The translations under genes and the position numbers were made by a program. The notes beneath the pieces are model-generated. The model saw nothing but the letters and a program-made list of their open reading frames with translations. It was not told where the DNA came from and searched no databases. This document shows positions 1 to 64,000 of a stretch of 64,000 bases of DNA, in pieces (position 1 is the first letter of the stretch; each line of letters opens with the position of its first letter). Origin of the DNA: Dehalococcoidia bacterium (lineage in GTDB: Bacteria > Chloroflexota > Dehalococcoidia > CAUJGQ01); the NCBI GenBank assembly GCA_035310145.1, contig DATGEL010000042.1, forward strand, positions 1 through 64,000, read 5' to 3'.

Positions 1-126
1 GGCGACGCGGCCCGCCCCCGCACGCACCGGCCGGCGGGACACAAAAACGGCCGTGCACCACCCGCCCCACCCTCCTTCTCACCCCCCGCCTTCCTGCTGC
101 TCTTCAGGCGCGTAAGGCCGCCGTGG

Positions 127-200
127 GGGCCATTAGCTCAGCTGGTTAGAGCGCGGTCCTGATAAGACCGAGGTCTCTGGTTCGAGTCCAGAATGGCCCA
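127..200 (+). tRNA. tRNA-Ile (anticodon GAU)
   Basis: The acceptor arm GGGCCAT (127-133) pairs perfectly with ATGGCCC (193-199), with discriminator A at 200. The anticodon stem CGGTC/GACCG (154-158/166-170) encloses loop CTGATAA with anticodon GAT at 161-163. The T-arm carries GGTTCGAGTCC. CCA is not encoded (CCT follows). It is read from sequence alone; all arms fold. Confidence 0.96.
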
Positions 201-226
201 CCTTCCCCGCGCCGGCATCTTGTCTT

Positions 227-299
227 GGGGCCGTAGCTTAGCTGGGAGAGCGCCGCCTTTGCACGGCGGAGGTCAGGAGTTCGAATCTCCTCGGCTCCA
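227..299 (+). tRNA. tRNA-Ala (anticodon UGC)
   Basis: The acceptor GGGGCCG (227-233) pairs with CGGCTCC (292-298), including one G-T pair, with discriminator A299. The anticodon stem CCGCC/GGCGG (253-257/265-269) carries loop TTTGCAC, anticodon TGC at 260-262. The T-loop GTTCGAATC is present and CCA is not encoded. It lies 26 bases after tRNA-Ile, so the two are probably cotranscribed. Confidence 0.96.
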
Positions 300-492
300 C
301 CTCGAGGCCCGTGCTCCCGCGATCAGGCAGCCTCGTCGGCGGGCTCCGGCTGGAACGCCAGGAGCCTGCTTTTTGGTTGCTCCCGGTCGGCCGCGGCGGC
401 GGCGCCAGCCCGCGCCGGCAGGTCCTGTTGCCTGCCCGCAACCTGTTGAAATCTGCTCCCCCGTTCGACCGCTCCAGGGGCGTCCGGTTTGC

Positions 493-522
493 TTCTACTG
501 CCCCTTGCGCCGGTGCTATAAT
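493..522 (+). promoter_or_regulatory. putative sigma-70 promoter for the S1-domain gene
   Basis: A consensus -10 box TATAAT stands at 517-522, with a poor -35 candidate TTCTAC at 493-498 (18-base spacer). The stretch 300-693 holds no gene that I can support. Transcription from here would leave a leader of roughly 165 bases before the TTG start at 694. Confidence 0.5.
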
Positions 523-693
523 TCAGACTGTGGATCACTGTCCCCAGTACGCAGGCAGAACAGCACCGCCGGACGGAGGGTTCACCGCCTCAGCGCACAT
601 GGCCGCATGATGGCCCGCTCGCGCCCGGCTGCACCACGCGCGGTGGGCCGGCTGAGGATCGAAACATCGAACGCCGTATGAAGGAGTCCTGGA

Positions 694-2055
694 TTGACCG
701 ACGAGGACCGCTTCCAGGACATGGAGTCGCTGCTCCAGGATGAAAGCCTTGACTTCCGGACGCTGCGCCGCGGAGACGTGGTTGAGGGCCGGGTCATGGG
801 CTTGCTGCGCGACGGCGTGCTCGTGGACTTCGGCTCGAAGTCGGAGGGCATCATCCCGCCGAACGAGATGCACTCGCTCGGCGCCGAGCCCATGTCCCGG
901 ATCAACGTCGGCGATACCGTCCTGGCCTACGTCCTCCAGCCGGAGACGCCTGAGGGCCAGGTGCTGCTCTCGCTCGACCGCGCCCGCGGCGAGCGCGGCT
1001 GGCGTGTGCTTCAGCAACGCTTCGAAGAGGGCGAAAGCTTCGAGGCCGAGGTCACCGGCTACAACAAGGGTGGCCTGCTGGTCAACGTCGAGGGCGTAAA
1101 CGCCTTCGTGCCGCTCTCTCAGGTCGTGGGCGTGCGGCCCGAGCACCCGGACGGCGAAGTCAGCGAAAACTCGCTCGCCGCCATGGCTGGCCGCCAGCTC
1201 CGCGTCAAGGTCATCGAGATCAACCGCCGCCGCAACCGCGTGATCCTCTCCGAGCGCGCCGCCATGCAAGAATGGCGCAGCGCCCAGAAAGACCGCCTGC
1301 TCTCCGAGCTGCGCGAGGGCGAGATCCGCCGCGGCCGCATCACCAGCGTGCGCAGCTTCGGCGTCTTCGTCGATCTCGGCGGCGCCGACGGCCTGGCGCA
1401 CCTCTCCGAGCTTTCCTGGGATCGCAACCGCTCGCCCGAGGAGATCTACCACATCGGCGATGAGGTCGATGCCTTCGTGATGAAGGTCGACCCCGAGACC
1501 AAGAAGATCGCCCTCTCCCTGCGGCGGGCGCAGCCCGAGCGCTGGGAAGAGATCGCCGACCGCTACCGTCAGGGCGAGATGGTCGTCGGCCGCGTCACCA
1601 AGCTCGTCACTTTCGGCGCCTTCGCCCGCATCGACGGTCCCGTCGAGGGGCTGGTGCACGTCTCCGAGCTGGTGGACCGGCGCATCACACATCCCAAGGA
1701 AGTCGTCAAGGAGGGGGACATCCTGCCCCTGCGCATCGTGCGCATCGAGCGCGACCGGCACCGGCTCGGCCTTAGCCTGAAGGCGGCACGCGATCAGGCC
1801 GAGGCCGAGGGCTGGGGCTTCGACGTCGAGGGTGGTGTAGACTACGTACCCCCGGAGGTGCTGGCCAGCGTCGGCCCGCGCCTCGGCGTCTCGCCCGAGC
1901 AGGCCGGTGGCCGCGATGGTGGCGCTGCGGAAAGCGCGGCGCCGGAGCCGGCCGCACCACCGGGAGCGAGCGCCGCTCCGGCCGCCAATGGCGGATCGGA
2001 GAGCGCCAACCACGAGGCGCCGGCGGATAGCGCGGGAGCAACCCAGGACCGATAA
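694..2055 (+). CDS. rpsA: S1 RNA-binding domain protein (ribosomal protein S1-like)
   Basis: A 453-residue protein with four S1 repeats at about residues 27-95, 116-185, 206-273 and 291-360. The third shows the classic S1 signature around SFGVFVDLGGADGLAHLSEL. Such proteins tether mRNA to the 30S subunit or act as S1-like translation factors. The start is TTG at 694, chosen because AAGGAG (681-686) lies 7 bases upstream and the first S1 repeat follows directly. The last 70 residues are an Ala/Pro/Gly-rich tail without a fold. Four repeats are fewer than the six of the E. coli protein and usual for many Gram-positive-type S1 homologues. clpC follows after 81 bases on the same strand. Confidence 0.9.
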   Translation: MTDEDRFQDMESLLQDESLDFRTLRRGDVVEGRVMGLLRDGVLVDFGSKSEGIIPPNEMHSLGAEPMSRINVGDTVLAYVLQPETPEGQVLLSLDRARGERGWRVLQQRFEEGESFEAEVTGYNKGGLLVNVEGVNAFVPLSQVVGVRPEHPDGEVSENSLAAMAGRQLRVKVIEINRRRNRVILSERAAMQEWRSAQKDRLLSELREGEIRRGRITSVRSFGVFVDLGGADGLAHLSELSWDRNRSPEEIYHIGDEVDAFVMKVDPETKKIALSLRRAQPERWEEIADRYRQGEMVVGRVTKLVTFGAFARIDGPVEGLVHVSELVDRRITHPKEVVKEGDILPLRIVRIERDRHRLGLSLKAARDQAEAEGWGFDVEGGVDYVPPEVLASVGPRLGVSPEQAGGRDGGAAESAAPEPAAPPGASAAPAANGGSESANHEAPADSAGATQDR

Positions 2056-2136
2056 TAGATCAGCAACGCCGCCTCGCGCGGCAGAACGACAGGGACGACG
2101 GCGCGCCGCGACGGATGTCGCACAACGGAGACAACA

Positions 2137-4599
<2,463 letters not shown>

Positions 4600-4618
4600 G
4601 TATTCCGTGGTCGCTTCT

Positions 4619-4645
4619 GAGAGGGCGGGCATCCCCCGCCCTCTC
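4619..4645 (+). terminator. hairpin terminator after clpC
   Basis: A perfect 11-bp stem (GAGAGGGCGGG 4619-4629 with CCCGCCCTCTC 4635-4645) and a 5-base loop lie 20 bases after the clpC stop. No T-run follows (TTCGCGCC), so it is a strong hairpin but not a textbook intrinsic terminator. Confidence 0.55.
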
Positions 4646-4656
4646 TTCGCGCCTGC

Positions 4657-4662
4657 TATACT
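4657..4662 (+). promoter_or_regulatory. putative -10 box upstream of radA
   Basis: TATACT occurs just after the clpC hairpin and 220 bases before radA. I see no convincing -35 at the right spacing. The leader to radA then contains two strong palindromes (4727-4752 and 4828-4859). Confidence 0.3.
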
Positions 4663-4726
4663 AGAACAACAGTGCTGACGGGCAGCGTGGCGGGCGGCCT
4701 ACTCGGCCCTCACCTCATTTCACATA

Positions 4727-4752
4727 CCCCTCGCCCAATCCTGGGCGAGGGG
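4727..4752. repeat. palindromic intergenic repeat (hairpin 1 before radA)
   Basis: CCCCTCGCCCA (4727-4737) and TGGGCGAGGGG (4742-4752) form a perfect 11-bp stem with loop ATCC. It is preceded by a CCTCA motif, as is the palindrome at 16242-16268. This suggests a dispersed palindromic family in this genome rather than a terminator, because it lies well beyond the clpC hairpin. Confidence 0.6.
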
Positions 4753-4827
4753 CGATCGGGCGCAGCACGACGCGGACGTCGTTGGGCTAACCGCAGGAGA
4801 ACCGGAACGCTCACGGCAGGATCGTCT

Positions 4828-4859
4828 CCTTCCCCCATCGTGCAACGAATGGGGGAAGG
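4828..4859. repeat. palindromic intergenic repeat (hairpin 2 before radA)
   Basis: CCTTCCCCCAT (4828-4838) pairs with ATGGGGGAAGG (4849-4859). It ends 22 bases before the radA start, inside the 5' leader, so it could also act as an mRNA structure. The C-rich arm resembles the palindromes at 16242 and 46256. Confidence 0.55.
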
Positions 4860-4881
4860 AAACAGGAGAGGATGAGGGCCG

Positions 4882-7767
4882 ATGGCCCAGGCGAAGAAGG
4901 AACGCACGCTGTTTGTCTGCCAGGAGTGCGGTGTCGAGTCGCTGCGCTGGCAGGGCCGCTGCCCCGAGTGCGGCGCCTGGAACACCTTTGTCGAGCGCAC
5001 GGTCAAGCCCGTGGCGCCGGGGCGACCTTCCTCGCGCAATGGCTCCGGCGCCGAGCCGGTCGAGGTCGCGCGGCTTTCGGGCGACGCGCACCCGCGCCTG
5101 CCGCTGGGCATCGCCGAGTTCGACCGCGTGCTGGGCGGCGGCGCCGTGCCCGGCTCGCTCGTGCTGATCGGCGGGGATCCGGGCATCGGCAAGTGCCTCG
5201 CCGGCAATACGCGGGTACTTGACCCGAGCACCGGCGACTTTCTTCCCATCACCGCCTGGGCGACGCAGCAGCGCTCGGTAGTGGCGTTAGCTGGCGAAAC
5301 GCATCGGTTGCAGCCTCGTCCGGTCGCGGCGTTCTGCGACAGCGGGGTCCAGCCCATCGTAGAGGTGACGACTCGTCTTGGGCGCGTCTTGCGCTGCACG
5401 GCCAGCCACCCGCTGTTGACGCCCGACGGCTGGCGGTCGGTGAGCGAGCTGGCGGCAGGGGGGCGGATCGCAAGCCCTCGTGCGCTGCCGTACTTCGGGC
5501 GCGAGTCCCTGGGCGAGCATGATGTGCGGCTGATCGCGTATGCGCTCTCCGATGGATCGGCAACGAGCCAGGTGACGGTGACGTCTGCACTGCCGTACGT
5601 CGAGCGCGATCTGGAGGAGCTGGCGCATTGGTACGGGCTCACACTCAGGGTCTACCCGAAGCGGGGCAGCATCGCGAAGCAGTTTCGCTTTGTGCAGCCG
5701 ATCGGAGAGCGTGCACGGGCTCGCGGAGAGCTTGCCGCCGCACTCAAACTCGTGCAGACAAGGTCCGGTATCACCTGGGCTGCGTGGGCTCGGCGTGCAC
5801 GGGTGAGTTACGGCATGCTCAATCTCTGGCGGCGTGGGACGTGCGTGCCGAGCCAGGTGGAGCTTGAGCGGCTGGCCAGCGCGGCGAACGTGTCGCTCGC
5901 GGACCTCGCGCCCGTGGCACGTGAGCGTGCCGAGATGCGGACGCCGGTAGCGCGGCTGCTGGAGTCGGTTGGCGTACGTTTCAGCAAAGCCCGCACGAAG
6001 GCTGTTCCGGAGATCGTTTTTCGTCTGCCCCGGCCGCAACTGGCGCTCTTCCTGCGCGTGCTCTTCTCCTGCGATGGATCGGTCTACGTCAATGGCGCGG
6101 GTACGCCTGGTATTTCATACAGCACCAAAAGCAGACGCCTGGCCGACGACGTTCAGCATCTGTTGCTGCGATTCGGCTTCGTCACGCGAATCAGAACGAA
6201 GCATTCGAAGGTGAACGACGAGCCGTATACCGCATACGAGCTGCAACTGCTCGGCGTGCAGCATGTAAAGCGATTCCTAAGCGAGATCGGGATCTGGGGA
6301 CGAGAGGAGGCGCGGCGGCAGATCGAGGCGATGCCCGATCCCGATGGAGCTTCCACCCACTGGGACACGATTCCCACCAGCGACCGCTTTTGGGCCGAGA
6401 TCCGCGCTGCGATCGGCAGTGACTCGAAGAACGTGCCTGCCTCGCCCGCAGTGATGTTCCGCACTGCGTCCGCCCTCGCCGGTGTCACGCTGCGGGATCG
6501 CCGACACGACCGGCCGCTTGCGCGCAAGACGGTCGCGGCCGTCGCGAAGGCATACCCATCGCGGTATCCGCAACAACTGGTGGAGAGCGACACCTACTGG
6601 GATGAGATCGCGAGCGTCACGCCAGTGGGTGAGGAGCCCACATACGATCTCACTGTTTGCGGCGATCATAACTTCGTCGCCAACGACCTCATCGTCCACA
6701 ACTCCACATTGCTCCTTCAGGTAACGGCCAATATTGCATCGAATGGCAAGAATGTCCTCTACATCTCCGGCGAGGAGTCGGCGCACCAGCTCAAGCTGCG
6801 CGCCGCCCGGTTGGGCATTACGGGCGAGCGGCTCTTCCTCCTGACCGAGACGGACATCGACGAGGCGCTGGCCACCGCCGACCGTGTGCAGCCCGATCTC
6901 GTGGTGGTGGACTCAATCCAAACCGCCTTCACGCCGGAGCTGCCGAACGCGCCCGGCACCGTGGTGCAACTGCGCGAGGCGACGCTGCGCGTGATGCGCT
7001 GGGCCAAGCGCGGCCACGTGCCGGCCTTCATCGTCGGGCACGTGACAAAAGAGGGCGAGATCGCCGGGCCGCGGCTGCTGGAGCACCTGGTCGACGTGGT
7101 GCTCTACCTCGAGGGTGAGCGCTTCAGCAGCTACCGCCTGCTGCGTGGTGTGAAGAACCGCTACGGCGCCACCAGCGAGGTCGGCGTCTTCGAGATGGCG
7201 AACGACGGCCTGCGTGAGGTTGAGAATCCTTCGGAGATCTTCCTGGCCGAGCGGGCCGAGGGCGCGATCGGCAGCGTGATCGTGCCCGTGCTCGAAGGCA
7301 CGCGGCCGATGCTGGTCGAAGTGCAGGCGTTGACCACGACCAGCTCGATGTCGATGCCGCGTCGCGCCGCGCACGGGATCGAAACCAACCGCTTGCTCCT
7401 GATCACCGCCGTGCTCGCCAAGCGCGTGCGCATGCAGTTGCACAACCAGGACGTGATCGTCAACGTGGCCGGCGGTCTGCGTGTGCAGGAGCCGGCGGCC
7501 GACCTCGGCCTGGCGCTGGCGATCACCTCGAGCTTCAAAGACCTGCGCCTGCCCGGCGACCTCGTCGCGATCGGCGAAGTCGGCCTCAGCGGCGAGCTGC
7601 GCTCGGTCGGCCACCTCGACCGGCGCCTGGCCGAGGCAGAAAAGCTCGGCTTCCGCCACGCGATCTTGCCTGCCGCCGCCCTGCGCCGCGGCCGCCCGCA
7701 AACCACGATGCAGCTGCACCCGGCCGCCACGCTGGTGGAAGGCGTCGAGAAGGCGCTGGCGCTGTAG
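4882..7767 (+). CDS. radA: DNA repair protein RadA with in-frame intein
   Basis: RadA (Sms) is a RecA-like, DnaB-like helicase that helps branch migration of recombination intermediates. The 961-residue product contains a four-cysteine zinc finger (C13, C16, C27, C30) and a Walker A motif written GGDPGIGK, then the intein at residues 105-607, then S608 TLLLQ completing the P-loop. Downstream are KNRYG (RadA signature, normally KNRFG) near 758 and a Lon-S16-like C-terminal domain. Removing the intein gives a 458-residue RadA, the usual length. The start ATG at 4882 follows a purine-rich GGAGAGGATGAGGG stretch. The gene cannot make a working ATPase without splicing, because the invariant P-loop residue after Lys is Cys in the precursor and Ser only after splicing. 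Confidence 0.96.
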   Translation: MAQAKKERTLFVCQECGVESLRWQGRCPECGAWNTFVERTVKPVAPGRPSSRNGSGAEPVEVARLSGDAHPRLPLGIAEFDRVLGGGAVPGSLVLIGGDPGIGKCLAGNTRVLDPSTGDFLPITAWATQQRSVVALAGETHRLQPRPVAAFCDSGVQPIVEVTTRLGRVLRCTASHPLLTPDGWRSVSELAAGGRIASPRALPYFGRESLGEHDVRLIAYALSDGSATSQVTVTSALPYVERDLEELAHWYGLTLRVYPKRGSIAKQFRFVQPIGERARARGELAAALKLVQTRSGITWAAWARRARVSYGMLNLWRRGTCVPSQVELERLASAANVSLADLAPVARERAEMRTPVARLLESVGVRFSKARTKAVPEIVFRLPRPQLALFLRVLFSCDGSVYVNGAGTPGISYSTKSRRLADDVQHLLLRFGFVTRIRTKHSKVNDEPYTAYELQLLGVQHVKRFLSEIGIWGREEARRQIEAMPDPDGASTHWDTIPTSDRFWAEIRAAIGSDSKNVPASPAVMFRTASALAGVTLRDRRHDRPLARKTVAAVAKAYPSRYPQQLVESDTYWDEIASVTPVGEEPTYDLTVCGDHNFVANDLIVHNSTLLLQVTANIASNGKNVLYISGEESAHQLKLRAARLGITGERLFLLTETDIDEALATADRVQPDLVVVDSIQTAFTPELPNAPGTVVQLREATLRVMRWAKRGHVPAFIVGHVTKEGEIAGPRLLEHLVDVVLYLEGERFSSYRLLRGVKNRYGATSEVGVFEMANDGLREVENPSEIFLAERAEGAIGSVIVPVLEGTRPMLVEVQALTTTSSMSMPRRAAHGIETNRLLLITAVLAKRVRMQLHNQDVIVNVAGGLRVQEPAADLGLALAITSSFKDLRLPGDLVAIGEVGLSGELRSVGHLDRRLAEAEKLGFRHAILPAAALRRGRPQTTMQLHPAATLVEGVEKALAL
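5194..6702 (+). mobile_element. RadA intein with LAGLIDADG endonuclease and internal HTH
   Basis: Residues 105-607 of the RadA precursor. The N-terminal splice residue is Cys105 (block A, CLAGNTRVLDP). Block B has the TxxH motif TASH. The C-terminal end is VANDLIVHN, with penultimate His and terminal Asn607, followed by extein Ser608. Two LAGLIDADG-type motifs keep their aspartates: LIAYALSDGS at 217-226 (D224) and LFLRVLFSCDGS at 389-400 (D398), so the homing endonuclease may be active. Between them, about residues 297-350, lies a helix-turn-helix-like segment (ARVSYGMLNLWRRGTCVPS), presumably for DNA recognition. At 503 residues it is a full-size, not mini, intein. Confidence 0.93.
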
Positions 7768-7771
7768 CCCT

Positions 7772-8890
7772 TCACGAGACCCGGAAGGGCGTGGCTCTGC
7801 GTCTGACGGCGATGCTTTGCAGGATGCCCACGGCGACGAACATCGTCAGCAGCGAGCTGCCGCCCTGGCTGATGAAGGGCAGCGGAATGCCCGTCACCGG
7901 AAAGAGACGCACGTTGACGCCAATGTTGATGAAGGTCTGCGCCACGATCATGATCACGATGCCCGTGGCGATGTAGCGGCCGAAGTCGTCGGGCGAGCGG
8001 CTGGCCGTGCGCAGGCCGCGGAAGAGCAACACGATGAAGAGGAAGAACAGCACCATCGCGCCGATGAAGCCCAGCTCCTCGCCCAGCACGCTGAACACGT
8101 AGTCCGTGGTTTGCGTGCGTAAGTACGCAAGCTGCGTCTGCGGTCCGTGCGTGAAGCCTTTCCCCCAGAGCCCGCCCGAGCCGATGCTGATCTCCGACTG
8201 CAGGATGTTGAAGCCGGCGCCCAGCGGGTCCTTGGCCGGATCGATGAAGCTCTGGAAGCGGTCCTTCTGGTAGCCGGAGAGGCCGATCAGCACCATGAAG
8301 GGCACCGCCGCCACGCAGGCGCCGAAGAACGTCAGCAGATGGCGCATGCGGGCGCCGGCCACGTAGATCATGCCCAGCCAAACGGCGAGGAAGACAACGG
8401 CCGTGCCCAGGTCCGGTTCGAGAAAGACGAGCCCTGCCGGCAGCGCCGCGAGGCCGAGCGTAAAGAGAAACCCGCGCGCCGTGCGCACCCGGCGGCCATC
8501 ATCGGCCAGATACTTCGCCAGGAAGACGATGGTCACCAGCTTGGCCAGCTCTGATGGCTGCAGCTGCAGAACCGGCGTCGGAAACCAGCGCCGCGAGCCG
8601 AACTCCTTGTGGCCGATCACGAGCACGGCCATCAGCGCCAGCACGGAGACGGCGTAGAGGATCGGCGCCAGCGCGTTCCAGGCGCGGTAGTCGAGCTGCG
8701 TGAGCAGCAGCATCAGCAACAGGCCGAGGGCGGCGAAGGCCGCCTGCTTGATCACGACGTGCGTGATCGCCGCGTGGCCTGAGCCGTAGCGCGCCAGCGA
8801 TCCGGAGTAGATCAGCGCCAGCCCATAGCCGACGAGCAGCAGGCAGGCGAGCAGCATCAGGAAGTCGAAGCGGCGCAGGTCGCGTACCAC
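7772..8890 (-). CDS. rodA: rod shape-determining peptidoglycan glycosyltransferase RodA
   Basis: A 372-residue SEDS-family polytopic membrane protein (about ten helices) that polymerises lipid II glycan strands with PBP2. The SEDS C-terminal signature near PVTGIPLPFISQGGSS is intact, and so are the FLEPDLGTA and SEISIGSGGLWGKG loops. The start is GTG at 8890, two bases after the mrdA stop, indicating translational coupling. It is last in the order mreB-mreC-mreD-mrdA-rodA. Its stop lies only 4 bases from the radA stop on the other strand, so the two genes converge. Confidence 0.95.
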   Translation of the reverse strand: MVRDLRRFDFLMLLACLLLVGYGLALIYSGSLARYGSGHAAITHVVIKQAAFAALGLLLMLLLTQLDYRAWNALAPILYAVSVLALMAVLVIGHKEFGSRRWFPTPVLQLQPSELAKLVTIVFLAKYLADDGRRVRTARGFLFTLGLAALPAGLVFLEPDLGTAVVFLAVWLGMIYVAGARMRHLLTFFGACVAAVPFMVLIGLSGYQKDRFQSFIDPAKDPLGAGFNILQSEISIGSGGLWGKGFTHGPQTQLAYLRTQTTDYVFSVLGEELGFIGAMVLFFLFIVLLFRGLRTASRSPDDFGRYIATGIVIMIVAQTFINIGVNVRLFPVTGIPLPFISQGGSSLLTMFVAVGILQSIAVRRRATPFRVS

Positions 8891-8892
8891 GG

Positions 8893-10914
8893 CTAGCCTC
8901 CCGCCTGCTGAGTGGCTGCCGGCGTGGGGCTCGCCTCCGGATTCGGGTTGCCCTGCTTGTACTGGTTGAAGTAGTAATCCCAGATCTTCTTTGCCGTCGG
9001 CGCCGCCGTGGCCGCGCCGCCGCCCTTGTTATGGAAAACCACCAGCGCCACCTGCGGGTTGTCGTACGGCGCGAAGGAGATGAACCAGCCGTGCTCGTTG
9101 TAGGTGCCGTTTTGCAGCGGGTTCAGGTTCTCGGAGTCGCCGGTCGGCTTGGAGATTGCGTTGCCGAACTCGGCCGTGCCCGTCTTGCCGGCGATGTGCA
9201 GCCCGGGCACGAACGCCGTGGCGGCGCTGCCGCCCTCCACCGCCATCGCCATGCCCTGGCGGATGAGCGCCAGGTTCGCGTCGCTCACGTCGAGGTGCTT
9301 GACCACCTGCTTCTGCGGCGGCACCACGACGTTGCCGCTGGCGTCGTCCACCTCGCGCACGATGTGCGGCCGCAGCAGGTCGCCGCCGTTGGCGAGCGCC
9401 GCCGCCACGCGCACCATCTGGATCGGCGTGGCCGTGTCGTAGCCCTGGCCAATGCCCATGAAGTAGGTGTCGCCGATGTACCAGTGGGCGGGGCTGCCGT
9501 CCGCGTTCTTCAGGTTCTTCGCCGCCCAGGCCGTATCGGGGATCAGGCCGGAGACCTCGTTCGGCAGATCGATGCCGGTGGCCGTGTCGAGGCCGAAATC
9601 GCGCGCCCAGTAGGCGATGCGGTCGGCGCCGAGTCCTCTACCCAGGCCGCCGCCGGGCAGGAAGGGGCAGCCGCCGGAGAGGCAGTAGAAGTAGATGTCG
9701 GACGACATCGCCAGGCCATGAAGGAAGTCCAGTTTGCCGAGGTCCGCCCAGTCATACACGTAGGCGGGATTGGCCGGGTCGCCGGTGACGTTGAAGGCGC
9801 CGTGGCTGATCAGCGTGGTGTTCGTCGTAGCGATGCCGTCCTGCAGGGCGCCGGAGCCGACGATGACCTTGAACGTGCTGCCGGGCGGGTAGGCGTCCTG
9901 AATCGCGTGGTCGGTGAGCGGCTTGCCGGCGGCGTTCAGCAGCGCGTCGAAGTCGCTCTGCGAGATGCCGGTGGCAAACTTGCTCACGTCGTAGTTCGGC
10001 AGGGAAACGTAGGCGAGGATCTCGCCGGTGTGCACGTCCATCATGATCGCCACGCCGAGGTCGGAGCCGGTTTGGTTCAGCGACTTCTGCATGATATCGG
10101 TGATGTGCTGCTGCAGGTCGAGGTCGATCGAGAGCACGAGGCTGTTGCCCGGCTTCGGCGGCTCGACGCCCAGCTGCTCCAGCTCGCGGCCGCTGGCATC
10201 CACCTCGATCTGCTGCCGGCCTGGCGTGCCGCGCAACTGGTCCTCGTAGGTGTACTCCAGGCCGGTCTGGCCGACCTTGTCGTCCTGCTGATAGCCGCGC
10301 GCCTCGTAGTCGCTGACGTTGTCGGGGTTGATCGGTCCGACGTAGCCGTAGATATGCGACATCAGCACCGGGTCGCTGTACTGGCGCTCCGTGTCATAGC
10401 GGATGTCCACGCCGGGCAGCGTGTGCCGCAGCTCGGCCAGGGTCAGCACCGTCTTCTGGTCGAGCTGTTCCTTGACGGCGACGGGCGTGAAGGGGTCGTT
10501 GCGCTTGAGCGAATCGGCCACCTTCTGCTCGATCTGGTCGGGCGGCACGCCGATCACGCTGCTGAGCTGGAAATAGACGTCGTTCTCCTGCCCTTTCGGC
10601 AAATCGGCGGGCACGATCACGGCGGTGTAGGAGGCAACGTTGCGCACCAGCGGGTTGTGGTTACGGTCGTACATCAAGCCGCGAGGCGCGGGCACCGTCA
10701 CCAGGCGCAGCCGGTTGCTCTCCGCCTTGAGCTGGTAGCGCCCGCCGCTCCAGAGCTGGAAGCGCAGAAGCTGCAACGAAAGCGCACAGAACAGCAGCGT
10801 CACCGCCAGCCGGATCACGATCAGGCGCCGGCCGCTGGTGCGGGCCCCATCCTCCTCGGTGTGTGCGCGGCGCGGCTGCGAACGCCAGCGCCGTTCCCGG
10901 CTGAACCATCCCAT
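8893..10914 (-). CDS. mrdA: penicillin-binding protein 2 (peptidoglycan transpeptidase)
   Basis: A 673-residue class B PBP, the transpeptidase partner of RodA in cell elongation. An N-terminal transmembrane anchor lies near residues 30-55 (LIVIRLAVTLLFCALSLQLL). The PBP dimer/pedestal domain occupies about 70-250 and the transpeptidase domain follows. The nucleophile motif STFK places the catalytic Ser at 346 and Lys at 349. The second motif is SSD, and KTGT has Lys577. Pro/Ala-rich residues end the protein. The ATG is at 10914, 47 bases after the mreD stop. Confidence 0.95.
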   Translation of the reverse strand: MGWFSRERRWRSQPRRAHTEEDGARTSGRRLIVIRLAVTLLFCALSLQLLRFQLWSGGRYQLKAESNRLRLVTVPAPRGLMYDRNHNPLVRNVASYTAVIVPADLPKGQENDVYFQLSSVIGVPPDQIEQKVADSLKRNDPFTPVAVKEQLDQKTVLTLAELRHTLPGVDIRYDTERQYSDPVLMSHIYGYVGPINPDNVSDYEARGYQQDDKVGQTGLEYTYEDQLRGTPGRQQIEVDASGRELEQLGVEPPKPGNSLVLSIDLDLQQHITDIMQKSLNQTGSDLGVAIMMDVHTGEILAYVSLPNYDVSKFATGISQSDFDALLNAAGKPLTDHAIQDAYPPGSTFKVIVGSGALQDGIATTNTTLISHGAFNVTGDPANPAYVYDWADLGKLDFLHGLAMSSDIYFYCLSGGCPFLPGGGLGRGLGADRIAYWARDFGLDTATGIDLPNEVSGLIPDTAWAAKNLKNADGSPAHWYIGDTYFMGIGQGYDTATPIQMVRVAAALANGGDLLRPHIVREVDDASGNVVVPPQKQVVKHLDVSDANLALIRQGMAMAVEGGSAATAFVPGLHIAGKTGTAEFGNAISKPTGDSENLNPLQNGTYNEHGWFISFAPYDNPQVALVVFHNKGGGAATAAPTAKKIWDYYFNQYKQGNPNPEASPTPAATQQAGG

Positions 10915-10961
10915 AGTCCCCCCACCCCGCTCTCAGCCCGGTTTCTGCACCACTCGGTATT

Positions 10962-11468
10962 CTAGGCGCGACGGAAGCTGCCAGCCCGCGGCCGCCGCCC
11001 GCAGGCCAGCCGCATGGGCCAGAACCAGAGCGCCGCGGTGATCAGGTCGAGCGCGGCAGCGCGCGGCGCCACCAGCAGCAGGTTAAGCGGCGGCCCCAGC
11101 CCCTCGCCAGCGGCCGAGGCGGCGCCCGCATGGATGAACGTATAGAGAATACTGCACATCCCCGTGATGGCGATCGCCGTCAGGAAACGCCCGCGCGCCG
11201 GGCTGGCCTCCACCAGCGCCGCCAGCGCAGCCACGGGCAGCAGCGCCAGGAGTGAAGCGCCCAGCGGCTCGCCCCCGGCCAGGCCGATCGTCAGGCCGGC
11301 GATTGGGATCAGCGCCAACACTTCCTGGCGGCCGCGAATCACGCCCCAGCAGCAGAGCCAGACCACGGGCAGATCGGCGTGCACGCCGAAGAATACCAGC
11401 GACGGCGCCGCGCCGATCTGCAGCAGCGCAACGAGCAGCGTCAGCGGCGCCGCCGCGTACCAGATCAC
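10962..11468 (-). CDS. mreD: rod shape-determining protein MreD
   Basis: A 168-residue hydrophobic protein with about five membrane helices and little sequence conservation, typical of MreD. The GTG start at 11468 overlaps the mreC stop by 4 bases (GTGA). The identity rests chiefly on size, hydrophobicity and the position between mreC and the PBP2 gene. MreD is thought to connect MreC with the SEDS/PBP enzymes in the membrane. Confidence 0.85.
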   Translation of the reverse strand: MIWYAAAPLTLLVALLQIGAAPSLVFFGVHADLPVVWLCCWGVIRGRQEVLALIPIAGLTIGLAGGEPLGASLLALLPVAALAALVEASPARGRFLTAIAITGMCSILYTFIHAGAASAAGEGLGPPLNLLLVAPRAAALDLITAALWFWPMRLACGRRPRAGSFRRA

Positions 11469-12295
11469 TGGCCCGCGTCCACGCGCGAAGGTACGAAGCT
11501 CGTCATCACCAGTACACTCTCCAGCGTGCCCGGCCGCACCGCCGGCTCGACTTCAATCGTCTCCTGCACGTCCAGCGGCTTGCCCAGGACTTTGGTCACG
11601 CGGCCGATCAGCAGCCCTTTGGGATAGTTGCCGCCGAGGCCGGAGGTAATCACGGTGTCGTCGGGCTTCACGTCGGTGCCCTCGGCCACGAACTGCAGTT
11701 GCAGCTTATGGCCGAGTTGGCCACTGATCGTGCCCATCGCCCGTGTCTCCTGCACCATGCCGTTGACGTCGCTGTCGGGGTCGGTGATCAGCCGCACCCA
11801 GGCAGAGCCGGCGAGCGCACGGTAGACGGTGCCGATCAGCGCCCCGTCCTTGCCGACGACGACCATGCCGCTCTTCACGCCGTCGCCGGTGCCCTTGTCG
11901 ATCAGCACGGCGTCGCGCACGTTGCTGGGGTCGCGCGCGATCACGCCGGCGAGGGTGAAGTCCTGGTTGGGGAAGAGCTGCGTAGTACCGTTCAGGTCGT
12001 TGACCTGCTGCTGCTGCGCCTGCTGCTCGCGCAACTGGCTGAGCTGCGTGCTCAGCCGTTGATTCTGGTCGCGCAGATCCTGGTTCTCTTTGCGCAGCGA
12101 GCCGTAGTCGCCCACATTGGTGACGAAGTCCGCGACGGGCGCCGTCAGCGCGTGAATGCCGCCGGCGATCGGGTCGAGGACGCGGGCGGCGACGTTCACC
12201 ACCGGGTTCGCCCCGCCGGCGCGCGCGAGCCCCAGCGCCGCCAGCGCCAGCAGCAACATCGAGAGCGTCCACGTCAGCGGGCGTGAAAGCGACAT
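11465..12295 (-). CDS. mreC: rod shape-determining protein MreC
   Basis: A 276-residue bitopic protein. One N-terminal membrane helix (residues 8-28) and a coiled coil rich in Gln/Leu (about 75-105, ending in EQQAQQQQ) are followed by the beta-barrel MreC domain with the conserved segments AVLIDKGTGDGVKSGM and VITSGLGGNYPKGLLIG. MreC organises PBP2 and RodA along the MreB track. It starts with ATG, lies 127 bases after mreB, and overlaps mreD by 4 bases. Confidence 0.94.
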   Translation of the reverse strand: MSLSRPLTWTLSMLLLALAALGLARAGGANPVVNVAARVLDPIAGGIHALTAPVADFVTNVGDYGSLRKENQDLRDQNQRLSTQLSQLREQQAQQQQVNDLNGTTQLFPNQDFTLAGVIARDPSNVRDAVLIDKGTGDGVKSGMVVVGKDGALIGTVYRALAGSAWVRLITDPDSDVNGMVQETRAMGTISGQLGHKLQLQFVAEGTDVKPDDTVITSGLGGNYPKGLLIGRVTKVLGKPLDVQETIEVEPAVRPGTLESVLVMTSFVPSRVDAGQ

Positions 12296-12422
12296 CAGAC
12301 GCAGCCCACCGCTACCGGTACCAGAACGTCAGGCGGTATGTCGCCAGGCTTTGGCCGCGCTCGTGCGGGAACGACCCGCCGCGGCGCGCTCGCAACCTGT
12401 CCGCATCTCATCGCGGCGAGGC

Positions 12423-13487
12423 TCATCGCGGTGGCCTCCGCTGCGCCAGCCGCGCCTGCACTTTGGCCAGCATCGCGGTCTCTTCCAACACGTCGCCGGT
12501 GCCCCGCACCACGCAGGTGAGCGGATCCTCCGCGACGTAGACGGGGAAGCGCGTCTCCTGTGAGAGGCGCCGGTCGAGGCCGCGCAGCAGGGCGCCGCCG
12601 CCGGCCAGGGCTATGCCGTGCGCCATCAGGTCGGCGATCAGTTCAGGCGGCGTGATCTCGATCGTGGAGCGCACCGCGTCCACGATCGCGTTGATCGAAC
12701 CGGAGAGCGCATCACGGATCTCGACGCTGCTCACGTCGACGGACTTGGGCAGGCCGGTGGCGAGGTCACGGCCGCGGATCTGCACCTGCACTTCCGGCTC
12801 GAGCGGATAGGCCGAGCCGGCGTGGACCTTGATATCTTCGGCGGTGCGTTCGCCGATCAAGAGGTTATGCACCTGGCGGGCGTAGGCGATGATGTCCTGG
12901 TCCATCTCGTCGCCGGCGGTGCGGATCGAGGTGCTGACGACGATGCCGCCGAGCGCGATTACCGCGACTTCGGTCGTGCCGCCGCCGATGTCCACGATCA
13001 TGGTGCCGCTGGCCTCCATGATCGGCAGGCCGGCGCCGATCGCCGCCGCCATCGGTTCCTCGATCAGATAGGCCGCGCGGGCGCCTGCGTTCAAGGCGGC
13101 ATCATGCACGGCGCGCTTCTCGACCTCGGTCACGCCGCTCGGAATGCCGACGACCACGCGCGGGCGGGGGAAGCCAAAGCCGAAGCGCTCATGCACGGAG
13201 CGGATGAAGTGCTGCAGCATCTTCTCCGTGACCTCGAAGTCCGAGATCACGCCGTCCTTGAGCGGCCGCACGGCGACGATGTTGGCGGGCGTGCGGCCCA
13301 CCATGCGTTTCGCCTCGGCGCCGATCGCCAGAATCCGCTTCGTGCCCCGGTCGATGGCCACGACCGACGGTTCGTCGATAACGATGCCTTTCCCCTTCAC
13401 CATTACGAGCGTATTTGCAGTACCCAGGTCGATGCCGACATCGTGCGAGAACAGCCCGAAGAGCGTCGACAGGGGGTTAAAAGCCAA
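12423..13487 (-). CDS. mreB: rod shape-determining actin homologue MreB
   Basis: A 354-residue actin-fold ATPase forming filaments that guide lateral wall synthesis. The phosphate-1 loop VGIDLGTANT and phosphate-2 region MIVDIGGGTTEVAVI are intact, as is the adenosine motif LAGGGALLRGL. I place the start at TTG 13487 (reading AFNPLSTLFG), with GGGAG at 13497-13501. The open frame extends 18 codons further to 13541, but those residues are Arg-rich and unlike MreB. First gene of the shape operon. The leader to 13541 holds no recognised promoter. Confidence 0.93.
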   Translation of the reverse strand: MAFNPLSTLFGLFSHDVGIDLGTANTLVMVKGKGIVIDEPSVVAIDRGTKRILAIGAEAKRMVGRTPANIVAVRPLKDGVISDFEVTEKMLQHFIRSVHERFGFGFPRPRVVVGIPSGVTEVEKRAVHDAALNAGARAAYLIEEPMAAAIGAGLPIMEASGTMIVDIGGGTTEVAVIALGGIVVSTSIRTAGDEMDQDIIAYARQVHNLLIGERTAEDIKVHAGSAYPLEPEVQVQIRGRDLATGLPKSVDVSSVEIRDALSGSINAIVDAVRSTIEITPPELIADLMAHGIALAGGGALLRGLDRRLSQETRFPVYVAEDPLTCVVRGTGDVLEETAMLAKVQARLAQRRPPR

Positions 13488-13680
13488 TGGCTGCGACTCC
13501 CTTCGTCGGCCGCGCGGACGGGGCCGGCCGGCGCGGCGCACGGCCCGTTGAGTATATCCCAGCCAGATCGAGGGGCAAAGGCCGCGCCACAGGCCGGAAA
13601 CTTAGCGCTTCGGATGAGATTGAAAGTCTATCGAAGCAGCAAACAGCCCGCTGGAGAGGTGCCAGGGCCAGAGGACTGCG

Positions 13681-16241
<2,561 letters not shown>

Positions 16242-16253
<12 letters not shown>

Positions 16254-16325
16254 GAAATGGAGAGGGGGAAGCTGTGGAATGGAGCTGTGGAATGGAGAGC
16301 GGGAAGCTGTGGAATGGAGAGGGGG
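16242..16325. repeat. palindrome plus short direct repeats upstream of the GNAT gene
   Basis: CCCCCTCTCCAT (16242-16253) and ATGGAGAGGGGG (16257-16268) form a perfect 12-bp stem with loop GAA. To its right the arm is repeated with the linker GAAGCTGTGGAAT: units begin at 16259, 16281 (shortened), 16294 and 16316. The direct repeats look like slippage or insertion duplication of one palindromic element. Confidence 0.8.
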
Positions 16326-16350
16326 ATTTCGAGGTGTGCGATTCAGTCGC

Positions 16351-17475
16351 TCAGCGGTAGCGGCGGAAGAGGCGGCCCCATTCGGTATCGCGCATTTGGG
16401 TGGCCCGGCGGCGGCCGATGAACGGGTACCAGAAGCCGTTGTGGTAGAGGTTCGAGGCGACGAACGACCACGGCGCAATGCGCGAGCGCAGCAGCGCGTG
16501 CTCGAAGCGCTTGAGCGGACCCCAGTAGATCAGCTTCTGGCCGCGGCTGGCGAAGGTGTCTTCGCTGCGGCTGAAGCCGAAGTCGATGCCGCTGATGTCG
16601 AGGCCGACGATCTCGATCTGCTCGGGGTCGCCCACGCCGAGGCCGCGCTCGTGCGCCAGGCGGATGAAGGGCAACGAGAGCGGCGCGAAGCCCTGCAGCT
16701 TCGCCGACACGGCATCGACGGCGACCAGGTCGCTGCCGGCGATCAGCAGGTTCTTGACGTGCGGGCGCATGGCGCGGGGGCCGGGGCCGTCGCCGGCGAT
16801 CGTGCCGTCCATCACCGCGAAGACGCCGGCGTGGATCTCCTGCTGAATCGCCAGCAGGTCGACCAGCGTCTCGTGGATCTGCGCGTGCGCCCAGTGGCGG
16901 TTGTTGTCCAGCAGCCCACCGAAGCCGTTCTTCATCGCACCGGTGATCGTGGTGAAGACGTGTGTCTTCAGCGTGGGCAGATGCACGACGTTCTTGCCGA
17001 ACAGGATTTCGGGAATCTCGATGCCGTCGGGGAAGATGCGGTCCAGCGCCAGGAGCTCGGCCTTCGGCGCGTAGCGCACCCGCTTCGTGCCGGCGTCGGT
17101 GACGTGCACGCTGGGCACGCACTGGCGCCGCAAGACGCCGAGGTGCTTGTTGCGCCGCTCGCCCTCGTGCGAATCGACCACGACGGTGCCGTTCTGCACA
17201 GCGACGAGGTCGCGGTAGCCGGCGCCGCGCAGGCCGCGGATCGCGCCGTCGAGCTGCCACGGGCTGGTGGAGCAGGCGGGATAGTAGCGCTGCCAGGAGA
17301 TGTTGACCTTGAGCGCGGTGGGCGCGGCGGGGTCAAGCGCCTCGCGCACGCCGGCCAGTTCCATCAGCCGGGCGATGTCGGGCAGCACGGTGTGGGCGCT
17401 GGTGTAGAGCACGGCGACACGGCCGGCCAGCGGCCGTGACCCGGTGCCCTCGCGCGGCTGGGTCTGCGCTTGCAT
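16351..17475 (-). CDS. DUF362 domain-containing protein
   Basis: A 374-residue protein with the DUF362 fold (VAVLYTSAHTVLPDIARLMELAG at the start, then VNISWQ, LPTLKTHVFTTITGAMKNGFGG and AVMDGTIAGDGPG). The KTH...TGAMKN...G pattern is the conserved core of the family. Functions are largely unknown; some members carry added 4Fe-4S ferredoxin domains, absent here. I see no signal peptide. The ATG at 17475 is chosen as the first in frame. The gene lies 97 bases upstream (in transcription) of the GNAT gene, across the repeat cluster. Confidence 0.85.
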   Translation of the reverse strand: MQAQTQPREGTGSRPLAGRVAVLYTSAHTVLPDIARLMELAGVREALDPAAPTALKVNISWQRYYPACSTSPWQLDGAIRGLRGAGYRDLVAVQNGTVVVDSHEGERRNKHLGVLRRQCVPSVHVTDAGTKRVRYAPKAELLALDRIFPDGIEIPEILFGKNVVHLPTLKTHVFTTITGAMKNGFGGLLDNNRHWAHAQIHETLVDLLAIQQEIHAGVFAVMDGTIAGDGPGPRAMRPHVKNLLIAGSDLVAVDAVSAKLQGFAPLSLPFIRLAHERGLGVGDPEQIEIVGLDISGIDFGFSRSEDTFASRGQKLIYWGPLKRFEHALLRSRIAPWSFVASNLYHNGFWYPFIGRRRATQMRDTEWGRLFRRYR

Positions 17476-17545
17476 GAGCGATCCTTGCGGCTGACACTGC
17501 GAGGTGTTCCGCCTTCAGTGTACTCTGCCGACCCCGAACCACCGC

Positions 17546-18257
17546 TCAGTCGCGCGGGCCGAGCACGTCGTCAAGCGCGAGCACGAGCTGGGGAAAGGCG
17601 AGGGGCGAGAGCGTGCCGCCTTCAACGAGCTCAGTCTTCGTGTAGCGCCCATCCTTACAGATGGTTTCAAAACCGGCTCGGGTTCCCGCTTGCAGAGATG
17701 CGATCGAACGTGAACGCCGGTTTTGAAACCATGTCTTAGGCTCGCGGTAGACGAGCAGCCCATCGCCCTGCAGATCCCCGATCCAGACCTCGACGGTACC
17801 GGCGGCGGCGTAGCGCGGCAGCTTCTGATCGCGGTCGATCGCCAGCGAGCTGTCCGCGACTTCGACCAGCAGCACATCCGCCGGGCCCGGCAGAGCATCC
17901 TCGTAGACGTCATCACGATGGCGCAACAGCAGCAGGTTGGGCTCCGGCTCCGAGCCGTCGTGCATGCCGAAACGAGCCCTGTGCCCGCACAACCGCCGCT
18001 CCGTGAAGCCTGCCGCCAAATACGTTCGCCAGACGGCCCACACCGGCCTGATGCTTCTTGCCGATGGGCGACGTGCAGAGGATCTCTCCTTCCCAGAGTT
18101 CAAGGCGCTCGTCCTCGCCCAGGATGCCGGCCTCGATCGTGCGCTCGTATTCGTCGAGCGTGAGCAGCCGTCGCTCAAACTCTCTCGCGACTATCGCCTT
18201 GCCCCTTCGCCGTCCCGCACCGTTCGCTGCGCCACTTCCAGCGTGGCACTCTCCCAA
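17546..18257 (-). pseudogene. Uma2 family endonuclease, frameshifted and carrying a palindromic insertion
   Basis: Uma2 proteins have a PD-(D/E)XK nuclease fold and are abundant in Chloroflexota and Cyanobacteria. The N-terminal half (LTLDEYERTIEAGILGEDERLELWEGEI, split here only for reference to the fold) lies in one frame. The C-terminal half, from HDGSEPEPNLLLLRHRDD through VLLVEVADSSLAIDRDQKL to the end, lies in another. The shift falls near 17963-17967, where one extra base relative to an expected CGG-CTG-CAC-GAC reading breaks the frame. A second event, an 81-bp palindromic insert at 17654-17738, is in frame and separates REPK from DGRYTKTELVEGG. It is probably non-functional unless the extra base is a sequencing error. 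Confidence 0.82.
17658..17734. mobile_element. 77-bp MITE-like palindromic element with CTTA duplication
   Basis: A perfect 17-bp inverted repeat (ATGGTTTCAAAACCGGC 17661-17677 and its complement 17716-17732) encloses a 38-base centre. CTTA occurs directly on both sides (17654-17657 and 17735-17738), consistent with a target-site duplication. Element plus one CTTA is 81 bp, 27 codons, and deleting it restores an uninterrupted Uma2 reading REP-K-DGRYTKTE. No transposase is encoded. The element was probably mobilised in trans. Confidence 0.8.
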
Positions 18258-18273
18258 ATGACGTACATGAAAA

Positions 18274-21077
18274 TCAGGTGGTCGCGGAGTGGGCGCCTTG
18301 CCGGGGCTCCACGGCCAGCGCCAGCGCCTCGGCCACGGCCTGGCTCTCGCTCAGCCCACGACCCTCTTGCCATGCCTGCTCAAATGCGGCGTCGCCCAGA
18401 TCCGCTCGGGCCGCCAGCAACGTCCGCTCGGTGTCTGTTTTGTACTGGGGTTGAACCGACGTCTCGTTTGCCTCCTCCAGCACCGCGGCGGCGCCGATGA
18501 GCCGCACTGCCGCCTGGAGATCGCCGTGCGCGGCAGCACAAAGCCCGAACGCGTGGAGTACCGACACCGTACCCCCGGGCATGCGGCGCTCCCAGAACAG
18601 CCGCAGTGCAGCGGCCAGATATTCCTCCGCCCGCTGCAGGTCGCCCTGCTGCAGGGCAGCGCGCCCCGCCAGCTCGAGCCCGTTCGGCAGGAAGAGGCGC
18701 ATACCCGATGCCCGGCTCGCTATACCCGACGCCCGACTCGCTGCTGCCGATCGTTCCGCCAGCGTCAGCGCCTCCGCCATGTCGCCGCGCTCGAAGGCGA
18801 TCAGCGCAAGGAAATAGAGAGGCCGGGTCGGCGCCCACGGATCGCCGAGCTCGTTGAAGATCGCGAGGGCTTCCTCGAACAATGGTCTGGCGGCCTCCGG
18901 GTCACCCTCAGCCTGCAGGGCCACCGCCAGCGCAATCAGCGCGACACCAAGGCTCCATTGGTCGTGGCCGGAACGCAGGAAAGCAACGCTCTCTCCGGCC
19001 AGCATGCGGGCGGCAGCCGGATCGATGCGGCTCAGTGCAGTCGAGTGACGTATCTGGGCAAGAGCGCACCGCCGGCTGTCTCCCAACTCGCGCCAAATGG
19101 CCGCGCTCTCGGCGCACCGAGCGGCAGCGGTTTGGAATAAGTCAAACGGGAGGGCGACCATGCCCGCGGTGAGCAGCGCGCGGGCGCGCGCCGCGGTGTG
19201 TCCGGCGGCGGCCGGCAGGGCCATCAACGCCTCAATCTCGCGCAGATCCTCTCGCCTGGCGTCGAACTGGAACCAGAACACCAGAGCGCCGACGAGGTTC
19301 AGCGCCGGCTCGATCTCGCCTTGATCGCGCAGCCAGCGCAGCGCCGCCCACAGGTTGTCGCGGTCGGCCCCCAGCCGCGCCAACCACGCGGTGCGCCCCC
19401 GCCCCATCATCCCCTGCTCCGAGGACTCAGCCAGCGTCAGCATCGCCCGCGCATGGCGGCCACGCACCGCCGCCTCCTCACCGCTCGCCACCAGCTGTTC
19501 CAGCGCGAACTCACGAATCGTCTCCAACATCGCGAAGCGTGGCTCGCCTTCCACCGCCGGCCGTGCCTGGATCAGGCTATGCTCCGCCAGCGTCGCGATC
19601 CCCTCCAGCACATCCGTACCCCTGCCGTCCTCGTCTGCGCCAACCGTCTCCGCCGCGCTCAACTCGAAACCACCGACGAACACGCCGAGTCGGCGGAAGA
19701 GCACCTGTTCGGCGGGCGCAAGCAGGGCATAGCTCCAGGCGATGGTGGCGCGCAGCGTCTGCTGCCGCGCCGGCAGCGTACGGACTCCGCCGGTCAGCAC
19801 CGGCAAGCGCTGGTCCAGCCGCGAAAGCAGCGCGGCCGGCGGCAACACCCGTACCCGCGTGGCCGCCAGCTCGATCGCCAGCGGCAGGCCGTCCAGCCGG
19901 GTGCAGATAGCCGCCACGCTGGCGGCGTTCTCCGCGCTCAGCGCGAAGGCGGGCCGCAGCGCCTGGGCGCGCTGCACGAACAGGCCGACCGCCGGGTTCG
20001 GCTGCAGGGCCGCCAGCGACGCCTGGTCGGCGTCGGGCAGCGGCAAGGGGGCGACCGGATCCTCCCATTCACCGGAGATGCGCAGCGGCGCCCGGCTCGT
20101 CACCAGCACGGACACCGTAGGGATTGCCTGCAGCAGCGCGCCGACAAACTCCGCGGCGGGGAGCAGATGCTCGTAGTTGTCCAACACGAGCAGCAGCCGC
20201 TTGTCGCGCAGGAAGCGCACGACACTCTCGCGGGCCGGCACCTCCGGCAGGCTCTGCACCCCGAGGACCTGCGCGACCGCGGGGGGCACGAGCGTCGGCT
20301 CGTGCAGCGGCGCCAGGTCGACGAAGAAGACGCCGTCGGGGAAGGCATCCAGCAGCTCGGCCGCCACCTGCAACGCCAGGCGCGTCTTGCCGGTGCCGCC
20401 GGGGCCGGTCAGGGTGACCAGCCGGTGCTGATCGAGCAGCACCACAAGCGCAGCCAGTTCACCTTCGCGCCCGATGAAACTGGTGAGCTGGAGCGGCAGG
20501 TTGTGAATGTGGGCGTCCAGTGTCTTCAGCGGCGGGAAGGCGTTGGGCAAGCCGGTGGCGTCGAGCTGGAAGATCCGCTCCGGCTCGCTGAGGTCGCGCA
20601 GGCGGTGGCGGCCCAGCTCGCGCAGGCTCGCGCCGGGCGGCAGCGCCTCCCGCACGAGCTGGGCTGTCGCCTCGGAGAGCAAGACCTGGCCGCCGTGGCC
20701 GGCGCCGCGAATGCGGGCACAGCGGTTCACGGCGCTGCCGTAGTAGTCGCCCTCTCTGAGGTCGGCCTCGCCGGTGTGCAGCGCCATGCGCACCCGCAGC
20801 GGCCCGACCGCCCCCCAGTCCTCGGCCTGAAGCGCCCCTGCCCCGCCAGCGCCGCGGCCACGGCAGCCGAGGCGCGCACGAACACGGCGAACAGCGAGTC
20901 GCCCTCGCCGCGCGGGCGTACCACCACGCCGTCGTGCCGCGCGAAGATCTCGGTGAGCAGGGCGTCGTGGCGGGCCATCACGCCGCGCATCGTTTGAGGA
21001 TGCTGCTCCCACAGCCGCGTCGAGCCCTCGACGTCGGTAAACAGAAACGTGATCGTGCCGGTGGGCAGCTCGGCCAT
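18274..21077 (-). pseudogene. adenylate/guanylate cyclase - NB-ARC ATPase - TPR regulator, frameshifted
   Basis: Read through one frameshift, this is a protein of about 930 residues. It begins with a class III nucleotide cyclase domain (start ATG 21077: TGTITFLFTDVEGSTRLWEQ, then GVVVRPRGEGDSLFAVF), followed by an AfsR-like P-loop ATPase (LTGPGGTGKTRLAL, hhhDNYEHLL, LVTSRAPLRI) and a helical TPR-like C-terminus. The cyclase N-terminus and the rest (LQAEDWGAVGPLRVRMALHTGEA onwards) are in different frames. The change falls in a G run at about 20835-20842, where one base seems missing. Such proteins are common signalling regulators in Chloroflexota. A homopolymer sequencing error, a real loss of function, or frameshifting are all possible. 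Confidence 0.82.
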
Positions 21078-21319
21078 GGCGCGGCCTCGAGGCGCACGTC
21101 TGAAAGATGCGCCCCATTCTAGCAAGGTGGCAAGGCCGGCTCAGGGCCGAGCGTGGCAGTGAACTGGGCGCTCGACGGAACGATGGTCTGCGGCACGGCA
21201 ACTCAATGCCACACTTGAAGGGATGGCGTCGGCGCTCCCGCCTCGTGCTCTCGCTTGACAGGCGCTTCGCCGGCAGTTAGAACGTTTGTACTACGGCCGA
21301 AAAAGGGCGGAGACCGGCA

Positions 21320-21520
21320 ATGACCAATCCACCGACCGTAACCGCAAATTACTTCCCCTTCATCAGTTTTCAGGACGCGCCCGCCGCGATCGACTGGCTC
21401 TGCCGCGCCTTCACCGTGGGCGACCCCGAAGGCAACCTCTGGAGCATCGGCAACTACCTGCCGCACGCCTCAGCCGCGGCGCGAGCCCGTGCTGGGAACA
21501 TAATCGGAGGAAGACCATGA
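21320..21520 (+). pseudogene. internally deleted VOC/glyoxalase remnant
   Basis: A 66-residue frame that starts as a VOC protein (NYFPFISFQDAPAAIDWLCRAF) and jumps directly to the C-terminal end of the same fold (TVGDPEGNLWSIGNYLP). The middle 80 or so residues normally found between these segments are missing, so the fold cannot form. It precedes an intact VOC gene whose start (21517) overlaps its end. This looks like a deleted tandem paralogue. Confidence 0.65.
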
Positions 21521-21948
21521 ACGCGACGCAAACGCACACCGGCGTGCGCCGGGTGACGGCTTATCTCTGCGCCAAGGGCGCGGCCGAGGCAATTCAGTTC
21601 TACACGCGGGCCTTCGGCGCCACGGAACGGTACCGGCTGGAGATGCCGGACGGACGCATCGGCCACGCCGAGATCGTGATCGGCGACACGCTGCTGATGC
21701 TTTCCGACGAGGCGCCGGAGCTTGGCGTTTTCAGTCCGCGCAGCCTGGGCGGCAACTCGACCTCGTTCGTGTTCGACGTGGACGACGCCGACGCGGCCTT
21801 CCAGCGGGCGCTGGACGCGGGCGCGACGGTCGAGCGTCCGCTCCAAGATGAGCCCTACGGCCGCGGCGGCTGGGTGGTCGATCCGTTCGGCCACCGCTGG
21901 AGCATCATGACGCCCAACCCGGACTTCGAGCCGGTACAGATGAAGTAA
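21517..21948 (+). CDS. VOC family protein (PhnB/glyoxalase-like)
   Basis: A 143-residue protein with two beta-alpha-beta-beta-beta modules of the vicinal oxygen chelate fold: VTAYLCAKGAAEAIQFYTRAFGA, HAEIVIGDTLLMLSDE, then FVFDVDDADAAFQRALDAGA and a closing WVVDPFGHRWSIM. Members include glyoxalases, dioxygenases and resistance proteins; the PhnB-type lack a defined substrate. The ATG at 21517 is preceded by CGGAGG at 21505-21510, 6 bases upstream, which fixes the start. It is probably cotranscribed with the YjbR-type gene 37 bases downstream. Confidence 0.88.
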   Translation: MNATQTHTGVRRVTAYLCAKGAAEAIQFYTRAFGATERYRLEMPDGRIGHAEIVIGDTLLMLSDEAPELGVFSPRSLGGNSTSFVFDVDDADAAFQRALDAGATVERPLQDEPYGRGGWVVDPFGHRWSIMTPNPDFEPVQMK

Positions 21949-21985
21949 GCTCACTCCCCGCCCAGGCGCCGTAAGGATGACCCCA

Positions 21986-22348
21986 ATGCCGATCGAACCG
22001 CTGGCCGAGCTGCGCACGATCTGCCTCGCCCTGCCCGAGGCGACGGAGAAACTGACCTGGGAAGAGACGCCGACGTTCCGCGTGCGGGAGAAGATCTTCG
22101 CCATGCAGGCCGGCGGCGACGGTCGCCCCTCGCTCTGGTGCAAGGCGCCGCCCGGCGCACAGCAGATCCTCGTCGGCGCCGATCCGACACGCTTCTTCGT
22201 GCCGCCGTACGTCGGGCGCAACGGCTGGATCGGCGTGCACCTGGACGTAGGGCCGGACTGGGAGGAGATCGCCGGCTTCGTGCTTGAAAGCTACCGCATG
22301 ACCGCGCCCAGGCGGCTGACAAAGCTGCTTCCAGCCCCGTCGGCCTGA
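21986..22348 (+). CDS. MmcQ/YjbR family DNA-binding protein
   Basis: A 120-residue protein of the MmcQ/YjbR (CyaY-like double-wing) family: LRTICLALPEATEKLTWEE, FRVREKIFAM, then VPPYVGRNGWIGVHLD and the Trp/Glu motif DWEEIAGFVLESYRMTAPRRL. Its cellular role is not established. I prefer the ATG at 21986 because AAGGA (21973-21977) would sit 8 bases upstream. An ATG at 21977 overlaps that same site and would add three residues. The stop lies at the base of the hairpin 22343-22362. Confidence 0.85.
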   Translation: MPIEPLAELRTICLALPEATEKLTWEETPTFRVREKIFAMQAGGDGRPSLWCKAPPGAQQILVGADPTRFFVPPYVGRNGWIGVHLDVGPDWEEIAGFVLESYRMTAPRRLTKLLPAPSA

Positions 22349-22362
22349 TCACTCGATCAGGC
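22343..22362. terminator. hairpin at the end of the YjbR-type gene
   Basis: GCCTGATC (22343-22350) and GATCAGGC (22355-22362) form a perfect 8-bp stem with loop ACTC, overlapping the TGA stop. No T-run follows. The rest of the gap to 22649 holds no gene that I can support. Confidence 0.45.
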
Positions 22363-22547
22363 TGAGCCAGCACGCGATACACCGGCGCCGCGATTCGCCC
22401 GGTTGGGCCAATCGCGGCGCAGCGCTTGCCCGGCTTCTCCGCGGTCGCTGCTCCCCGATGTGCGCGTAGATTCCCTTCGCCTCCCGAAGCCGCGGCCCGT
22501 GAAGCCAATCACGCGCGCTCCAGCCGTGCGGCCGGCGCCGCCGTCTC

Positions 22548-22583
22548 CCTACGCCCAACGCCCTGCGCCCTATCCCCTATACT
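22548..22583 (+). promoter_or_regulatory. heptamer repeat and -10 box upstream of the cysteinyl-tRNA synthetase-type gene
   Basis: CCCTACG-type heptamers run at 22548-22574 (CCCTACG, CCCAACG, CCCTGCG, CCCTA). They are followed at 22578-22583 by TATACT, a good -10 box 67 bases before the gene start. The inverted counterpart GGGCGTA occurs at the gene's 3' end (23847-23867). Confidence 0.4.
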
Positions 22584-22649
22584 GTTCCGTGTTGGTTTCA
22601 ACAGCCCGCTCCGCGGTCTGGCACATCCCCGATTCCCTAAGGCAGAGGC

Positions 22650-23861
22650 ATGCAGATCTACGACACGCTCAGCGCCGGCACGGTCACGATCGCGCCGGAG
22701 ACGCCCGTCACCATCTACGTCTGCGGCATCACGCCCTACGACGTCGGGCATCTCGGCCACGCCTTCGTCGCCGTCACCTTCGACACGCTGCGCCGCTATC
22801 TCGAGTTCCGCGGCCACGCGGTGACGCACGTGCAGAACATCACCGACGTGGACGACGACATTATCCGCCGCGCCCGCGAGCTGGAGGAGCCGACGACGAA
22901 GGTCGTGGACGAGAACGTGGCGCTCTACGACTGCGACATGCGCGCGATCAACGTGCGCCCGCCGACCTACAACCCGAAGGCGACGGAAGAGATCGCCTAC
23001 ATGATCGCCATGGGGCAGAAGCTGGTGGCCGAGGGCACAGCGTACGTCGTGGACGGCCACGTCTTCTTCCGCGCCGCCGCCTTCCCGCGCTTCGGCCGGC
23101 TCAGCGGCCGCACGGGCGAGGCGCTGATCTCCGATACGGAGCCGGAGCGGCTGCACGCGCTCAAGCACGACCGCCGCGACTTCACTCTCTGGCAGCGCAG
23201 CCTGCCCGGCGAGCCGCATTGGAGCAGCCCCTGGGGTGAGGGCCGCCCCGGCTGGCACATCGAGTGCAGCGCCATGGCCCTGCGCTACCTGGGCGAAAGT
23301 GTGACCGTGCACGGCGGCGGGCACGACCTCGTCTTCCCGCACCACGAGTGCGAGATCGCCCAGTCGGAGGCATTCTTGGGCGTGTCGCCGGTGGTGCGGG
23401 CCTGGGCGCACGTCGGCATGGTGCGGCTGGCGGGCGAGAAGATGAGCAAGTCGCTCAAGAACCTGATCCAGGTGTCCGACCTGCTCGAAACCTACTCCAG
23501 CGACGCGATCCGCCTCTACCTGCTGAGTACGCACTACCGCGAGTCGCCGGACTACGACGAGGCGGAGCTGCGCCGCGCTTCCGAACTGGCCACCCGCCTC
23601 GCCCGCGCCGCCGGTCCCCAGCCGGGCGCGAAGGGCGAGGCGATCAAGGCGGGCGGCGCCGGTGGGCCGTTCACCGAGCGCTTCTTCGCGCTGATGGACG
23701 ACGACCTCAACACGCCGGCGGTGCTTGCCCTGCTGGCGGAGATGGCCGGCGCAATCGAGCAGGCCCGCGCCGACGGCCGCGAGGCTGAGGCGCTGCAGCG
23801 CGACCTGCGCGAGTTCGGCGGCGTGCTCGGCCTGCACCTGGGCGAAGGGCGAGGGGCGTAG
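22650..23861 (+). CDS. cysteinyl-tRNA synthetase family protein (CysS or MshC)
   Basis: A 403-residue class I synthetase-fold enzyme activating cysteine. The HIGH-type motif is in CGITPYDVGHLGHA, and Zn ligands include that Cys and the WHIECSAM and FPHHE segments. The KMSKS motif is EKMSKSLKN. CysS charges tRNA-Cys and is usually 460-500 residues. MshC, which joins Cys to GlcN-inositol in mycothiol synthesis, is about 410 residues and has CGITPYD instead of CGPTVYD. Length and motif thus lean to MshC-like architecture, but short CysS enzymes with this motif may exist in Chloroflexota. Start ATG at 22650. The TAG stop lies inside a GGGCGTAGGG repeat. Confidence 0.85.
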   Translation: MQIYDTLSAGTVTIAPETPVTIYVCGITPYDVGHLGHAFVAVTFDTLRRYLEFRGHAVTHVQNITDVDDDIIRRARELEEPTTKVVDENVALYDCDMRAINVRPPTYNPKATEEIAYMIAMGQKLVAEGTAYVVDGHVFFRAAAFPRFGRLSGRTGEALISDTEPERLHALKHDRRDFTLWQRSLPGEPHWSSPWGEGRPGWHIECSAMALRYLGESVTVHGGGHDLVFPHHECEIAQSEAFLGVSPVVRAWAHVGMVRLAGEKMSKSLKNLIQVSDLLETYSSDAIRLYLLSTHYRESPDYDEAELRRASELATRLARAAGPQPGAKGEAIKAGGAGGPFTERFFALMDDDLNTPAVLALLAEMAGAIEQARADGREAEALQRDLREFGGVLGLHLGEGRGA

Positions 23862-23983
23862 GGCGAAGCAGGTTGCGCCGCCGGCTCCCCGAGCCGCAGC
23901 CGCGTCCGGAGCTTGAGGAAGCAGCGTTCGTCATCGCCGGCGTGCAGCAGGCAGCAGGCGGCGGTCGATCGCGGGCTCAGATC

Positions 23984-25021
23984 TCACGCGGTCCTCCGCT
24001 CGGGTGTCCTCGTTTGCTTTGCGAGCAGCTCACCCGCCCGATCCAGGTGAAACGCCGCGCTGAAGCGCGACGAGCTGTTGATGTGGCAATCCAGGCGGTC
24101 CGCCGCGGGCCAACCGCTGTTGCGCCGTCGCGGTGGGCCCGGTCCCGTCGCCCGGCCGCGGGTGCGGTGCTGCTTGTGCAGGCGGGTCTGCTGCCGGCGC
24201 TGGCGAGCCTCGGCGCCCTGCACCCGATCGTGGGCCAGGGTGCCGGCGCCGCGCCGAAACGCCTCGAATAGACACAGCCAGCGCTCGACGGGAACCTCAC
24301 CCGGCCGAGCGTTCGGCCCGATGCCGGTGTCGGCGAGGGCGCGCCGCGGCCAGCGGCCGGGTTCCAGCCGGTGCAGCGTCTCCGCAAGCGAAGGCTGGCG
24401 GCAGGTGAAGGCGAACGTTACGAAGTCGCGGTAGCGCTGCGCCTGTGCGGCCGGCAAGAGCGGCGGCCCGCGCTTGGCGAGGCGCAGCAGCACGACATCG
24501 ACGCCCGGCCGCGGCGCGAAGTCGCTGCGCCGGAAGCGATGAATAATGCCGGCCTCGAACCAGGGCGCGAGCAGCAGCGCGTAGAGCGTGGTTGCCGGCC
24601 GGCCGCAAAAGCGCAAGGCGGCTTCGTGCTGCACCACGAGGTACTGGTCCTCCGGCGGCGGCGCGGCGTGGGTAAGGCGCGAGACGATCGCCGCCGTTCT
24701 GTTGAAGGGAAGACTGGCGAAGACCTTGTACGGCGCGGCCGGCAACAGCGCAGTGAGCGCGTCTCCCTGCCGCAGCGTGAGGCGCGGACAGCCGGCGAAG
24801 CGCTCTGTCAAGCGCCGCACCAGCGCCGGGTCCTTTTCGACGGCGATCACCCGGCGGCAGCGGCGCAGCAGCCGCTCGGTGATGCTGCCCGTGCCCGGCC
24901 CGATCTCGTAGACCTGGTCGTCCGGCCCGATCGTCGAGGCGTCGAGCAGGCAATCGATCAGCGCCGGGTCGGTAAGGAAATTCTGTGTGCAGCGGAGGCT
25001 GAGATCGCGTGCGGCGGACAT
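23984..25021 (-). CDS. Erm-like 23S rRNA (adenine-N6)-methyltransferase
   Basis: A 345-residue SAM enzyme of the KsgA/Erm family. QNFLTD near residue 14, the SAM loop EIGPGTGSITERLL, acidic VEKDPALV and catalytic motif IV SLPFNRTAA are all seen. The segment RFRRSDFAPRPGVDVVLLRL is typical of actinobacterial-type Erm proteins, which dimethylate A2058 and give macrolide-lincosamide-streptogramin resistance, rather than of KsgA. Start ATG 25021 is chosen because homology begins there. About 90 residues after the family end (AFRRGAG) form a basic low-complexity tail, unusual for Erm, perhaps read-through of a lost stop. I see no leader peptide attenuator. Confidence 0.8.
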   Translation of the reverse strand: MSAARDLSLRCTQNFLTDPALIDCLLDASTIGPDDQVYEIGPGTGSITERLLRRCRRVIAVEKDPALVRRLTERFAGCPRLTLRQGDALTALLPAAPYKVFASLPFNRTAAIVSRLTHAAPPPEDQYLVVQHEAALRFCGRPATTLYALLLAPWFEAGIIHRFRRSDFAPRPGVDVVLLRLAKRGPPLLPAAQAQRYRDFVTFAFTCRQPSLAETLHRLEPGRWPRRALADTGIGPNARPGEVPVERWLCLFEAFRRGAGTLAHDRVQGAEARQRRQQTRLHKQHRTRGRATGPGPPRRRNSGWPAADRLDCHINSSSRFSAAFHLDRAGELLAKQTRTPERRTA

Positions 25022-25399
25022 GGCATGCTCCCGTACGGAATTCGGGCACAGCAAAACGCCGCGCGCTGAACAGCGCTGCGGCGTGGAGCGGAGCCCGGAT
25101 CGATCGGGAGCGTGGTACCGACGAGGGGGTCGCGCGGCGCACTGGCAGGCGCCGGCGCAAATCCGCCCAGGCGACGAACCCGGCGGGCTCCGCTCAGGCG
25201 GTGCGCAGGCGAGTGACACCCATAGGACGGCCCTTCTTGTGCGCGGTCGTGACGAACGCAGCATAGCAGGGGCGGCAGCGGCCGTCCACGGCAGGAGCGG
25301 CGGGATCGGTCGGCGCCCCGGCGCATTGCCCTCGGTATGGCGGCAATGCCAAGCTGCGGGAGGGTGGCCAGCACGCCGCCCGGCGTGAGGAGAACGGTC

Positions 25400-26476
25400 A
25401 TGCGCGTAGCGATCGGCTTTCACCGGCTGGCGATCGAAGACTGGGAGAGCGCCTCCGCCTACGCCGTCGAGGCCGAGCGGCTCGGCGTGGACGCGATCTG
25501 GTCGGCGGAGGCCTGGGCGCACGACGCGGTCACGCCGCTGGCCTACATCGCGGCGAAGACCGCGCGCGTCCAGCTCGGCACCGGCATCATGCAGGTCGGC
25601 GCCCGCACGCCCGCAATGGCGGCGATGACGGCGCTGAGCCTGGCTTCGATGTCGAACGGGCGCTTCGTGCTTGGCCTAGGCGCCAGCGGACCGCAAGTGA
25701 TCGAGGGCTGGCACGGCATCCCCTTCCGGCGGCCGGTGCAGCGGATGCGCGAGTATCTCGAGATCGTGCGCATGGCCGCGCGCGGCGAGCGCGTCGTCTA
25801 CAAGGGCGAGGTATACGAGCTGCCGCGTCCCGGCGGCGAGGGCAAAGCGTTGAAGTCCGGCGCGCAGTCGCGGCCGATCCCGATCTACCTGGCCACGCTC
25901 AGCCCGAAGAGCCTGGAGCTGACCGGCGAGCTTGCGGACGGCTGGCTCGGCACCTCGTTCATGCCCGAGCATGCAGACGTCTTCTTCACGCATCTGCGCC
26001 ATGGCGCCGAGCAGGCCGGCCGCCGGCTGACCAACATCGACCTGCAGGCGGGCGGCGCCGTGGCCTTCGGCGACGATCTGGAGCGGCTGATCGCCGTGCG
26101 CCGGCCCGGCCTGGCCTTCACGCTGGGCGCGATGGGCTCGCGCCGGCACAACTTCTACAACCAGGCCTTCCGCCGCGCCGGCTTCGAGGAGGAGGCGCTG
26201 GCCGTGCAACGGCTCTGGCTCGACGGCCAGCGTGAGCAGGCGGCGGCGCTGGTGCCGGACGAGATGGTGTTGCACGCCAACCTGCTCGGCACCGAGGAGA
26301 TGGTGCGCGAGCGCATCCGCGCCTACCGGAACGCCGGCATCACCACGCTGCGCCTCGATCCAGCGGGCGAGACGATGCAGGAGCGGCTGGACACGCTCGG
26401 CCGCGCCCTCCAGCTGGTGCACGAAGTCAGTGCAGAGCCGGCAGCGGTGGGCGCGGCGACGACGCTGAGCAGCTAA
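25400..26476 (+). CDS. LLM class (F420/flavin-dependent) oxidoreductase
   Basis: A 358-residue luciferase-like TIM-barrel monooxygenase/oxidoreductase. It shows AYAVEAERLGVDAIWSAEAW, the strand LGTGIMQVGARTPAMAAMTA, GRFVLGLGASGPQVIEGWHG, and PIYLATLSPKSLELTGELADGWLG. The GWHG segment and lack of FMN partner suggest F420-dependent members of Actinobacteria and Chloroflexota, but the cofactor is inferred. Start ATG 25400 has GAGGAG shortly upstream; the frame extends further to 25337 without homology. It is divergent from the Erm-like gene across 378 bases in which I see no further gene. Confidence 0.9.
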   Translation: MRVAIGFHRLAIEDWESASAYAVEAERLGVDAIWSAEAWAHDAVTPLAYIAAKTARVQLGTGIMQVGARTPAMAAMTALSLASMSNGRFVLGLGASGPQVIEGWHGIPFRRPVQRMREYLEIVRMAARGERVVYKGEVYELPRPGGEGKALKSGAQSRPIPIYLATLSPKSLELTGELADGWLGTSFMPEHADVFFTHLRHGAEQAGRRLTNIDLQAGGAVAFGDDLERLIAVRRPGLAFTLGAMGSRRHNFYNQAFRRAGFEEEALAVQRLWLDGQREQAAALVPDEMVLHANLLGTEEMVRERIRAYRNAGITTLRLDPAGETMQERLDTLGRALQLVHEVSAEPAAVGAATTLSS

Positions 26477-26557
26477 CGTCGGGCTGAGCCAGCGTGGGAG
26501 AATGCGAGTGGGCGAGCTGTGAGATAGACGTCCGCGTGACGCGGTCCGGGCGCTTGA

Positions 26558-26731
26558 ACGTGCCGGCAGAGCAGTGCGAAGGGTCACATAAACATCAAGA
26601 TGCCGATTGGCCACGTTGTGACGTTTTCGGGGTGGCGAGAACCGGTCAAGATCGACCTTCTTAGGGCCGCCATCCGCAAGGCAGGACACAGCGAGGAGGA
26701 GTTCGTCCTCGTCTTGGAAGGGCATCGCTGA
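26558..26731 (+). pseudogene. degenerate HicA toxin remnant
   Basis: The C-terminal part of a HicA mRNA interferase can be read (GHINIKMPIGHVVTFSGWRE, then LLRAAIRKAGHSEEEFVLVL). Its TGA overlaps the hicB ATG by one base (TGATG), the usual coupling. Upstream, a HicA-like DAVRALERAG occurs in a different frame, and an in-frame TGA lies at 26555, so the N-terminus with its catalytic region is broken. A short product from ATG 26600 is possible but would lack the active-site region. Confidence 0.5.
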
Positions 26732-26964
26732 TGGACTACATTATCGTGATTCATCCCGCCGAAGAAGGCGGCTACTGGGCCGAGGTTCCAGCACTGCCCG
26801 GCTGTTTCGCCCAGGGCGAATCGCTCGAAGACCTGCTGGGCGACGCACGTGGGGCGATCGCCTCCCACATCGAGGCGCTCCGAGAGGACGGTCAGCCGGT
26901 TCCTCCCGGCGGCGTGATCGTCGCCTCGGTGAATTTGCCGGAGACTGCAGCGGCCGCTAGCTAA
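26731..26964 (+). CDS. HicB family antitoxin
   Basis: A 77-residue protein with the HicB partial RNase H fold: YIIVIHPAEEGGYWAEVPALPGCFAQGESLEDLLGDARGAI (positions 3-43). It lacks an added DNA-binding domain. It would neutralise HicA, but the adjoining hicA is degenerate, so the antitoxin may be an orphan that still protects against related toxins such as the intact pair at 55.7 kb. Start ATG 26731 overlaps the upstream stop. Confidence 0.85.
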   Translation: MDYIIVIHPAEEGGYWAEVPALPGCFAQGESLEDLLGDARGAIASHIEALREDGQPVPPGGVIVASVNLPETAAAAS

Positions 26965-27069
26965 GCACCCGCAGGGCAACGGACCGCCCCACGATCCGTT
27001 GGCCGTCGCGAGCGGACCGCCATCCGTCGCTGCCGTCATACGCTTCTTGCGCAGGAGCGAGGCGAGACG

Positions 27070-27395
27070 ACGCATGAAACAGCGTCGATAGACGTCACCA
27101 ACAGCCCGGAGCTGGCGCGCCTGGCCGAAGAGGTGCGCCGGACCGGACGGCCATGCCGCCCGCGGCGCCGGGATGAGGATGTGGCGATGCTGATTCCGCT
27201 GAGCGCCGCCAAAATCACACCGGCGCCGTACAACCCGGCGCTGGAAGCAGTCCTCGCCGGCCCGCCCGCGGACAGCGTCGTGGCAAGGACAGCGGGGCCT
27301 TACATACCGACCAGTCCTTCAAGGGCATCGAGGAAGAACGCGAACTCGCAGCCGAGGCGATGGCACGAGACCTGGTCGCAGGCTGGGACGGCTGA
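27070..27395 (+). pseudogene. frameshifted antitoxin-like gene
   Basis: The stretch SIDVTNSPELARLAEEVRRT (from 27078) followed by RRRDEDVAMLIPL matches a small Phd/VapB-like antitoxin family frequent in Chloroflexota. The expected C-terminal part (FKGIEEERELAAEAMARDLV to the stop at 27393-27395) is in another frame, with the shift near 27280-27300. I find no start codon with a ribosome site. No toxin gene follows. The remaining bases from 26965 hold nothing else that I recognise. Confidence 0.5.
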
Positions 27396-27450
27396 GCCGG
27401 CCGCGCTCCAGTCAGGCTTCACCCTCCAACGCCGCTGAGTCCATGCCGTT

Positions 27451-28689
27451 TCAGGCAGCCGGCTGCTTGTAGACGGCGCCGTCCTTCATCACGAAGGCGA
27501 CGCGGCGCAGCGCCTCGATGTCGGCCAGCGGGTCGCCGTCCACGGCGATTACGTCGGCCCATTTGCCCGGCTCGAGCGTGCCGGTGTGCCGGTCGATGCC
27601 GATCACGCGGGCGCTGCCGGCCGTGGCCGCCTGGATCGCCGCCATCGGCGCCATACCCTCGTGCGCCATGCTCACCGGCTCGTCGGCGTTGTCGCCATGG
27701 GCGCGCAGCGGGCCGCCGAAGTAGTCCGAGCCGGCGCCGATCGCCAGGCCGCTCTGGCAGGCGAGGGGAAAGGAGCGCTCGATCGCGGCGATCGCCACCT
27801 GTTGCTTGCGCAGCCGCCAGGGCGGCATGTCGTGCGGGCTGTTCGCGGCGCGGCGGTAGACGGCCAGCAGCGCCAGCGTGGGCACGAAGCAGGTACCGCG
27901 CCGCTTCATCTCCTCGGCGCACTCCTCGTCCAAGTAGTAGCCGTGCTCGATCGAGTCGATACCGGCGCGCACGGCGTTGAGGATGCCCGCCTTGCCCTGC
28001 GCGTGCGCGGCCACGCGCCGCTTCGCCCGGTGCGCCTCCTCCACGATCGCGGCGATCTCCTCGCCGGTGAAGTGCTCGTCCTCGGGGTCGTCGTTCTCCG
28101 AGCCGACGCCGCCCGTGGTGCAGATCTTGATCAGATCGGCGCCGGCGCGGATGGCGGTGCGCACGGCGCGTCGGCACTCCTCCGGCGAATCGGCCAGAAT
28201 CGCGCCGGGGCGGCGGCGCGCCTCTTCCAGCGGCCGGTAGTGTTGGTCGGCGTGGCCGCCGGTCTGCGAGATGATCGGCCCCGCCGCGTAGATGCGCGGT
28301 CCGGCGATCGCGCCCTCGTTCACCGCCCGCTTCAGCGAGAGGGCCACCTCGGAGCCCACGTCGCGCACCGTGGTGAAGCCGGCATCGAGCAGCTTGCGAC
28401 AGTCCTCGGCGGCGCGCAGCACCTGCAGGTCGTGCGGCGTGGTGATGTCCATGTAGCTGCGCCCGCCGCGCAGGTGCACGTGCACGTCCATCAGGCCGGG
28501 CAGCAGCGTGCGCTCGCCCAGCTCGATGCGCCGGGCGCCGGCCGGCACGTGTACCTTGCCGGCCGGGCCGGCAGCCGCGATCGCGCCGTTTTCAATCAAT
28601 ACGACGCCGTCGCGCAGCGGCTCGGGCGAGACACCGTCGATCAGCAGTTCGGCGTGCAGGGCGATGGGTTCCGGTGACGGCTGGGACAT
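27451..28689 (-). CDS. amidohydrolase family protein (imidazolonepropionase/prolidase-like)
   Basis: A 412-residue metal-dependent hydrolase. Metal ligands are visible in order: HxH in MDVHVHLRGG (about residues 66-68), carboxylated-Lys candidate in DLIKICTTGG, His in RVAAHAQGKAG, His in DSIEHGYY and Asp in GAGSDYFGG. The pattern fits the Xaa-Pro dipeptidase/imidazolonepropionase-like group of cytosolic amidohydrolases with a binuclear site. The closing beta-sandwich (GTLEPGKWADVIAVDGDPL) is complete. Start ATG 28689 has GGAGG upstream. The frame runs on to 28776 without homology. Substrate unknown. Confidence 0.9.
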   Translation of the reverse strand: MSQPSPEPIALHAELLIDGVSPEPLRDGVVLIENGAIAAAGPAGKVHVPAGARRIELGERTLLPGLMDVHVHLRGGRSYMDITTPHDLQVLRAAEDCRKLLDAGFTTVRDVGSEVALSLKRAVNEGAIAGPRIYAAGPIISQTGGHADQHYRPLEEARRRPGAILADSPEECRRAVRTAIRAGADLIKICTTGGVGSENDDPEDEHFTGEEIAAIVEEAHRAKRRVAAHAQGKAGILNAVRAGIDSIEHGYYLDEECAEEMKRRGTCFVPTLALLAVYRRAANSPHDMPPWRLRKQQVAIAAIERSFPLACQSGLAIGAGSDYFGGPLRAHGDNADEPVSMAHEGMAPMAAIQAATAGSARVIGIDRHTGTLEPGKWADVIAVDGDPLADIEALRRVAFVMKDGAVYKQPAA

Positions 28690-28870
28690 GGCAGCGCCTC
28701 CGTGAAGCAGATGGGCCGGTGAAGCAATCCGCGCGGAGTGCAGCACCGGGCGGCCCGGCGCGCGTTGCTGCGGCACAGCATACGGTGCCCCGGCGGCGCG
28801 TGCTACGATAATTGCCGTCCCTGCCAGTGCATCAACTCGCAGCGCATGAAAGGCGTCAGGAGGCAGCGTG

Positions 28871-29707
28871 ATGGCATCCGCCGGCTACGCCCACCCGGAG
28901 CTGCTGGCCGAGCCCGACTGGCTCGCCGCGCATGTCAACGATCCCGATGTGCGGATGATCGACTGCGCGACGCTCGAAGCCTACCGCCGGGCGCACATTC
29001 CCGGCGCGGTCGGCCTGCCCGTGCACATCTACATCAAGGATCCGGCCGACGAGACGTTCGTGATGCCGCCCGAGGGCTTCGAACAGCTCATGGGCCGGCT
29101 CGGCGTCAACAATGACACGACCGTCGTGACCTACGACGACAACAACGCGCTCGTGGCGACGCGGCTGTGGTGGGTGCTCAACTACTACGGCCACACGAAG
29201 ACGAAGGTGCTGAACGGCGGCTGGCACCGCTGGCTCACCGAAGGCCGCCCGGTCACCTTCCACCAGACACACGCCGAGCCGGCCACGTTTCACGCGAAGC
29301 CGAACGAAGACCTGATCTGCCGCGTAGATGGTCTGAAGGCCAAGATCGGCAAGACCGGCACGCAGATCCTGGACGTGCGCACCGACGAGGAGTGGCGGGG
29401 CGCCAACAACCGCGGCAACACGCGCGCCGGCCACGTGCCCGGCGCCGTGCATCTCGAATGGCTCAACTTCGTCACGAAGGACGACAGGCGCACCTTCCTG
29501 CCCGCCGAGCAGTTGCGCAGCATGCTCACGAAGGAGGGCATCTCACCCGAGTCAGAAGTGGTCACCTACTGACAGGGAGGCATCCGTGCGGCGCACGGAA
29601 TGTTTGTGCTGAAGCTCCTGGGCTGGAACAACGTCCGCAACTACGACGGCTCGATGCGCGAATGGGCCAACCGCGAGGACACGCCGCTGGTGCTGGAACC
29701 GCACTGA
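28871..29707 (+). CDS. two-domain rhodanese sulfurtransferase, proposed selenoprotein (TGA at catalytic position 234)
   Basis: The protein resembles thiosulfate/3-mercaptopyruvate sulfurtransferases: rhodanese domain 1 at about residues 10-130 and domain 2 at about 150-275. At 29570-29572 an in-frame TGA replaces the active-site Cys codon. The frame continues QGGIRAAHGMFVLKLLGWNN and ends at TGA 29705-29707, which gives 278 residues, the usual length. The catalytic loop would read VTY-U-QGGIRAAH. Terminating at 29572 would remove the nucleophile and the last 44 residues. A SECIS-like hairpin follows (29583-29599). Start ATG 28871 has AGGAGG (28858-28863) 7 bases upstream. Sec-containing rhodanese-type sulfurtransferases are known from earlier selenoprotein surveys. 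Alternatives are a nonsense mutation or a base error. Confidence 0.85.
29583..29599 (+). promoter_or_regulatory. candidate bacterial SECIS element in the rhodanese gene
   Basis: TCCGTGC (29583-29589) and GCACGGA (29593-29599) form a perfect 7-bp stem with loop GGC. The loop starts 17 nt after the TGA. The known bacterial pattern asks for 16-37 nt from UGA to the apical loop and a G among its first two bases; both are met. SelB binding is inferred. Confidence 0.65.
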
Positions 29708-29743
29708 CACGGCCGCACGTGGTGCGGTGCTACACTGACCCGT

Positions 29744-30472
29744 ATGAAGGGATCCGCGCGGGCCGTTGATCCGCCCTCGCACTCCGGCCGCTGGGCACTG
29801 CTGGCCGGCATGGCGCTGCTGGTGCTGGCGTTCACCGCCTGCGCGCACGGCCACACGGCGCAGGCGAAGAAGGTCTCGCCCGTCGTGCTGGCGCTGCTGG
29901 CGCTCGCCCCCGCCGACCTCGGCGGCGCCTACGCGATCGCGTCTGATCAGTACGTGGACGACGACGGCCAGCCCGTGGCCCAGCCCACGCGCGAGTTCGA
30001 GCGCCGGCTCACCGTGAAGGCGCAGCAGGCAAACGGCGCCGCCGCGCCGCCCGCCACGAATCTGCTGATCACACTGGGACAGAAGTCGATCGACGAAGCT
30101 GCGGAGTTCGTCACGGCTGCCTCCGACGAGGATGTCGGCCCCGCGGACGTGCAGCAGGATCTGCAGACCGAGGTGCCCGACGCGCGCGACGTGCGCACCG
30201 CGTTGCTCCAGGACTTCGACGTCCTGGGCGACGACTCGGCCGCCTTCCAGATCAGCTGGACACAGGGCGACGGCGACGCGGCGCGTACCTGGCACTCGTA
30301 CCGCGTCTATGTGCGCTCCGGCGGCTACCTCATGCTCGTGGCCCTGCGGGCGCCCAGCGCGCCGGGCGGCGCCGAGCCAGAGGGCCTGCGCAAGCAGGCC
30401 GAGACGCTCGCGAAGAAGCAGGCCGACAAGCTGCAGGCGGGCTCGACGCCGCTGCTGGCGCCGGCGCACTAA
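29744..30472 (+). CDS. putative exported lipoprotein of unknown function
   Basis: A 242-residue protein. An N-terminal helix (LLAGMALLVLAFTAC, residues 20-34) ends in a lipobox-like FTAC followed by AHGH, so export and lipid attachment are plausible, though position -3 is Phe rather than Leu. The rest is soluble, with an acidic middle (DEDVGPADVQQDLQ) and strands near FQISWTQG and WHSYRVYVRSGGYLMLVAL. I recognise no family. It lies 36 bases after the rhodanese gene and 30 bases before the enoyl-CoA hydratase gene. Confidence 0.75.
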   Translation: MKGSARAVDPPSHSGRWALLAGMALLVLAFTACAHGHTAQAKKVSPVVLALLALAPADLGGAYAIASDQYVDDDGQPVAQPTREFERRLTVKAQQANGAAAPPATNLLITLGQKSIDEAAEFVTAASDEDVGPADVQQDLQTEVPDARDVRTALLQDFDVLGDDSAAFQISWTQGDGDAARTWHSYRVYVRSGGYLMLVALRAPSAPGGAEPEGLRKQAETLAKKQADKLQAGSTPLLAPAH

Positions 30473-30502
30473 GCGAAGTCACGGCACGGACGAGAGGATG
30501 GC

Positions 30503-31297
30503 ATGAGCGAGAACGGTATCGCCTACGAGCGCGTCGACTCGATCGGCTGGCTGACCTTCAACCGGCCGGAAAAGATGAATGCGCTCACCTACGCGATGCT
30601 GGACCGCATCGAAGCGGCCGTACGCGAGGCGCGCGACGACGACGCGGTGCGCGCGCTGGTCGTCACCGGCGCCGGCCGCGCCTTCTGCGCCGGCACCGAT
30701 CTGGCCGAGCTGAGTGAGCGCCTGCCGGCCGAGGCGAGGCCGCGTGCCGCCGAGGCTCCCGACCCCGATCGCCCCGCGCCCTGGACGCTCCTGAGCCTGC
30801 CCAAGCCGGTGATCGCCGCCGTCAACGGCGCCGCCGTCGGCCTGGGCGCAGAGTTCTCCCTGCAGGCCGATCTGCGGCTGGCCGGCGAAAGCGCCCGCTT
30901 CAGCTGGATCTTCCCCCAGCGCGGCCTTGTGCCAGACACGGGCGCCGGCACCTGGCTGCTGCCGCGCGTGATCGGCCTCGCCCGCGCGGCGAAGCTGCTC
31001 TATACCGGCGCGATGATCGACGCGGCGGAGGCGCTGCGCATCGGCCTGGTGGACGAGGTCGTACCGGACGGAGCGCTGCATGGCCGCGCCGACGAACTGG
31101 CCCAGCAGATGGCGCGCGGCGCCCCGCTGGCGGTCGAGCAGATCAAGCGGTTGCTCTACCAGGGACTCGCCCGCGACGCCCGCGCCCACGTGGACGACAA
31201 CGCGCAGACCCTGACCCGCATGTTCGCCACCGAGGACCACCGCGAAGGCGTACGCTCCTTTTTGGAGCGCCGCGAGCCGCATTTCGTGCGTCGGTAG
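30503..31297 (+). CDS. enoyl-CoA hydratase/isomerase family protein
   Basis: A 264-residue crotonase-fold protein. Typical N-terminal pattern WLTFNRPEKMNALTYAMLD, oxyanion-hole segments AFCAGTDLAEL (about residue 64-74) and AAVNGAAVGLGAEFSLQADL (about 109-128), and the helix GLVDEVVPDG. The catalytic Glu in the SWIFPQRGLVPDTGAG region is replaced by other residues at one of the two usual positions, so activity could be hydratase, isomerase or other. The ATG at 30503 follows GAGAGG. Substrate unknown. Confidence 0.9.
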   Translation: MSENGIAYERVDSIGWLTFNRPEKMNALTYAMLDRIEAAVREARDDDAVRALVVTGAGRAFCAGTDLAELSERLPAEARPRAAEAPDPDRPAPWTLLSLPKPVIAAVNGAAVGLGAEFSLQADLRLAGESARFSWIFPQRGLVPDTGAGTWLLPRVIGLARAAKLLYTGAMIDAAEALRIGLVDEVVPDGALHGRADELAQQMARGAPLAVEQIKRLLYQGLARDARAHVDDNAQTLTRMFATEDHREGVRSFLERREPHFVRR

Positions 31298-31403
31298 TTG
31301 GGGAATCCCGTAGCGCGTACGGCGTGCGCCCTTCGCGCCGCCAGGCGCGACATTCGGCGTCCCGATTTCACACGAACACCCGCGCCGGAGGAGATCCGCA
31401 GCG

Positions 31404-31640
31404 ATGGTTGACGTCAAGCTGATGCCGATCCTGGCGAAGCGGGCGGCGTCGCGGCAGGAGCGGCTTTCTCTCGACTTCGCGCCGGGGCTGACGCCGGGCG
31501 CCGTGGCCGAGGCCGAGGGCTTCCACGGCCCCGACCTGGAGACGATCCTGGCGATCGTCAACGGCCAGCAGGTAGAGCTGGACACGCCGCTCGCCGACGG
31601 CGACGCGCTCGAACTGCTGGTCGGCATCGCCGGCGGCTGA
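31404..31640 (+). CDS. MoaD/ThiS family sulfur-carrier protein
   Basis: A 78-residue beta-grasp protein ending in the diglycine (VGIAGG) that is adenylated and thiocarboxylated in this family. It could serve molybdopterin or thiamine synthesis, or tungsten cofactor. No partner genes (moaE, thiG, moeB) are adjacent, so the pathway is open. The start ATG 31404 is preceded by GGAGGAG. It lies 107 bases downstream of the enoyl-CoA hydratase gene and converges with the nucleoside hydrolase gene. Confidence 0.85.
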   Translation: MVDVKLMPILAKRAASRQERLSLDFAPGLTPGAVAEAEGFHGPDLETILAIVNGQQVELDTPLADGDALELLVGIAGG

Positions 31641-31653
31641 GCCGGTCCGCGAT

Positions 31654-32610
31654 TCACAACCCCACGGCGCGGTACAGCAGCTTCTTGTAGCCGGCGATGT
31701 CAAGCGACAGCGCGACGCGGACGTTGCCCGCCGCCGTCTCGTCTGCGCCGGGCCGGCGGTCGAGGAGCGTGGCGCCGTAGCTGAGGCCGGGGCGGGTCTC
31801 GATCGCGACCGGGCAGTCGACGTACTCCGGCATCAGCGCCGGGTCGAGCGCGATCGCCATCGCCACCGCGTCGGGAATCGCCGCCTCGCCCTGCCAGCCG
31901 TAGCGGCCGCGGCCCATGCCGCCGATGTATGTGAACATCAGCGAGGCGAAGTGCGGCACTTGTTCGGAGCAGCCCTCCAGCGGCGCATACTCTTCCACCG
32001 TCGAGCGCGCGGGGCCGCGGCATAGCTCGATGCCGGCCATCGTGATCGGCAGGCCGGAGCGGAAGACGATCTGCGCCGCCTCCGCGTCCGCCCAGATGTT
32101 GAACTCCGCGGCCGCGCTGACGTTGCCGGCCAGGCCCGCGGCGCCGCCCATCACCACGCAGCGCCGCACCATGCCGGCGATCTGCGGATCGAGCGAGAGC
32201 GCCAGCGCCACGTTCGTGAGCGGGCCGAGCGTGACCAGCGAGCACGCGCCGGGGGCGGAGCGGATCGTCTCGATCAGCGCGATCGCGGCGTGGCTCTTGC
32301 CCGCTTCTCGCTTCGGCAGAGGGAAGCCGAAGTCGCCGAGGCCGTCTTCGCCGTGCACGTGGCGCGCGTCGCCCGGCTCGCGCAGGAGGGGGCGAGCGCA
32401 GCCCGCGTGCACGGGCACGTCGCTGCCGCACAGCTCGGCGACGTAGAGCGCGTTGCGCGTGGTGTGCTCCAGCGGCGCGTTGCCGGCGACGGTGGTGATC
32501 AGCTCCACGCCGGCGCCGGGATGGCGCAGCGCCATGATCAGCGCCAGGGCGTCGTCGGTGCCGATGTCCGTATCGATGATCAGGCGCAATGGTGCAGCGG
32601 CTGCAGGCAT
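31654..32610 (-). CDS. nucleoside hydrolase
   Basis: A 318-residue enzyme of the inosine-uridine preferring hydrolase family, cleaving the N-glycosidic bond of nucleosides. The calcium-binding motif DTDIGTDDA is at residues 12-20. VTLGPLTNVALAL, the AAEFNIWADAEAA segment and PDAVAMAIALDP (carrying further metal/substrate residues) are conserved. Start ATG 32610 has GGAGGG upstream, and the open frame above it has no homology. The exact base specificity cannot be read. It is divergent from the ridA-like gene, with 115 bases between the starts. Confidence 0.92.
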   Translation of the reverse strand: MPAAAAPLRLIIDTDIGTDDALALIMALRHPGAGVELITTVAGNAPLEHTTRNALYVAELCGSDVPVHAGCARPLLREPGDARHVHGEDGLGDFGFPLPKREAGKSHAAIALIETIRSAPGACSLVTLGPLTNVALALSLDPQIAGMVRRCVVMGGAAGLAGNVSAAAEFNIWADAEAAQIVFRSGLPITMAGIELCRGPARSTVEEYAPLEGCSEQVPHFASLMFTYIGGMGRGRYGWQGEAAIPDAVAMAIALDPALMPEYVDCPVAIETRPGLSYGATLLDRRPGADETAAGNVRVALSLDIAGYKKLLYRAVGL

Positions 32611-32658
32611 GGTGACCGGTCCCTCCGAGCGGCGGCGAAGCCGCCCCGTCACGCAGCG

Positions 32659-32664
32659 TATACT
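32659..32664 (+). promoter_or_regulatory. putative -10 box for the RidA-family gene
   Basis: TATACT stands 61 bases before the GTG start in the divergent region between the nucleoside hydrolase and RidA-family genes. No clear -35 is seen. Confidence 0.3.
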
Positions 32665-32725
32665 GCGCTTGCCGTGCGCCGGGCGCCAGCCATCGCCCCG
32701 GCAATCCCGCGGCCGGAGGCGTGGC

Positions 32726-33214
32726 GTGAAGATCGAAGCGCGGCTGAAGGAGCTGGGGCTTGAGCTGCCGGAGGCGAGCGGGTCAGGGCGCGCGGGGATG
32801 AACTTCGTCACCTGGCGGCGCACCGGCAACCTGGTCTATCTCGCCGGCCACGGACCGAACCGCGGCAGCACGCCGCAGTGGGTGGGCAAGGTCGGCGCGA
32901 AGGAAGAGGGCGGCACGTACAGCGAGGAGCAGGGCTACCAGGCGGCGCGGGAGACGGCAGTCAACCTGCTCGCCACGCTCAAGCTCGCGATCGGCGACCT
33001 GGACAAGGTGCGGCAACTGATCAAGATGCTGGGCATGGTGAACTGCACCCCGCATTTCGGCCGCCAGCCGTATGTGATCAACGGCGCCTCCGACTTCTTC
33101 GTGGAAGTTTTCGGCGAGGCGGGGCGCCACGCGCGGGCGGCCGTGGGCATGCAGTCGCTGCCCAACGAGATGCCTGTGGAGATCGAGCTGATCGTGGAGG
33201 TCGAGCCGGCCTAG
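32726..33214 (+). CDS. RidA family protein (YjgF-like)
   Basis: A 162-residue protein of the long RidA subgroup (KIEARLKELGLELPEA, NLVYLAGHGPNR, YQAARETAVNLLATLKLAIGDLDKV, EIELIVEV at the end). RidA enzymes hydrolyse reactive enamine/imine intermediates released by PLP enzymes. This fits the neighbouring D-threonine aldolase-like gene, though the latter is on the other strand. The catalytic Arg of RidA (near R in NCTPHFGRQPYV region) differs from the classic IPR motif, so function is tentative. GTG start 32726 has GGAGG at 32715-32719. Confidence 0.87.
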   Translation: MKIEARLKELGLELPEASGSGRAGMNFVTWRRTGNLVYLAGHGPNRGSTPQWVGKVGAKEEGGTYSEEQGYQAARETAVNLLATLKLAIGDLDKVRQLIKMLGMVNCTPHFGRQPYVINGASDFFVEVFGEAGRHARAAVGMQSLPNEMPVEIELIVEVEPA

Positions 33215-33221
33215 CCGGCAC

Positions 33222-33674
33222 TCAGCCGGCGGCCGGCCGGAAGCCGCGCGGCGCCCGCGCGACCACGGCGCCCTCGTCCTCGCGTTCGATGCTGAAACCC
33301 GCGGCACGCAGGCCGGCTACCGCTGCCGGAAGCTGCCCACCGCCATCGTCCAGCGCGACCAGCGTGCCGCTCGGAGCCAGTGCCCGCCGGCACTCATTGA
33401 GGGCTGCATCGTCGGCGAGCGTGGCCGCGGAGGCGAGCACGGCGTCGATCGCGTGCGAAAGCAGCGGCAGCGCCCGCGCATCGCAGCGCACCGCTTCCGC
33501 CGCTTCCGGCAGCACGTTCGTCTCCCGCGACGCGCCACCCGCCAACCGGCAGCCGATGAGCAGCAACCGCTCGCCAGGCTGAGCGGCCAGGTCGCGCAGC
33601 ATGGCTTCGTCCAAACCCAGCGCGGGCACCGATTGGCCGGGCGCCGCGCCCGAAAGGAACGGCAGGTGGAACAA
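33222..33674 (-). CDS. SAM-dependent methyltransferase-like protein (truncated core)
   Basis: A 150-residue protein starting at TTG 33674, four bases after the stop of the aldolase gene, so translation is coupled. GERLLLIGCRLAGG stands where a SAM-binding loop would be but lacks the GxGxG pattern. ARALPLLSHAIDAVLAS and ECRRALAPSGTLVALDD match strands 4-5 of a class I methyltransferase. The missing glycine-rich loop and short length suggest a degenerate or regulatory fold member. Confidence 0.55.
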   Translation of the reverse strand: MFHLPFLSGAAPGQSVPALGLDEAMLRDLAAQPGERLLLIGCRLAGGASRETNVLPEAAEAVRCDARALPLLSHAIDAVLASAATLADDAALNECRRALAPSGTLVALDDGGGQLPAAVAGLRAAGFSIEREDEGAVVARAPRGFRPAAG

Positions 33675-33678
33675 GAGT

Positions 33679-34746
33679 CTACTTGTAGGCACGCGCCGCC
33701 TCGATCGGCCAGACGGCGACGACCTCATCGCCGCGCACAACGTTGTACTCGGCGTGCATATTGATCGTGGTGTCGCCGTGCGAGGGCACCAGCTCGACCT
33801 TGTCACCCGGCTGCAGATCCGTGCCGGCCACGTCGAGGTGGCCGTGCTCTTCGCTGAGGCGCAGGATCTTCACCGGCAGTCCGTGCCACTGGCCCTGCGG
33901 CGGCCCGAACTCGCTCGAGAGCGACTTCATGCCGCAGTCCACGATCGCCACGTCGCCGTGCCGCGCGATCACCGTCGTCAGCAGGGTCAGCGCCGGCTGG
34001 CCCAGGTCCGGCCGCACGGCGCGGTAGGCGCCATCCATGAAGACGTACGAGCCGGCCTGGACTTCGGTCACATGCGGCGCGCTGGCGGCGATGTCGAAGG
34101 TGCCGGTGCCGCCGGCGCTGACGATCTCGGGCGCCAGCCCCGCCGCCTGCAGCGCGGCGACGTGGCGGCCGAGCGTGGCCAGCGCGGCATCGGCCAGCTT
34201 AATCCGCTCCTGCGGGTCCTTCTGCAGGACGGCGTGTCCCTCGTAGCCCATGATGCCGCGGTAGCGCACCGGCCCGGCCAGCAGCCGCTGCACCAGCTCG
34301 ACCGTCTCTTCCGGATTGGCCGAGCCGCAGCGGTGCATGCCCGTGTCCACTTCGACGATCGCCTGCGGTGTGCGGCCGCTGCGCGCGGCGCCTTCTTCCA
34401 GCTCGCGGATGTTGAACTCGCTCTCCACCGCGACGATCACCTCGACCGACTCCGGCAGCGCCAGCAGGCGGTCGATCTTCCGCTGGCCAACGACCTGGTT
34501 GGCGATCAGGATCGGGCCGAGGCCGGCGCGGGCCAGCACCTCGGCCTCGCCCAGCTTGGCCGCGGTGATGCCGATCGCGCCGGCCGCGAGCTGGCGCCGC
34601 GCGATCTCGGGCGTCTTCGGCGTCTTGAAGTGCGGCCGCAGCCCGCTGTGCTGGCCGGCGAAGTAGGCGCTCATCGCGGCGATGTTCGCCTCGACCACAT
34701 CCAGATCGAGCAGCAGCGCGGGCGTGTCGACGTCGTGCTTGTTCAT
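33679..34746 (-). CDS. D-threonine aldolase/D-serine dehydratase-like PLP enzyme (alanine racemase fold III)
   Basis: A 355-residue fold-type III PLP enzyme. Lys41 in RPHFKTPKT is the expected Schiff-base residue. The barrel shows IVEVDTGMHRCG and VSAGGTGTFDIA, and the C-terminal domain contains PSHGDTTINMHAEY, the His-bearing metal-site motif of the DSD1/D-threonine aldolase family. It acts in the cytosol, probably cleaving or dehydrating D-beta-hydroxy amino acids. Start ATG 34746. It is first of a two-gene unit with the methyltransferase-like gene and divergent from the Lrp-type gene 122 bases away, which may sense amino acids. Confidence 0.92.
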   Translation of the reverse strand: MNKHDVDTPALLLDLDVVEANIAAMSAYFAGQHSGLRPHFKTPKTPEIARRQLAAGAIGITAAKLGEAEVLARAGLGPILIANQVVGQRKIDRLLALPESVEVIVAVESEFNIRELEEGAARSGRTPQAIVEVDTGMHRCGSANPEETVELVQRLLAGPVRYRGIMGYEGHAVLQKDPQERIKLADAALATLGRHVAALQAAGLAPEIVSAGGTGTFDIAASAPHVTEVQAGSYVFMDGAYRAVRPDLGQPALTLLTTVIARHGDVAIVDCGMKSLSSEFGPPQGQWHGLPVKILRLSEEHGHLDVAGTDLQPGDKVELVPSHGDTTINMHAEYNVVRGDEVVAVWPIEAARAYK

Positions 34747-34868
34747 GGCCGGAGCATAGCACGGGGCACGATCGGCGGGCGCATCGCCTTGACGGCGGCC
34801 GGCGCGGCGGCGACACTGCGGCTGCGAAGGCAGCGACGTGGCGCCTCGCCACGGGCGATGGAGTGAGC

Positions 34869-35126
34869 ATGGCCGTCAAGGCGTACGTGCTGATCGTGAC
34901 CGACCCGGTCCAGACCAAGAGCGTGCTGGCGAAGATCCGCGAGATCGCGGCGGTCAAAGAGTCGCACGAAGTCATGGGACCGTACGACATCGTGGTCGAG
35001 ATCGAGGTCGACGACCTGGCCGAGATCCCGCCGATCCTGGGCGAGGGCATCCGTCGCATCGACGGCATCGAGAGCACGACCAGCCTGGTGACGTTTCCGG
35101 AAAAGGGCGCAGGGCGCAGGGCGTAG
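34869..35126 (+). CDS. Lrp/AsnC ligand-binding (RAM) domain protein
   Basis: An 85-residue stand-alone RAM domain (alpha-beta sandwich): KAYVLIVTDPVQTKSVLAKI, KESHEVMGPYDIVVEIEVDD, STTSLVTF. Such proteins bind amino acids and oligomerise but lack the DNA-binding helix-turn-helix of Lrp. GGAG lies 5 bases before ATG 34869. An upstream in-frame GTG at 34863 would add two residues. The stop is within a GGGCGTAGGG repeat. Divergent neighbour of a D-amino acid enzyme gene. Confidence 0.88.
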   Translation: MAVKAYVLIVTDPVQTKSVLAKIREIAAVKESHEVMGPYDIVVEIEVDDLAEIPPILGEGIRRIDGIESTTSLVTFPEKGAGRRA

Positions 35127-35301
35127 GGTAGAGGAGCCGGGGTGGCCGGCAAGCGCCGGTCAATCCGCCGTGAGCGGCCGGCGGGTCTCGTGGATCGAGG
35201 CTGAGCCGCGGCGGCGATCTTCGACGGTTGCGCCGCGCTGAAGCTACTCTCGCCTTCATTCCTACGCCCTACGCCCTACGCGCCCTACGCCCTACGCCCT
35301 C
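35105..35301. repeat. heptamer repeats in opposite orientation around the 35.1-35.3 kb gap
   Basis: GGGCGCA-GGGCGCA-GGGCGTA at 35105-35125 overlaps the Lrp-type stop. The complement, five to six CCCTACG-type units, runs at 35261-35301 and ends 11 bases before the SDR start, just ahead of its GGAGG. Similar units flank the cysteinyl-tRNA synthetase-type gene. The 130 bases between contain no gene. Confidence 0.7.
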
Positions 35302-35312
35302 GGAGGTTTTCT

Positions 35313-36110
35313 ATGAAGCTCGACGGCAAAGTCGCGATCGTGACCGGCGGCGGGCGCGGCATCGGCCGCGGCATCGTGCAATGCCTCGCCGACGAAGGCG
35401 CGGCGATCGTCATTCCCGACATCGACATGGCCCATGCCGAGCAGGCGGCGGCGGAGCTGCAGGCGCAGGGGCGCAGGGCGCTGGCGCTGCGCATGGACGT
35501 ACGCCGCCAGGCCGAGGCCGATGCGATGGCGCGCCGCGCGCTGGAGGAGTTCGGCGCGATCGACATCCTCGTCAACAATGCCGGCGTGGCGACGAAGCGG
35601 CGCGGCCTGCCCTTTACCAACCTGCTCGAAGAAGACTGGGACTGGTGCTACGAGGTCAACGTCAAGGGCGTGTTCATCGTCAGCAAGGCCGTGGCGCCGG
35701 CGATGAAGGAGCGGCGCAGCGGTAAGATCGTCAACATCGCCTCGATCGCCGGGCGGCAGGGCGTGGAGTCGATCCCGCACTACGCCGTCTCCAAGGCGGG
35801 CGTCATCTCCTTCACGCAGGCGCTGGCCAAAGAACTGGGACGCTACAACATCAACGTCAACGCGATCTGTCCCGGCCTGCTCTGGACGCCGATGTGGGAG
35901 CAGCTCGAATCGGTCTTCAAAGGCAGCGAGGATCCCGAAGTCGTGCGCCGGCGCGAGGTGTTCGAGCGCACGATCGAGCGCGGCACGCCGCTGGGCCGCG
36001 AACAGACGCCAGAAGACATCGGCAAGCTGGCCGCATTCTTGTGCTCCGAGGACGCGAAGAACATCACCGGCCAGGCGATCAACGTCGACGGCGGGCAGAT
36101 GCTCAACTGA
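35313..36110 (+). CDS. SDR family NAD(P)-dependent oxidoreductase
   Basis: A 265-residue classical short-chain dehydrogenase. The cofactor motif TGGGRGIGRGI begins at residue 11, acidic D36-region residues (PDIDMA) favour NAD(H), and NNAG follows. The catalytic Tyr157 and Lys161 lie in HYAVSKAG, with Ser in IASIAGR. The C-terminal GGQMLN is typical. Substrate unknown. ATG 35313 follows GGAGG at 35302-35306. Confidence 0.92.
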   Translation: MKLDGKVAIVTGGGRGIGRGIVQCLADEGAAIVIPDIDMAHAEQAAAELQAQGRRALALRMDVRRQAEADAMARRALEEFGAIDILVNNAGVATKRRGLPFTNLLEEDWDWCYEVNVKGVFIVSKAVAPAMKERRSGKIVNIASIAGRQGVESIPHYAVSKAGVISFTQALAKELGRYNINVNAICPGLLWTPMWEQLESVFKGSEDPEVVRRREVFERTIERGTPLGREQTPEDIGKLAAFLCSEDAKNITGQAINVDGGQMLN

Positions 36111-36181
36111 ATCGTAACCAATTGCAGGTGTCACCTTTGTAACGTTTGCCGAAACGGCGGCAGCGACAAGGGCGGGCCTGC

Positions 36182-36187
36182 TATGAT
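36182..36187 (+). promoter_or_regulatory. putative -10 box upstream of the DUF6788-ClpN gene
   Basis: TATGAT lies 54 bases before the GTG start at 36241. No good -35 is apparent in the GC-rich stretch above. Confidence 0.3.
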
Positions 36188-36240
36188 GCGCGTGCACTGG
36201 GAACGCCCGTCGTGTTCCCGCGCGGAAAGCCTGCTGACCG

Positions 36241-37002
36241 GTGGACGCCTCCTTCAGCTTCGATGGCCGCACCTACCGGCCGCAGCTCGTGCGCTGCGGC
36301 AAGGTGGGCTGCAAGACCTGCGCCCGCAAAGGCGGCCACGGGCCGTACTGGTACGCCTTCTGGAAGGAGAAGGCGCGCACCGTCAGCCGCTACATCGGCA
36401 AGGTGCTGCCGCCCGGCGTCACACCGCCGGCAAGCGCCGTCGCCTCGCCGCCCGGCTGGCGGCTGGCGAAGTGCACACCGGCGGCGCAGCGCGTGCTGCT
36501 TGCCGCCTGGCAGTCGGCCGACTACGGCCGGCTCTACCCGGAGCACCTGCTGCTGGCGCTGGCACGGCTGGAGGATGGCACCGGCGCCCGCGCTTTGCAT
36601 GCGCTGGGTGTGAATGAGGCGACGCTGCGGCCACTGCTGGCGAACGTAACGCTCGCCTCGACCGCGGTAAGCGGCCGCAAGCTGGCGCAACTGGCCACGA
36701 ACGAGGCGCGGCGCTGGCACGACCCGGCGATCGGCACGGAGCATCTGCTGCTCGCTGTGGTGCGGCTCGCCGCCCTGCCGATGGTCGCCTCACTGGCGCG
36801 CCAGGGCGTCTCGCTGGAGAAGGCGATGGCGGCGGTGACGGCGCTGCGCGGCCTGCCCAGCGCCGGCAAGAAGTGCCTCTCCTGCCGCAAGCCGCTGCGG
36901 GCCAACTGGAACTTCTGCCCGCACTGCGGCGGCGCCCGCGCCCAGCCCGACGCTTTGCCCGCCGCGGCGACGGCCCGCGCCGAGGCGCCGGCAGGGCTGT
37001 GA
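36241..37002 (+). CDS. DUF6788-like, Clp-N and zinc-ribbon fusion protein
   Basis: A 253-residue protein of unusual layout. Residues 10-60 (RPQLVRCGKVGCKTCARKGG then GPYWYAFWKE...SRYIGKVL) match the DUF6788-type module that usually sits with transposon or phage proteins. Residues 75-205 carry two Clp-N-like helical repeats (YPEHLLLALARLEDG and [17 protein letters not shown], as in ClpA/ClpC N-domains). Residues 217-235 form a zinc ribbon (CLSCRKPL and CPHCGG). No ATPase is present. It could be an adaptor that uses a ClpC-type substrate-recognition fold. GTG at 36241 is the first codon before homology; the ribosome site is weak. Confidence 0.75.
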   Translation: MDASFSFDGRTYRPQLVRCGKVGCKTCARKGGHGPYWYAFWKEKARTVSRYIGKVLPPGVTPPASAVASPPGWRLAKCTPAAQRVLLAAWQSADYGRLYPEHLLLALARLEDGTGARALHALGVNEATLRPLLANVTLASTAVSGRKLAQLATNEARRWHDPAIGTEHLLLAVVRLAALPMVASLARQGVSLEKAMAAVTALRGLPSAGKKCLSCRKPLRANWNFCPHCGGARAQPDALPAAATARAEAPAGL

Positions 37003-37109
37003 CCGCTCGGTTCGGCACCTTTGGGATGGCTGCAACGCCGGCTCGCTGCCCCGGCGGCACGCAGGCATTGCAGCCGCGACGCGGGCGTTGAAGCCGGGTC
37101 CGCAGGAAC

Positions 37110-38012
37110 GTGATCGTGACAGAGCACCTCGCCGCCGCCGCGCAGCTCGGGCCCGCCTCGCCCTCTCGCGCCGCAACCGTGGCGCGCATCGTGAGCCTGA
37201 TCACCGCCGCTGCCGGCGCCGGCGCAGAGCTGGTCGTCTTTCCCGAGCTGGCGCTCACTCCCTACTTTCCGGCGGCCATCCACGACGACGTAAGCCGCTG
37301 GTTCGAGCAGGAGCTGCCCTCGCCGGAGACGTGGGCGATCTTCGAAGCGGCGGCGCAGCGGCGGATCGCGGTGATGCTGCCCTTCGCCGAGCAGGACGGC
37401 GATGCCCGCTTCATGAGCGCGGTGCTGATCGACGCCCACGGCAAGGGGGCCGGGCGCTATCGCAAGAACCACATTCCGGGGCGGGTGGATCCGGCACCGG
37501 ACGGCAGAGACGCCTGCTACGAGAAGCGCTACTTCGCACCGGGCGATCTCGGCTACCCGCTCTACGATTCGCCGGTGGGCAAGCTGGGCATGCTGATCTG
37601 CTATGACCTGCGCTTTCCCGAGTCCTACCGTTGCTGCGGCCTGGCCGGGGCCGAGCTGATCGGCATCGGCTACAACACGGATCTGGGCAGCGAGTTCACG
37701 GGCGACAGGGCGCTGGAGTTGGGCCAGGAACGGCACGAGCTGCCGATGCGCGCCGGGGCGGCCGCAAACGGCGTCTACGTCATCGCCGCCGGCAAGGGGG
37801 GCGAAGAAGCGGGCATCCGCTACCTCGGCGGCAGCTGCATCATCGCCCCAAACGGCGAGATCATCGCCAGGGCGCGCGGCGACGGCGACGAGCTGGTGAT
37901 GGCGAAGATCGACCGTGAGCGCGGGCGCGCGATCCGCGAGCGGCTGAACCTGGCGCAGAACCGCCGTCCCGAGCAGTACGGCATTCTCACCCGCGTGCGG
38001 GCAGCGGTGTAG
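37110..38012 (+). CDS. carbon-nitrogen hydrolase (nitrilase superfamily)
   Basis: A 300-residue amidase/carbamoylase-type enzyme with the Glu-Lys-Cys triad: Glu45 (VFPELAL), Lys119 (RYRKNHIPG) and Cys164 (MLICYDLRFPE). The segment ELGQERHELPMRAGAAANG resembles N-carbamoyl-D-amino acid hydrolases and N-carbamoylputrescine amidases. It is cytosolic. GTG start 37110, with a GCAGGAA stretch upstream. Which amide or carbamoyl substrate is used cannot be read. It stands 107 bases after the DUF6788-ClpN gene and converges with the methyltransferase gene at 38049. Confidence 0.9.
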   Translation: MIVTEHLAAAAQLGPASPSRAATVARIVSLITAAAGAGAELVVFPELALTPYFPAAIHDDVSRWFEQELPSPETWAIFEAAAQRRIAVMLPFAEQDGDARFMSAVLIDAHGKGAGRYRKNHIPGRVDPAPDGRDACYEKRYFAPGDLGYPLYDSPVGKLGMLICYDLRFPESYRCCGLAGAELIGIGYNTDLGSEFTGDRALELGQERHELPMRAGAAANGVYVIAAGKGGEEAGIRYLGGSCIIAPNGEIIARARGDGDELVMAKIDRERGRAIRERLNLAQNRRPEQYGILTRVRAAV

Positions 38013-38048
38013 CCGGCCGGAGAGTATCCGGGCAGCGGCGGGCGGAAC

Positions 38049-38903
38049 TCAGCCGTGCGACCGCGTCTCCCAGGTAATCAGCAGCTCGCGCACCTCCGGC
38101 AACCAGCGCGGGAAGTAGCCGCCGCCGTCGTGCGTGAACAGCGCGTCGAAGCGCGCCTCGATGCGCGCCCGGGCCGTCGCGTTCTCCTCGTCGCGCAGGG
38201 CGACAAGCGCCCGCTGCACGGCCTCTTCGCGTGTGCGCGGCCGCGCGGCGTTGTGCCCCCGCTCGGGCAGCACGCGCACGTCGGGCAGAATGCCCAGCTC
38301 CCAGATCGCTGGCAGCAGCTCGCGGTACGAGGGCACCGGCTGCTGCGGCTCGCCGTAGACCAGCGCGAACAGCGGCGCGTTCTCGACCGACGGCGCCACG
38401 CTCCAGAGCGTGATCAGCACGCGGCGCCGCGCGGCCCGCTCAAGCGTGCGGATGAAGGCGTCGATCTCGCGCACGAAGTAGGTGAGGTTCGCCACCAGCA
38501 CCACGTCGCCGCGCAGGTCGCCCAGCGACTGCCAATCCGCCCGCACCTGGTGCACGTTGCCGATATCCGCCTTGGCGGCGCACTCGGCAAACTCGGCCTG
38601 CATCGCCGCGGAGGGATCGAGGTTGATCAGCTCGCGGCAGCGCATCGCCAGCGGCAGGCCGACGCGCCCGGCGCCGCCACCCACGTCCAACACCACGTCA
38701 TCACGTTCGACATAGGCTGCCACGGCCGCGAGGTTGGGCGACGGCTCGCGCCGCGGGTCGAGGCGGAAGCGGCGGGCGTTGGCGCCGCTCCAGCGGTCGC
38801 GCGGCCACGGGCCGCCGTGCAGCCGCTCGCGCTGCGCGGTCACGGCATCGATCATCGCTTCGTAACAGGCGATCGCCGAGACCGGCTCGGATTCCTTGAT
38901 CAT
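38049..38903 (-). CDS. class I SAM-dependent methyltransferase
   Basis: A 284-residue methyltransferase with SAM loop VLDVGGGAGRVGLPLA (about residue 71-86), acidic ribose-binding LINLDPSAAM and VVLVANLTYFV strand 4. The remaining C-terminal part (about 130 residues) is helical and not diagnostic. Start ATG 38903 overlaps the mrp stop by 4 bases (ATGA), so it is translated from the same message. Substrate unknown. Confidence 0.88.
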   Translation of the reverse strand: MIKESEPVSAIACYEAMIDAVTAQRERLHGGPWPRDRWSGANARRFRLDPRREPSPNLAAVAAYVERDDVVLDVGGGAGRVGLPLAMRCRELINLDPSAAMQAEFAECAAKADIGNVHQVRADWQSLGDLRGDVVLVANLTYFVREIDAFIRTLERAARRRVLITLWSVAPSVENAPLFALVYGEPQQPVPSYRELLPAIWELGILPDVRVLPERGHNAARPRTREEAVQRALVALRDEENATARARIEARFDALFTHDGGGYFPRWLPEVRELLITWETRSHG

Positions 38904-40042
38904 GCCGGCTCCTCTGACTCTGCGCGGTCGCGCTCGGCGAGCCAGCGGCGCACGGCGCCGCCGATCCGTGCGAACTCGCGCGCGATCGGTCCGCGCGGAT
39001 CGCCCAGCACCAGCGGGCGGCCCTCGTCTGCCGTGACCGAAAGCTGCACGTCGAAGGGAACGCGGCCCAGCACCGGCACCCCGGCCTGCAGGAGCCGCGG
39101 CGAAAGGCGGTACATGTCAATCGCTTCAGAGCAGTGCGGGCAGGTGAGCGATGCCATGTTCTGCACCATGCCCAGCACCGGCACGCCGCGCTCGCGCAGC
39201 AGCGTCAGCGTGCGCTCGGCGTCCATCTGCGCCAGGTCCTGCGGCGTGGTGACGAAGATCGCGCCGGAGAGCGGCAGCTCGCCCGCCATCACCTGCAGCT
39301 CCTCGCCCGTGCCGGGCGGCGCGTCAATCAGCAGCACGTCCGCGGCCCAGGCAGTCTGGAAGATGAAGCCGCGCAGCAGCGCCGAGACCAGCATGCGGCT
39401 GGAGATCACCGGCGGCAGGCGCTCCGGCACCTCGAAGCGCACGGAGACGAGCTCGACGCCGTAGCGGATCAGCGGCCGGCGCCAGGCCGAGGGTGCGGTG
39501 GCCGAGATCGCGAACGTGCGCATCCGGCGCGGCCGCTCCGTCAGGCTGGCGCCGAGCATGTGCGGCACGTCCGGCGCGTTGAGATCGCCGTCGATCAGCC
39601 CGACAGCGAGCCCCATCGCCGTCAGCGTGAGGGCCAGGTTCACCGCGACGGTGGATTTGCCGACGCCGCCCTTGCCGCCCAGCACGGCCAGCACATGCTT
39701 GCGCTCGCCGAAGCCTGCGCCGCCGCGGTAGACGCGGCTGCCGGCGCGCACCTCGATCGCCGCGTCGGGAAACGCGGGGCGCAGCCGCCTGAACACCCGC
39801 ATCAGCGGATCGCGCTCGACCGCTCCGCCTTCGCCGGCTGCGACGCGTTCGACAATGCGCGGCGCCGCCCCGCCGCCCGTGGCCCCGGCCGCGGCCTCGC
39901 CGCCGAGCGTGACGACGACCCAGCCATCGGCGCAGAGCACCTCGGCCAGCTCGCCCTCAGCCAGCACCGGCGGCGAACCGTCCGCGCCGGCGGTAAGCAA
40001 CGCGCCGCGGACCGCCCGCATGTCCGGCGCTGCGTCCGCCAT
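38900..40042 (-). CDS. Mrp/NBP35 family iron-sulfur carrier ATPase
   Basis: A 380-residue P-loop protein. The deviant Walker A GGKGGVGKST sits near residue 121-130, with Walker A' DGDLNAPDVP and the DAPPGTGEE switch. A CxxC motif (CPHC) near residue 303 is the cluster-binding pair of Mrp proteins. The N-terminal 110 residues carry a poorly conserved DUF59-like or unrelated domain. It delivers 4Fe-4S clusters in the cytosol. Its ATG (40042) overlaps the stop of an enoyl-CoA hydratase fragment (TGATG). Confidence 0.92.
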   Translation of the reverse strand: MADAAPDMRAVRGALLTAGADGSPPVLAEGELAEVLCADGWVVVTLGGEAAAGATGGGAAPRIVERVAAGEGGAVERDPLMRVFRRLRPAFPDAAIEVRAGSRVYRGGAGFGERKHVLAVLGGKGGVGKSTVAVNLALTLTAMGLAVGLIDGDLNAPDVPHMLGASLTERPRRMRTFAISATAPSAWRRPLIRYGVELVSVRFEVPERLPPVISSRMLVSALLRGFIFQTAWAADVLLIDAPPGTGEELQVMAGELPLSGAIFVTTPQDLAQMDAERTLTLLRERGVPVLGMVQNMASLTCPHCSEAIDMYRLSPRLLQAGVPVLGRVPFDVQLSVTADEGRPLVLGDPRGPIAREFARIGGAVRRWLAERDRAESEEPA

Positions 40043-40185
40043 CAGGCGACGCCCGCCGGTAGATAGCGGGCCGCGACCAGCTCGTTCTCCATCTGCTCGG
40101 TCCAGGCGTTCAGCCGCTCCGGCCGGTTCAGCGTGATCAGCGCCACGCGCCGGCGCCGTTCAAACAAAATCTGCTGGTACGCCAA
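40042..40185 (-). pseudogene. N-terminal fragment of an enoyl-CoA hydratase gene
   Basis: A TTG at 40185 with GGAGG upstream opens a 47-residue frame reading AYQQILFERRRRVALITLNR then PERLNAWTEQMENELV, the unmistakable N-terminus of a crotonase-family protein. After that it turns into AARYLPAGVA and stops at the mrp start. The rest of the hydratase is missing, apparently deleted, while the translation start and coupling to mrp survive. Confidence 0.6.
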
Positions 40186-40226
40186 CGGCCTGCCTCCAGG
40201 CGTGGTCGCGGGCCGCCCGCCGCGAC

Positions 40227-40724
40227 CTATGGGGCCGCCTTCTCCATCGGCACGGGCCCGCCGTAGCGCAGCGCCGGGTCGGTCTGCCAGGGCGCCCCGC
40301 CGGCGATGTCGTTGAGGCCGGCCGCGACCGAGTCCTGCTCCCAGAAGATCGTGTGTTCCACCATCTCGCGGAAGCTCCACTCGCCCTCGCGCCGGCGCAG
40401 GTCGAGCTGATCGTCTTCCAGGCCGATCAGGGCGCCGATCAGCGCGGCGCGCTCCTTCAGCCACTCGGCCAGCATGCGCTGCGGCCCGGTTTGCATCAGG
40501 CGCAGGTCGTGGCGGGCGTTGAGAATGCCGGCGGCGTGCAGCTTCTCGTGGTCGATGTCGTTCGCCAGCAGATGCCAGATCGAGGTCGTGCCGCCCGGCC
40601 CCTTGCCGCAGGGGTGCGAGCAGGCGGCGTCGAGATCGCTCTCAGCCAGGTCGTACAGGCGATCCAGCGTCGCGTTCATCGCCTGCTGCAGTTCGCGGAT
40701 CAGGCGCCGAGTCTCGCTTGCCAT
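40227..40724 (-). CDS. DinB family protein
   Basis: A 165-residue four-helix bundle of the DinB/YfiT type, with metal-ligand histidines in IWHLLANDIDHEK (about residues 48-60) and EMVEHTIFWEQDS (about 121-133). Members include thiol (mycothiol, bacillithiol) transferases and unknowns. The ATG at 40724 is preceded by GGGAGG. If the CysS-family gene at 22.6 kb were MshC, mycothiol use here would be logical, but this is speculative. Confidence 0.85.
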   Translation of the reverse strand: MASETRRLIRELQQAMNATLDRLYDLAESDLDAACSHPCGKGPGGTTSIWHLLANDIDHEKLHAAGILNARHDLRLMQTGPQRMLAEWLKERAALIGALIGLEDDQLDLRRREGEWSFREMVEHTIFWEQDSVAAGLNDIAGGAPWQTDPALRYGGPVPMEKAAP

Positions 40725-40956
40725 TGCCGTTCCTCCCGCGCCGGTTTCGCCGGGGTTGCCTCAGCATACACCGTGATGCGCCGCGTACTCCGTCCAACGG
40801 CTCACGAACCCTGCCACAGATTACACACGGCTTGCCACGAACTTGTTACCGCCTGGCACCGGTCGCCCGGAAACCCTGTGCTATGGTCTTGAAGGGCCGT
40901 CGTCGCGGCGGGCAATGGGTCGGACGGCGGCGCACCTCTGAGTCCCGGAGGCGCTC

Positions 40957-41304
40957 GTGATCCTCGTCGTCGATGACGACCCGGACATCGCCCGCGTGAT
41001 TCGCCTGGCGTTGGAGAGCGAGGGGCTGGCGGTCGTCACGGCGCCGAACGGCCGCGACGCCCTGCAACGGGTGCGCGAGCACCGCCCGGACCTTGTCCTG
41101 CTCGACATCAACATGCCGATCATGGACGGCGTGACCTTCGCCCGGAACGCCCGCGTCGAGTTCGGCGATCTGCCGATCATCGTGATGACGGCGGGGGCGG
41201 AGGCCTCGCGCTATTGCGCCCAGCTCGGCGCGCGCGACAGCCTGCCCAAGCCCTTTGAGCTCACCGATCTCTTGGACAAGGTCGAACGGTACACCACCGT
41301 CTGA
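40957..41304 (+). CDS. single-domain response regulator (CheY-like)
   Basis: A 115-residue receiver domain only. The acidic pocket is VVDDDPD (D6-D8), phospho-acceptor Asp50 in LVLLDINMP, Thr/Ser in VMTAG and Lys in LPKPFE. There is no output domain, so it acts by protein contact or in a phosphorelay. The GTG at 40957 follows GGAGG. No kinase is adjacent. It lies opposite the DinB gene across 232 bases, in which I see no further gene. Confidence 0.92.
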   Translation: MILVVDDDPDIARVIRLALESEGLAVVTAPNGRDALQRVREHRPDLVLLDINMPIMDGVTFARNARVEFGDLPIIVMTAGAEASRYCAQLGARDSLPKPFELTDLLDKVERYTTV

Positions 41305-41455
41305 GGCACCGCGCGGTTGCTGCTCACGCGTGCGCTTGCCGCTGCGCGCGGCCCGCCGTGAGGATGGGCAGTGCGCCGCAACGTTCCGCCCCGCTCGTTC
41401 GTCCTCTTGATCAGCGGTGCGCGGCGCAGATCGCGCGGGAGTGGCGGAGGAAGGC

Positions 41456-42472
41456 GTGCGGGACAGGCTCGGCGGACGGAGCGCGCGGCGGGCCATTGCC
41501 CTGGCCGGCTGGCTGTTGGCCGCCGCGTTGCTGGCGCTGGCGGCGGGGCCGCGGCCGGGCCGCGCCCAGACGGCGCCGACACCGACGAGCGGCGCCGGCC
41601 CCAGCCTGAGCCTGCAGGCGACCCAGCAGGCGGTGCAGGCCGCCGACGGCAGCCAGGGGATCGAGATCGATCTCAGCCTCAGCGCCGGCGACAGCGTGCA
41701 GGCACGCTTGCTGGAAGACGGCATAGTACTGCTGTTCGACGGCTTCATTGGCCCGGCGGGAACGACGATCGCCCGCGTCTTTCCGCGCGTCTGCGGCCGG
41801 CAGCACCAGTACGTGCTCTATTCGATCGTGGAGGGCAAGGCGGCGCGGGCCGCGGGGCAGACGGTCGTGCTCTGCCCCGAAGCCGCGCCCACGCCCTCGC
41901 CCAGCCCGCAGCCGTCGGGCGCGCCGGCGGGCGCGGCGCCTGCCCCGGCGCGGCCCGCCCCAACGGCCGCCGCGGCCGCCCCCGCGCTCGCGCCGGTTGC
42001 GGCCGTGCGGCCGGGACAGCCGCCGGTGCCCGCGCCGCCGCTGGAGCCGCCCAGCCTGGCGCTCACCGATGGCTTCGTGCTGGCACAGCCGGACGATGAC
42101 GCGGCCGCCGGCGCGATCTACGCCGGCACGCCGCTGATCCGGCTCACGGCGATCTGGCTGCGCGGCAGCGACACGAGCGGCGGCGGCGACGGCCGCTATC
42201 AGTACGTCGAGATCGGCAACCTGGGCGGCGCGGCGCAGGACTTGAGCGGCTGGGCGCTGCAGGGCGACAGCGGCACCATCGCCGGGCTGATGTACTACTT
42301 CCCCGCCGGCCTGACGCTCAATCCCGGCGACAGCTGCCGCATCTACGTCGGCCATCCGGCCGAGGCCACCTGCGGCGACAGCAGCTTCGCCCTGTTCCCC
42401 TTCTGGGGTGACCACGGCGACGCCGGCCTCTGGGACGCCGCCGGCAACCTGGTGGATCTGCTCGGCTATTAA
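41456..42472 (+). CDS. secreted lamin-tail-domain protein
   Basis: A 338-residue exported protein: signal peptide (AIALAGWLLAAALLALAAG, cleavage near GRAQT), a small beta domain with two Cys (PRVCGRQH and VVLCPEA), a Pro/Ala-rich linker of about 80 residues, then a C-terminal lamin-tail (LTD) beta-sandwich (YQYVEIGNLGGAAQDLSGWA to DAAGNLVDLLGY). Bacterial LTDs occur on cell-surface nucleases and adhesins. Here no enzyme domain is present. I choose GTG 41456, 5 bases after GGAGG; GTG 41417 would add 13 residues. Confidence 0.82.
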   Translation: MRDRLGGRSARRAIALAGWLLAAALLALAAGPRPGRAQTAPTPTSGAGPSLSLQATQQAVQAADGSQGIEIDLSLSAGDSVQARLLEDGIVLLFDGFIGPAGTTIARVFPRVCGRQHQYVLYSIVEGKAARAAGQTVVLCPEAAPTPSPSPQPSGAPAGAAPAPARPAPTAAAAAPALAPVAAVRPGQPPVPAPPLEPPSLALTDGFVLAQPDDDAAAGAIYAGTPLIRLTAIWLRGSDTSGGGDGRYQYVEIGNLGGAAQDLSGWALQGDSGTIAGLMYYFPAGLTLNPGDSCRIYVGHPAEATCGDSSFALFPFWGDHGDAGLWDAAGNLVDLLGY

Positions 42473-42496
42473 TCGTCGCGGTGCACCGCGCCCGCG

Positions 42497-43972
42497 TCAG
42501 TGCACGTTGCCGACGAACAGCTCCTGCCGCCGCCGCCAGAGGCCGATGCCGATCAGCAGCGCCACCACCAGCTCGGCCGCGGCCAAGCCCTCGCCGATGC
42601 GGGCGGCGTCGCGCACCGAGTGCCAGATGCCGTCGTAGGCGCCGCGGGCCGACTGCGCCGCGGCCGAGAGCGCGTTGATCGTGTTGCTGAAGGCCGTTTG
42701 ACCGGCGCCCGCGTTGACCGTGGCCGCCGACGCCGTGTCGGCCGGATTCTTCTGCAGCGCGGCCCTCAAATCACCGTCCGCCTTGAGAAAGGCGAGATAG
42801 GCGTTGCGCGCCAGCTCCAGGCTCTTCGCCTGTTCGCCGAAATGCACGTTGGCCACCAGCGGCGCCCGTGGCAGGCCGAAGCGATCTTGCCCATCCAGCG
42901 CGTTCGTCACCACCGCCGCCTGCACCGCATCGCCGCCGCCGGCGGTGAACGGCGTGTTCACGCAGCCGAGCTTGCCGCAGAGGTTCTGCTGCGCCTGCAA
43001 GTCGAGATCCGCGATCTCGGCGAAGTGTTGCTGGATCTTCGCCGGATCGGCGGCGTCGAAGATGGCGATGCTCTCCAGCGCGTTTTGCTGGCTGACCAGC
43101 GCCTGCTCGTCGCGGGCGCCAGCCACGCTGTCGTACGCCTCGCGCACCAGCACCTTCGCCTGCGTGTCGCCGCGCCGCAGTTGTACCACCACCCAGAGGC
43201 CGACGCCCAGCGCCAGCAGGATCGCCAGCGCCAGCTCCCAGGTGAGCAGGTGGTGCATGGAGCGCGTCAGCACGTAGCCGCCCAGCGCCACGATCAGCAG
43301 CAGCACGCTCACCGTGCCGGAGGCGATCGCCCAGTTGCGCAGCGTGCTGCTGGTGGAGGCGTAGCGCGACTCCATGAAATCGACCTTGTCCTGCTGCAGG
43401 CCGTTGGTGAGCGCCGGCAGCAGCCGCGTGTTGAGCACGCTGTAGGCCGAGCTGAAGGCGGCGCGCGCGTCGTCGAGGCGGTTGCCGTCGATCGCCGCGT
43501 TCATGGCGCCGATCGCGGCGGCGTAGTCCGTGCTGGCGGCGTCGGCGGCGTTGAAGGCGGCGTACTCGCCGTAGGTCTGGTCGCTGCGGTTCTGCCAGGA
43601 GAGACGCAGCTGCTCTTTGAAGGCGGCGTAGCTGTTGGCGGCGTTCTGCCGCGCCTGGGCGCGGGCGTTCGGCTGCGTCGTCGCCAGCGCGTCGGCCGAG
43701 GCGCCGGCGCTGTCGAGGATGTCGGCGCGGGCGCTCTGCGCGGCGTCCACGCTCTTCGCGCCCTGGTTTACGATCGCGCTGTAGCGGTCGTTCATCACGA
43801 TGTTCGCCGCCAACACCACGGCCGCAGCGATCACGGCGACGAGGCAGCCGGCGACGAGGGCGACGAGCAGCAGCTCGCGCCAGGTGTGCACCCGGCCGCG
43901 GGCCGGCCGCGCGGCGGCTGCCGACTGGGCGCGGGCACGGCCGCGCAGCCGGCCGGATTGGCTCACAGCCAT
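42497..43972 (-). CDS. four-helix membrane protein, GlnX-like partner of the PknG-type kinase
   Basis: A 491-residue protein with membrane helices at about residues 34-58 (LLLVALVAGCLVAVIAAAVV), 223-245, 253-275 and 462-480. They frame two large helical extracytoplasmic domains rich in Ala, Gln and Asn. Cytoplasmic parts are short. The ATG (43972) overlaps the kinase frame by 10 bases. In mycobacteria a four-helix protein, GlnX, relays solute-binding-protein signals to PknG; topology and linkage here are the same, though I see no diagnostic motif. It could instead be a chemoreceptor-like sensor lacking its signalling tail. Confidence 0.7.
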   Translation of the reverse strand: MAVSQSGRLRGRARAQSAAAARPARGRVHTWRELLLVALVAGCLVAVIAAAVVLAANIVMNDRYSAIVNQGAKSVDAAQSARADILDSAGASADALATTQPNARAQARQNAANSYAAFKEQLRLSWQNRSDQTYGEYAAFNAADAASTDYAAAIGAMNAAIDGNRLDDARAAFSSAYSVLNTRLLPALTNGLQQDKVDFMESRYASTSSTLRNWAIASGTVSVLLLIVALGGYVLTRSMHHLLTWELALAILLALGVGLWVVVQLRRGDTQAKVLVREAYDSVAGARDEQALVSQQNALESIAIFDAADPAKIQQHFAEIADLDLQAQQNLCGKLGCVNTPFTAGGGDAVQAAVVTNALDGQDRFGLPRAPLVANVHFGEQAKSLELARNAYLAFLKADGDLRAALQKNPADTASAATVNAGAGQTAFSNTINALSAAAQSARGAYDGIWHSVRDAARIGEGLAAAELVVALLIGIGLWRRRQELFVGNVH

Positions 43973-46185
43973 TCGTCCACCCCGAAGTAGATGCGCTCGA
44001 GCACGGCGTCGGCGTCGGTGGCCTCCGGCTCCTGGCGCAGGTAGCGGCGGTAGGCCTCGCGGCAGCGCTCGGCCATGCCGCGGCGATCGTTCGCGTCGTG
44101 CGTGCCGCCGTCGGGCCAGCGGTCGATCGCGGGCAGCGCCCGGGCGCGCGCCAGCCGCCAGGCGGCGAACCACCAGTCGCCCAGCAGTTGATAGAAGTGG
44201 CCGCTCTGCACGCGCCCACCGAGCGCCAGCATCGCCGCCGCCGCGCGGTTCAACTCCTCCGGCTGCTGCTCCACGCGCGAGAGATAGAGCTCGATCAGCC
44301 GCAGTTGCGCGTCCACGAAGCGCACGGCGTTCTCACTCACGCGGTCGAGCGCGTCGATCGCCGCCTGCGGCTGGTTGAGCGCGACCAGCGTGTCGGCCAT
44401 GCCCAGGATCGCCTCGGCGTTGGCCGGGTCGGCCTGCACCACGCGCTGGTACAGCGGCAAGGCATCCTGGTAGCGCTGCTGGTCGTGGTAGAGATCGGCC
44501 AGCGCCTGCTTGGGCAGGATCTCGCCGGGCACCAGCCGCATCAGCTCCTTGTAGTCGCTCTCGGCGGTGGCGGCGTCGCCGGCGGCCTGCGCCACCTGCG
44601 CCTCGACCACGATCGCCCGCCAGCGCGTGGCCGGCGTGGCGTGCTGATCGGCGGTTTGCAACTCGGCCTTCGCCTCGTCGTCGCGGCCGAGGTTGGTGAG
44701 CGCCGCGGCCCGCACGAGGCGCGCGTCGATGCTGGCGGGGCTGGCCTTGACCGCCGCATCGGCCGCGGCCAGCGCCTGGGTGTAGCGGCCGGCGGTCATC
44801 AGGGCGCGGGCGGAGTCAAGCGCCGCGGCGGCGGGATCGGTGCTGTCGGCGGCGGGCAGGGCGTTGATGCGTCCCGTGGTGCGGTGGCCGATGCTGCCGG
44901 TGAACAGGCGGCTCTGCACGGGCAGCGCGGTCATCATCTCGGCGGCGCTGCCGCCGGCAGCGCCCTGGATGAAGCGGGCGACGCCCTCAAGCTGCTCCTG
45001 CAACTCGTCGATGCTGCCGAAACGCTCGGCCGGCGACTTGCTGCGGCCGCGGGCGATCAGGTCGTAGAGCTCCGGCGGCAGCGGCCACTGCTCCGCGGGC
45101 GGCACGCCGCCGCCCTGCCAGGCTTCGACATCGAGCCCCGCCAGCTCGGCCAGCGTGCTGACGATCGTGTAGACGTCCATGCCGGGCGTCTGTTCGCAGA
45201 CGCCGCGGATCTCCGGCGGCGCGTAGCCGATCGTGCCCCAGGCCTGCACCGGCTGGCCGGGCGTGTACTCGATCGCGGTGCCGAGGTCGATCAGCACCTC
45301 GCGCAGCGTGCCGTCGTCTTCCGTGACCTGGATCGCGTTGCCGGGCTTGAAGTCGCGATAGACGACGGGCGGCGTGCGGTGGTGCAGGTAGCGGAAGGCG
45401 GGCATGATGCCGAGGATCAGCCGCACGGCCTCCTGCGGCGCGAGCGTGCCGCCGGCGTTCTCGATCAGCTTCTTCCAGCCCACGCCCTGAACCAGCGCCA
45501 TGACGATGAAGGGCACGTTCTCCTGCGTGACGATGTCGTAGATGCGCACGATGTTCTGGTGGTCGAGCCGGATCAGCATCTCGCGCTCGAGCGCGGCGGC
45601 CGCCAGCAGCTCCGGGTCGTCGGTCTTGAGGATCGCCTTGACCGCGCAACTGCGGCCCTCCGGCTCCTGGCGCGTGGGCAGGTTGACGTCAACGGCGCGG
45701 TAGACGGCGCCCATGCCCCCGCCGCCGATGATGCCGGTGATCTTGTAACGCCCGGCCAGCGTCTGGCCGATGTGCAGCACGCCGGCGGAGAGCGCCGCGC
45801 CGCAGGACGGGCAGAAACGCGCCCCCTCGCGCACGGGCTTGCCGCACTTCGGACAGGCCGAGCCGCCGGACGCTGCCGGAGCTGCTGCCGGTTGCGTGGG
45901 CGCGGTCTGCGCTGTGTGACCCGTGGCCGGGGCGCCGCCGCTGCCACGAAAGACGGGCATGGTGCTGCTGTTGGCGTTGGTGCTCAAGGCCGGGGGGCTC
46001 TGAGCCGGATGCGCAGTGTGGTGCGCGGGCGCATGTGTTGGCGGCGCGCCGTGCACGATCACGGGCGCGGTGTGCTGGGCGGGCGGCGCCGTCGCCTCGG
46101 CGCCGCACTCTATGCAGAAGGGATCGGCGGCCGGCGTCTCCTTGCCGCACGCCGGGCAGACGCGCATCGCCGCTCCGGTCGCCAC
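43963..46185 (-). CDS. PknG-like serine/threonine protein kinase with zinc ribbons and TPRs
   Basis: A 740-residue cytoplasmic kinase. Two zinc ribbons (CPACGKE...CIECG near 9-29; CPKCGKP...CPSCG near 112-132) are followed by a kinase domain from about residue 147, with glycine loop IIGGGGMGAVY, catalytic Lys in CAVKAIL (about 182), VVYRDFKPGNA (Asp about 278) and LIDLGTAIE. The YxDFKPxN and DLG (not DFG) forms, a preceding metal-binding module and C-terminal TPRs (about 440-660) are the hallmarks of PknG, which controls glutamate metabolism in Actinobacteria. No transmembrane segment. Start ATG 46185; M7 is an alternative. The genes 3' (membrane protein) and divergent 5' (solute-binding protein) suit a sensing cassette. 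Confidence 0.9.
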   Translation of the reverse strand: MATGAAMRVCPACGKETPAADPFCIECGAEATAPPAQHTAPVIVHGAPPTHAPAHHTAHPAQSPPALSTNANSSTMPVFRGSGGAPATGHTAQTAPTQPAAAPAASGGSACPKCGKPVREGARFCPSCGAALSAGVLHIGQTLAGRYKITGIIGGGGMGAVYRAVDVNLPTRQEPEGRSCAVKAILKTDDPELLAAAALEREMLIRLDHQNIVRIYDIVTQENVPFIVMALVQGVGWKKLIENAGGTLAPQEAVRLILGIMPAFRYLHHRTPPVVYRDFKPGNAIQVTEDDGTLREVLIDLGTAIEYTPGQPVQAWGTIGYAPPEIRGVCEQTPGMDVYTIVSTLAELAGLDVEAWQGGGVPPAEQWPLPPELYDLIARGRSKSPAERFGSIDELQEQLEGVARFIQGAAGGSAAEMMTALPVQSRLFTGSIGHRTTGRINALPAADSTDPAAAALDSARALMTAGRYTQALAAADAAVKASPASIDARLVRAAALTNLGRDDEAKAELQTADQHATPATRWRAIVVEAQVAQAAGDAATAESDYKELMRLVPGEILPKQALADLYHDQQRYQDALPLYQRVVQADPANAEAILGMADTLVALNQPQAAIDALDRVSENAVRFVDAQLRLIELYLSRVEQQPEELNRAAAAMLALGGRVQSGHFYQLLGDWWFAAWRLARARALPAIDRWPDGGTHDANDRRGMAERCREAYRRYLRQEPEATDADAVLERIYFGVDEWL

Positions 46186-46255
46186 GTCGATCCTCCCTCT
46201 GTCCTACCGCCGGCGCCCTCGCCGGGCACCCAACCCTGAACGCTGCTCAGTCTGT

Positions 46256-46276
46256 CCCTTCCCGAAGCGGGAAGGG
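46256..46276. repeat. palindromic repeat in the pknG/solute-binding divergent region
   Basis: CCCTTCCC (46256-46263) and GGGAAGGG (46269-46276) make an 8-bp stem with a 5-base loop, similar in base pattern to the palindromes at 4828 and 16242. It sits 70 bases upstream of the kinase start. A TATACT -10 box for the rightward gene stands at 46352-46357. Confidence 0.45.
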
Positions 46277-46423
46277 GCTTTTGCGGCGTTCCCATCACCG
46301 CGCGAGGGCGGCACGGCCCACGCCGCGGCGGGGGTTCGGCGCGCCGTCCGCTATACTGCACGGTGCGGCGAATCTTTCATCTATCATACAGGCATACAGG
46401 CAGACGCGGCGGCGGTGGTGCAG

Positions 46424-47698
46424 ATGCGGAGCAGCGGCCGGCAGCGGACGGGAATCGCGGCGCTCGGGCGGCTGGCGCTGCTCGGCGTGGCGCTGCTGGC
46501 GCTCTCCTGCGGCGGCACGCCGACGGACGAGCTGCACGTCTACTCCAGCGTGCCGCTGCAAGGCTCCGGCGCCAAAGAGAACAAGACGATCGTCGACGCG
46601 ATCCAGATGGCGCTTTCCGAGCACGGCGGCAAGGCAGGGCGCTTCCGCATCAAGTACATCTCGCTGGACGACTCGACAAAAGCGAAAGGCAAGTGGGACG
46701 CGGGCCAGGAGACGAAGAACGCCCGCCGCGCGGCCGCCGATCCGCTGGCCGTCGCCTACATCGGCACGGTCAACTCGGGCGCGGCCAAGGTTTCGATCCC
46801 CATTCTCGACCGCGTGCAACTGGCGATGGTCAGTCCGGCGAACACCTATCCGGGCCTGACCAAGAGCAGCGGCGCCCTCGCCAGCGAGCCGTACATCTAC
46901 TACCCGCTCGGTCCCGACAGCCAGAACTTTTGCAGGGTGCTGCCCTCGGACGATCTGCAGGGCGCGGCCGGCGCCCTCTACGCGCAGCAGAAGCTGGGCG
47001 CGAAGAGCGTCTACGTGCTGGACGACACCGAGCTGTACGGCCACGGCATCGCCACGATCTTCGCGGCGAAGGCGAAAGAGATCGGCCTGAACGTGCTGGC
47101 CGGGCCGGAGGGAATCGAGACACGCACGGGGGCGCAGTTCAGCCAGGCGCGCAACAGCGAGGCGCAGAAGGTCGTGGCGGCGAAGCCGGACCTGGTCTAC
47201 TTCGGCGGCGCCACGGAGAACCATCCGGGTGAGCTGCTCAACGATCTGCGCAAGCTCGGCTTCCGCGGCGTGTTCATGGGGCCGGACGGCATCGATCAGT
47301 CGGAGTTCGTGGACGAGGCCTCGGCCGGTGGCGTGCAGGCGGGCCAGGTCTTCGCCACGCTGCCCGGCCTGCCCGCGGAGAAGCTCACCGGCGCCGGCGC
47401 CGCCTGGTACGCCAAGTTCAAGGCGCAGTACGGCGACACCGGCCAGTACACGCACTACGCCTACGAGGCGATGAACGTGGTGCTGGACGCGATCGCGAAG
47501 GCCGGCGGGGTCGACGCGCACACGGGCAAGGCCGATCGCGCCGCCGTGCTCGCGGCGATCCGCCAGGCCAAGAACGTGCAGGGCATTCTCGGCGCCTGGA
47601 GCTTCGACGGCCACTGCGACACGACGCTGACGGCGATCAGCGTGAACGACCTGACCAACGGCAAGTTCCAGTACAAGGAGCTGGCGCCCCAGCCGTAG
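46424..47698 (+). CDS. ABC transporter substrate-binding lipoprotein (branched-chain amino acid type)
   Basis: A 424-residue periplasmic-binding-protein type I (LivJ-like). The lipobox is LALSC with Cys29. Then LHVYSSVPLQGSG, a two-lobed fold with YIGTVNSGAAKVSIPILDR, VYVLDDTELYGHGIATIF and THYAYEAMNVVLDAIAKAGG follow. No permease or ATPase genes are near, so it may act as a sensor component, with the divergent PknG-type operon as the suspected partner. ATG 46424 is the first Met before the signal; the frame is open farther up without homology. Confidence 0.88.
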   Translation: MRSSGRQRTGIAALGRLALLGVALLALSCGGTPTDELHVYSSVPLQGSGAKENKTIVDAIQMALSEHGGKAGRFRIKYISLDDSTKAKGKWDAGQETKNARRAAADPLAVAYIGTVNSGAAKVSIPILDRVQLAMVSPANTYPGLTKSSGALASEPYIYYPLGPDSQNFCRVLPSDDLQGAAGALYAQQKLGAKSVYVLDDTELYGHGIATIFAAKAKEIGLNVLAGPEGIETRTGAQFSQARNSEAQKVVAAKPDLVYFGGATENHPGELLNDLRKLGFRGVFMGPDGIDQSEFVDEASAGGVQAGQVFATLPGLPAEKLTGAGAAWYAKFKAQYGDTGQYTHYAYEAMNVVLDAIAKAGGVDAHTGKADRAAVLAAIRQAKNVQGILGAWSFDGHCDTTLTAISVNDLTNGKFQYKELAPQP

Positions 47699-47718
47699 GA
47701 CACGATAGGTCCGCAGGC

Positions 47719-48249
47719 TCAGCGCAGGCCGTTGCGCGTCCTGAAGGCGGCGGCGAAGGTGGGGTTGGTGAAGCGGAAGGTGAGCGCCTCCGCCCCGGCC
47801 GCGAGGTCCGCGCCGAGCAGGCCGGCGCCCCAGTCGCGGTAGCGCGGCAGCCGGCGTACGAACGCGCCCACGCCAAGCAGCGCCAGCAACCCCAGCAGCG
47901 CGCCGGCGATCAGCCCGAAGAAAATGCGCACGCCCAGCGGCGCATCCAGTGCGACCAGCAGCACGACGAGGCCGATCAGTCCGGCGAGAAACGCGGCGCC
48001 GATGCCCAGCCGCCGGATCTCGCCGCGCAGCTTCGCGCTGCGTGCCGCGTCTGCGGCGCAGTACGGCACGGCGACGGCCAGGTGCTCCTCCGTCAGCGTG
48101 CGCGTCAGCGTGCCCTTGCTGGCGCTCTGCACGCGGCGGGCGCGCAGCGTCAGATCCTGCGCCACCGCGCCGTAGCAGTAGACGCAGTGCGCGGGCATAC
48201 CCACACCGCCCGAAGGCCGGCGCGGAATCGTCACATCGCTCCAGGCCAA
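47719..48249 (-). CDS. membrane protein with N-terminal CxxC
   Basis: A 176-residue protein of unknown family. A CxxC pair (HCVYCYG, residues 22-25) opens it, resembling a small zinc or redox site. Two membrane helices follow at about 82-101 and 107-128 (LGIGAAFLAGLIGLVVLLVA and IFFGLIAGALLGLLALLGVG). The C-terminal part reads LTFRFTNPTFAAAFRTRNG. Its stop is 20 bases from that of the solute-binding lipoprotein gene, so the two converge. Start ATG 48249. Confidence 0.7.
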   Translation of the reverse strand: MAWSDVTIPRRPSGGVGMPAHCVYCYGAVAQDLTLRARRVQSASKGTLTRTLTEEHLAVAVPYCAADAARSAKLRGEIRRLGIGAAFLAGLIGLVVLLVALDAPLGVRIFFGLIAGALLGLLALLGVGAFVRRLPRYRDWGAGLLGADLAAGAEALTFRFTNPTFAAAFRTRNGLR

Positions 48250-48310
48250 CGCGGCCCTCCCCTGCCCTTCGGTGCTTCGATCCGTACCACGGAAGCAACG
48301 AATCGCAGAA

Positions 48311-48336
48311 GGGCGCCGCAGATGTGCGCGGCGCCC
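48311..48336. terminator. GC-rich hairpin in the gap 48250-48529
   Basis: GGGCGCCGC (48311-48319) and GCGGCGCCC (48328-48336) make a 9-bp stem with an 8-base loop. No T-run. In the same gap, minus-strand bases near 48403-48450 translate as YPLHDGMTGTLTVTR and a stop, a possible cupredoxin C-terminus, too short to annotate. Nothing else is recognised in 48250-48529. Confidence 0.35.
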
Positions 48337-48529
48337 CTATCGTAGCAGGCGAGCAAGGCCGCGCTGCGGTGGGAACCGTCACGCAACCCGCCTGTTACCG
48401 CGTGACGGTGAGCGTGCCGGTCATGCCGTCGTGCAGCGGATATCGCTCGCGAACGCGATCGAGACCATTGACGGGCAAGCGCCGACCATTCGGACGCGTA
48501 CGCCTCGACGCATGCGTCGATCGGCACGA

Positions 48530-48790
48530 TCAGCGGCGTCGCCAGCCTGCCAAACCCGCCCGCAGCGCCAGCCCGGCGAGCCAGCCCGTGGCCGCGCCGA
48601 TGCTGAGCACGGGCAGGAGGAAGAGCAGCCAGGGCAAGAGCAGCCGCCAGGTGGCGCCGTCGCTCCGCAGCAAGGCGACGAGCAGCCAGAGCAGCACGAG
48701 GCTGGCCGCGGCCAGTCCGGCGTAGATGCCGAGCGGCAGCCAGTCCACGGCGCGGCGCGCCGGCGCGGCGGCGCTACGCGGGCTCGCCAT
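48530..48790 (-). CDS. small two-helix membrane protein
   Basis: An 86-residue protein with two hydrophobic helices (about 19-41, WLPLGIYAGLAAASLVLLWL region, and 50-72) and a basic C-terminus (RRR). No family recognised. The start ATG 48790 overlaps the 3' end of the cytochrome-molybdopterin gene (stop 48774), so it is probably translated in the same transcript and may be a subunit or assembly helper. Confidence 0.6.
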   Translation of the reverse strand: MASPRSAAAPARRAVDWLPLGIYAGLAAASLVLLWLLVALLRSDGATWRLLLPWLLFLLPVLSIGAATGWLAGLALRAGLAGWRRR

Positions 48791-50057
48791 TGCGGTGCTC
48801 CTCCGTCCGCGGCGCGACGCCGGCAAAGCGCCCGCAGCCGCCGATCGCCTCGGTGCGCGGGTCGAGATCCGGCGCGAAGCGGTCGGGCGCGGGATCGGCC
48901 GTGATCTGCACCACCTGCTTCACCATGTTCTCGCCGGGATAGCCGGGGGCGATCAGTCGCAACGGCGCCCCGTGCTCCCGGATCAGCGCTTCGCCGTTCA
49001 CGTGCGTGGCGAGCAGGGCGTTGGCGCCCAGCAGTCGGTGCGTAGGCCAGGGCACGCGGTAGTTGGTGGCGCTGCGGAAGCTGAGCTGTTTTGCGCCCGC
49101 CGTGCCGCCGGCAAGCCCCAGCACGTCGCGCACCAAATAGCCACGCCAGACGTTGACCGAGCTCCAGCCGGAGACGCAGCTCGTGCGGATGCGTTGCTCG
49201 TATACGGGCAGCGTTGCCAGGTCCGCCAGTGTGAAGCTGCCGGGCCGCACCACCGCGCCGTCGATCTGCAGGCGGAAGGCCGCCGGGTCGATCGCCTTGT
49301 CGCCGAACAGTGTCTCAATCGGGAAGGACTGCGCCTTGCTCGCGCCCTTCGGCCCGCGGGCGATGAAGAACGGTCCGACCTGGCCGTGCGCGAGCGGCCC
49401 GTTCTGCGTCGCCAGCGCCAGACCGACGCCGCTCAGCGAGACGGCGGCAAGGAAACCGCGCCGCGTGTACACGGCCTGCTTGCCGGCATTGGTTTGCAGC
49501 AGACTGTCGCGCCGCGCCTTCACGGCGCGCGCCGACTCGAACAGGTGGCTGCCGAGATGCAGCCCAAGCAGCGGCACGGCGAGGAACGCGGCAAGCGCGT
49601 GCGTCTGCACGGGCTTCCACTCGAACGGCGGGATGTTGGTGTGCGCGTAGTAGAGGTGCAGCAGCATGTACAGCCCGCTGATGCCGATCAGCAGGAAGTC
49701 GAGCGCCAACAGCGGCGAGGTGATGCGCGCCAGCAGCGGCGGGGCGCCGAGCCGCTTGAAGCGCGGGATGCGCAGGTAGTAACCGGCGGCACGGACCGTC
49801 GTCGTGCCGTACTTCGCCAACACGAAGGGAATGATGGCGATGCCCACGTAGAAGTGGAGGAAGCGGGTGAAGGTGAACCACGGCGGCGCGTCGTAGTAGA
49901 AGACGTACAGATAGAAGAGGGCGCCGGAAAGGAACTGCAGGGTGAGCAGCACGGCCAGGATCGCGCCGAGCTGCGCCGTCAGCAGCTGGTTCTCCGAGTA
50001 CACCGCGCGCGGCGGGGTTTGCGCCGCTGCGGCGGGCAGCGGCTTCACGGCGTTCAT
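48774..50057 (-). CDS. cytochrome b561-type membrane domain fused to a molybdopterin oxidoreductase
   Basis: A 427-residue fusion. Residues 25-190 hold four membrane helices with His residues in LHFYVGIA, YMLLHLYYAH and LLGLHLGSHL that suit haem b ligation. A second export-like segment follows, TRRGFLAAVSLSGVGLALA (about 200-218), resembling a Tat signal. Residues 235-395 are a sulfite oxidase/MsrP-type Mo-pterin domain, with the Mo-ligand Cys in RTSCVSGWS and the loop HGAPLRLIAPGYPG. In most bacteria MsrP (YedY) and MsrQ (YedZ) are separate; here both roles seem joined. It likely transfers electrons from the membrane to an extracytoplasmic Mo enzyme. The start overlaps the glycosyltransferase stop (ATGA). 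Confidence 0.85.
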   Translation of the reverse strand: MNAVKPLPAAAAQTPPRAVYSENQLLTAQLGAILAVLLTLQFLSGALFYLYVFYYDAPPWFTFTRFLHFYVGIAIIPFVLAKYGTTTVRAAGYYLRIPRFKRLGAPPLLARITSPLLALDFLLIGISGLYMLLHLYYAHTNIPPFEWKPVQTHALAAFLAVPLLGLHLGSHLFESARAVKARRDSLLQTNAGKQAVYTRRGFLAAVSLSGVGLALATQNGPLAHGQVGPFFIARGPKGASKAQSFPIETLFGDKAIDPAAFRLQIDGAVVRPGSFTLADLATLPVYEQRIRTSCVSGWSSVNVWRGYLVRDVLGLAGGTAGAKQLSFRSATNYRVPWPTHRLLGANALLATHVNGEALIREHGAPLRLIAPGYPGENMVKQVVQITADPAPDRFAPDLDPRTEAIGGCGRFAGVAPRTEEHRNGEPA

Positions 50058-50707
50058 GCGATCAGACTCCACAGCACTTCGTTCAGGGTACGAGCCGTTG
50101 CCGGCGCGCGCTCCGGTTCCCGCCGCAGCAGAGTGCAGAGTCGCTGCGCTTCCTCGCCGGTGTCCACGTCGAACTCCTCGGGCAGCAGGTGGCAGCGATT
50201 GCCATGCTCGCGCACCAGCCGCAGCGTCTCCGCGAGCACCGAGGGCGTGCTCCAGTTCACGTCTTCGAAGATCCAGGGCGACGGCTGGCGCAGGCCGAGC
50301 AGATAGTAGCCGCCGTCGTGCGTCGGGCCGATCGCCACGTCGTGCGTGCGCAGTGCGGCGAACGCCCCGCGCACCCATTCCGGCCGCACGTGCGGCGCGT
50401 CGGCGCCGATCAGCACGCAGCGATCGGCGCCGCGGGCGAAGGCCCGGGCAAACGACCACTCCAGGCGCTCGCCGAAGCTCAACTCCGGCTGCTGCACCAG
50501 TTGCCAGCGCGGCGGCAGCGCCAGGCCCGCGGCCGAACCGTCAAGCGAGAGCAGGCGGCGCGCCGGCACACGGCCGGCCAGCAAGAGCGTGTCGGCGAAC
50601 AACGCGGCATACAGGCGGTGCGCCTCCGCTTGCCCCAGGTCACGGACAAGCCGGGTCTTCGCCATGCCGGGCCGCGGCGCCCGGGCGAACACGATCAATG
50701 TATCCAT
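50054..50707 (-). CDS. TIGR04282-type glycosyltransferase
   Basis: A 217-residue GT-A-like protein: TLIVFARAPRPGMAKTRLV at the start, the nucleotide/metal motif VLIGADAPHV and PTHDGGYYLLGLR. These are signatures of the arsenosugar/TIGR04282 family, whose members occur with redox and arsenic genes. I choose ATG 50707 because it directly precedes the first conserved strand, although no ribosome site is visible. The start lies in an 8-bp tandem repeat. It is first in a unit with the cytochrome-Mo fusion and the small membrane gene. Confidence 0.85.
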   Translation of the reverse strand: MDTLIVFARAPRPGMAKTRLVRDLGQAEAHRLYAALFADTLLLAGRVPARRLLSLDGSAAGLALPPRWQLVQQPELSFGERLEWSFARAFARGADRCVLIGADAPHVRPEWVRGAFAALRTHDVAIGPTHDGGYYLLGLRQPSPWIFEDVNWSTPSVLAETLRLVREHGNRCHLLPEEFDVDTGEEAQRLCTLLRREPERAPATARTLNEVLWSLIA

Positions 50708-50723
50708 GTATCCATGTATCCAT
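50700..50723. repeat. three-copy ATCCATGT tandem repeat at the glycosyltransferase start
   Basis: GTATCCAT-type 8-mers occur three times in tandem. On the minus strand each unit carries an ATG, so copy-number slippage would shift the upstream reading frame and could vary the start. The rest of the gap 50724-51105 holds no gene that I can support. Confidence 0.6.
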
Positions 50724-51105
50724 GCCGTCTCTTCCGGCGGGTGTGGATGCCCTGCCGTGAGGGCGGCAGCGTGGGCCGCCGCGCCTCGCGTCGGGGTGGC
50801 TCTTAGAGGATGGCGGAGCGCTGCCGCCGCGACTGTCGCGGCCGTCACGGCTCGTGAGCGGCCTCACACGCGCATCCGCCGGGCTATGCATCAGCCTGAG
50901 GCGGCGTCGCGGGAATGGCCATGCTCCGAACGGTGAGCAGCGATGTACTCCCGAGCCAGCGGCTGAGGGCAGAGCCGGTGCAGACGCCCTGGCGGCGAGG
51001 CAGGGCCAGGAGCGCGGCGACGCACACGCCCCGCCGCGTGAGGCCGCGGACAAGGGGCGGCCTGTCCACGGCGTTACTGCGGAGCAGCGCCGTTTCGCAA
51101 CGCGC

Positions 51106-51136
51106 CGTACGTCGTACACGTGGTACACGTCGTACA
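51106..51136. promoter_or_regulatory. candidate operator upstream of the OsmC-type gene
   Basis: GTAC occurs four times in 31 bases (CGTACGTCGTACACGTGG followed by TACACGTCGTAC), including two copies of GTACACGT. It ends at the AAGGAG ribosome site. The symmetry suggests a repressor site, possibly for a peroxide or thiol sensor. No binding protein is known. Confidence 0.4.
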
Positions 51137-51148
51137 AGGAGCTACCGT

Positions 51149-51646
51149 ATGGATCTGCGTACCCTGCAACGCCCGCTCAAAGAACGCTACCGCGCCGACC
51201 CGGCCAGCGCCCGCATCACGCTGCGCGCCGAGGGCAGCCAGCCGAAGACGCCGATGGCCTGATCGGTGGAGCTCGGACGCGCCATCTACCAGGCCGAGGC
51301 GCACAGCGGCGTGGGCGGCCCCGGCACTGCCGCCCGCTCCGGCGACCTGCTGCTGGGGGCGCTGGCGGCCTGCGCCCAGGTCACCTGCCAGATGGTGGCC
51401 ACGGCCATGGCCGTGCCCATCCGCTCGATCACCGTCGCCGTCGAGGGCGAGCTCGATCTGCGCGGTACGCTCGGCCTGGCGAAGGATGCGCCGGTCGGCT
51501 TCGATCGCATCGCCCTGAGCTTCGCCATCGATGCGCCGGAGGCGACCGCCGAGCAACTGGCGGCGCTGCGCGAGAAGACCGAGCAGTACTGCGTCGTGCT
51601 GCAAACGCTGCAGCACAGTCCGGCGATCAGCGCCGTGTGGAGCTGA
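51149..51646 (+). CDS. OsmC family protein, proposed selenoprotein (TGA at position 38)
   Basis: A 165-residue OsmC/Ohr-fold protein read through one TGA at 51260-51262. Before it lies LRTLQRPLKERYRADPASA; after it SVELGRAIYQAEAHSGVGG, SGDLLLGALAACAQVTCQMV, ALREKTEQYCVVLQTL. The TGA stands exactly where this subfamily has its first reactive Cys (pattern C-S/T-V-x-x-G-R). The start ATG 51149 has AAGGAG (51136-51141) 7 bases upstream, and the stop is TGA 51644-51646. OsmC-like selenoproteins are a known class. The position of the second Cys is Arg (AARSGD). A hairpin can be drawn downstream (51272-51276 with 51294-51298) but it fits the SECIS rules less well. OsmC proteins reduce organic peroxides in the cytosol. 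Confidence 0.82.
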
Positions 51647-51665
51647 GCGCAGCACCGGCCACGGC

Positions 51666-52355
51666 TCAGTCCACGTGCGGCCGCGGCGGTGTTTCGCGCC
51701 GCGCACGCGCCAGCAGCTCGATCACCTCCTCGTCGCTGGTCTGATCGAAGTTCTCGTACCAGCGGCCCACGGCCAGGAAGTCGGCGGGAGATTCAACACA
51801 CACCAGTTCATCGACCTCAGAGCGCAGGGCGGCGGCCGTCTCCGGCGGGCAGACCGGCACGGCCAGCACAATGCGCCGCGGCCGCGCCGCGCGGATGGCG
51901 CGTATCGCAGCACGCGCGGTCACGCCCGTGGCGAGGCCATCGTCCACGAGGATGACGCTGCATCCGGCGAGATCGGGCGCCGGCAGTCCGCCGCGAAAGG
52001 CTCGCTCGCGCCGCTCCATCTCCGCGGTCTCCTCGGCGACGACGGCATCGATCTGGGCCGGCGGGATGCCGAGCAGCGCGATCGTGTCGCGATCGAGCAC
52101 GCGCACACCGCCGGGCGCGATCGCCCCGATGCCCAGCTCGCGCTGCGCGGGCGCCCCCAGCTTGCGTGCCACGATCACGTCGAGCGGAGCGCCGAGCAGG
52201 CGCGCCACCTCATAGCCGACCTCGACACCGCCGCGGGGCAAGGCCAGCACGATCGCATCCGGCCCTCGGTACGCCTGCAGCAGTTGCGCGAGCCGGCGGC
52301 CGGCGTCCGCCCGATCGTGGAAGGGCCGCGGACCAAACAGCATTCGTCGCATCAT
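51666..52355 (-). CDS. phosphoribosyltransferase family protein
   Basis: A 229-residue protein with the PRPP-binding loop VILVDDGLATGVTARAA and the early pattern PDAIVLALPRGGVEVGYEVA. This is the long stand-alone PRTase-type group (FRPFHDR start) found beside stress genes; true substrates are unknown. ATG 52355 is preferred because GAGGAG (52362-52367) lies 6 bases upstream. The ATG at 52361 is adjacent to that site. It converges with the OsmC-type gene. The 322 bases to the next gene hold nothing I recognise. Confidence 0.87.
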   Translation of the reverse strand: MMRRMLFGPRPFHDRADAGRRLAQLLQAYRGPDAIVLALPRGGVEVGYEVARLLGAPLDVIVARKLGAPAQRELGIGAIAPGGVRVLDRDTIALLGIPPAQIDAVVAEETAEMERRERAFRGGLPAPDLAGCSVILVDDGLATGVTARAAIRAIRAARPRRIVLAVPVCPPETAAALRSEVDELVCVESPADFLAVGRWYENFDQTSDEEVIELLARARRETPPRPHVD

Positions 52356-52677
52356 CGCCATCTCCTCGATCCGATCAAGCGCAGGCAGTGTCGGCGCGTG
52401 ATGGCGGAGTGCGCTCGCCTCTCCAGTGTGCGCCGCTCACCGCCGCCTGTGCATACGGCCTTCGCCCGTGGTCGCGGGCGCGGCCGGCCGGCAGACGCAT
52501 GGACGGGGTGCGGCCACGCTACCTATGTCCGGCGCGGCAACTACATGCGCGGGTACATGGTGCCGAGGCCCGCCCACGGTACGCTCGAGACGAGACAGTT
52601 GCGCCTTGAACGGGCGATACGCGTTTCGTCGCCACACGGACGCGCCGTGCTCTTCAAGCACAGACAGGAGCATCGCG

Positions 52678-53157
52678 ATGAACCGAATCGCGTGGGTGAT
52701 GCAGATCCGGGACGGTAGTGAGGGGGCGCTGCGCGAGGCGCAGACGAGCATACCAGCCGATGTGCTCCAGGGCGCCGGCATCGACGGCGTGGAGTCGTTC
52801 CTGGGCAGCGGCTACTTTCTGCTGGTGCTGGAAAGCGGCAAGCAGGACTTCCAGGCCACGATGCGGCGCTTCTTCGATGAGCCGGCGGTGCAGGGCTTCT
52901 TTGATAAGCTGCGGCCGCACGTCGAGTCCGGCCTGCCGGCGCGCAACGTTGCTTACGCCGCGGCGGACGACAAGCACCCCGGCGGCAACGCCCTGGAGAG
53001 TCGCTCGTCACCGCACACGGTGACCTCGGCCGCGCTGCCGCTGGCGGCATCGGCCTTCTGCTGGACCGCCGAGGGCGGTACGGCGAATACGGGTCTTGGC
53101 GGCCGCGGCGCCGTGCGGGGAGGCAGCGTGCACGGCGGCTCTTCGCGCCCGGCCTGA
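52678..53157 (+). CDS. small protein of unknown function (ferredoxin-like fold suspected)
   Basis: A 159-residue protein. Residues 1-100 look like a compact alpha-beta domain (NRIAWVMQIRDGSEGALREA, then FLLVLESGKQDFQATMRRFF). The last 55 residues (Ala/Gly/Ser rich) have no visible structure and may be read-through. The pattern of a short strand, helix, strand near LGSGYFLLVLE recalls dimeric ferredoxin-like barrels such as Dabb or antibiotic monooxygenase-like proteins, but I do not claim a family. ATG 52678 follows AGGAG. It is followed 72 bases later by a DUF4242-type gene of similar size class, perhaps in one unit. Confidence 0.6.
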   Translation: MNRIAWVMQIRDGSEGALREAQTSIPADVLQGAGIDGVESFLGSGYFLLVLESGKQDFQATMRRFFDEPAVQGFFDKLRPHVESGLPARNVAYAAADDKHPGGNALESRSSPHTVTSAALPLAASAFCWTAEGGTANTGLGGRGAVRGGSVHGGSSRPA

Positions 53158-53229
53158 TCAGCCAAGCCGGCTCCCAGCACGGTCGAGCTGCGCGGCATTC
53201 GCCCGGTCGCGGCCGCGAGGAGGCGCACG

Positions 53230-53529
53230 ATGGCCCTGTACCTGGAGCGGTACACGATTCCGCATGATCTGCCGGAGGAGGACATCGTCTACACGATGCG
53301 CCGGCTGAGCCGCGGCGACGTGCACGTCCAGCGCTGCTTCTACAGCCTGAGCGGCGGTCTGCTGTGGTGCCTCACCGATGCGCCCGACGAGGCTGCCATC
53401 CGTCGCGGCCTCGGCAGGATTCGGTTCGCCGCCACGCTGGATGCGCTCGCACCCCTGGACGGCGCCTTCGACCCACGTGCGACGCGGCCCGGCGATGTAG
53501 GCGAAGCCGCTCGCGCCCGTGGCGGCTGA
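53230..53529 (+). CDS. DUF4242-type small protein (SCO4226-like)
   Basis: A 99-residue protein beginning ALYLERYTIPHDLPEEDIVY and containing HVQRCFYSLSGGLLWCLTDAP, DEAAIRRGLGRI. This matches the DUF4242 group, ferredoxin-like dimers with one member shown to bind nickel. The function here is unknown. ATG 53230 has GAGGAGG at 53217-53223. The last 20 residues are low complexity. Confidence 0.7.
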   Translation: MALYLERYTIPHDLPEEDIVYTMRRLSRGDVHVQRCFYSLSGGLLWCLTDAPDEAAIRRGLGRIRFAATLDALAPLDGAFDPRATRPGDVGEAARARGG

Positions 53530-53756
53530 GGTGGCACGAGCCGGCGAACGGTGCCGGGCGGAACCTTCGCCCAACCGGCCGCAACTCAAGCGCAACCCGC
53601 TGGAGGACGGGCGCGACTACATCGTCCTCCCGCCGTCATCCCGTCGGCATTGGCCGGAACTCGCGGCCGCGGAGGCTCCCGCTGAACCGCCTCCGCAGGA
53701 GCGCATGCATTCAGAGCCGCAGGAACAAGATCGAAGCGCTCAAGACACCTCGCAAA

Positions 53757-53948
53757 ATCATCCTGGCTCACCCTCACATTTGGTGAAGCCAATGCCCCGA
53801 CTCCCACCCGAGCGTCTCAATCCGGTCGGGCTGGCTCGCCGAAGCTACCCATTGAGCGGCGCACTTGCCGATGGCAGGGCCATCGCTCCCACTTCCGACC
53901 CCTCGTCACCAAAACCGCGGAAGAGCCGTGATGGTATCCACCGGCGGG
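53757..53948. repeat. element A: imperfect palindromic (MITE-like) unit left of the APH-like gene
   Basis: The left end (CATCCTGGCTCACCCTCACA then TTTGGTGA, 53759-53786) and the right end (53906-53948, TCACCAAAACCGCGGAAGAG then CCGTGATGG) are imperfect inverted copies. The right end has a 43-bp inverted copy at 55199-55241 with 4 mismatches. The area 53530-54215 otherwise holds only short frames without recognised homology. Confidence 0.65.
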
Positions 53949-54215
53949 TGGTTCGGTTGACCGATAGGCCCCTGAGCTGCCAAATGCGGTAGCCGGCGTT
54001 TCAACGGGCCTTCCAGCTCCGGCGAGGCTAGGGTCACGCTGGGAGCAGCGCCAGCGCGTCGTAGTCGGTGACGATGTCAATCATGCCGCCTATCCAGGCT
54101 CGCGTGACTTGCTCCAGCCGCGGCTTAGCTAGTCGCAGCACCCTACCGGCTACGCCCCGTGCTCGCAAAGCTGGTCAGCGCTGGCTGTACGTGCTGGCAG
54201 GACCGGAGGATGGCG

Positions 54216-55097
54216 ATGGAACCATCAGAAGTCCAGCGCGCGGTTACAGCCGGGAGGTCGGCGGCTTCCGCCTTGGGCCTTCAAGTCGAGGGTGCGGTCG
54301 TTGTGCACAACTCGAACCGCATCGCCGTGCGCCTGATCCCTTGCAACGTTCTCGCTCGGGTCGCGCCGCTCTCGCATCAGACCGCCGACGACCTCGAAGT
54401 CGAGGTAGCTCGCCGTCTCGCCGAAACCGGTAGCCCGGTGGCTGAGCTTGAGCCTCGGGTGGCGCCGCGTGTCTATGTGCGTGACGGCTTCGCTATCACG
54501 CTGTGGACCTACTACGAGCCGGCGGCGTCCTCAGACATCGCACCGGCCGAGTACGCGCAGGCACTCGGCTGGCTCCATGCCGGCCTGCGCCAGATCGAAG
54601 TGAGCGCACCGCATTTCACCGACCGAGTCGCCGAAGCAGAGAGGCTGGTCGCTGACCGAGAGCAGACCCCAGGGCTTCTTGGCGCCGACCGGGAACTCCT
54701 CGGCAACACCCTGCGTCGCCTGAGTACCGGAATCATCGGACGCGGCACCGGCGAACAGCTATTGCACGGAGAACCGCATTTGGGCAACTTGCTTCGGACA
54801 CGACAAGGGCTGCTTATCGTGGACTTCGAGACGTGCTGTCGTGGGCCAGTCGAGTTCGACATCGCCCATGGCCTCCTCCCGAGCGAAGACGGGCGCATGT
54901 TGGCTACCGAAGAAGTTTGCGAGCACTATCCGGGGGCTGACCAAGGCGTACTTGACCAGTGCCGCATCCTCATATGGGCGATGATCACGACGTGGCGCTG
55001 GCAACGAGACGACCAGCTCCCCAACGGGCGCTACTGGGCAAGCGAGGGGCTCAACCAGCTTCGGGCAGCACGCGATCGCTACGGACTGGATGTCTAG
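54216..55097 (+). CDS. APH/choline kinase-family phosphotransferase
   Basis: A 293-residue aminoglycoside phosphotransferase-fold kinase. The Brenner motif appears as LLHGEPHLGNLL (catalytic position Glu in place of Asp), followed by the metal motif LIVDFETCCRG and VEFDIAHGLL. The N-lobe is less clear. Glu for Asp is a conservative but unusual change in the catalytic base. Substrate may be an antibiotic, a sugar or homoserine-like. I choose ATG 54216, 6 bases after GGAGG (54205-54209); ATG 54210 touches that site. It is enclosed by 43-bp inverted repeats (53906-53948 and 55199-55241), suggesting acquisition. Confidence 0.82.
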   Translation: MEPSEVQRAVTAGRSAASALGLQVEGAVVVHNSNRIAVRLIPCNVLARVAPLSHQTADDLEVEVARRLAETGSPVAELEPRVAPRVYVRDGFAITLWTYYEPAASSDIAPAEYAQALGWLHAGLRQIEVSAPHFTDRVAEAERLVADREQTPGLLGADRELLGNTLRRLSTGIIGRGTGEQLLHGEPHLGNLLRTRQGLLIVDFETCCRGPVEFDIAHGLLPSEDGRMLATEEVCEHYPGADQGVLDQCRILIWAMITTWRWQRDDQLPNGRYWASEGLNQLRAARDRYGLDV

Positions 55098-55198
55098 GGC
55101 GGCCAAACCGCTATGTCGCCAGCCGACTCGGCGGCCGGAAGCTGGGATGGAGGCCACCCGCCCCGCTCACTACAGGCGGTCATCGGTCAGGCGAAGTG

Positions 55199-55400
55199 CC
55201 CGCCGGTGGATACCATCACGGGTCTTCCTCCATTTTGGTGAACTGGCCTTGGCGGCTCCCACTGGCGGTCGGTGTGCGCCCGACTGCGGCGTGCAGCGCA
55301 CCCCGAACACGTCACGGAGCGGCGTCGGCTCGGGGCATCGCGCCCATCCGGGACCGCCATCGCCAAAAACGCGGAAGACCCACCATCACCTGGCGAGGTA
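55199..55400. repeat. element B: imperfect palindromic (MITE-like) unit right of the APH-like gene
   Basis: Its left arm 55199-55241 is the 43-bp inverted partner of 53906-53948 (39 of 43 matches). Its right arm (55364-55386, CCAAAAACGCGGAAGACCCA) is an inverted copy of its own left arm. The gap 55098-55665 otherwise holds no recognised gene. Confidence 0.65.
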
Positions 55401-55665
55401 TCCGCTCAAGGCCGCTAAGGACGGGCTCGACCTGCTGCCGGACCTGCTTGCGCTACGCGGCCGCATGCACGCCGGTCGACGAGATTCCGCGGCGATTCTG
55501 TCGGGCAGGCGAGGATCGCGCTAGACTTCGAGCGGCCTTGCCGCGGGCCGCGCAGCCGATGGCGATCCTGCTGGCGTACGCTGCGGCACTGCCAGTTTGC
55601 CAGACGCGCCGGGCGAGGCGCCGCGGAGCCCATTCGCGGTTCGGCGCCGCGGCTCTGGAGGGCTG

Positions 55666-55854
55666 GTGAAGGTTCGCGGTGTGATCAAGCTGCTGGAGGC
55701 CGGTGGCTGGCGTCAGGTTCACGGTCAGGGCAAAGGAAGCCATCGCAAGTTTCGGCATCCAGACCGTCCAGGGATGGTGATCGTTCCAGGACATCCCAAC
55801 GACGATTTGGAGACCGGCACAGGGAACGCGATCAGGCGGCAGGCCGAACTTTGA
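55666..55854 (+). CDS. HicA family mRNA interferase toxin
   Basis: A 62-residue double-stranded-RNA-binding-like fold: VIKLLEAGGWRQVHGQGKGS, HRKFRHPDRPG, VIVPGHPNDDL. The catalytic His of HicA lies in the G-S-H motif (KGSHRKF). The C-terminal helix is shorter than usual (NAIRRQAEL). The GTG start at 55666 follows GGAGG; the open frame extends upstream to 55597 without homology. It lies 16 bases before hicB. Confidence 0.88.
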   Translation: MKVRGVIKLLEAGGWRQVHGQGKGSHRKFRHPDRPGMVIVPGHPNDDLETGTGNAIRRQAEL

Positions 55855-55870
55855 GAGGAGAGAGGAGCGG

Positions 55871-56320
55871 ATGTACCGCGTACATGCTGCCACCGTGTCG
55901 GTGCAAGTCCCGGTGATTCTCGAGGAGGGCGAGACGAATTGGAGCGCATTCGCCCCAAGTATCCCGGGTTGCGTGACCACCGGCCGCGATCGCGACGAGA
56001 CCCTGAAGAACATGGCCGAAGCGCTCAGTTATCATCTCGACGAGACGCATCGTGACGAGTTGCAGGAATACGCGCACCTGAATCCAGAGCTGCGGCAGGC
56101 TGCAGCGATGGCGAAGGCCACGCTCTCGGTCGCTGAGGCTGCCAGTCTGGCGGGCGTCGGCTCGACCGCAATCACTGCTGCAATGCGTGATGGCGAATTG
56201 GCATGGGTTGAGACCCCAACGGAGAACGGCGCCGGCCATCGCCGTGCGCGCCGCGTCTACCGCCAGGAGCTCGAGCGCTGGGCGGCGGCGCGCCCGCAGC
56301 GTCGCAGGCGCAGCGCCTGA
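55871..56320 (+). CDS. HicB family antitoxin with C-terminal DNA-binding domain
   Basis: A 149-residue antitoxin: N-terminal HicB fold (PVILEEGETNWSAFAPSIPG, TGRDRDETLKNMAEALSYHL) and a C-terminal MerR/excisionase-like helix-turn-helix (LSVAEAASLAGVGSTAITAA, about residues 85-105) that would bind the promoter and autoregulate the pair. It is longer than the 77-residue HicB at 26.7 kb. ATG 55871 is preceded by GAGAGGAG. It forms a complete type II system with the gene before it. Confidence 0.88.
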   Translation: MYRVHAATVSVQVPVILEEGETNWSAFAPSIPGCVTTGRDRDETLKNMAEALSYHLDETHRDELQEYAHLNPELRQAAAMAKATLSVAEAASLAGVGSTAITAAMRDGELAWVETPTENGAGHRRARRVYRQELERWAAARPQRRRRSA

Positions 56321-56396
56321 GCGAGACAGCTCACGCCCGATCGATCGACTCACGTAGCTACGAACGAGCCGGATCGAGTCGCGCAGCAGCGCCGCG

Positions 56397-57182
56397 TTAC
56401 GTCCGCGCCTGGGGTCGCGCCGAGGCGGTCCAGCCGCCGTCCACCACGATCGCCTGGCCGGTGACGAAGCTCGAATCGTCGCTCACCAGCCAAAGCGCCG
56501 CGGCGGCGATGTCCTCCGGCAGGCCGGCGCGCGGGATCGGCTGCGTCCGCGCGAGTTGCCCGCGCACCACCTCCGGGTCCAGTTCGTGCGCGCGGAAGGG
56601 GTTGGCGTAGATGATCGGCGTCAACGTGCCGCCGGGGCAGATGCAGTTGGCCCGCACGAAGTGCTGCGCGTTCTCGATCGCGCAAACGCGCGTGAGCTGG
56701 ATCACGCCGCCTTTGGCCGCGCCGTAGGCGCCCTGGCCGGGCATGCCCATCAGGCCGGAGACGGAGGCCGTGCACACGATTGCGCCGCCGCCGTTCTGAA
56801 TCAGGTACGGCAGGGCGTGCTTCATGCCCAGCCAGACCGCCTTCAGGTCGACGGCGATGATGCGGTCGAACTGCTCCTCGGCGCAGTCGGTGATCGGCCC
56901 CTCGCCGCCGCCGATGCCGGCGTTGTTGTAGATCGCGTCGAGCTTGCCGAACGCCACGACCGCCGTGTGCACAAGCGCCCGCACATCTTCGGACTGCGTC
57001 ACGTCCGTGCGCAGGAAACGGCAACTGCTTCCTAGCGCGGCGGCGAGCGCCGCGCCCTTCTCTTCCTGCAGATCGCCGAAGACGACCCGCGCCCCCTCCT
57101 GCACGAAGCGCCGCACCGTCGCCGCGCCGATGCCCGACGCTCCGCCCGTGATCACCGCGACTTTGCCGTCTAACGTTCCCAT
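56397..57182 (-). CDS. SDR family oxidoreductase
   Basis: A 261-residue short-chain dehydrogenase. Cofactor loop TGGASGIGAAT starts near residue 12, acidic residue in VVFGDLQEEKG suggests NAD(H) use, NNAGIGGGEG is present, and the catalytic pair is Tyr153 and Lys157 (AYGAAKGG). The closing GGWTA is typical. Substrate unknown; the sequence is of the 3-oxoacyl reductase/glucose dehydrogenase-like class. Start ATG 57182. It is divergent from the histidine kinase gene, 137 bases apart. Confidence 0.92.
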   Translation of the reverse strand: MGTLDGKVAVITGGASGIGAATVRRFVQEGARVVFGDLQEEKGAALAAALGSSCRFLRTDVTQSEDVRALVHTAVVAFGKLDAIYNNAGIGGGEGPITDCAEEQFDRIIAVDLKAVWLGMKHALPYLIQNGGGAIVCTASVSGLMGMPGQGAYGAAKGGVIQLTRVCAIENAQHFVRANCICPGGTLTPIIYANPFRAHELDPEVVRGQLARTQPIPRAGLPEDIAAAALWLVSDDSSFVTGQAIVVDGGWTASARPQART

Positions 57183-57319
57183 GTTGCGCAGCGTACCGCG
57201 TCTACCGGCAGGGCGACAGGGGTGATCGCTCGCGCGTCCGCGCCGGGCCGGTCCGTGCCGGCAGCGACGGGTCGCCGGCATGGATAGCACGCTCGGGAAA
57301 CGGCTCCACGCGGTACGCT

Positions 57320-58999
57320 ATGTGCATGACGATCGGGCGTCGCCGCGGCGGGCGGTGGTGGCGCTGGCTGTGGCAGTGCGCGGCCAGCACGCTGGCGCTC
57401 GCCCTCGTGGTCGCGGCGCTGCTGCCGTTGCGGCTTGACCTCGGACTGATCAACGTCGCGTTGGCGCTCTTGTTGGTTTCCGTGGCGGCCGCGGCGGCCT
57501 GGGGCTGGGTGGCCGGGCTCTACACCGCCGTACTCAGTAATCTCGCCTTCAACTTCTTCTTCGTGCCGCCGCTCTACCGCTTCACGGTGCAGCAGCCGGC
57601 GCATGTGCTGGCGCTGGCGCTGTTCCTGGTTGTGGCCGCGATCACGGCCGCGTTGCTGGCCCAGCGCCGGCAGGCCGCGCTTGAGGCACGGCACCGGGCA
57701 CATGACACGCGCGTTCTGCTGGCGCTCAATCGCACCACGCGCGACCGGCCGCTGGAGGCCATTCCGGCGACGATCTGCGACCTGGTGGTGCGCGAGTTCG
57801 CGGTGGCGGCATGCACGCTCTTCGAGTACGCCACCGCGCTGCAGTGCGTGGCGCATGCGGGCACCGGCGTCGCGGCCCTCGATCCAGCCGAGCGGGGCGC
57901 GGCGGTGCGACTGACCGCTGCGCCGGCCGCACGTGGCCAGGCGCATCGTATCGAACGATTACCTGGTGTGCTGCTGCTGCCTCTGGGTGTGGAGGGAGAG
58001 GCGATCGGCGTACTTCGCCTGCAGCTCGGTGAGCACCCGCTCTCGGAGGCACAGGAGTCGCTGCTGGAGTCCTTTGCCGATGAGGCAGCGGCCGCCCTGC
58101 ACCGCGCCGCGCTCGCCCAGGCCGCTGAGCAGGCGGTGTTGCTGCAAGAGACCGACCGCCTGCGTTCGGCCCTGCTCTCCTCAGTCTCCCACGATCTGCG
58201 CACACCGCTCACCGCGATCAAGACTGCCGCGGCCAACCTGCGCGCGGGCGACGTGAAGTGGAGCGCGGCGGCGCGCGCCGAGTTTCTGGGGGCGATCGAG
58301 ACGGAGGCCGACCGGCTCACCCGGCTGGTGACGAACCTGCTCGATCTCTCACGCATCGAAGCAGGGACATTGCGACTCGACCTCGACTGGAACGACCTGG
58401 AGGAGTTGCTGCGCGCGGCCGCGTTCAGTGCCGAGCGAACCGAGCCGGGGCGCACGATCGCGGTGCAGATCGACCGGCCGCTGCCCTTCCTGCGCTTCGA
58501 CTACGTGCTGATCGATCGCGTCGTTTCGAACCTGCTGGAGAATGCGCTGAAACATTCGCCGCCCACCTCGCCGGTGAGTGTCGCCGTGGCGGCCTGCCCG
58601 ACCGAGGTGCGCGTGACGGTATGCGATCAGGGGTCGGGCATCCCGCCGGCCGAGCGTGAGCGCGTCTTCGCGCCGTTCTACCGCGGCGCGAAGGAAGCTG
58701 GAGGGGGCGGCAGCGGCCTGGGACTGGCGATCTGCCGCGGCATCGTCGCCGCGCACGGCGGCCGGATCTTCGTGGAAGAAGCGCCGAGCGGCGCAGCGCT
58801 GACGTTCTGTCTGCCCCGCACCGCGATCGGCGATCCGTTTACCGTCTTCGCCTGGGCCAAGACCGGCCCGAACGATCAACCCACCGAGGCCGCCTCAAGC
58901 GGCGATCAAACGCCTCCTCGCACGGCAACAGCGGTGGCCGAGGACCGGGCTTCCGACTTCCGATCGCTGGCTCCGCGGCCTGAGGAGCCGGGGCCATGA
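57320..58999 (+). CDS. KdpD-like sensor histidine kinase without the KdpD/USP N-terminus
   Basis: A 559-residue membrane kinase. Residues 18-115 are the four-helix DUF4118 module of KdpD (AGLYTAVLSNLAFNFFFVPP is diagnostic), followed by a GAF domain (about 130-265), HisKA with phospho-His291 (SSVSHDLRTPLTAIK), and a HATPase with N, G1 and G2 boxes (NLLENALKHS, CDQGSGIP, GSGLGLAI). The last 60 residues are unstructured. KdpD usually carries an N-terminal sensor kinase/USP-like half of about 370 residues, absent here. ATG 57320; ATG 57326 is possible. It overlaps the regulator by 4 bases (ATGA). Confidence 0.9.
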   Translation: MCMTIGRRRGGRWWRWLWQCAASTLALALVVAALLPLRLDLGLINVALALLLVSVAAAAAWGWVAGLYTAVLSNLAFNFFFVPPLYRFTVQQPAHVLALALFLVVAAITAALLAQRRQAALEARHRAHDTRVLLALNRTTRDRPLEAIPATICDLVVREFAVAACTLFEYATALQCVAHAGTGVAALDPAERGAAVRLTAAPAARGQAHRIERLPGVLLLPLGVEGEAIGVLRLQLGEHPLSEAQESLLESFADEAAAALHRAALAQAAEQAVLLQETDRLRSALLSSVSHDLRTPLTAIKTAAANLRAGDVKWSAAARAEFLGAIETEADRLTRLVTNLLDLSRIEAGTLRLDLDWNDLEELLRAAAFSAERTEPGRTIAVQIDRPLPFLRFDYVLIDRVVSNLLENALKHSPPTSPVSVAVAACPTEVRVTVCDQGSGIPPAERERVFAPFYRGAKEAGGGGSGLGLAICRGIVAAHGGRIFVEEAPSGAALTFCLPRTAIGDPFTVFAWAKTGPNDQPTEAASSGDQTPPRTATAVAEDRASDFRSLAPRPEEPGP

Positions 59000-59694
59000 G
59001 CGGCGCCCGTGTGCTGGTGGTCGACGACGAGCCTCGGGTGCTCCGCCTGCTACGCACGGCGCTGGGCGAGCGGGGCTACGACGTGACGGCGGCGGCCAGC
59101 GGCGAAGAGGCGCTGGCCGCGCTCGATCGGCGGCTGCCGGACGTGATCGTGCTCGACGTGGTGATGCCGGGTACGAGCGGGCTGGAGGTCTGCCGCCGCG
59201 TGCGCGAACGCAGCGCGGTGCCGATCATTGTGCTCTCGGCGCGGGGGGAAGAGCGCGACAAGGTCGCGGCGCTCGATCTGGGCGCGGATGACTACCTGAC
59301 CAAGCCGTTCGGCATGGAAGAGTTGCTGGCGCGCATCCGCGTGGCGCTGCGCCATGCCGTGGGCGGCGTCGGCCGTGCAGACGCCGTGTTCGGCACCGGC
59401 GCCCTGCGCGTCGACTTCGCGCAGCGGCGCGTCTGGCGCGACGACGAGGAGATCCACCTGACGCCAACGGAGTACGACCTGCTCAAGTTCCTGGTGCAGA
59501 ACGCCGACCGCGCCCTCACGCACGGCATGATCCTGCGCGCCGTCTGGGGTCCCGAGTACGCCGGCGAGAGCCAGTACCTGCGCGTGTACGTGCCGCAACT
59601 GCGCCGCAAGATCGAGCCGGACCCGTCGCGCCCGCGCTACCTCCTCACCGAGCCGGGCGTCGGCTACCGCTTTCAGACGCAGGAGACGGGGTAG
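58996..59694 (+). CDS. KdpE-like OmpR-family response regulator
   Basis: A 232-residue regulator: receiver domain with Asp10-Asp11, phospho-acceptor Asp54 (VIVLDVVMPG), Lys in YLTKPFG, and a C-terminal winged helix (LTPTEYDLLKFLVQNADRAL, VWGPEYAGESQYLRVYVPQL, PGVGYRF). The GPEYxxESQYLRVYVxQLRRKIE pattern is that of KdpE. It should be phosphorylated by the preceding kinase. No kdpFABC is present in this window; a KimA-like potassium importer candidate lies 3 kb downstream. Confidence 0.92.
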   Translation: MSGARVLVVDDEPRVLRLLRTALGERGYDVTAAASGEEALAALDRRLPDVIVLDVVMPGTSGLEVCRRVRERSAVPIIVLSARGEERDKVAALDLGADDYLTKPFGMEELLARIRVALRHAVGGVGRADAVFGTGALRVDFAQRRVWRDDEEIHLTPTEYDLLKFLVQNADRALTHGMILRAVWGPEYAGESQYLRVYVPQLRRKIEPDPSRPRYLLTEPGVGYRFQTQETG

Positions 59695-59780
59695 CGCGAG
59701 GTCTCTCTGGCTGGTCCCACAAGCATCCCAGCCTTGTCCCGCAGGGAGACGGCGTCATAGCCGCAAACGCGAACGCCGAG

Positions 59781-60068
59781 ATGGTGCGCACGCATGTCGT
59801 GTTGCCGAAGGATCTCGTCGATCAGATCGACGCACGCGCCGGCGCCCAGCAGCGCAGCGAGCTCATCGCTGAGGTGATGACCGAGTGGCTGCGGCGGCTG
59901 AACCTGCTCGAAGCCGCCGATGCGTTTGCCGGCTCATTGAAAGACGTTGACACGCCGAAAGACGTTGACACGCCCGGTTGGAACACGCCGAAGGAGACGA
60001 GTGCCTGGGTCGGTGCCTCGCACGCCCTCGATGACCAGCGCTGGCGGGAGAAGCGGGGGCCGGAGTGA
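59781..60068 (+). CDS. VapB-type antitoxin (ribbon-helix-helix-like)
   Basis: A 95-residue protein beginning RTHVVLPKDLVDQIDARAGA, QQRSELIAEVMTEWLRRL, a ribbon-helix-helix DNA-binding pattern. The middle has an exact tandem duplication of 18 bp (59939-59956 and 59957-59974), which doubles KDVDTP. It overlaps the toxin start by 4 bases (GTGA). It would repress its own operon and block the VapC. No clear ribosome site before ATG 59781. Confidence 0.82.
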   Translation: MVRTHVVLPKDLVDQIDARAGAQQRSELIAEVMTEWLRRLNLLEAADAFAGSLKDVDTPKDVDTPGWNTPKETSAWVGASHALDDQRWREKRGPE

Positions 60069-60454
60069 AGCGCTACCTGCTGGATACGACAACCATCATC
60101 GACCTCGCAAAAGGAGCAGGGGCCGCGCCGCAGCGGCTCCGCCGGGCCATCTCGGCCGGCGATGAGCTCGGTGTCTGCCCGGTGATCGTGTGCGAATTTG
60201 AAGCTGGCCTTCTGTCCGCCGATCGGCTTGTCTGGGAAGGGCTGCTGCAACGTTTGCAATTCTGGCCGATCTCGCTCGAAGCCGCGCAGCACGCCGCTGC
60301 CGATCGATGTGCGTTCGCTCGCCGCGGTATCCGCCTTTCGAGCACTGATGCGCCGATCGCGGCCGTCGCGCGCGAGTTCGACGCGGTGCTCGTGACCGGC
60401 AACGTCAAGGACTTTCCTCAGACCGATCTGCAGGTTGTCTCCTGGCGGCGGTAG
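60065..60454 (+). CDS. VapC-type PIN-domain ribonuclease toxin
   Basis: A 129-residue PIN nuclease. Acidic residues Asp7 (YLLDTTTIIDL), Glu45-region (VCEFEAGL), Asp in STDAPIAAVA and the end motif VLVTGNVKDFPQ (Asn and Asp) are conserved. It cuts RNA, often tRNA. GTG start 60065 overlaps the antitoxin stop. Complete as a module with the previous gene. Confidence 0.9.
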   Translation: MKRYLLDTTTIIDLAKGAGAAPQRLRRAISAGDELGVCPVIVCEFEAGLLSADRLVWEGLLQRLQFWPISLEAAQHAAADRCAFARRGIRLSSTDAPIAAVAREFDAVLVTGNVKDFPQTDLQVVSWRR

Positions 60455-60697
60455 GGTGCCCGCATCGCCGGCCAACAGGGACGGGAAGGCGCCTGCCTCG
60501 CCGGCACGGCAGACGATCCTGTTCCCGCACCGGTGCGCCTCTGGCAGGGCGAAGCCCACCGGCCCGGCATCTACGATCTCGAAGTCGACACCTCGCTCCT
60601 CAGCCCGGAAGCCTGCGCCGAGCGCATCCGGCGGCGGCTCGAGGACGGCCCCGAAGGCACAGCTGTCCAGCGTCTCATGGGGCGAACCGCCGACTGA
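60455..60697 (+). pseudogene. C-terminal fragment of a P-loop kinase (chloramphenicol phosphotransferase-like)
   Basis: In the frame ending at TGA 60695-60697 the bases read PGIYDLEVDTSLLSPEACAE then RIRRRLEDGP. This matches the closing part of small nucleotide-binding kinases of the CPT type. Upstream, no P-loop is found; the VapC stop lies directly before. It looks like a truncated 3' end joined to the toxin-antitoxin module. Confidence 0.45.
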
Positions 60698-60745
60698 GAT
60701 CGCCGCCCGCATGGTCCGTCGCCGAGCGCCGTTACCCGCGCCACC

Positions 60746-60845
60746 AAACGTTTGCAGCTTCTTGATGCGCCTCGGCGCTGCGGTGCAGTCATTGACGGTG
60801 AATCCTACGCTCCAGCAAACCTTTGCAGCTTCTTTATGCGTCTCG
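60746..60845. repeat. imperfect direct repeat pair, 29 bp, period 71
   Basis: AAACGTTTGCAGCTTCTTGA (60746 onwards, 29 bp to 60774) recurs at 60817-60845 with a few changes (AAACCTTTGCAGCTTCTTTA). The gap 60698-61222 holds no convincing gene on either strand. Confidence 0.6.
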
Positions 60846-60991
60846 TCACAATCCTTGCCGTGCCTTTGCGCCCGCGCGGCTAGCGTGAGCTGGGACCGGC
60901 GGCCCTGTGGCCGTGCGGCCGTGCGATCGGAGCGTCCGGGACTGGCGGGAGGCGCGGAGATGACGTCGAAGGGGTTGGCCCGGCCGGCGGC

Positions 60992-61101
60992 GCGGCCGGA
61001 GCCGTTCGCGAGGTCGCCACGTTGCGGCGCTTTTGAGGACAGCCCACGGACAAACCAGGCATGGCGGCCGGAGCCGTTCGCGAGGTCGCCACGTTGCGGC
61101 G
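60992..61101. repeat. perfect direct repeat pair, 38 bp, period 72
   Basis: GCGGCCGGAGCCGTTCGCGA plus the next 18 bases (60992-61029) recurs exactly at 61064-61101. The linker (61030-61063) is unrelated to the spacers of the pair at 60746, though the period is nearly the same (72 versus 71). Confidence 0.75.
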
Positions 61102-61222
61102 GCGAGCTGGTGGCCGGACGGCGCAGCGGCTGGTACATCCGCCGCCAGCCCGGCGTGGGTTCGCCCGCGGTGCAGGCCAATGGGTCGATACCTGCGCCGG
61201 CACCGACGGAGGCGCCGAACTG

Positions 61223-62605
61223 ATGGCCGCGATCGACGTTCACCCCTCAACGGTGGCCGAAGCACAGACCGCCACGCTCGATGCGTTCGATGCCCCCGTC
61301 TATCCGGGGTTTGCGGCCTTCCGCTATCGCGCCGCTGCCGGGGCTGACGGCGTCTCCTTGCGCCTCGCCGAGCGCAGCGGCCACGGCATCGCGATGATCA
61401 GCCCCTTGAGCCAGGGCACAACGCTCGCCGGTCTCGAACGCGCGTTCGGCCAGCGGGCCTTTCTCAACGCAGCCGGCGCCGGGCACCAGCTCCTGCTCTA
61501 CGACCAGCGCGGCGCGGGTGGCTCGCCCGACGACGCTCCGCAGAGCTGGGAGCGCCGTGCGAGTGACCTGTGGGCCGTGGCCGACGCCGCGGGCGTGGAG
61601 CGCGCCGTGCTCTACGGCGTGTTCGACGCGGGGCACACGATCGCGCACGCCGCGGCGCAGCAGCCCGGCCGCGTGCTCGGCCTGATCTTCAACCGCGTGC
61701 CGCTCGCCTTCGCCGGTGAGCCGGGCGACACCTCCGCGGTGTGCGTCGACGACCTCAACGCCTGGTTCGCGCGCGGCGCCGAGGCGCCGCTCGGCGATCC
61801 GCTGGCGGTGATGGCCGCGCTCGGCATCAATGAACACGACGCGGCCGAGCTGACGCACGAGTGGCAGCCCACGGTCACGCCGGCGGCGCTCGCCGCGCAG
61901 GAGGCGCTCTTCCGCGCCGCCGGTTTGGCCGAGCTGTTGCCGGGCCTGAAGGCGCCGGCACTGGTCATCGCACCGAAGCGACGGCCGGCGATGCAACGTT
62001 GGGCCGAGGCGAGCGCGGCCCTGCTGCCCGGCGCCCGCCTGGTACGGCCCGAGAACGCGGGCGAGACACTCGGCGCCATGCACGCCTTCCTCACGGTCGT
62101 CGGCGCCGAGCTTGGTCCGCTGGGCAGCCGCTTGCCCGTCGTGCTCAGCGACACGCTGAGCGACAGCCGCCGCTCCGTGGGCGCCTTGCGCCGCATCATT
62201 GTGCCGGTTGAACCGAACGTGGCTTCCGGCCGCGCGGTCGAGCTGGCCTGCCGCCTGGGCGAGGCGCAGAAGGCCGAGATCGTGCTCGTGCACGTCGTCG
62301 GCGTGCCGCATGTCCTGCCGCTCGACCACCACCTGCCCGAGGCCACGCGCCGCGGCGAGCGGGCGCTGACGCTGGGCCAGGTGATCGCCGCCGAGCACGG
62401 CCTGCCCTGCCGCACCCGCCTCTTGCAGGAGCGCTCGGCGGCGGGCAGCATCGTGCGTCTCGCCGGCGAAGAGCGGGCCGACCTGATCGTGATGGCGCTC
62501 TCCGACCTGGCGCTGGGCGAAGAAGACCGCATTAGTAAGACGGCAGAAGAGGTGCTGCGCCGCGCCCCCTGCGAAGTGCTGATCGACCGGAGAACCGGCA
62601 GATGA
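61223..62605 (+). CDS. alpha/beta-hydrolase-fold and universal stress protein fusion
   Basis: A 460-residue protein. Residues 45-300 show an alpha/beta-hydrolase fold (LLLYDQRGAGGSPDD for the oxyanion/strand region and ERAVLYGVFDAGHTIAHAAA at the nucleophile elbow). The elbow reads GVFDAG where GxSxGG is expected, so the catalytic Ser is replaced and esterase activity is unlikely. Residues 320-455 form a UspA-like domain (RRIIVPVEPNVASGRAVELA, AEIVLVHVVGV, ERADLIVMALSD). The ATG at 61223 has GGAGG 10 bases upstream. Its stop overlaps the permease ATG (ATGA), so it probably senses or regulates that transporter. Confidence 0.82.
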   Translation: MAAIDVHPSTVAEAQTATLDAFDAPVYPGFAAFRYRAAAGADGVSLRLAERSGHGIAMISPLSQGTTLAGLERAFGQRAFLNAAGAGHQLLLYDQRGAGGSPDDAPQSWERRASDLWAVADAAGVERAVLYGVFDAGHTIAHAAAQQPGRVLGLIFNRVPLAFAGEPGDTSAVCVDDLNAWFARGAEAPLGDPLAVMAALGINEHDAAELTHEWQPTVTPAALAAQEALFRAAGLAELLPGLKAPALVIAPKRRPAMQRWAEASAALLPGARLVRPENAGETLGAMHAFLTVVGAELGPLGSRLPVVLSDTLSDSRRSVGALRRIIVPVEPNVASGRAVELACRLGEAQKAEIVLVHVVGVPHVLPLDHHLPEATRRGERALTLGQVIAAEHGLPCRTRLLQERSAAGSIVRLAGEERADLIVMALSDLALGEEDRISKTAEEVLRRAPCEVLIDRRTGR

Positions 62606-64000
62606 GCGTGCGCCTCATGCGTCGCCCCTTCCGCCATCCCTTCGGCCGACCGCTGCGCCGCGCCGATCTGCCGCACCAGGTGCTCGCCAAGAAGTACGCG
62701 CTGCCGGTCTTCGCCAGCGACGCGCTCTCCTCCGTCGCCTACGCCACGGAGGAGATCCTGAAGGTGCTGGCTCTGGCCGGCGTCGCCTACTTCTCGGACA
62801 GCATCTGGATCGCCGGCATCATCACCGTGCTGCTGGTCGTGCTGCTGTTCAGCTACCGGCAGACGATCTTCGCCTATCCCAACGGCGGCGGCGCCTACAT
62901 CGTCGCCCGCGACAACCTGGGCGAAGGGATCGCCCAGGTGGCCGGCTGCGCTCTGCTGATCGACTACGTGCTGACCGTCTCAGTCAGCGTCGCCGCCGGT
63001 GTGGCGAACTTCGCCAGCGGCGTGCACCAGTTCTTCCCCGGTGCGCCGGCCTGGGACGCGCCGGCGCGCACCGTTGTCTCACTCGTCGTGCTGTGCTTCA
63101 TGTGGTACATGAACAAGCGCGGTGTGAAGGAATCGGGCCGCGCCTTCGCCGTGCCGACCTATTTCTTTCTCGCCAGCATGTTCGCCATGCTGGGCGCCGG
63201 CTTCGTCAAGTACCTGACGGGCACTCTGCACAGCGTCGATCCCGGCACCGTCTCCGGCATCGTGAAGGCCGACCGCAGCCTGACGCTCTTCCTGCTGCTG
63301 CGCGCCTTCGCCAGCGGCAGCGCGGCCGTGACCGGCGTCGAGGCGATCAGCAACGGCATCACGGCGTTCAAAGAGCCGAAGTCGCGCAATGCCGCCACGA
63401 CGATGGCCTGGATGTGCGCGCTGCTCGGCGTGATGTTCCTGGGCATCACAAAGCTGGCGCTGGCGACGCACGCGCAGGCCAGCACGAGCGAGACGGTGAT
63501 CTCGCAGCTCGGCCGCACCGTGTTCAGTTCCACCTCGCCCCTCTACGTGGCGGTGATCTTCGGCACCGCGGCCATTCTCGTGATGGCGGCGAACACCTCG
63601 TTCGCCGATTTCCCCCGGCTGGCGGCGCTGCACGCGGGCGACGGCTTCCTGCCGCGCTGGCTCACCGACCGCGACAACCGGCTGGTGTACGGCATCGGCA
63701 TCAGTGTGCTTTCGCTCGCCTCGGGCCTGCTGATTGCGGTCTTTCACGCCGACGTCGACCTGCTGATCCCGCTCTACGCGATCGGCGTGTTTCTCTCCTT
63801 CACGATCAGCCAGGCGGGCATGGTCGTGCGCTGGGAGAAGACGGCGAAGCTGCGGCCGGGCGAGGAGGTCCCCAGCTACTCGCCCGAGGGCGTACTGGTG
63901 ACGACGCTGCGCCACGACCGCCACTGGCGGCTGAAGCAGGCGCTCAACGGCTTCGGCTGCGCCATGACCGCGACGGTGACGGTGATCTTCGGCTTCGCCA
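62602..64000 (+). CDS. APC-superfamily permease, KimA-like potassium/amino acid transporter (3' end beyond the window)
   Basis: The frame from ATG 62602 stays open to the window end (at least 466 residues). The N-terminus has HQVLAKKYALPVFASDALSS then VAYATEEIL, the signature of the KimA/YdaO branch of APC transporters, followed by about ten helices (ITVLLVVLLFSYRQTIFAYP, GGGAYIVARDNLGEG). KimA imports K+ with protons in Firmicutes and is c-di-AMP controlled; amino acid transport is the alternative. With the KdpDE-like pair upstream it points to potassium handling. The USP-like fusion gene before it (4-bp overlap) may be its regulatory partner. Confidence 0.88.
   Translation, partial: MSVRLMRRPFRHPFGRPLRRADLPHQVLAKKYALPVFASDALSSVAYATEEILKVLALAGVAYFSDSIWIAGIITVLLVVLLFSYRQTIFAYPNGGGAYIVARDNLGEGIAQVAGCALLIDYVLTVSVSVAAGVANFASGVHQFFPGAPAWDAPARTVVSLVVLCFMWYMNKRGVKESGRAFAVPTYFFLASMFAMLGAGFVKYLTGTLHSVDPGTVSGIVKADRSLTLFLLLRAFASGSAAVTGVEAISNGITAFKEPKSRNAATTMAWMCALLGVMFLGITKLALATHAQASTSETVISQLGRTVFSSTSPLYVAVIFGTAAILVMAANTSFADFPRLAALHAGDGFLPRWLTDRDNRLVYGIGISVLSLASGLLIAVFHADVDLLIPLYAIGVFLSFTISQAGMVVRWEKTAKLRPGEEVPSYSPEGVLVTTLRHDRHWRLKQALNGFGCAMTATVTVIFGFA

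Follow-up and report, generated by a model that had tools for sequence, protein, structure and literature searches.

The window (the 64,000-nt stretch of Dehalococcoidia DNA analyzed here) carries a gene for a COG2897/SseA-type tandem rhodanese whose in-frame UGA codon, at positions 29570-29572, is very probably (a probability of about 0.96) read as selenocysteine (Sec) by SelB and selenocysteyl-tRNA, directed by the adjacent downstream hairpin. Several kinds of sequence evidence, independent of one another, support the insertion of Sec at codon 234. In particular, the TGA occupies the position of the catalytic cysteine, the TGA and its SECIS element are conserved in relatives, and the genome contains the sel genes; together, these observations support the candidate selenoprotein that a sequence-only reading of the window had proposed.

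The gene, its hairpin and the Sec machinery

The gene (28871-29707, forward strand) begins with an ATG at 28871, placed 7 nt downstream of an AGGAGG ribosome binding site recognized from its sequence (28858-28863, forward strand), and ends with a TGA at 29705-29707, yielding a protein of 278 residues on read-through. The read-through protein contains two stretches matching PF00581 (whole-protein E-value of 2.8e-38), and its best solved relative, the 1uar rhodanese, aligns with it from end to end (E-value of 1.2e-52). Codon 234 is the TGA at 29570-29572 (forward strand); it is flanked as VVTY-[TGA]-QGGIRAAH, and 44 codons separate it from the terminal TGA. In alignments with 1uar, 8k55 and 3hzu, it falls in the place of their active-site Cys. 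The sequence-only reading had placed a TGA at the rhodanese nucleophile, with homology resuming behind it and a normal stop 44 residues later; all of its coordinates hold, and the full-length alignments bear out the resumed homology. The C-terminal domain has the active-site loop U-Q-G-G-I-R, whose first four residues (234-237) agree with a UxxG motif, while the N-terminal domain has an Asp at the Cys-equivalent place (VTYDDNN), as does 1uar (VVLYGDKNN). Other tandem rhodaneses likewise have an N-terminal domain without a nucleophile. The neighboring genes (an amidohydrolase, an unknown protein and an enoyl-CoA hydratase) give no clue to the sulfur substrate. Long antisense reading frames lie opposite genes, for example at 28856-29452 on the reverse strand; these are probably by-products of high G+C content, with no evidence that they are genes.

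The hairpin at 29583-29599 (forward strand; TCCGTGC-GGC-GCACGGA) is exactly as originally described: a perfect 7-bp stem with a 3-nt GGC loop, starting 10 nt after the TGA, whose distance to the loop is 17 nt. RNA folding, which had been suggested as a check, gave -17.6 kcal/mol for 46 nt (z = -2.2). According to a 2026 review (PMC13188914), bSECIS elements have an apical loop of 3 to 9 nt, a stem of 4 to 16 bp, a G in the first two loop positions, a spacing of 16 to 37 nt and a minimum free energy of at most -7.5 kcal/mol; the hairpin agrees with this published model in every sequence and folding criterion. However, the window contains 1320 TGA triplets, counting both strands; 30 of them are followed by a stem of 7 bp or more with a G in loop position 1 or 2 at a spacing of 16 to 37 nt, and demanding a 3-nt loop as well leaves 10. 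Because similar hairpins accompany 0.8 to 2.3% of the window's TGAs, the hairpin by itself is weak evidence and was rejected as sole proof of Sec; the case is carried by the position of the TGA, by homology and by conservation. A second 7-bp hairpin (GCCGCAC-GTG-GTGCGGT, loop GTG) follows the terminal TGA within 29705-29735, at a distance of 11 nt, which is shorter than the bSECIS range, and the sequence after the stop differs in a relative of the same family (genome G001).

The source genome is a 5.32 Mb draft in 148 contigs, 99.8% complete, and it contains a tRNA-Sec gene (selC; 74.4 bits, anticodon tca) together with selA (520 bits), selB (325 bits) and selD (366 bits), all over curated cut-offs. 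A search for these genes had been proposed, with a missing selB or selC as grounds for abandoning the selenoprotein reading, and all four are present. A further selB-like match on the window's own contig (C42:69828) is confined to positions 1 to 262 of 581 and falls below the cut-off, as expected of EF-Tu, and was discarded. Moreover, selD (G000:C119, minus strand, L065) has a TGA at about 1210-1212 in the motif SCGG-[TGA]-ASKVGPGAL; because this TGA lies inside the active-site motif (CGG-U), the selenophosphate synthetase SelD is likely a second selenoprotein of the source genome. The alpha subunit of formate dehydrogenase, checked as a further likely selenoprotein of this genome, has no in-frame stop. 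Beside the Sec form, the genome carries two Cys rhodanese paralogues of the CRIGERSSHTW type (G000:C35:17044-17898 and G000:C84:7260-8114; L061 and L062).

Conservation of the codon and of the RNA

A set of 100 relatives was selected by protein similarity; across the 41 rhodanese genes compared in it, the catalytic codon is TGA in 29 and TGC in 12, with no other codon seen. The Cys/Sec exchange for which an alignment of homologues had been recommended is therefore seen. The 29 TGA genes, all with the TGA at exactly this codon, are distributed over 26 of the 100 genomes, and the nearest (73% identity) is in G001.

Of the 29 TGA genes, 24 share an unchanged set of core hairpin nucleotides, and five stem pairs are constant throughout those 24. 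In these Sec forms, codon +5 is CGT, followed by GCG, G/TCG and CAC; in the 12 Cys forms, it is CGC (8), CGG (3) or AGG (1), and never CGT. Restricted to CGN arginine codons at this position, CGT is used by 24 of 26 Sec forms versus 0 of 11 Cys forms (Fisher p = 9e-8, kinship not corrected for), and upstream in the same Sec genes it makes up only 35 of 447 Arg codons (about 8%). As CGT prevails in the Sec forms, is rare upstream and is absent from the Cys forms, the synonymous choice at codon +5 is held by the RNA and not by the protein. Further, stem pair 15-29 is C-G in 18, G-C in 5 and A-T in 1 of the 24 canonical genes, so that it is paired in every one and varies by compensation alone; none of 2000 shuffles did as well. 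The designation of 29583-29599 as a bSECIS element accordingly draws on its invariant core and compensatory pair as well as on folding and the bSECIS limits, and a comparable hairpin at that spacing was found in none of the 12 Cys forms. The canonical hairpin is missing from five TGA genes (two in G010, one each in G022 and G063, and the fragment G073b), indicating that SECIS elements of other shapes exist. In G010 and G022, the TGA-rhodaneses (L055, L056 and L057) have a different, shorter stem with a GGT loop in the same place, either CGTC-GGT-GACG-like or a G-U version of it.

These comparisons bear on three other explanations of the TGA. A single base separates it from the TGC of the Cys homologues and the window comes from a 148-contig draft, so a sequencing or assembly error that turned TGC into TGA would have been a simple account; however, an identical TGA occupies this codon in the same-family relative, in 26 of the 100 sampled genomes and in the complete Candidatus Lucifugimonas marina genome (CP046147.1), and the hairpin nucleotides are systematically unlike those of the Cys forms. 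Because the TGA recurs in the same-family relative and in dozens of independent genomes, a misread TGC or TGT, which the sequence-only reading had listed among its possible failings, is refuted and retains practically no probability. A degraded 3′ part in relatives was another such failing, and it would fit a pseudogene or a genuine stop: TGA is a stop codon in table 11, automatic ORF calling ends there, and the product would be a truncated protein of 233 residues. Such a protein, however, would lose the catalytic residue and the rest of its C-terminal domain, and the sequence beyond the TGA is preserved intact across dozens of lineages, ends in a normal terminator and is under protein constraint, with dN below dS in all three comparisons (dN = 0.23 and dS = 0.62 for G001). 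Truncation was rejected on these grounds as very improbable.

A third alternative is that suppression or recoding inserts Cys or Trp at the UGA instead of Sec; sequence alone cannot show which residue is inserted, and the homologues have Cys. Against this stand the complete Sec machinery and its statistical link to the TGA form: selB scores over its cut-off in 25 of the 26 TGA-rhodanese genomes versus 35 of the 74 others (Fisher p = 4e-6, kinship not corrected for), the lone exception being G056, which is 63% complete. The hairpin's agreement with the bSECIS rules also argues against it and, since the gene itself ends in TGA, this codon also works as a stop in the source organism. Recoding to a residue other than Sec was thus rejected and given hardly any weight.

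Distribution and Sec/Cys switching

A DNA-pattern scan of genome contigs for the TGA and the hairpin core matched at least 119 stretches. All 80 loci among the matches listed are rhodaneses whose catalytic column reads TGA; one of them belongs to Candidatus Lucifugimonas marina JH1073, for which the genome is complete (CP046147.1). As the pattern fixes the hairpin core, these loci serve only to describe distribution and the unconstrained outer pairs; pair 15-29 is paired in 91 of 94 distinct sequences. Record titles among these matches are mostly Chloroflexi, Dehalococcoidia or SAR202, and the others include Binatia/Binatota, one Gemmatimonadetes, one Tectomicrobia and a few more. The exact pattern occurs in 76 of 393 genomes of the class, versus 0 of 393 for a reversed-pattern control. 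Judged by these patterns, the Sec rhodanese is common in Dehalococcoidia/SAR202-type bacteria. The Sec rhodanese of the Gemmatimonadetes-titled record (L135) is nested inside Chloroflexota in the tree, by transfer or misbinning.

On a quick tree of 111 proteins, built with the catalytic codon omitted, five changes between Sec and Cys are needed, at least four of them forced by starred branches; as the tree is unrooted, the direction of change is not settled. The window's protein and that of G001 fall into a starred group with four Cys proteins of one family (f33), the Cys form of G043 and the Sec form of G063 are sisters within one family, and the Binatota sequences make up one starred group. 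Among genomes with the Cys form, selB is not over its cut-off in G043, G033, G059 and G044, and is present in G076, G091, G069, G004 and G064. Because some Cys-form genomes keep selB, its presence alone does not fix the choice between Sec and Cys. Overall, we lean toward a history in which the Sec rhodanese would be an old and widespread core selenoprotein of Dehalococcoidia/SAR202-type bacteria with a near-frozen SECIS, in which gene and SECIS were exchanged, in one direction or the other, with Binatota and possibly with further phyla, and in which Sec was switched to Cys repeatedly, partly with loss of selB.

Relation to known rhodaneses and proposed function

The claim that Sec-containing rhodanese-type sulfurtransferases had already been reported is correct. 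Three sequences of a Sec-containing, rhodanese-related sulfurtransferase (COG2897) were described from the Sargasso Sea in 2005 (PMC1088965), the GOS set lists eight under cd01449 and one under COG2897 (PMC2398784), a 2022 review gives the Sec rhodanese as SseA type (PMC9312934), and the 2026 review lists a 'rhodanese-like domain-containing protein form 4, UxxG' (PMC13188914). The available excerpts of these accounts name no Chloroflexota host for the Sec COG2897 rhodanese, and a literature search, with subscription papers mostly outside its range, found no paper containing both SAR202 and selenoprotein. The present gene shares with form 4 the two domains, the active-site UGA, the UxxG motif (here UQGG) and a downstream bSECIS; no difference in kind was found, the membership, and with it the relation to the published representatives MQG53192.1 and MCY3690685.1, being drawn from motif, architecture and COG description. 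The source gene is thus a confirmed member of an already catalogued selenoprotein family; what is new is how widely it occurs in the class, how little its SECIS varies and its switching between Sec and Cys.

The Cys-containing tandem rhodaneses (1uar and SseA 3hzu; thiosulfate and 3-mercaptopyruvate sulfurtransferases) have the same fold family, two domains and a catalytic residue in the C-terminal domain, but their active-site loop is CRIGER-like, whereas here Sec replaces Cys in the loop UQGGIR. The nearest NCBIfam model, the 3-mercaptopyruvate sulfurtransferase equivalog NF008557, scores 147.2 bits, below its cut-off of 250 bits, and no substrate class was therefore assigned. Other Sec rhodaneses (COG0607 forms, LYCAU-type NF041203 and TsoB) also combine a rhodanese domain with Sec, but differ in motif or architecture; with NF041203, the present protein reaches 33.5 bits where the cut-off is 115.

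In the proposed mechanism, SelB would deliver Sec-tRNA at the UGA (29570-29572), guided by the hairpin (29583-29599), to produce an enzyme whose N-terminal domain lacks a nucleophile and whose C-terminal domain would carry the U-Q-G-G-I-R loop. In Cys rhodaneses, transfer of sulfur from a sulfane donor through an enzyme-bound intermediate is established for the family. By analogy, we infer the donor, acceptor and reaction of the Sec rhodanese: the selenolate would most likely accept a sulfane sulfur from a donor such as thiosulfate or 3-mercaptopyruvate, forming a selenenyl-sulfide (Se-S) intermediate from which sulfur would pass to a thiol or another acceptor. It can be hypothesized that Sec acts as a stronger persulfide-forming nucleophile, and any gain over Cys in rate or in resistance to over-oxidation is equally conjectural.

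In routine annotation, such genes would be truncated at residue 233 and either called broken or deprived of their active site; an enzyme that is common in an abundant bacterial group, most of it uncultured, has for that reason probably been mis-annotated. Because orthologues exist in both Sec and Cys versions, one being found in the complete Candidatus Lucifugimonas marina genome, the reason for using selenium in sulfur transfer becomes testable; if the proposed history is true, these orthologues would form a natural series for measuring the role of Sec in sulfane-sulfur transfer.
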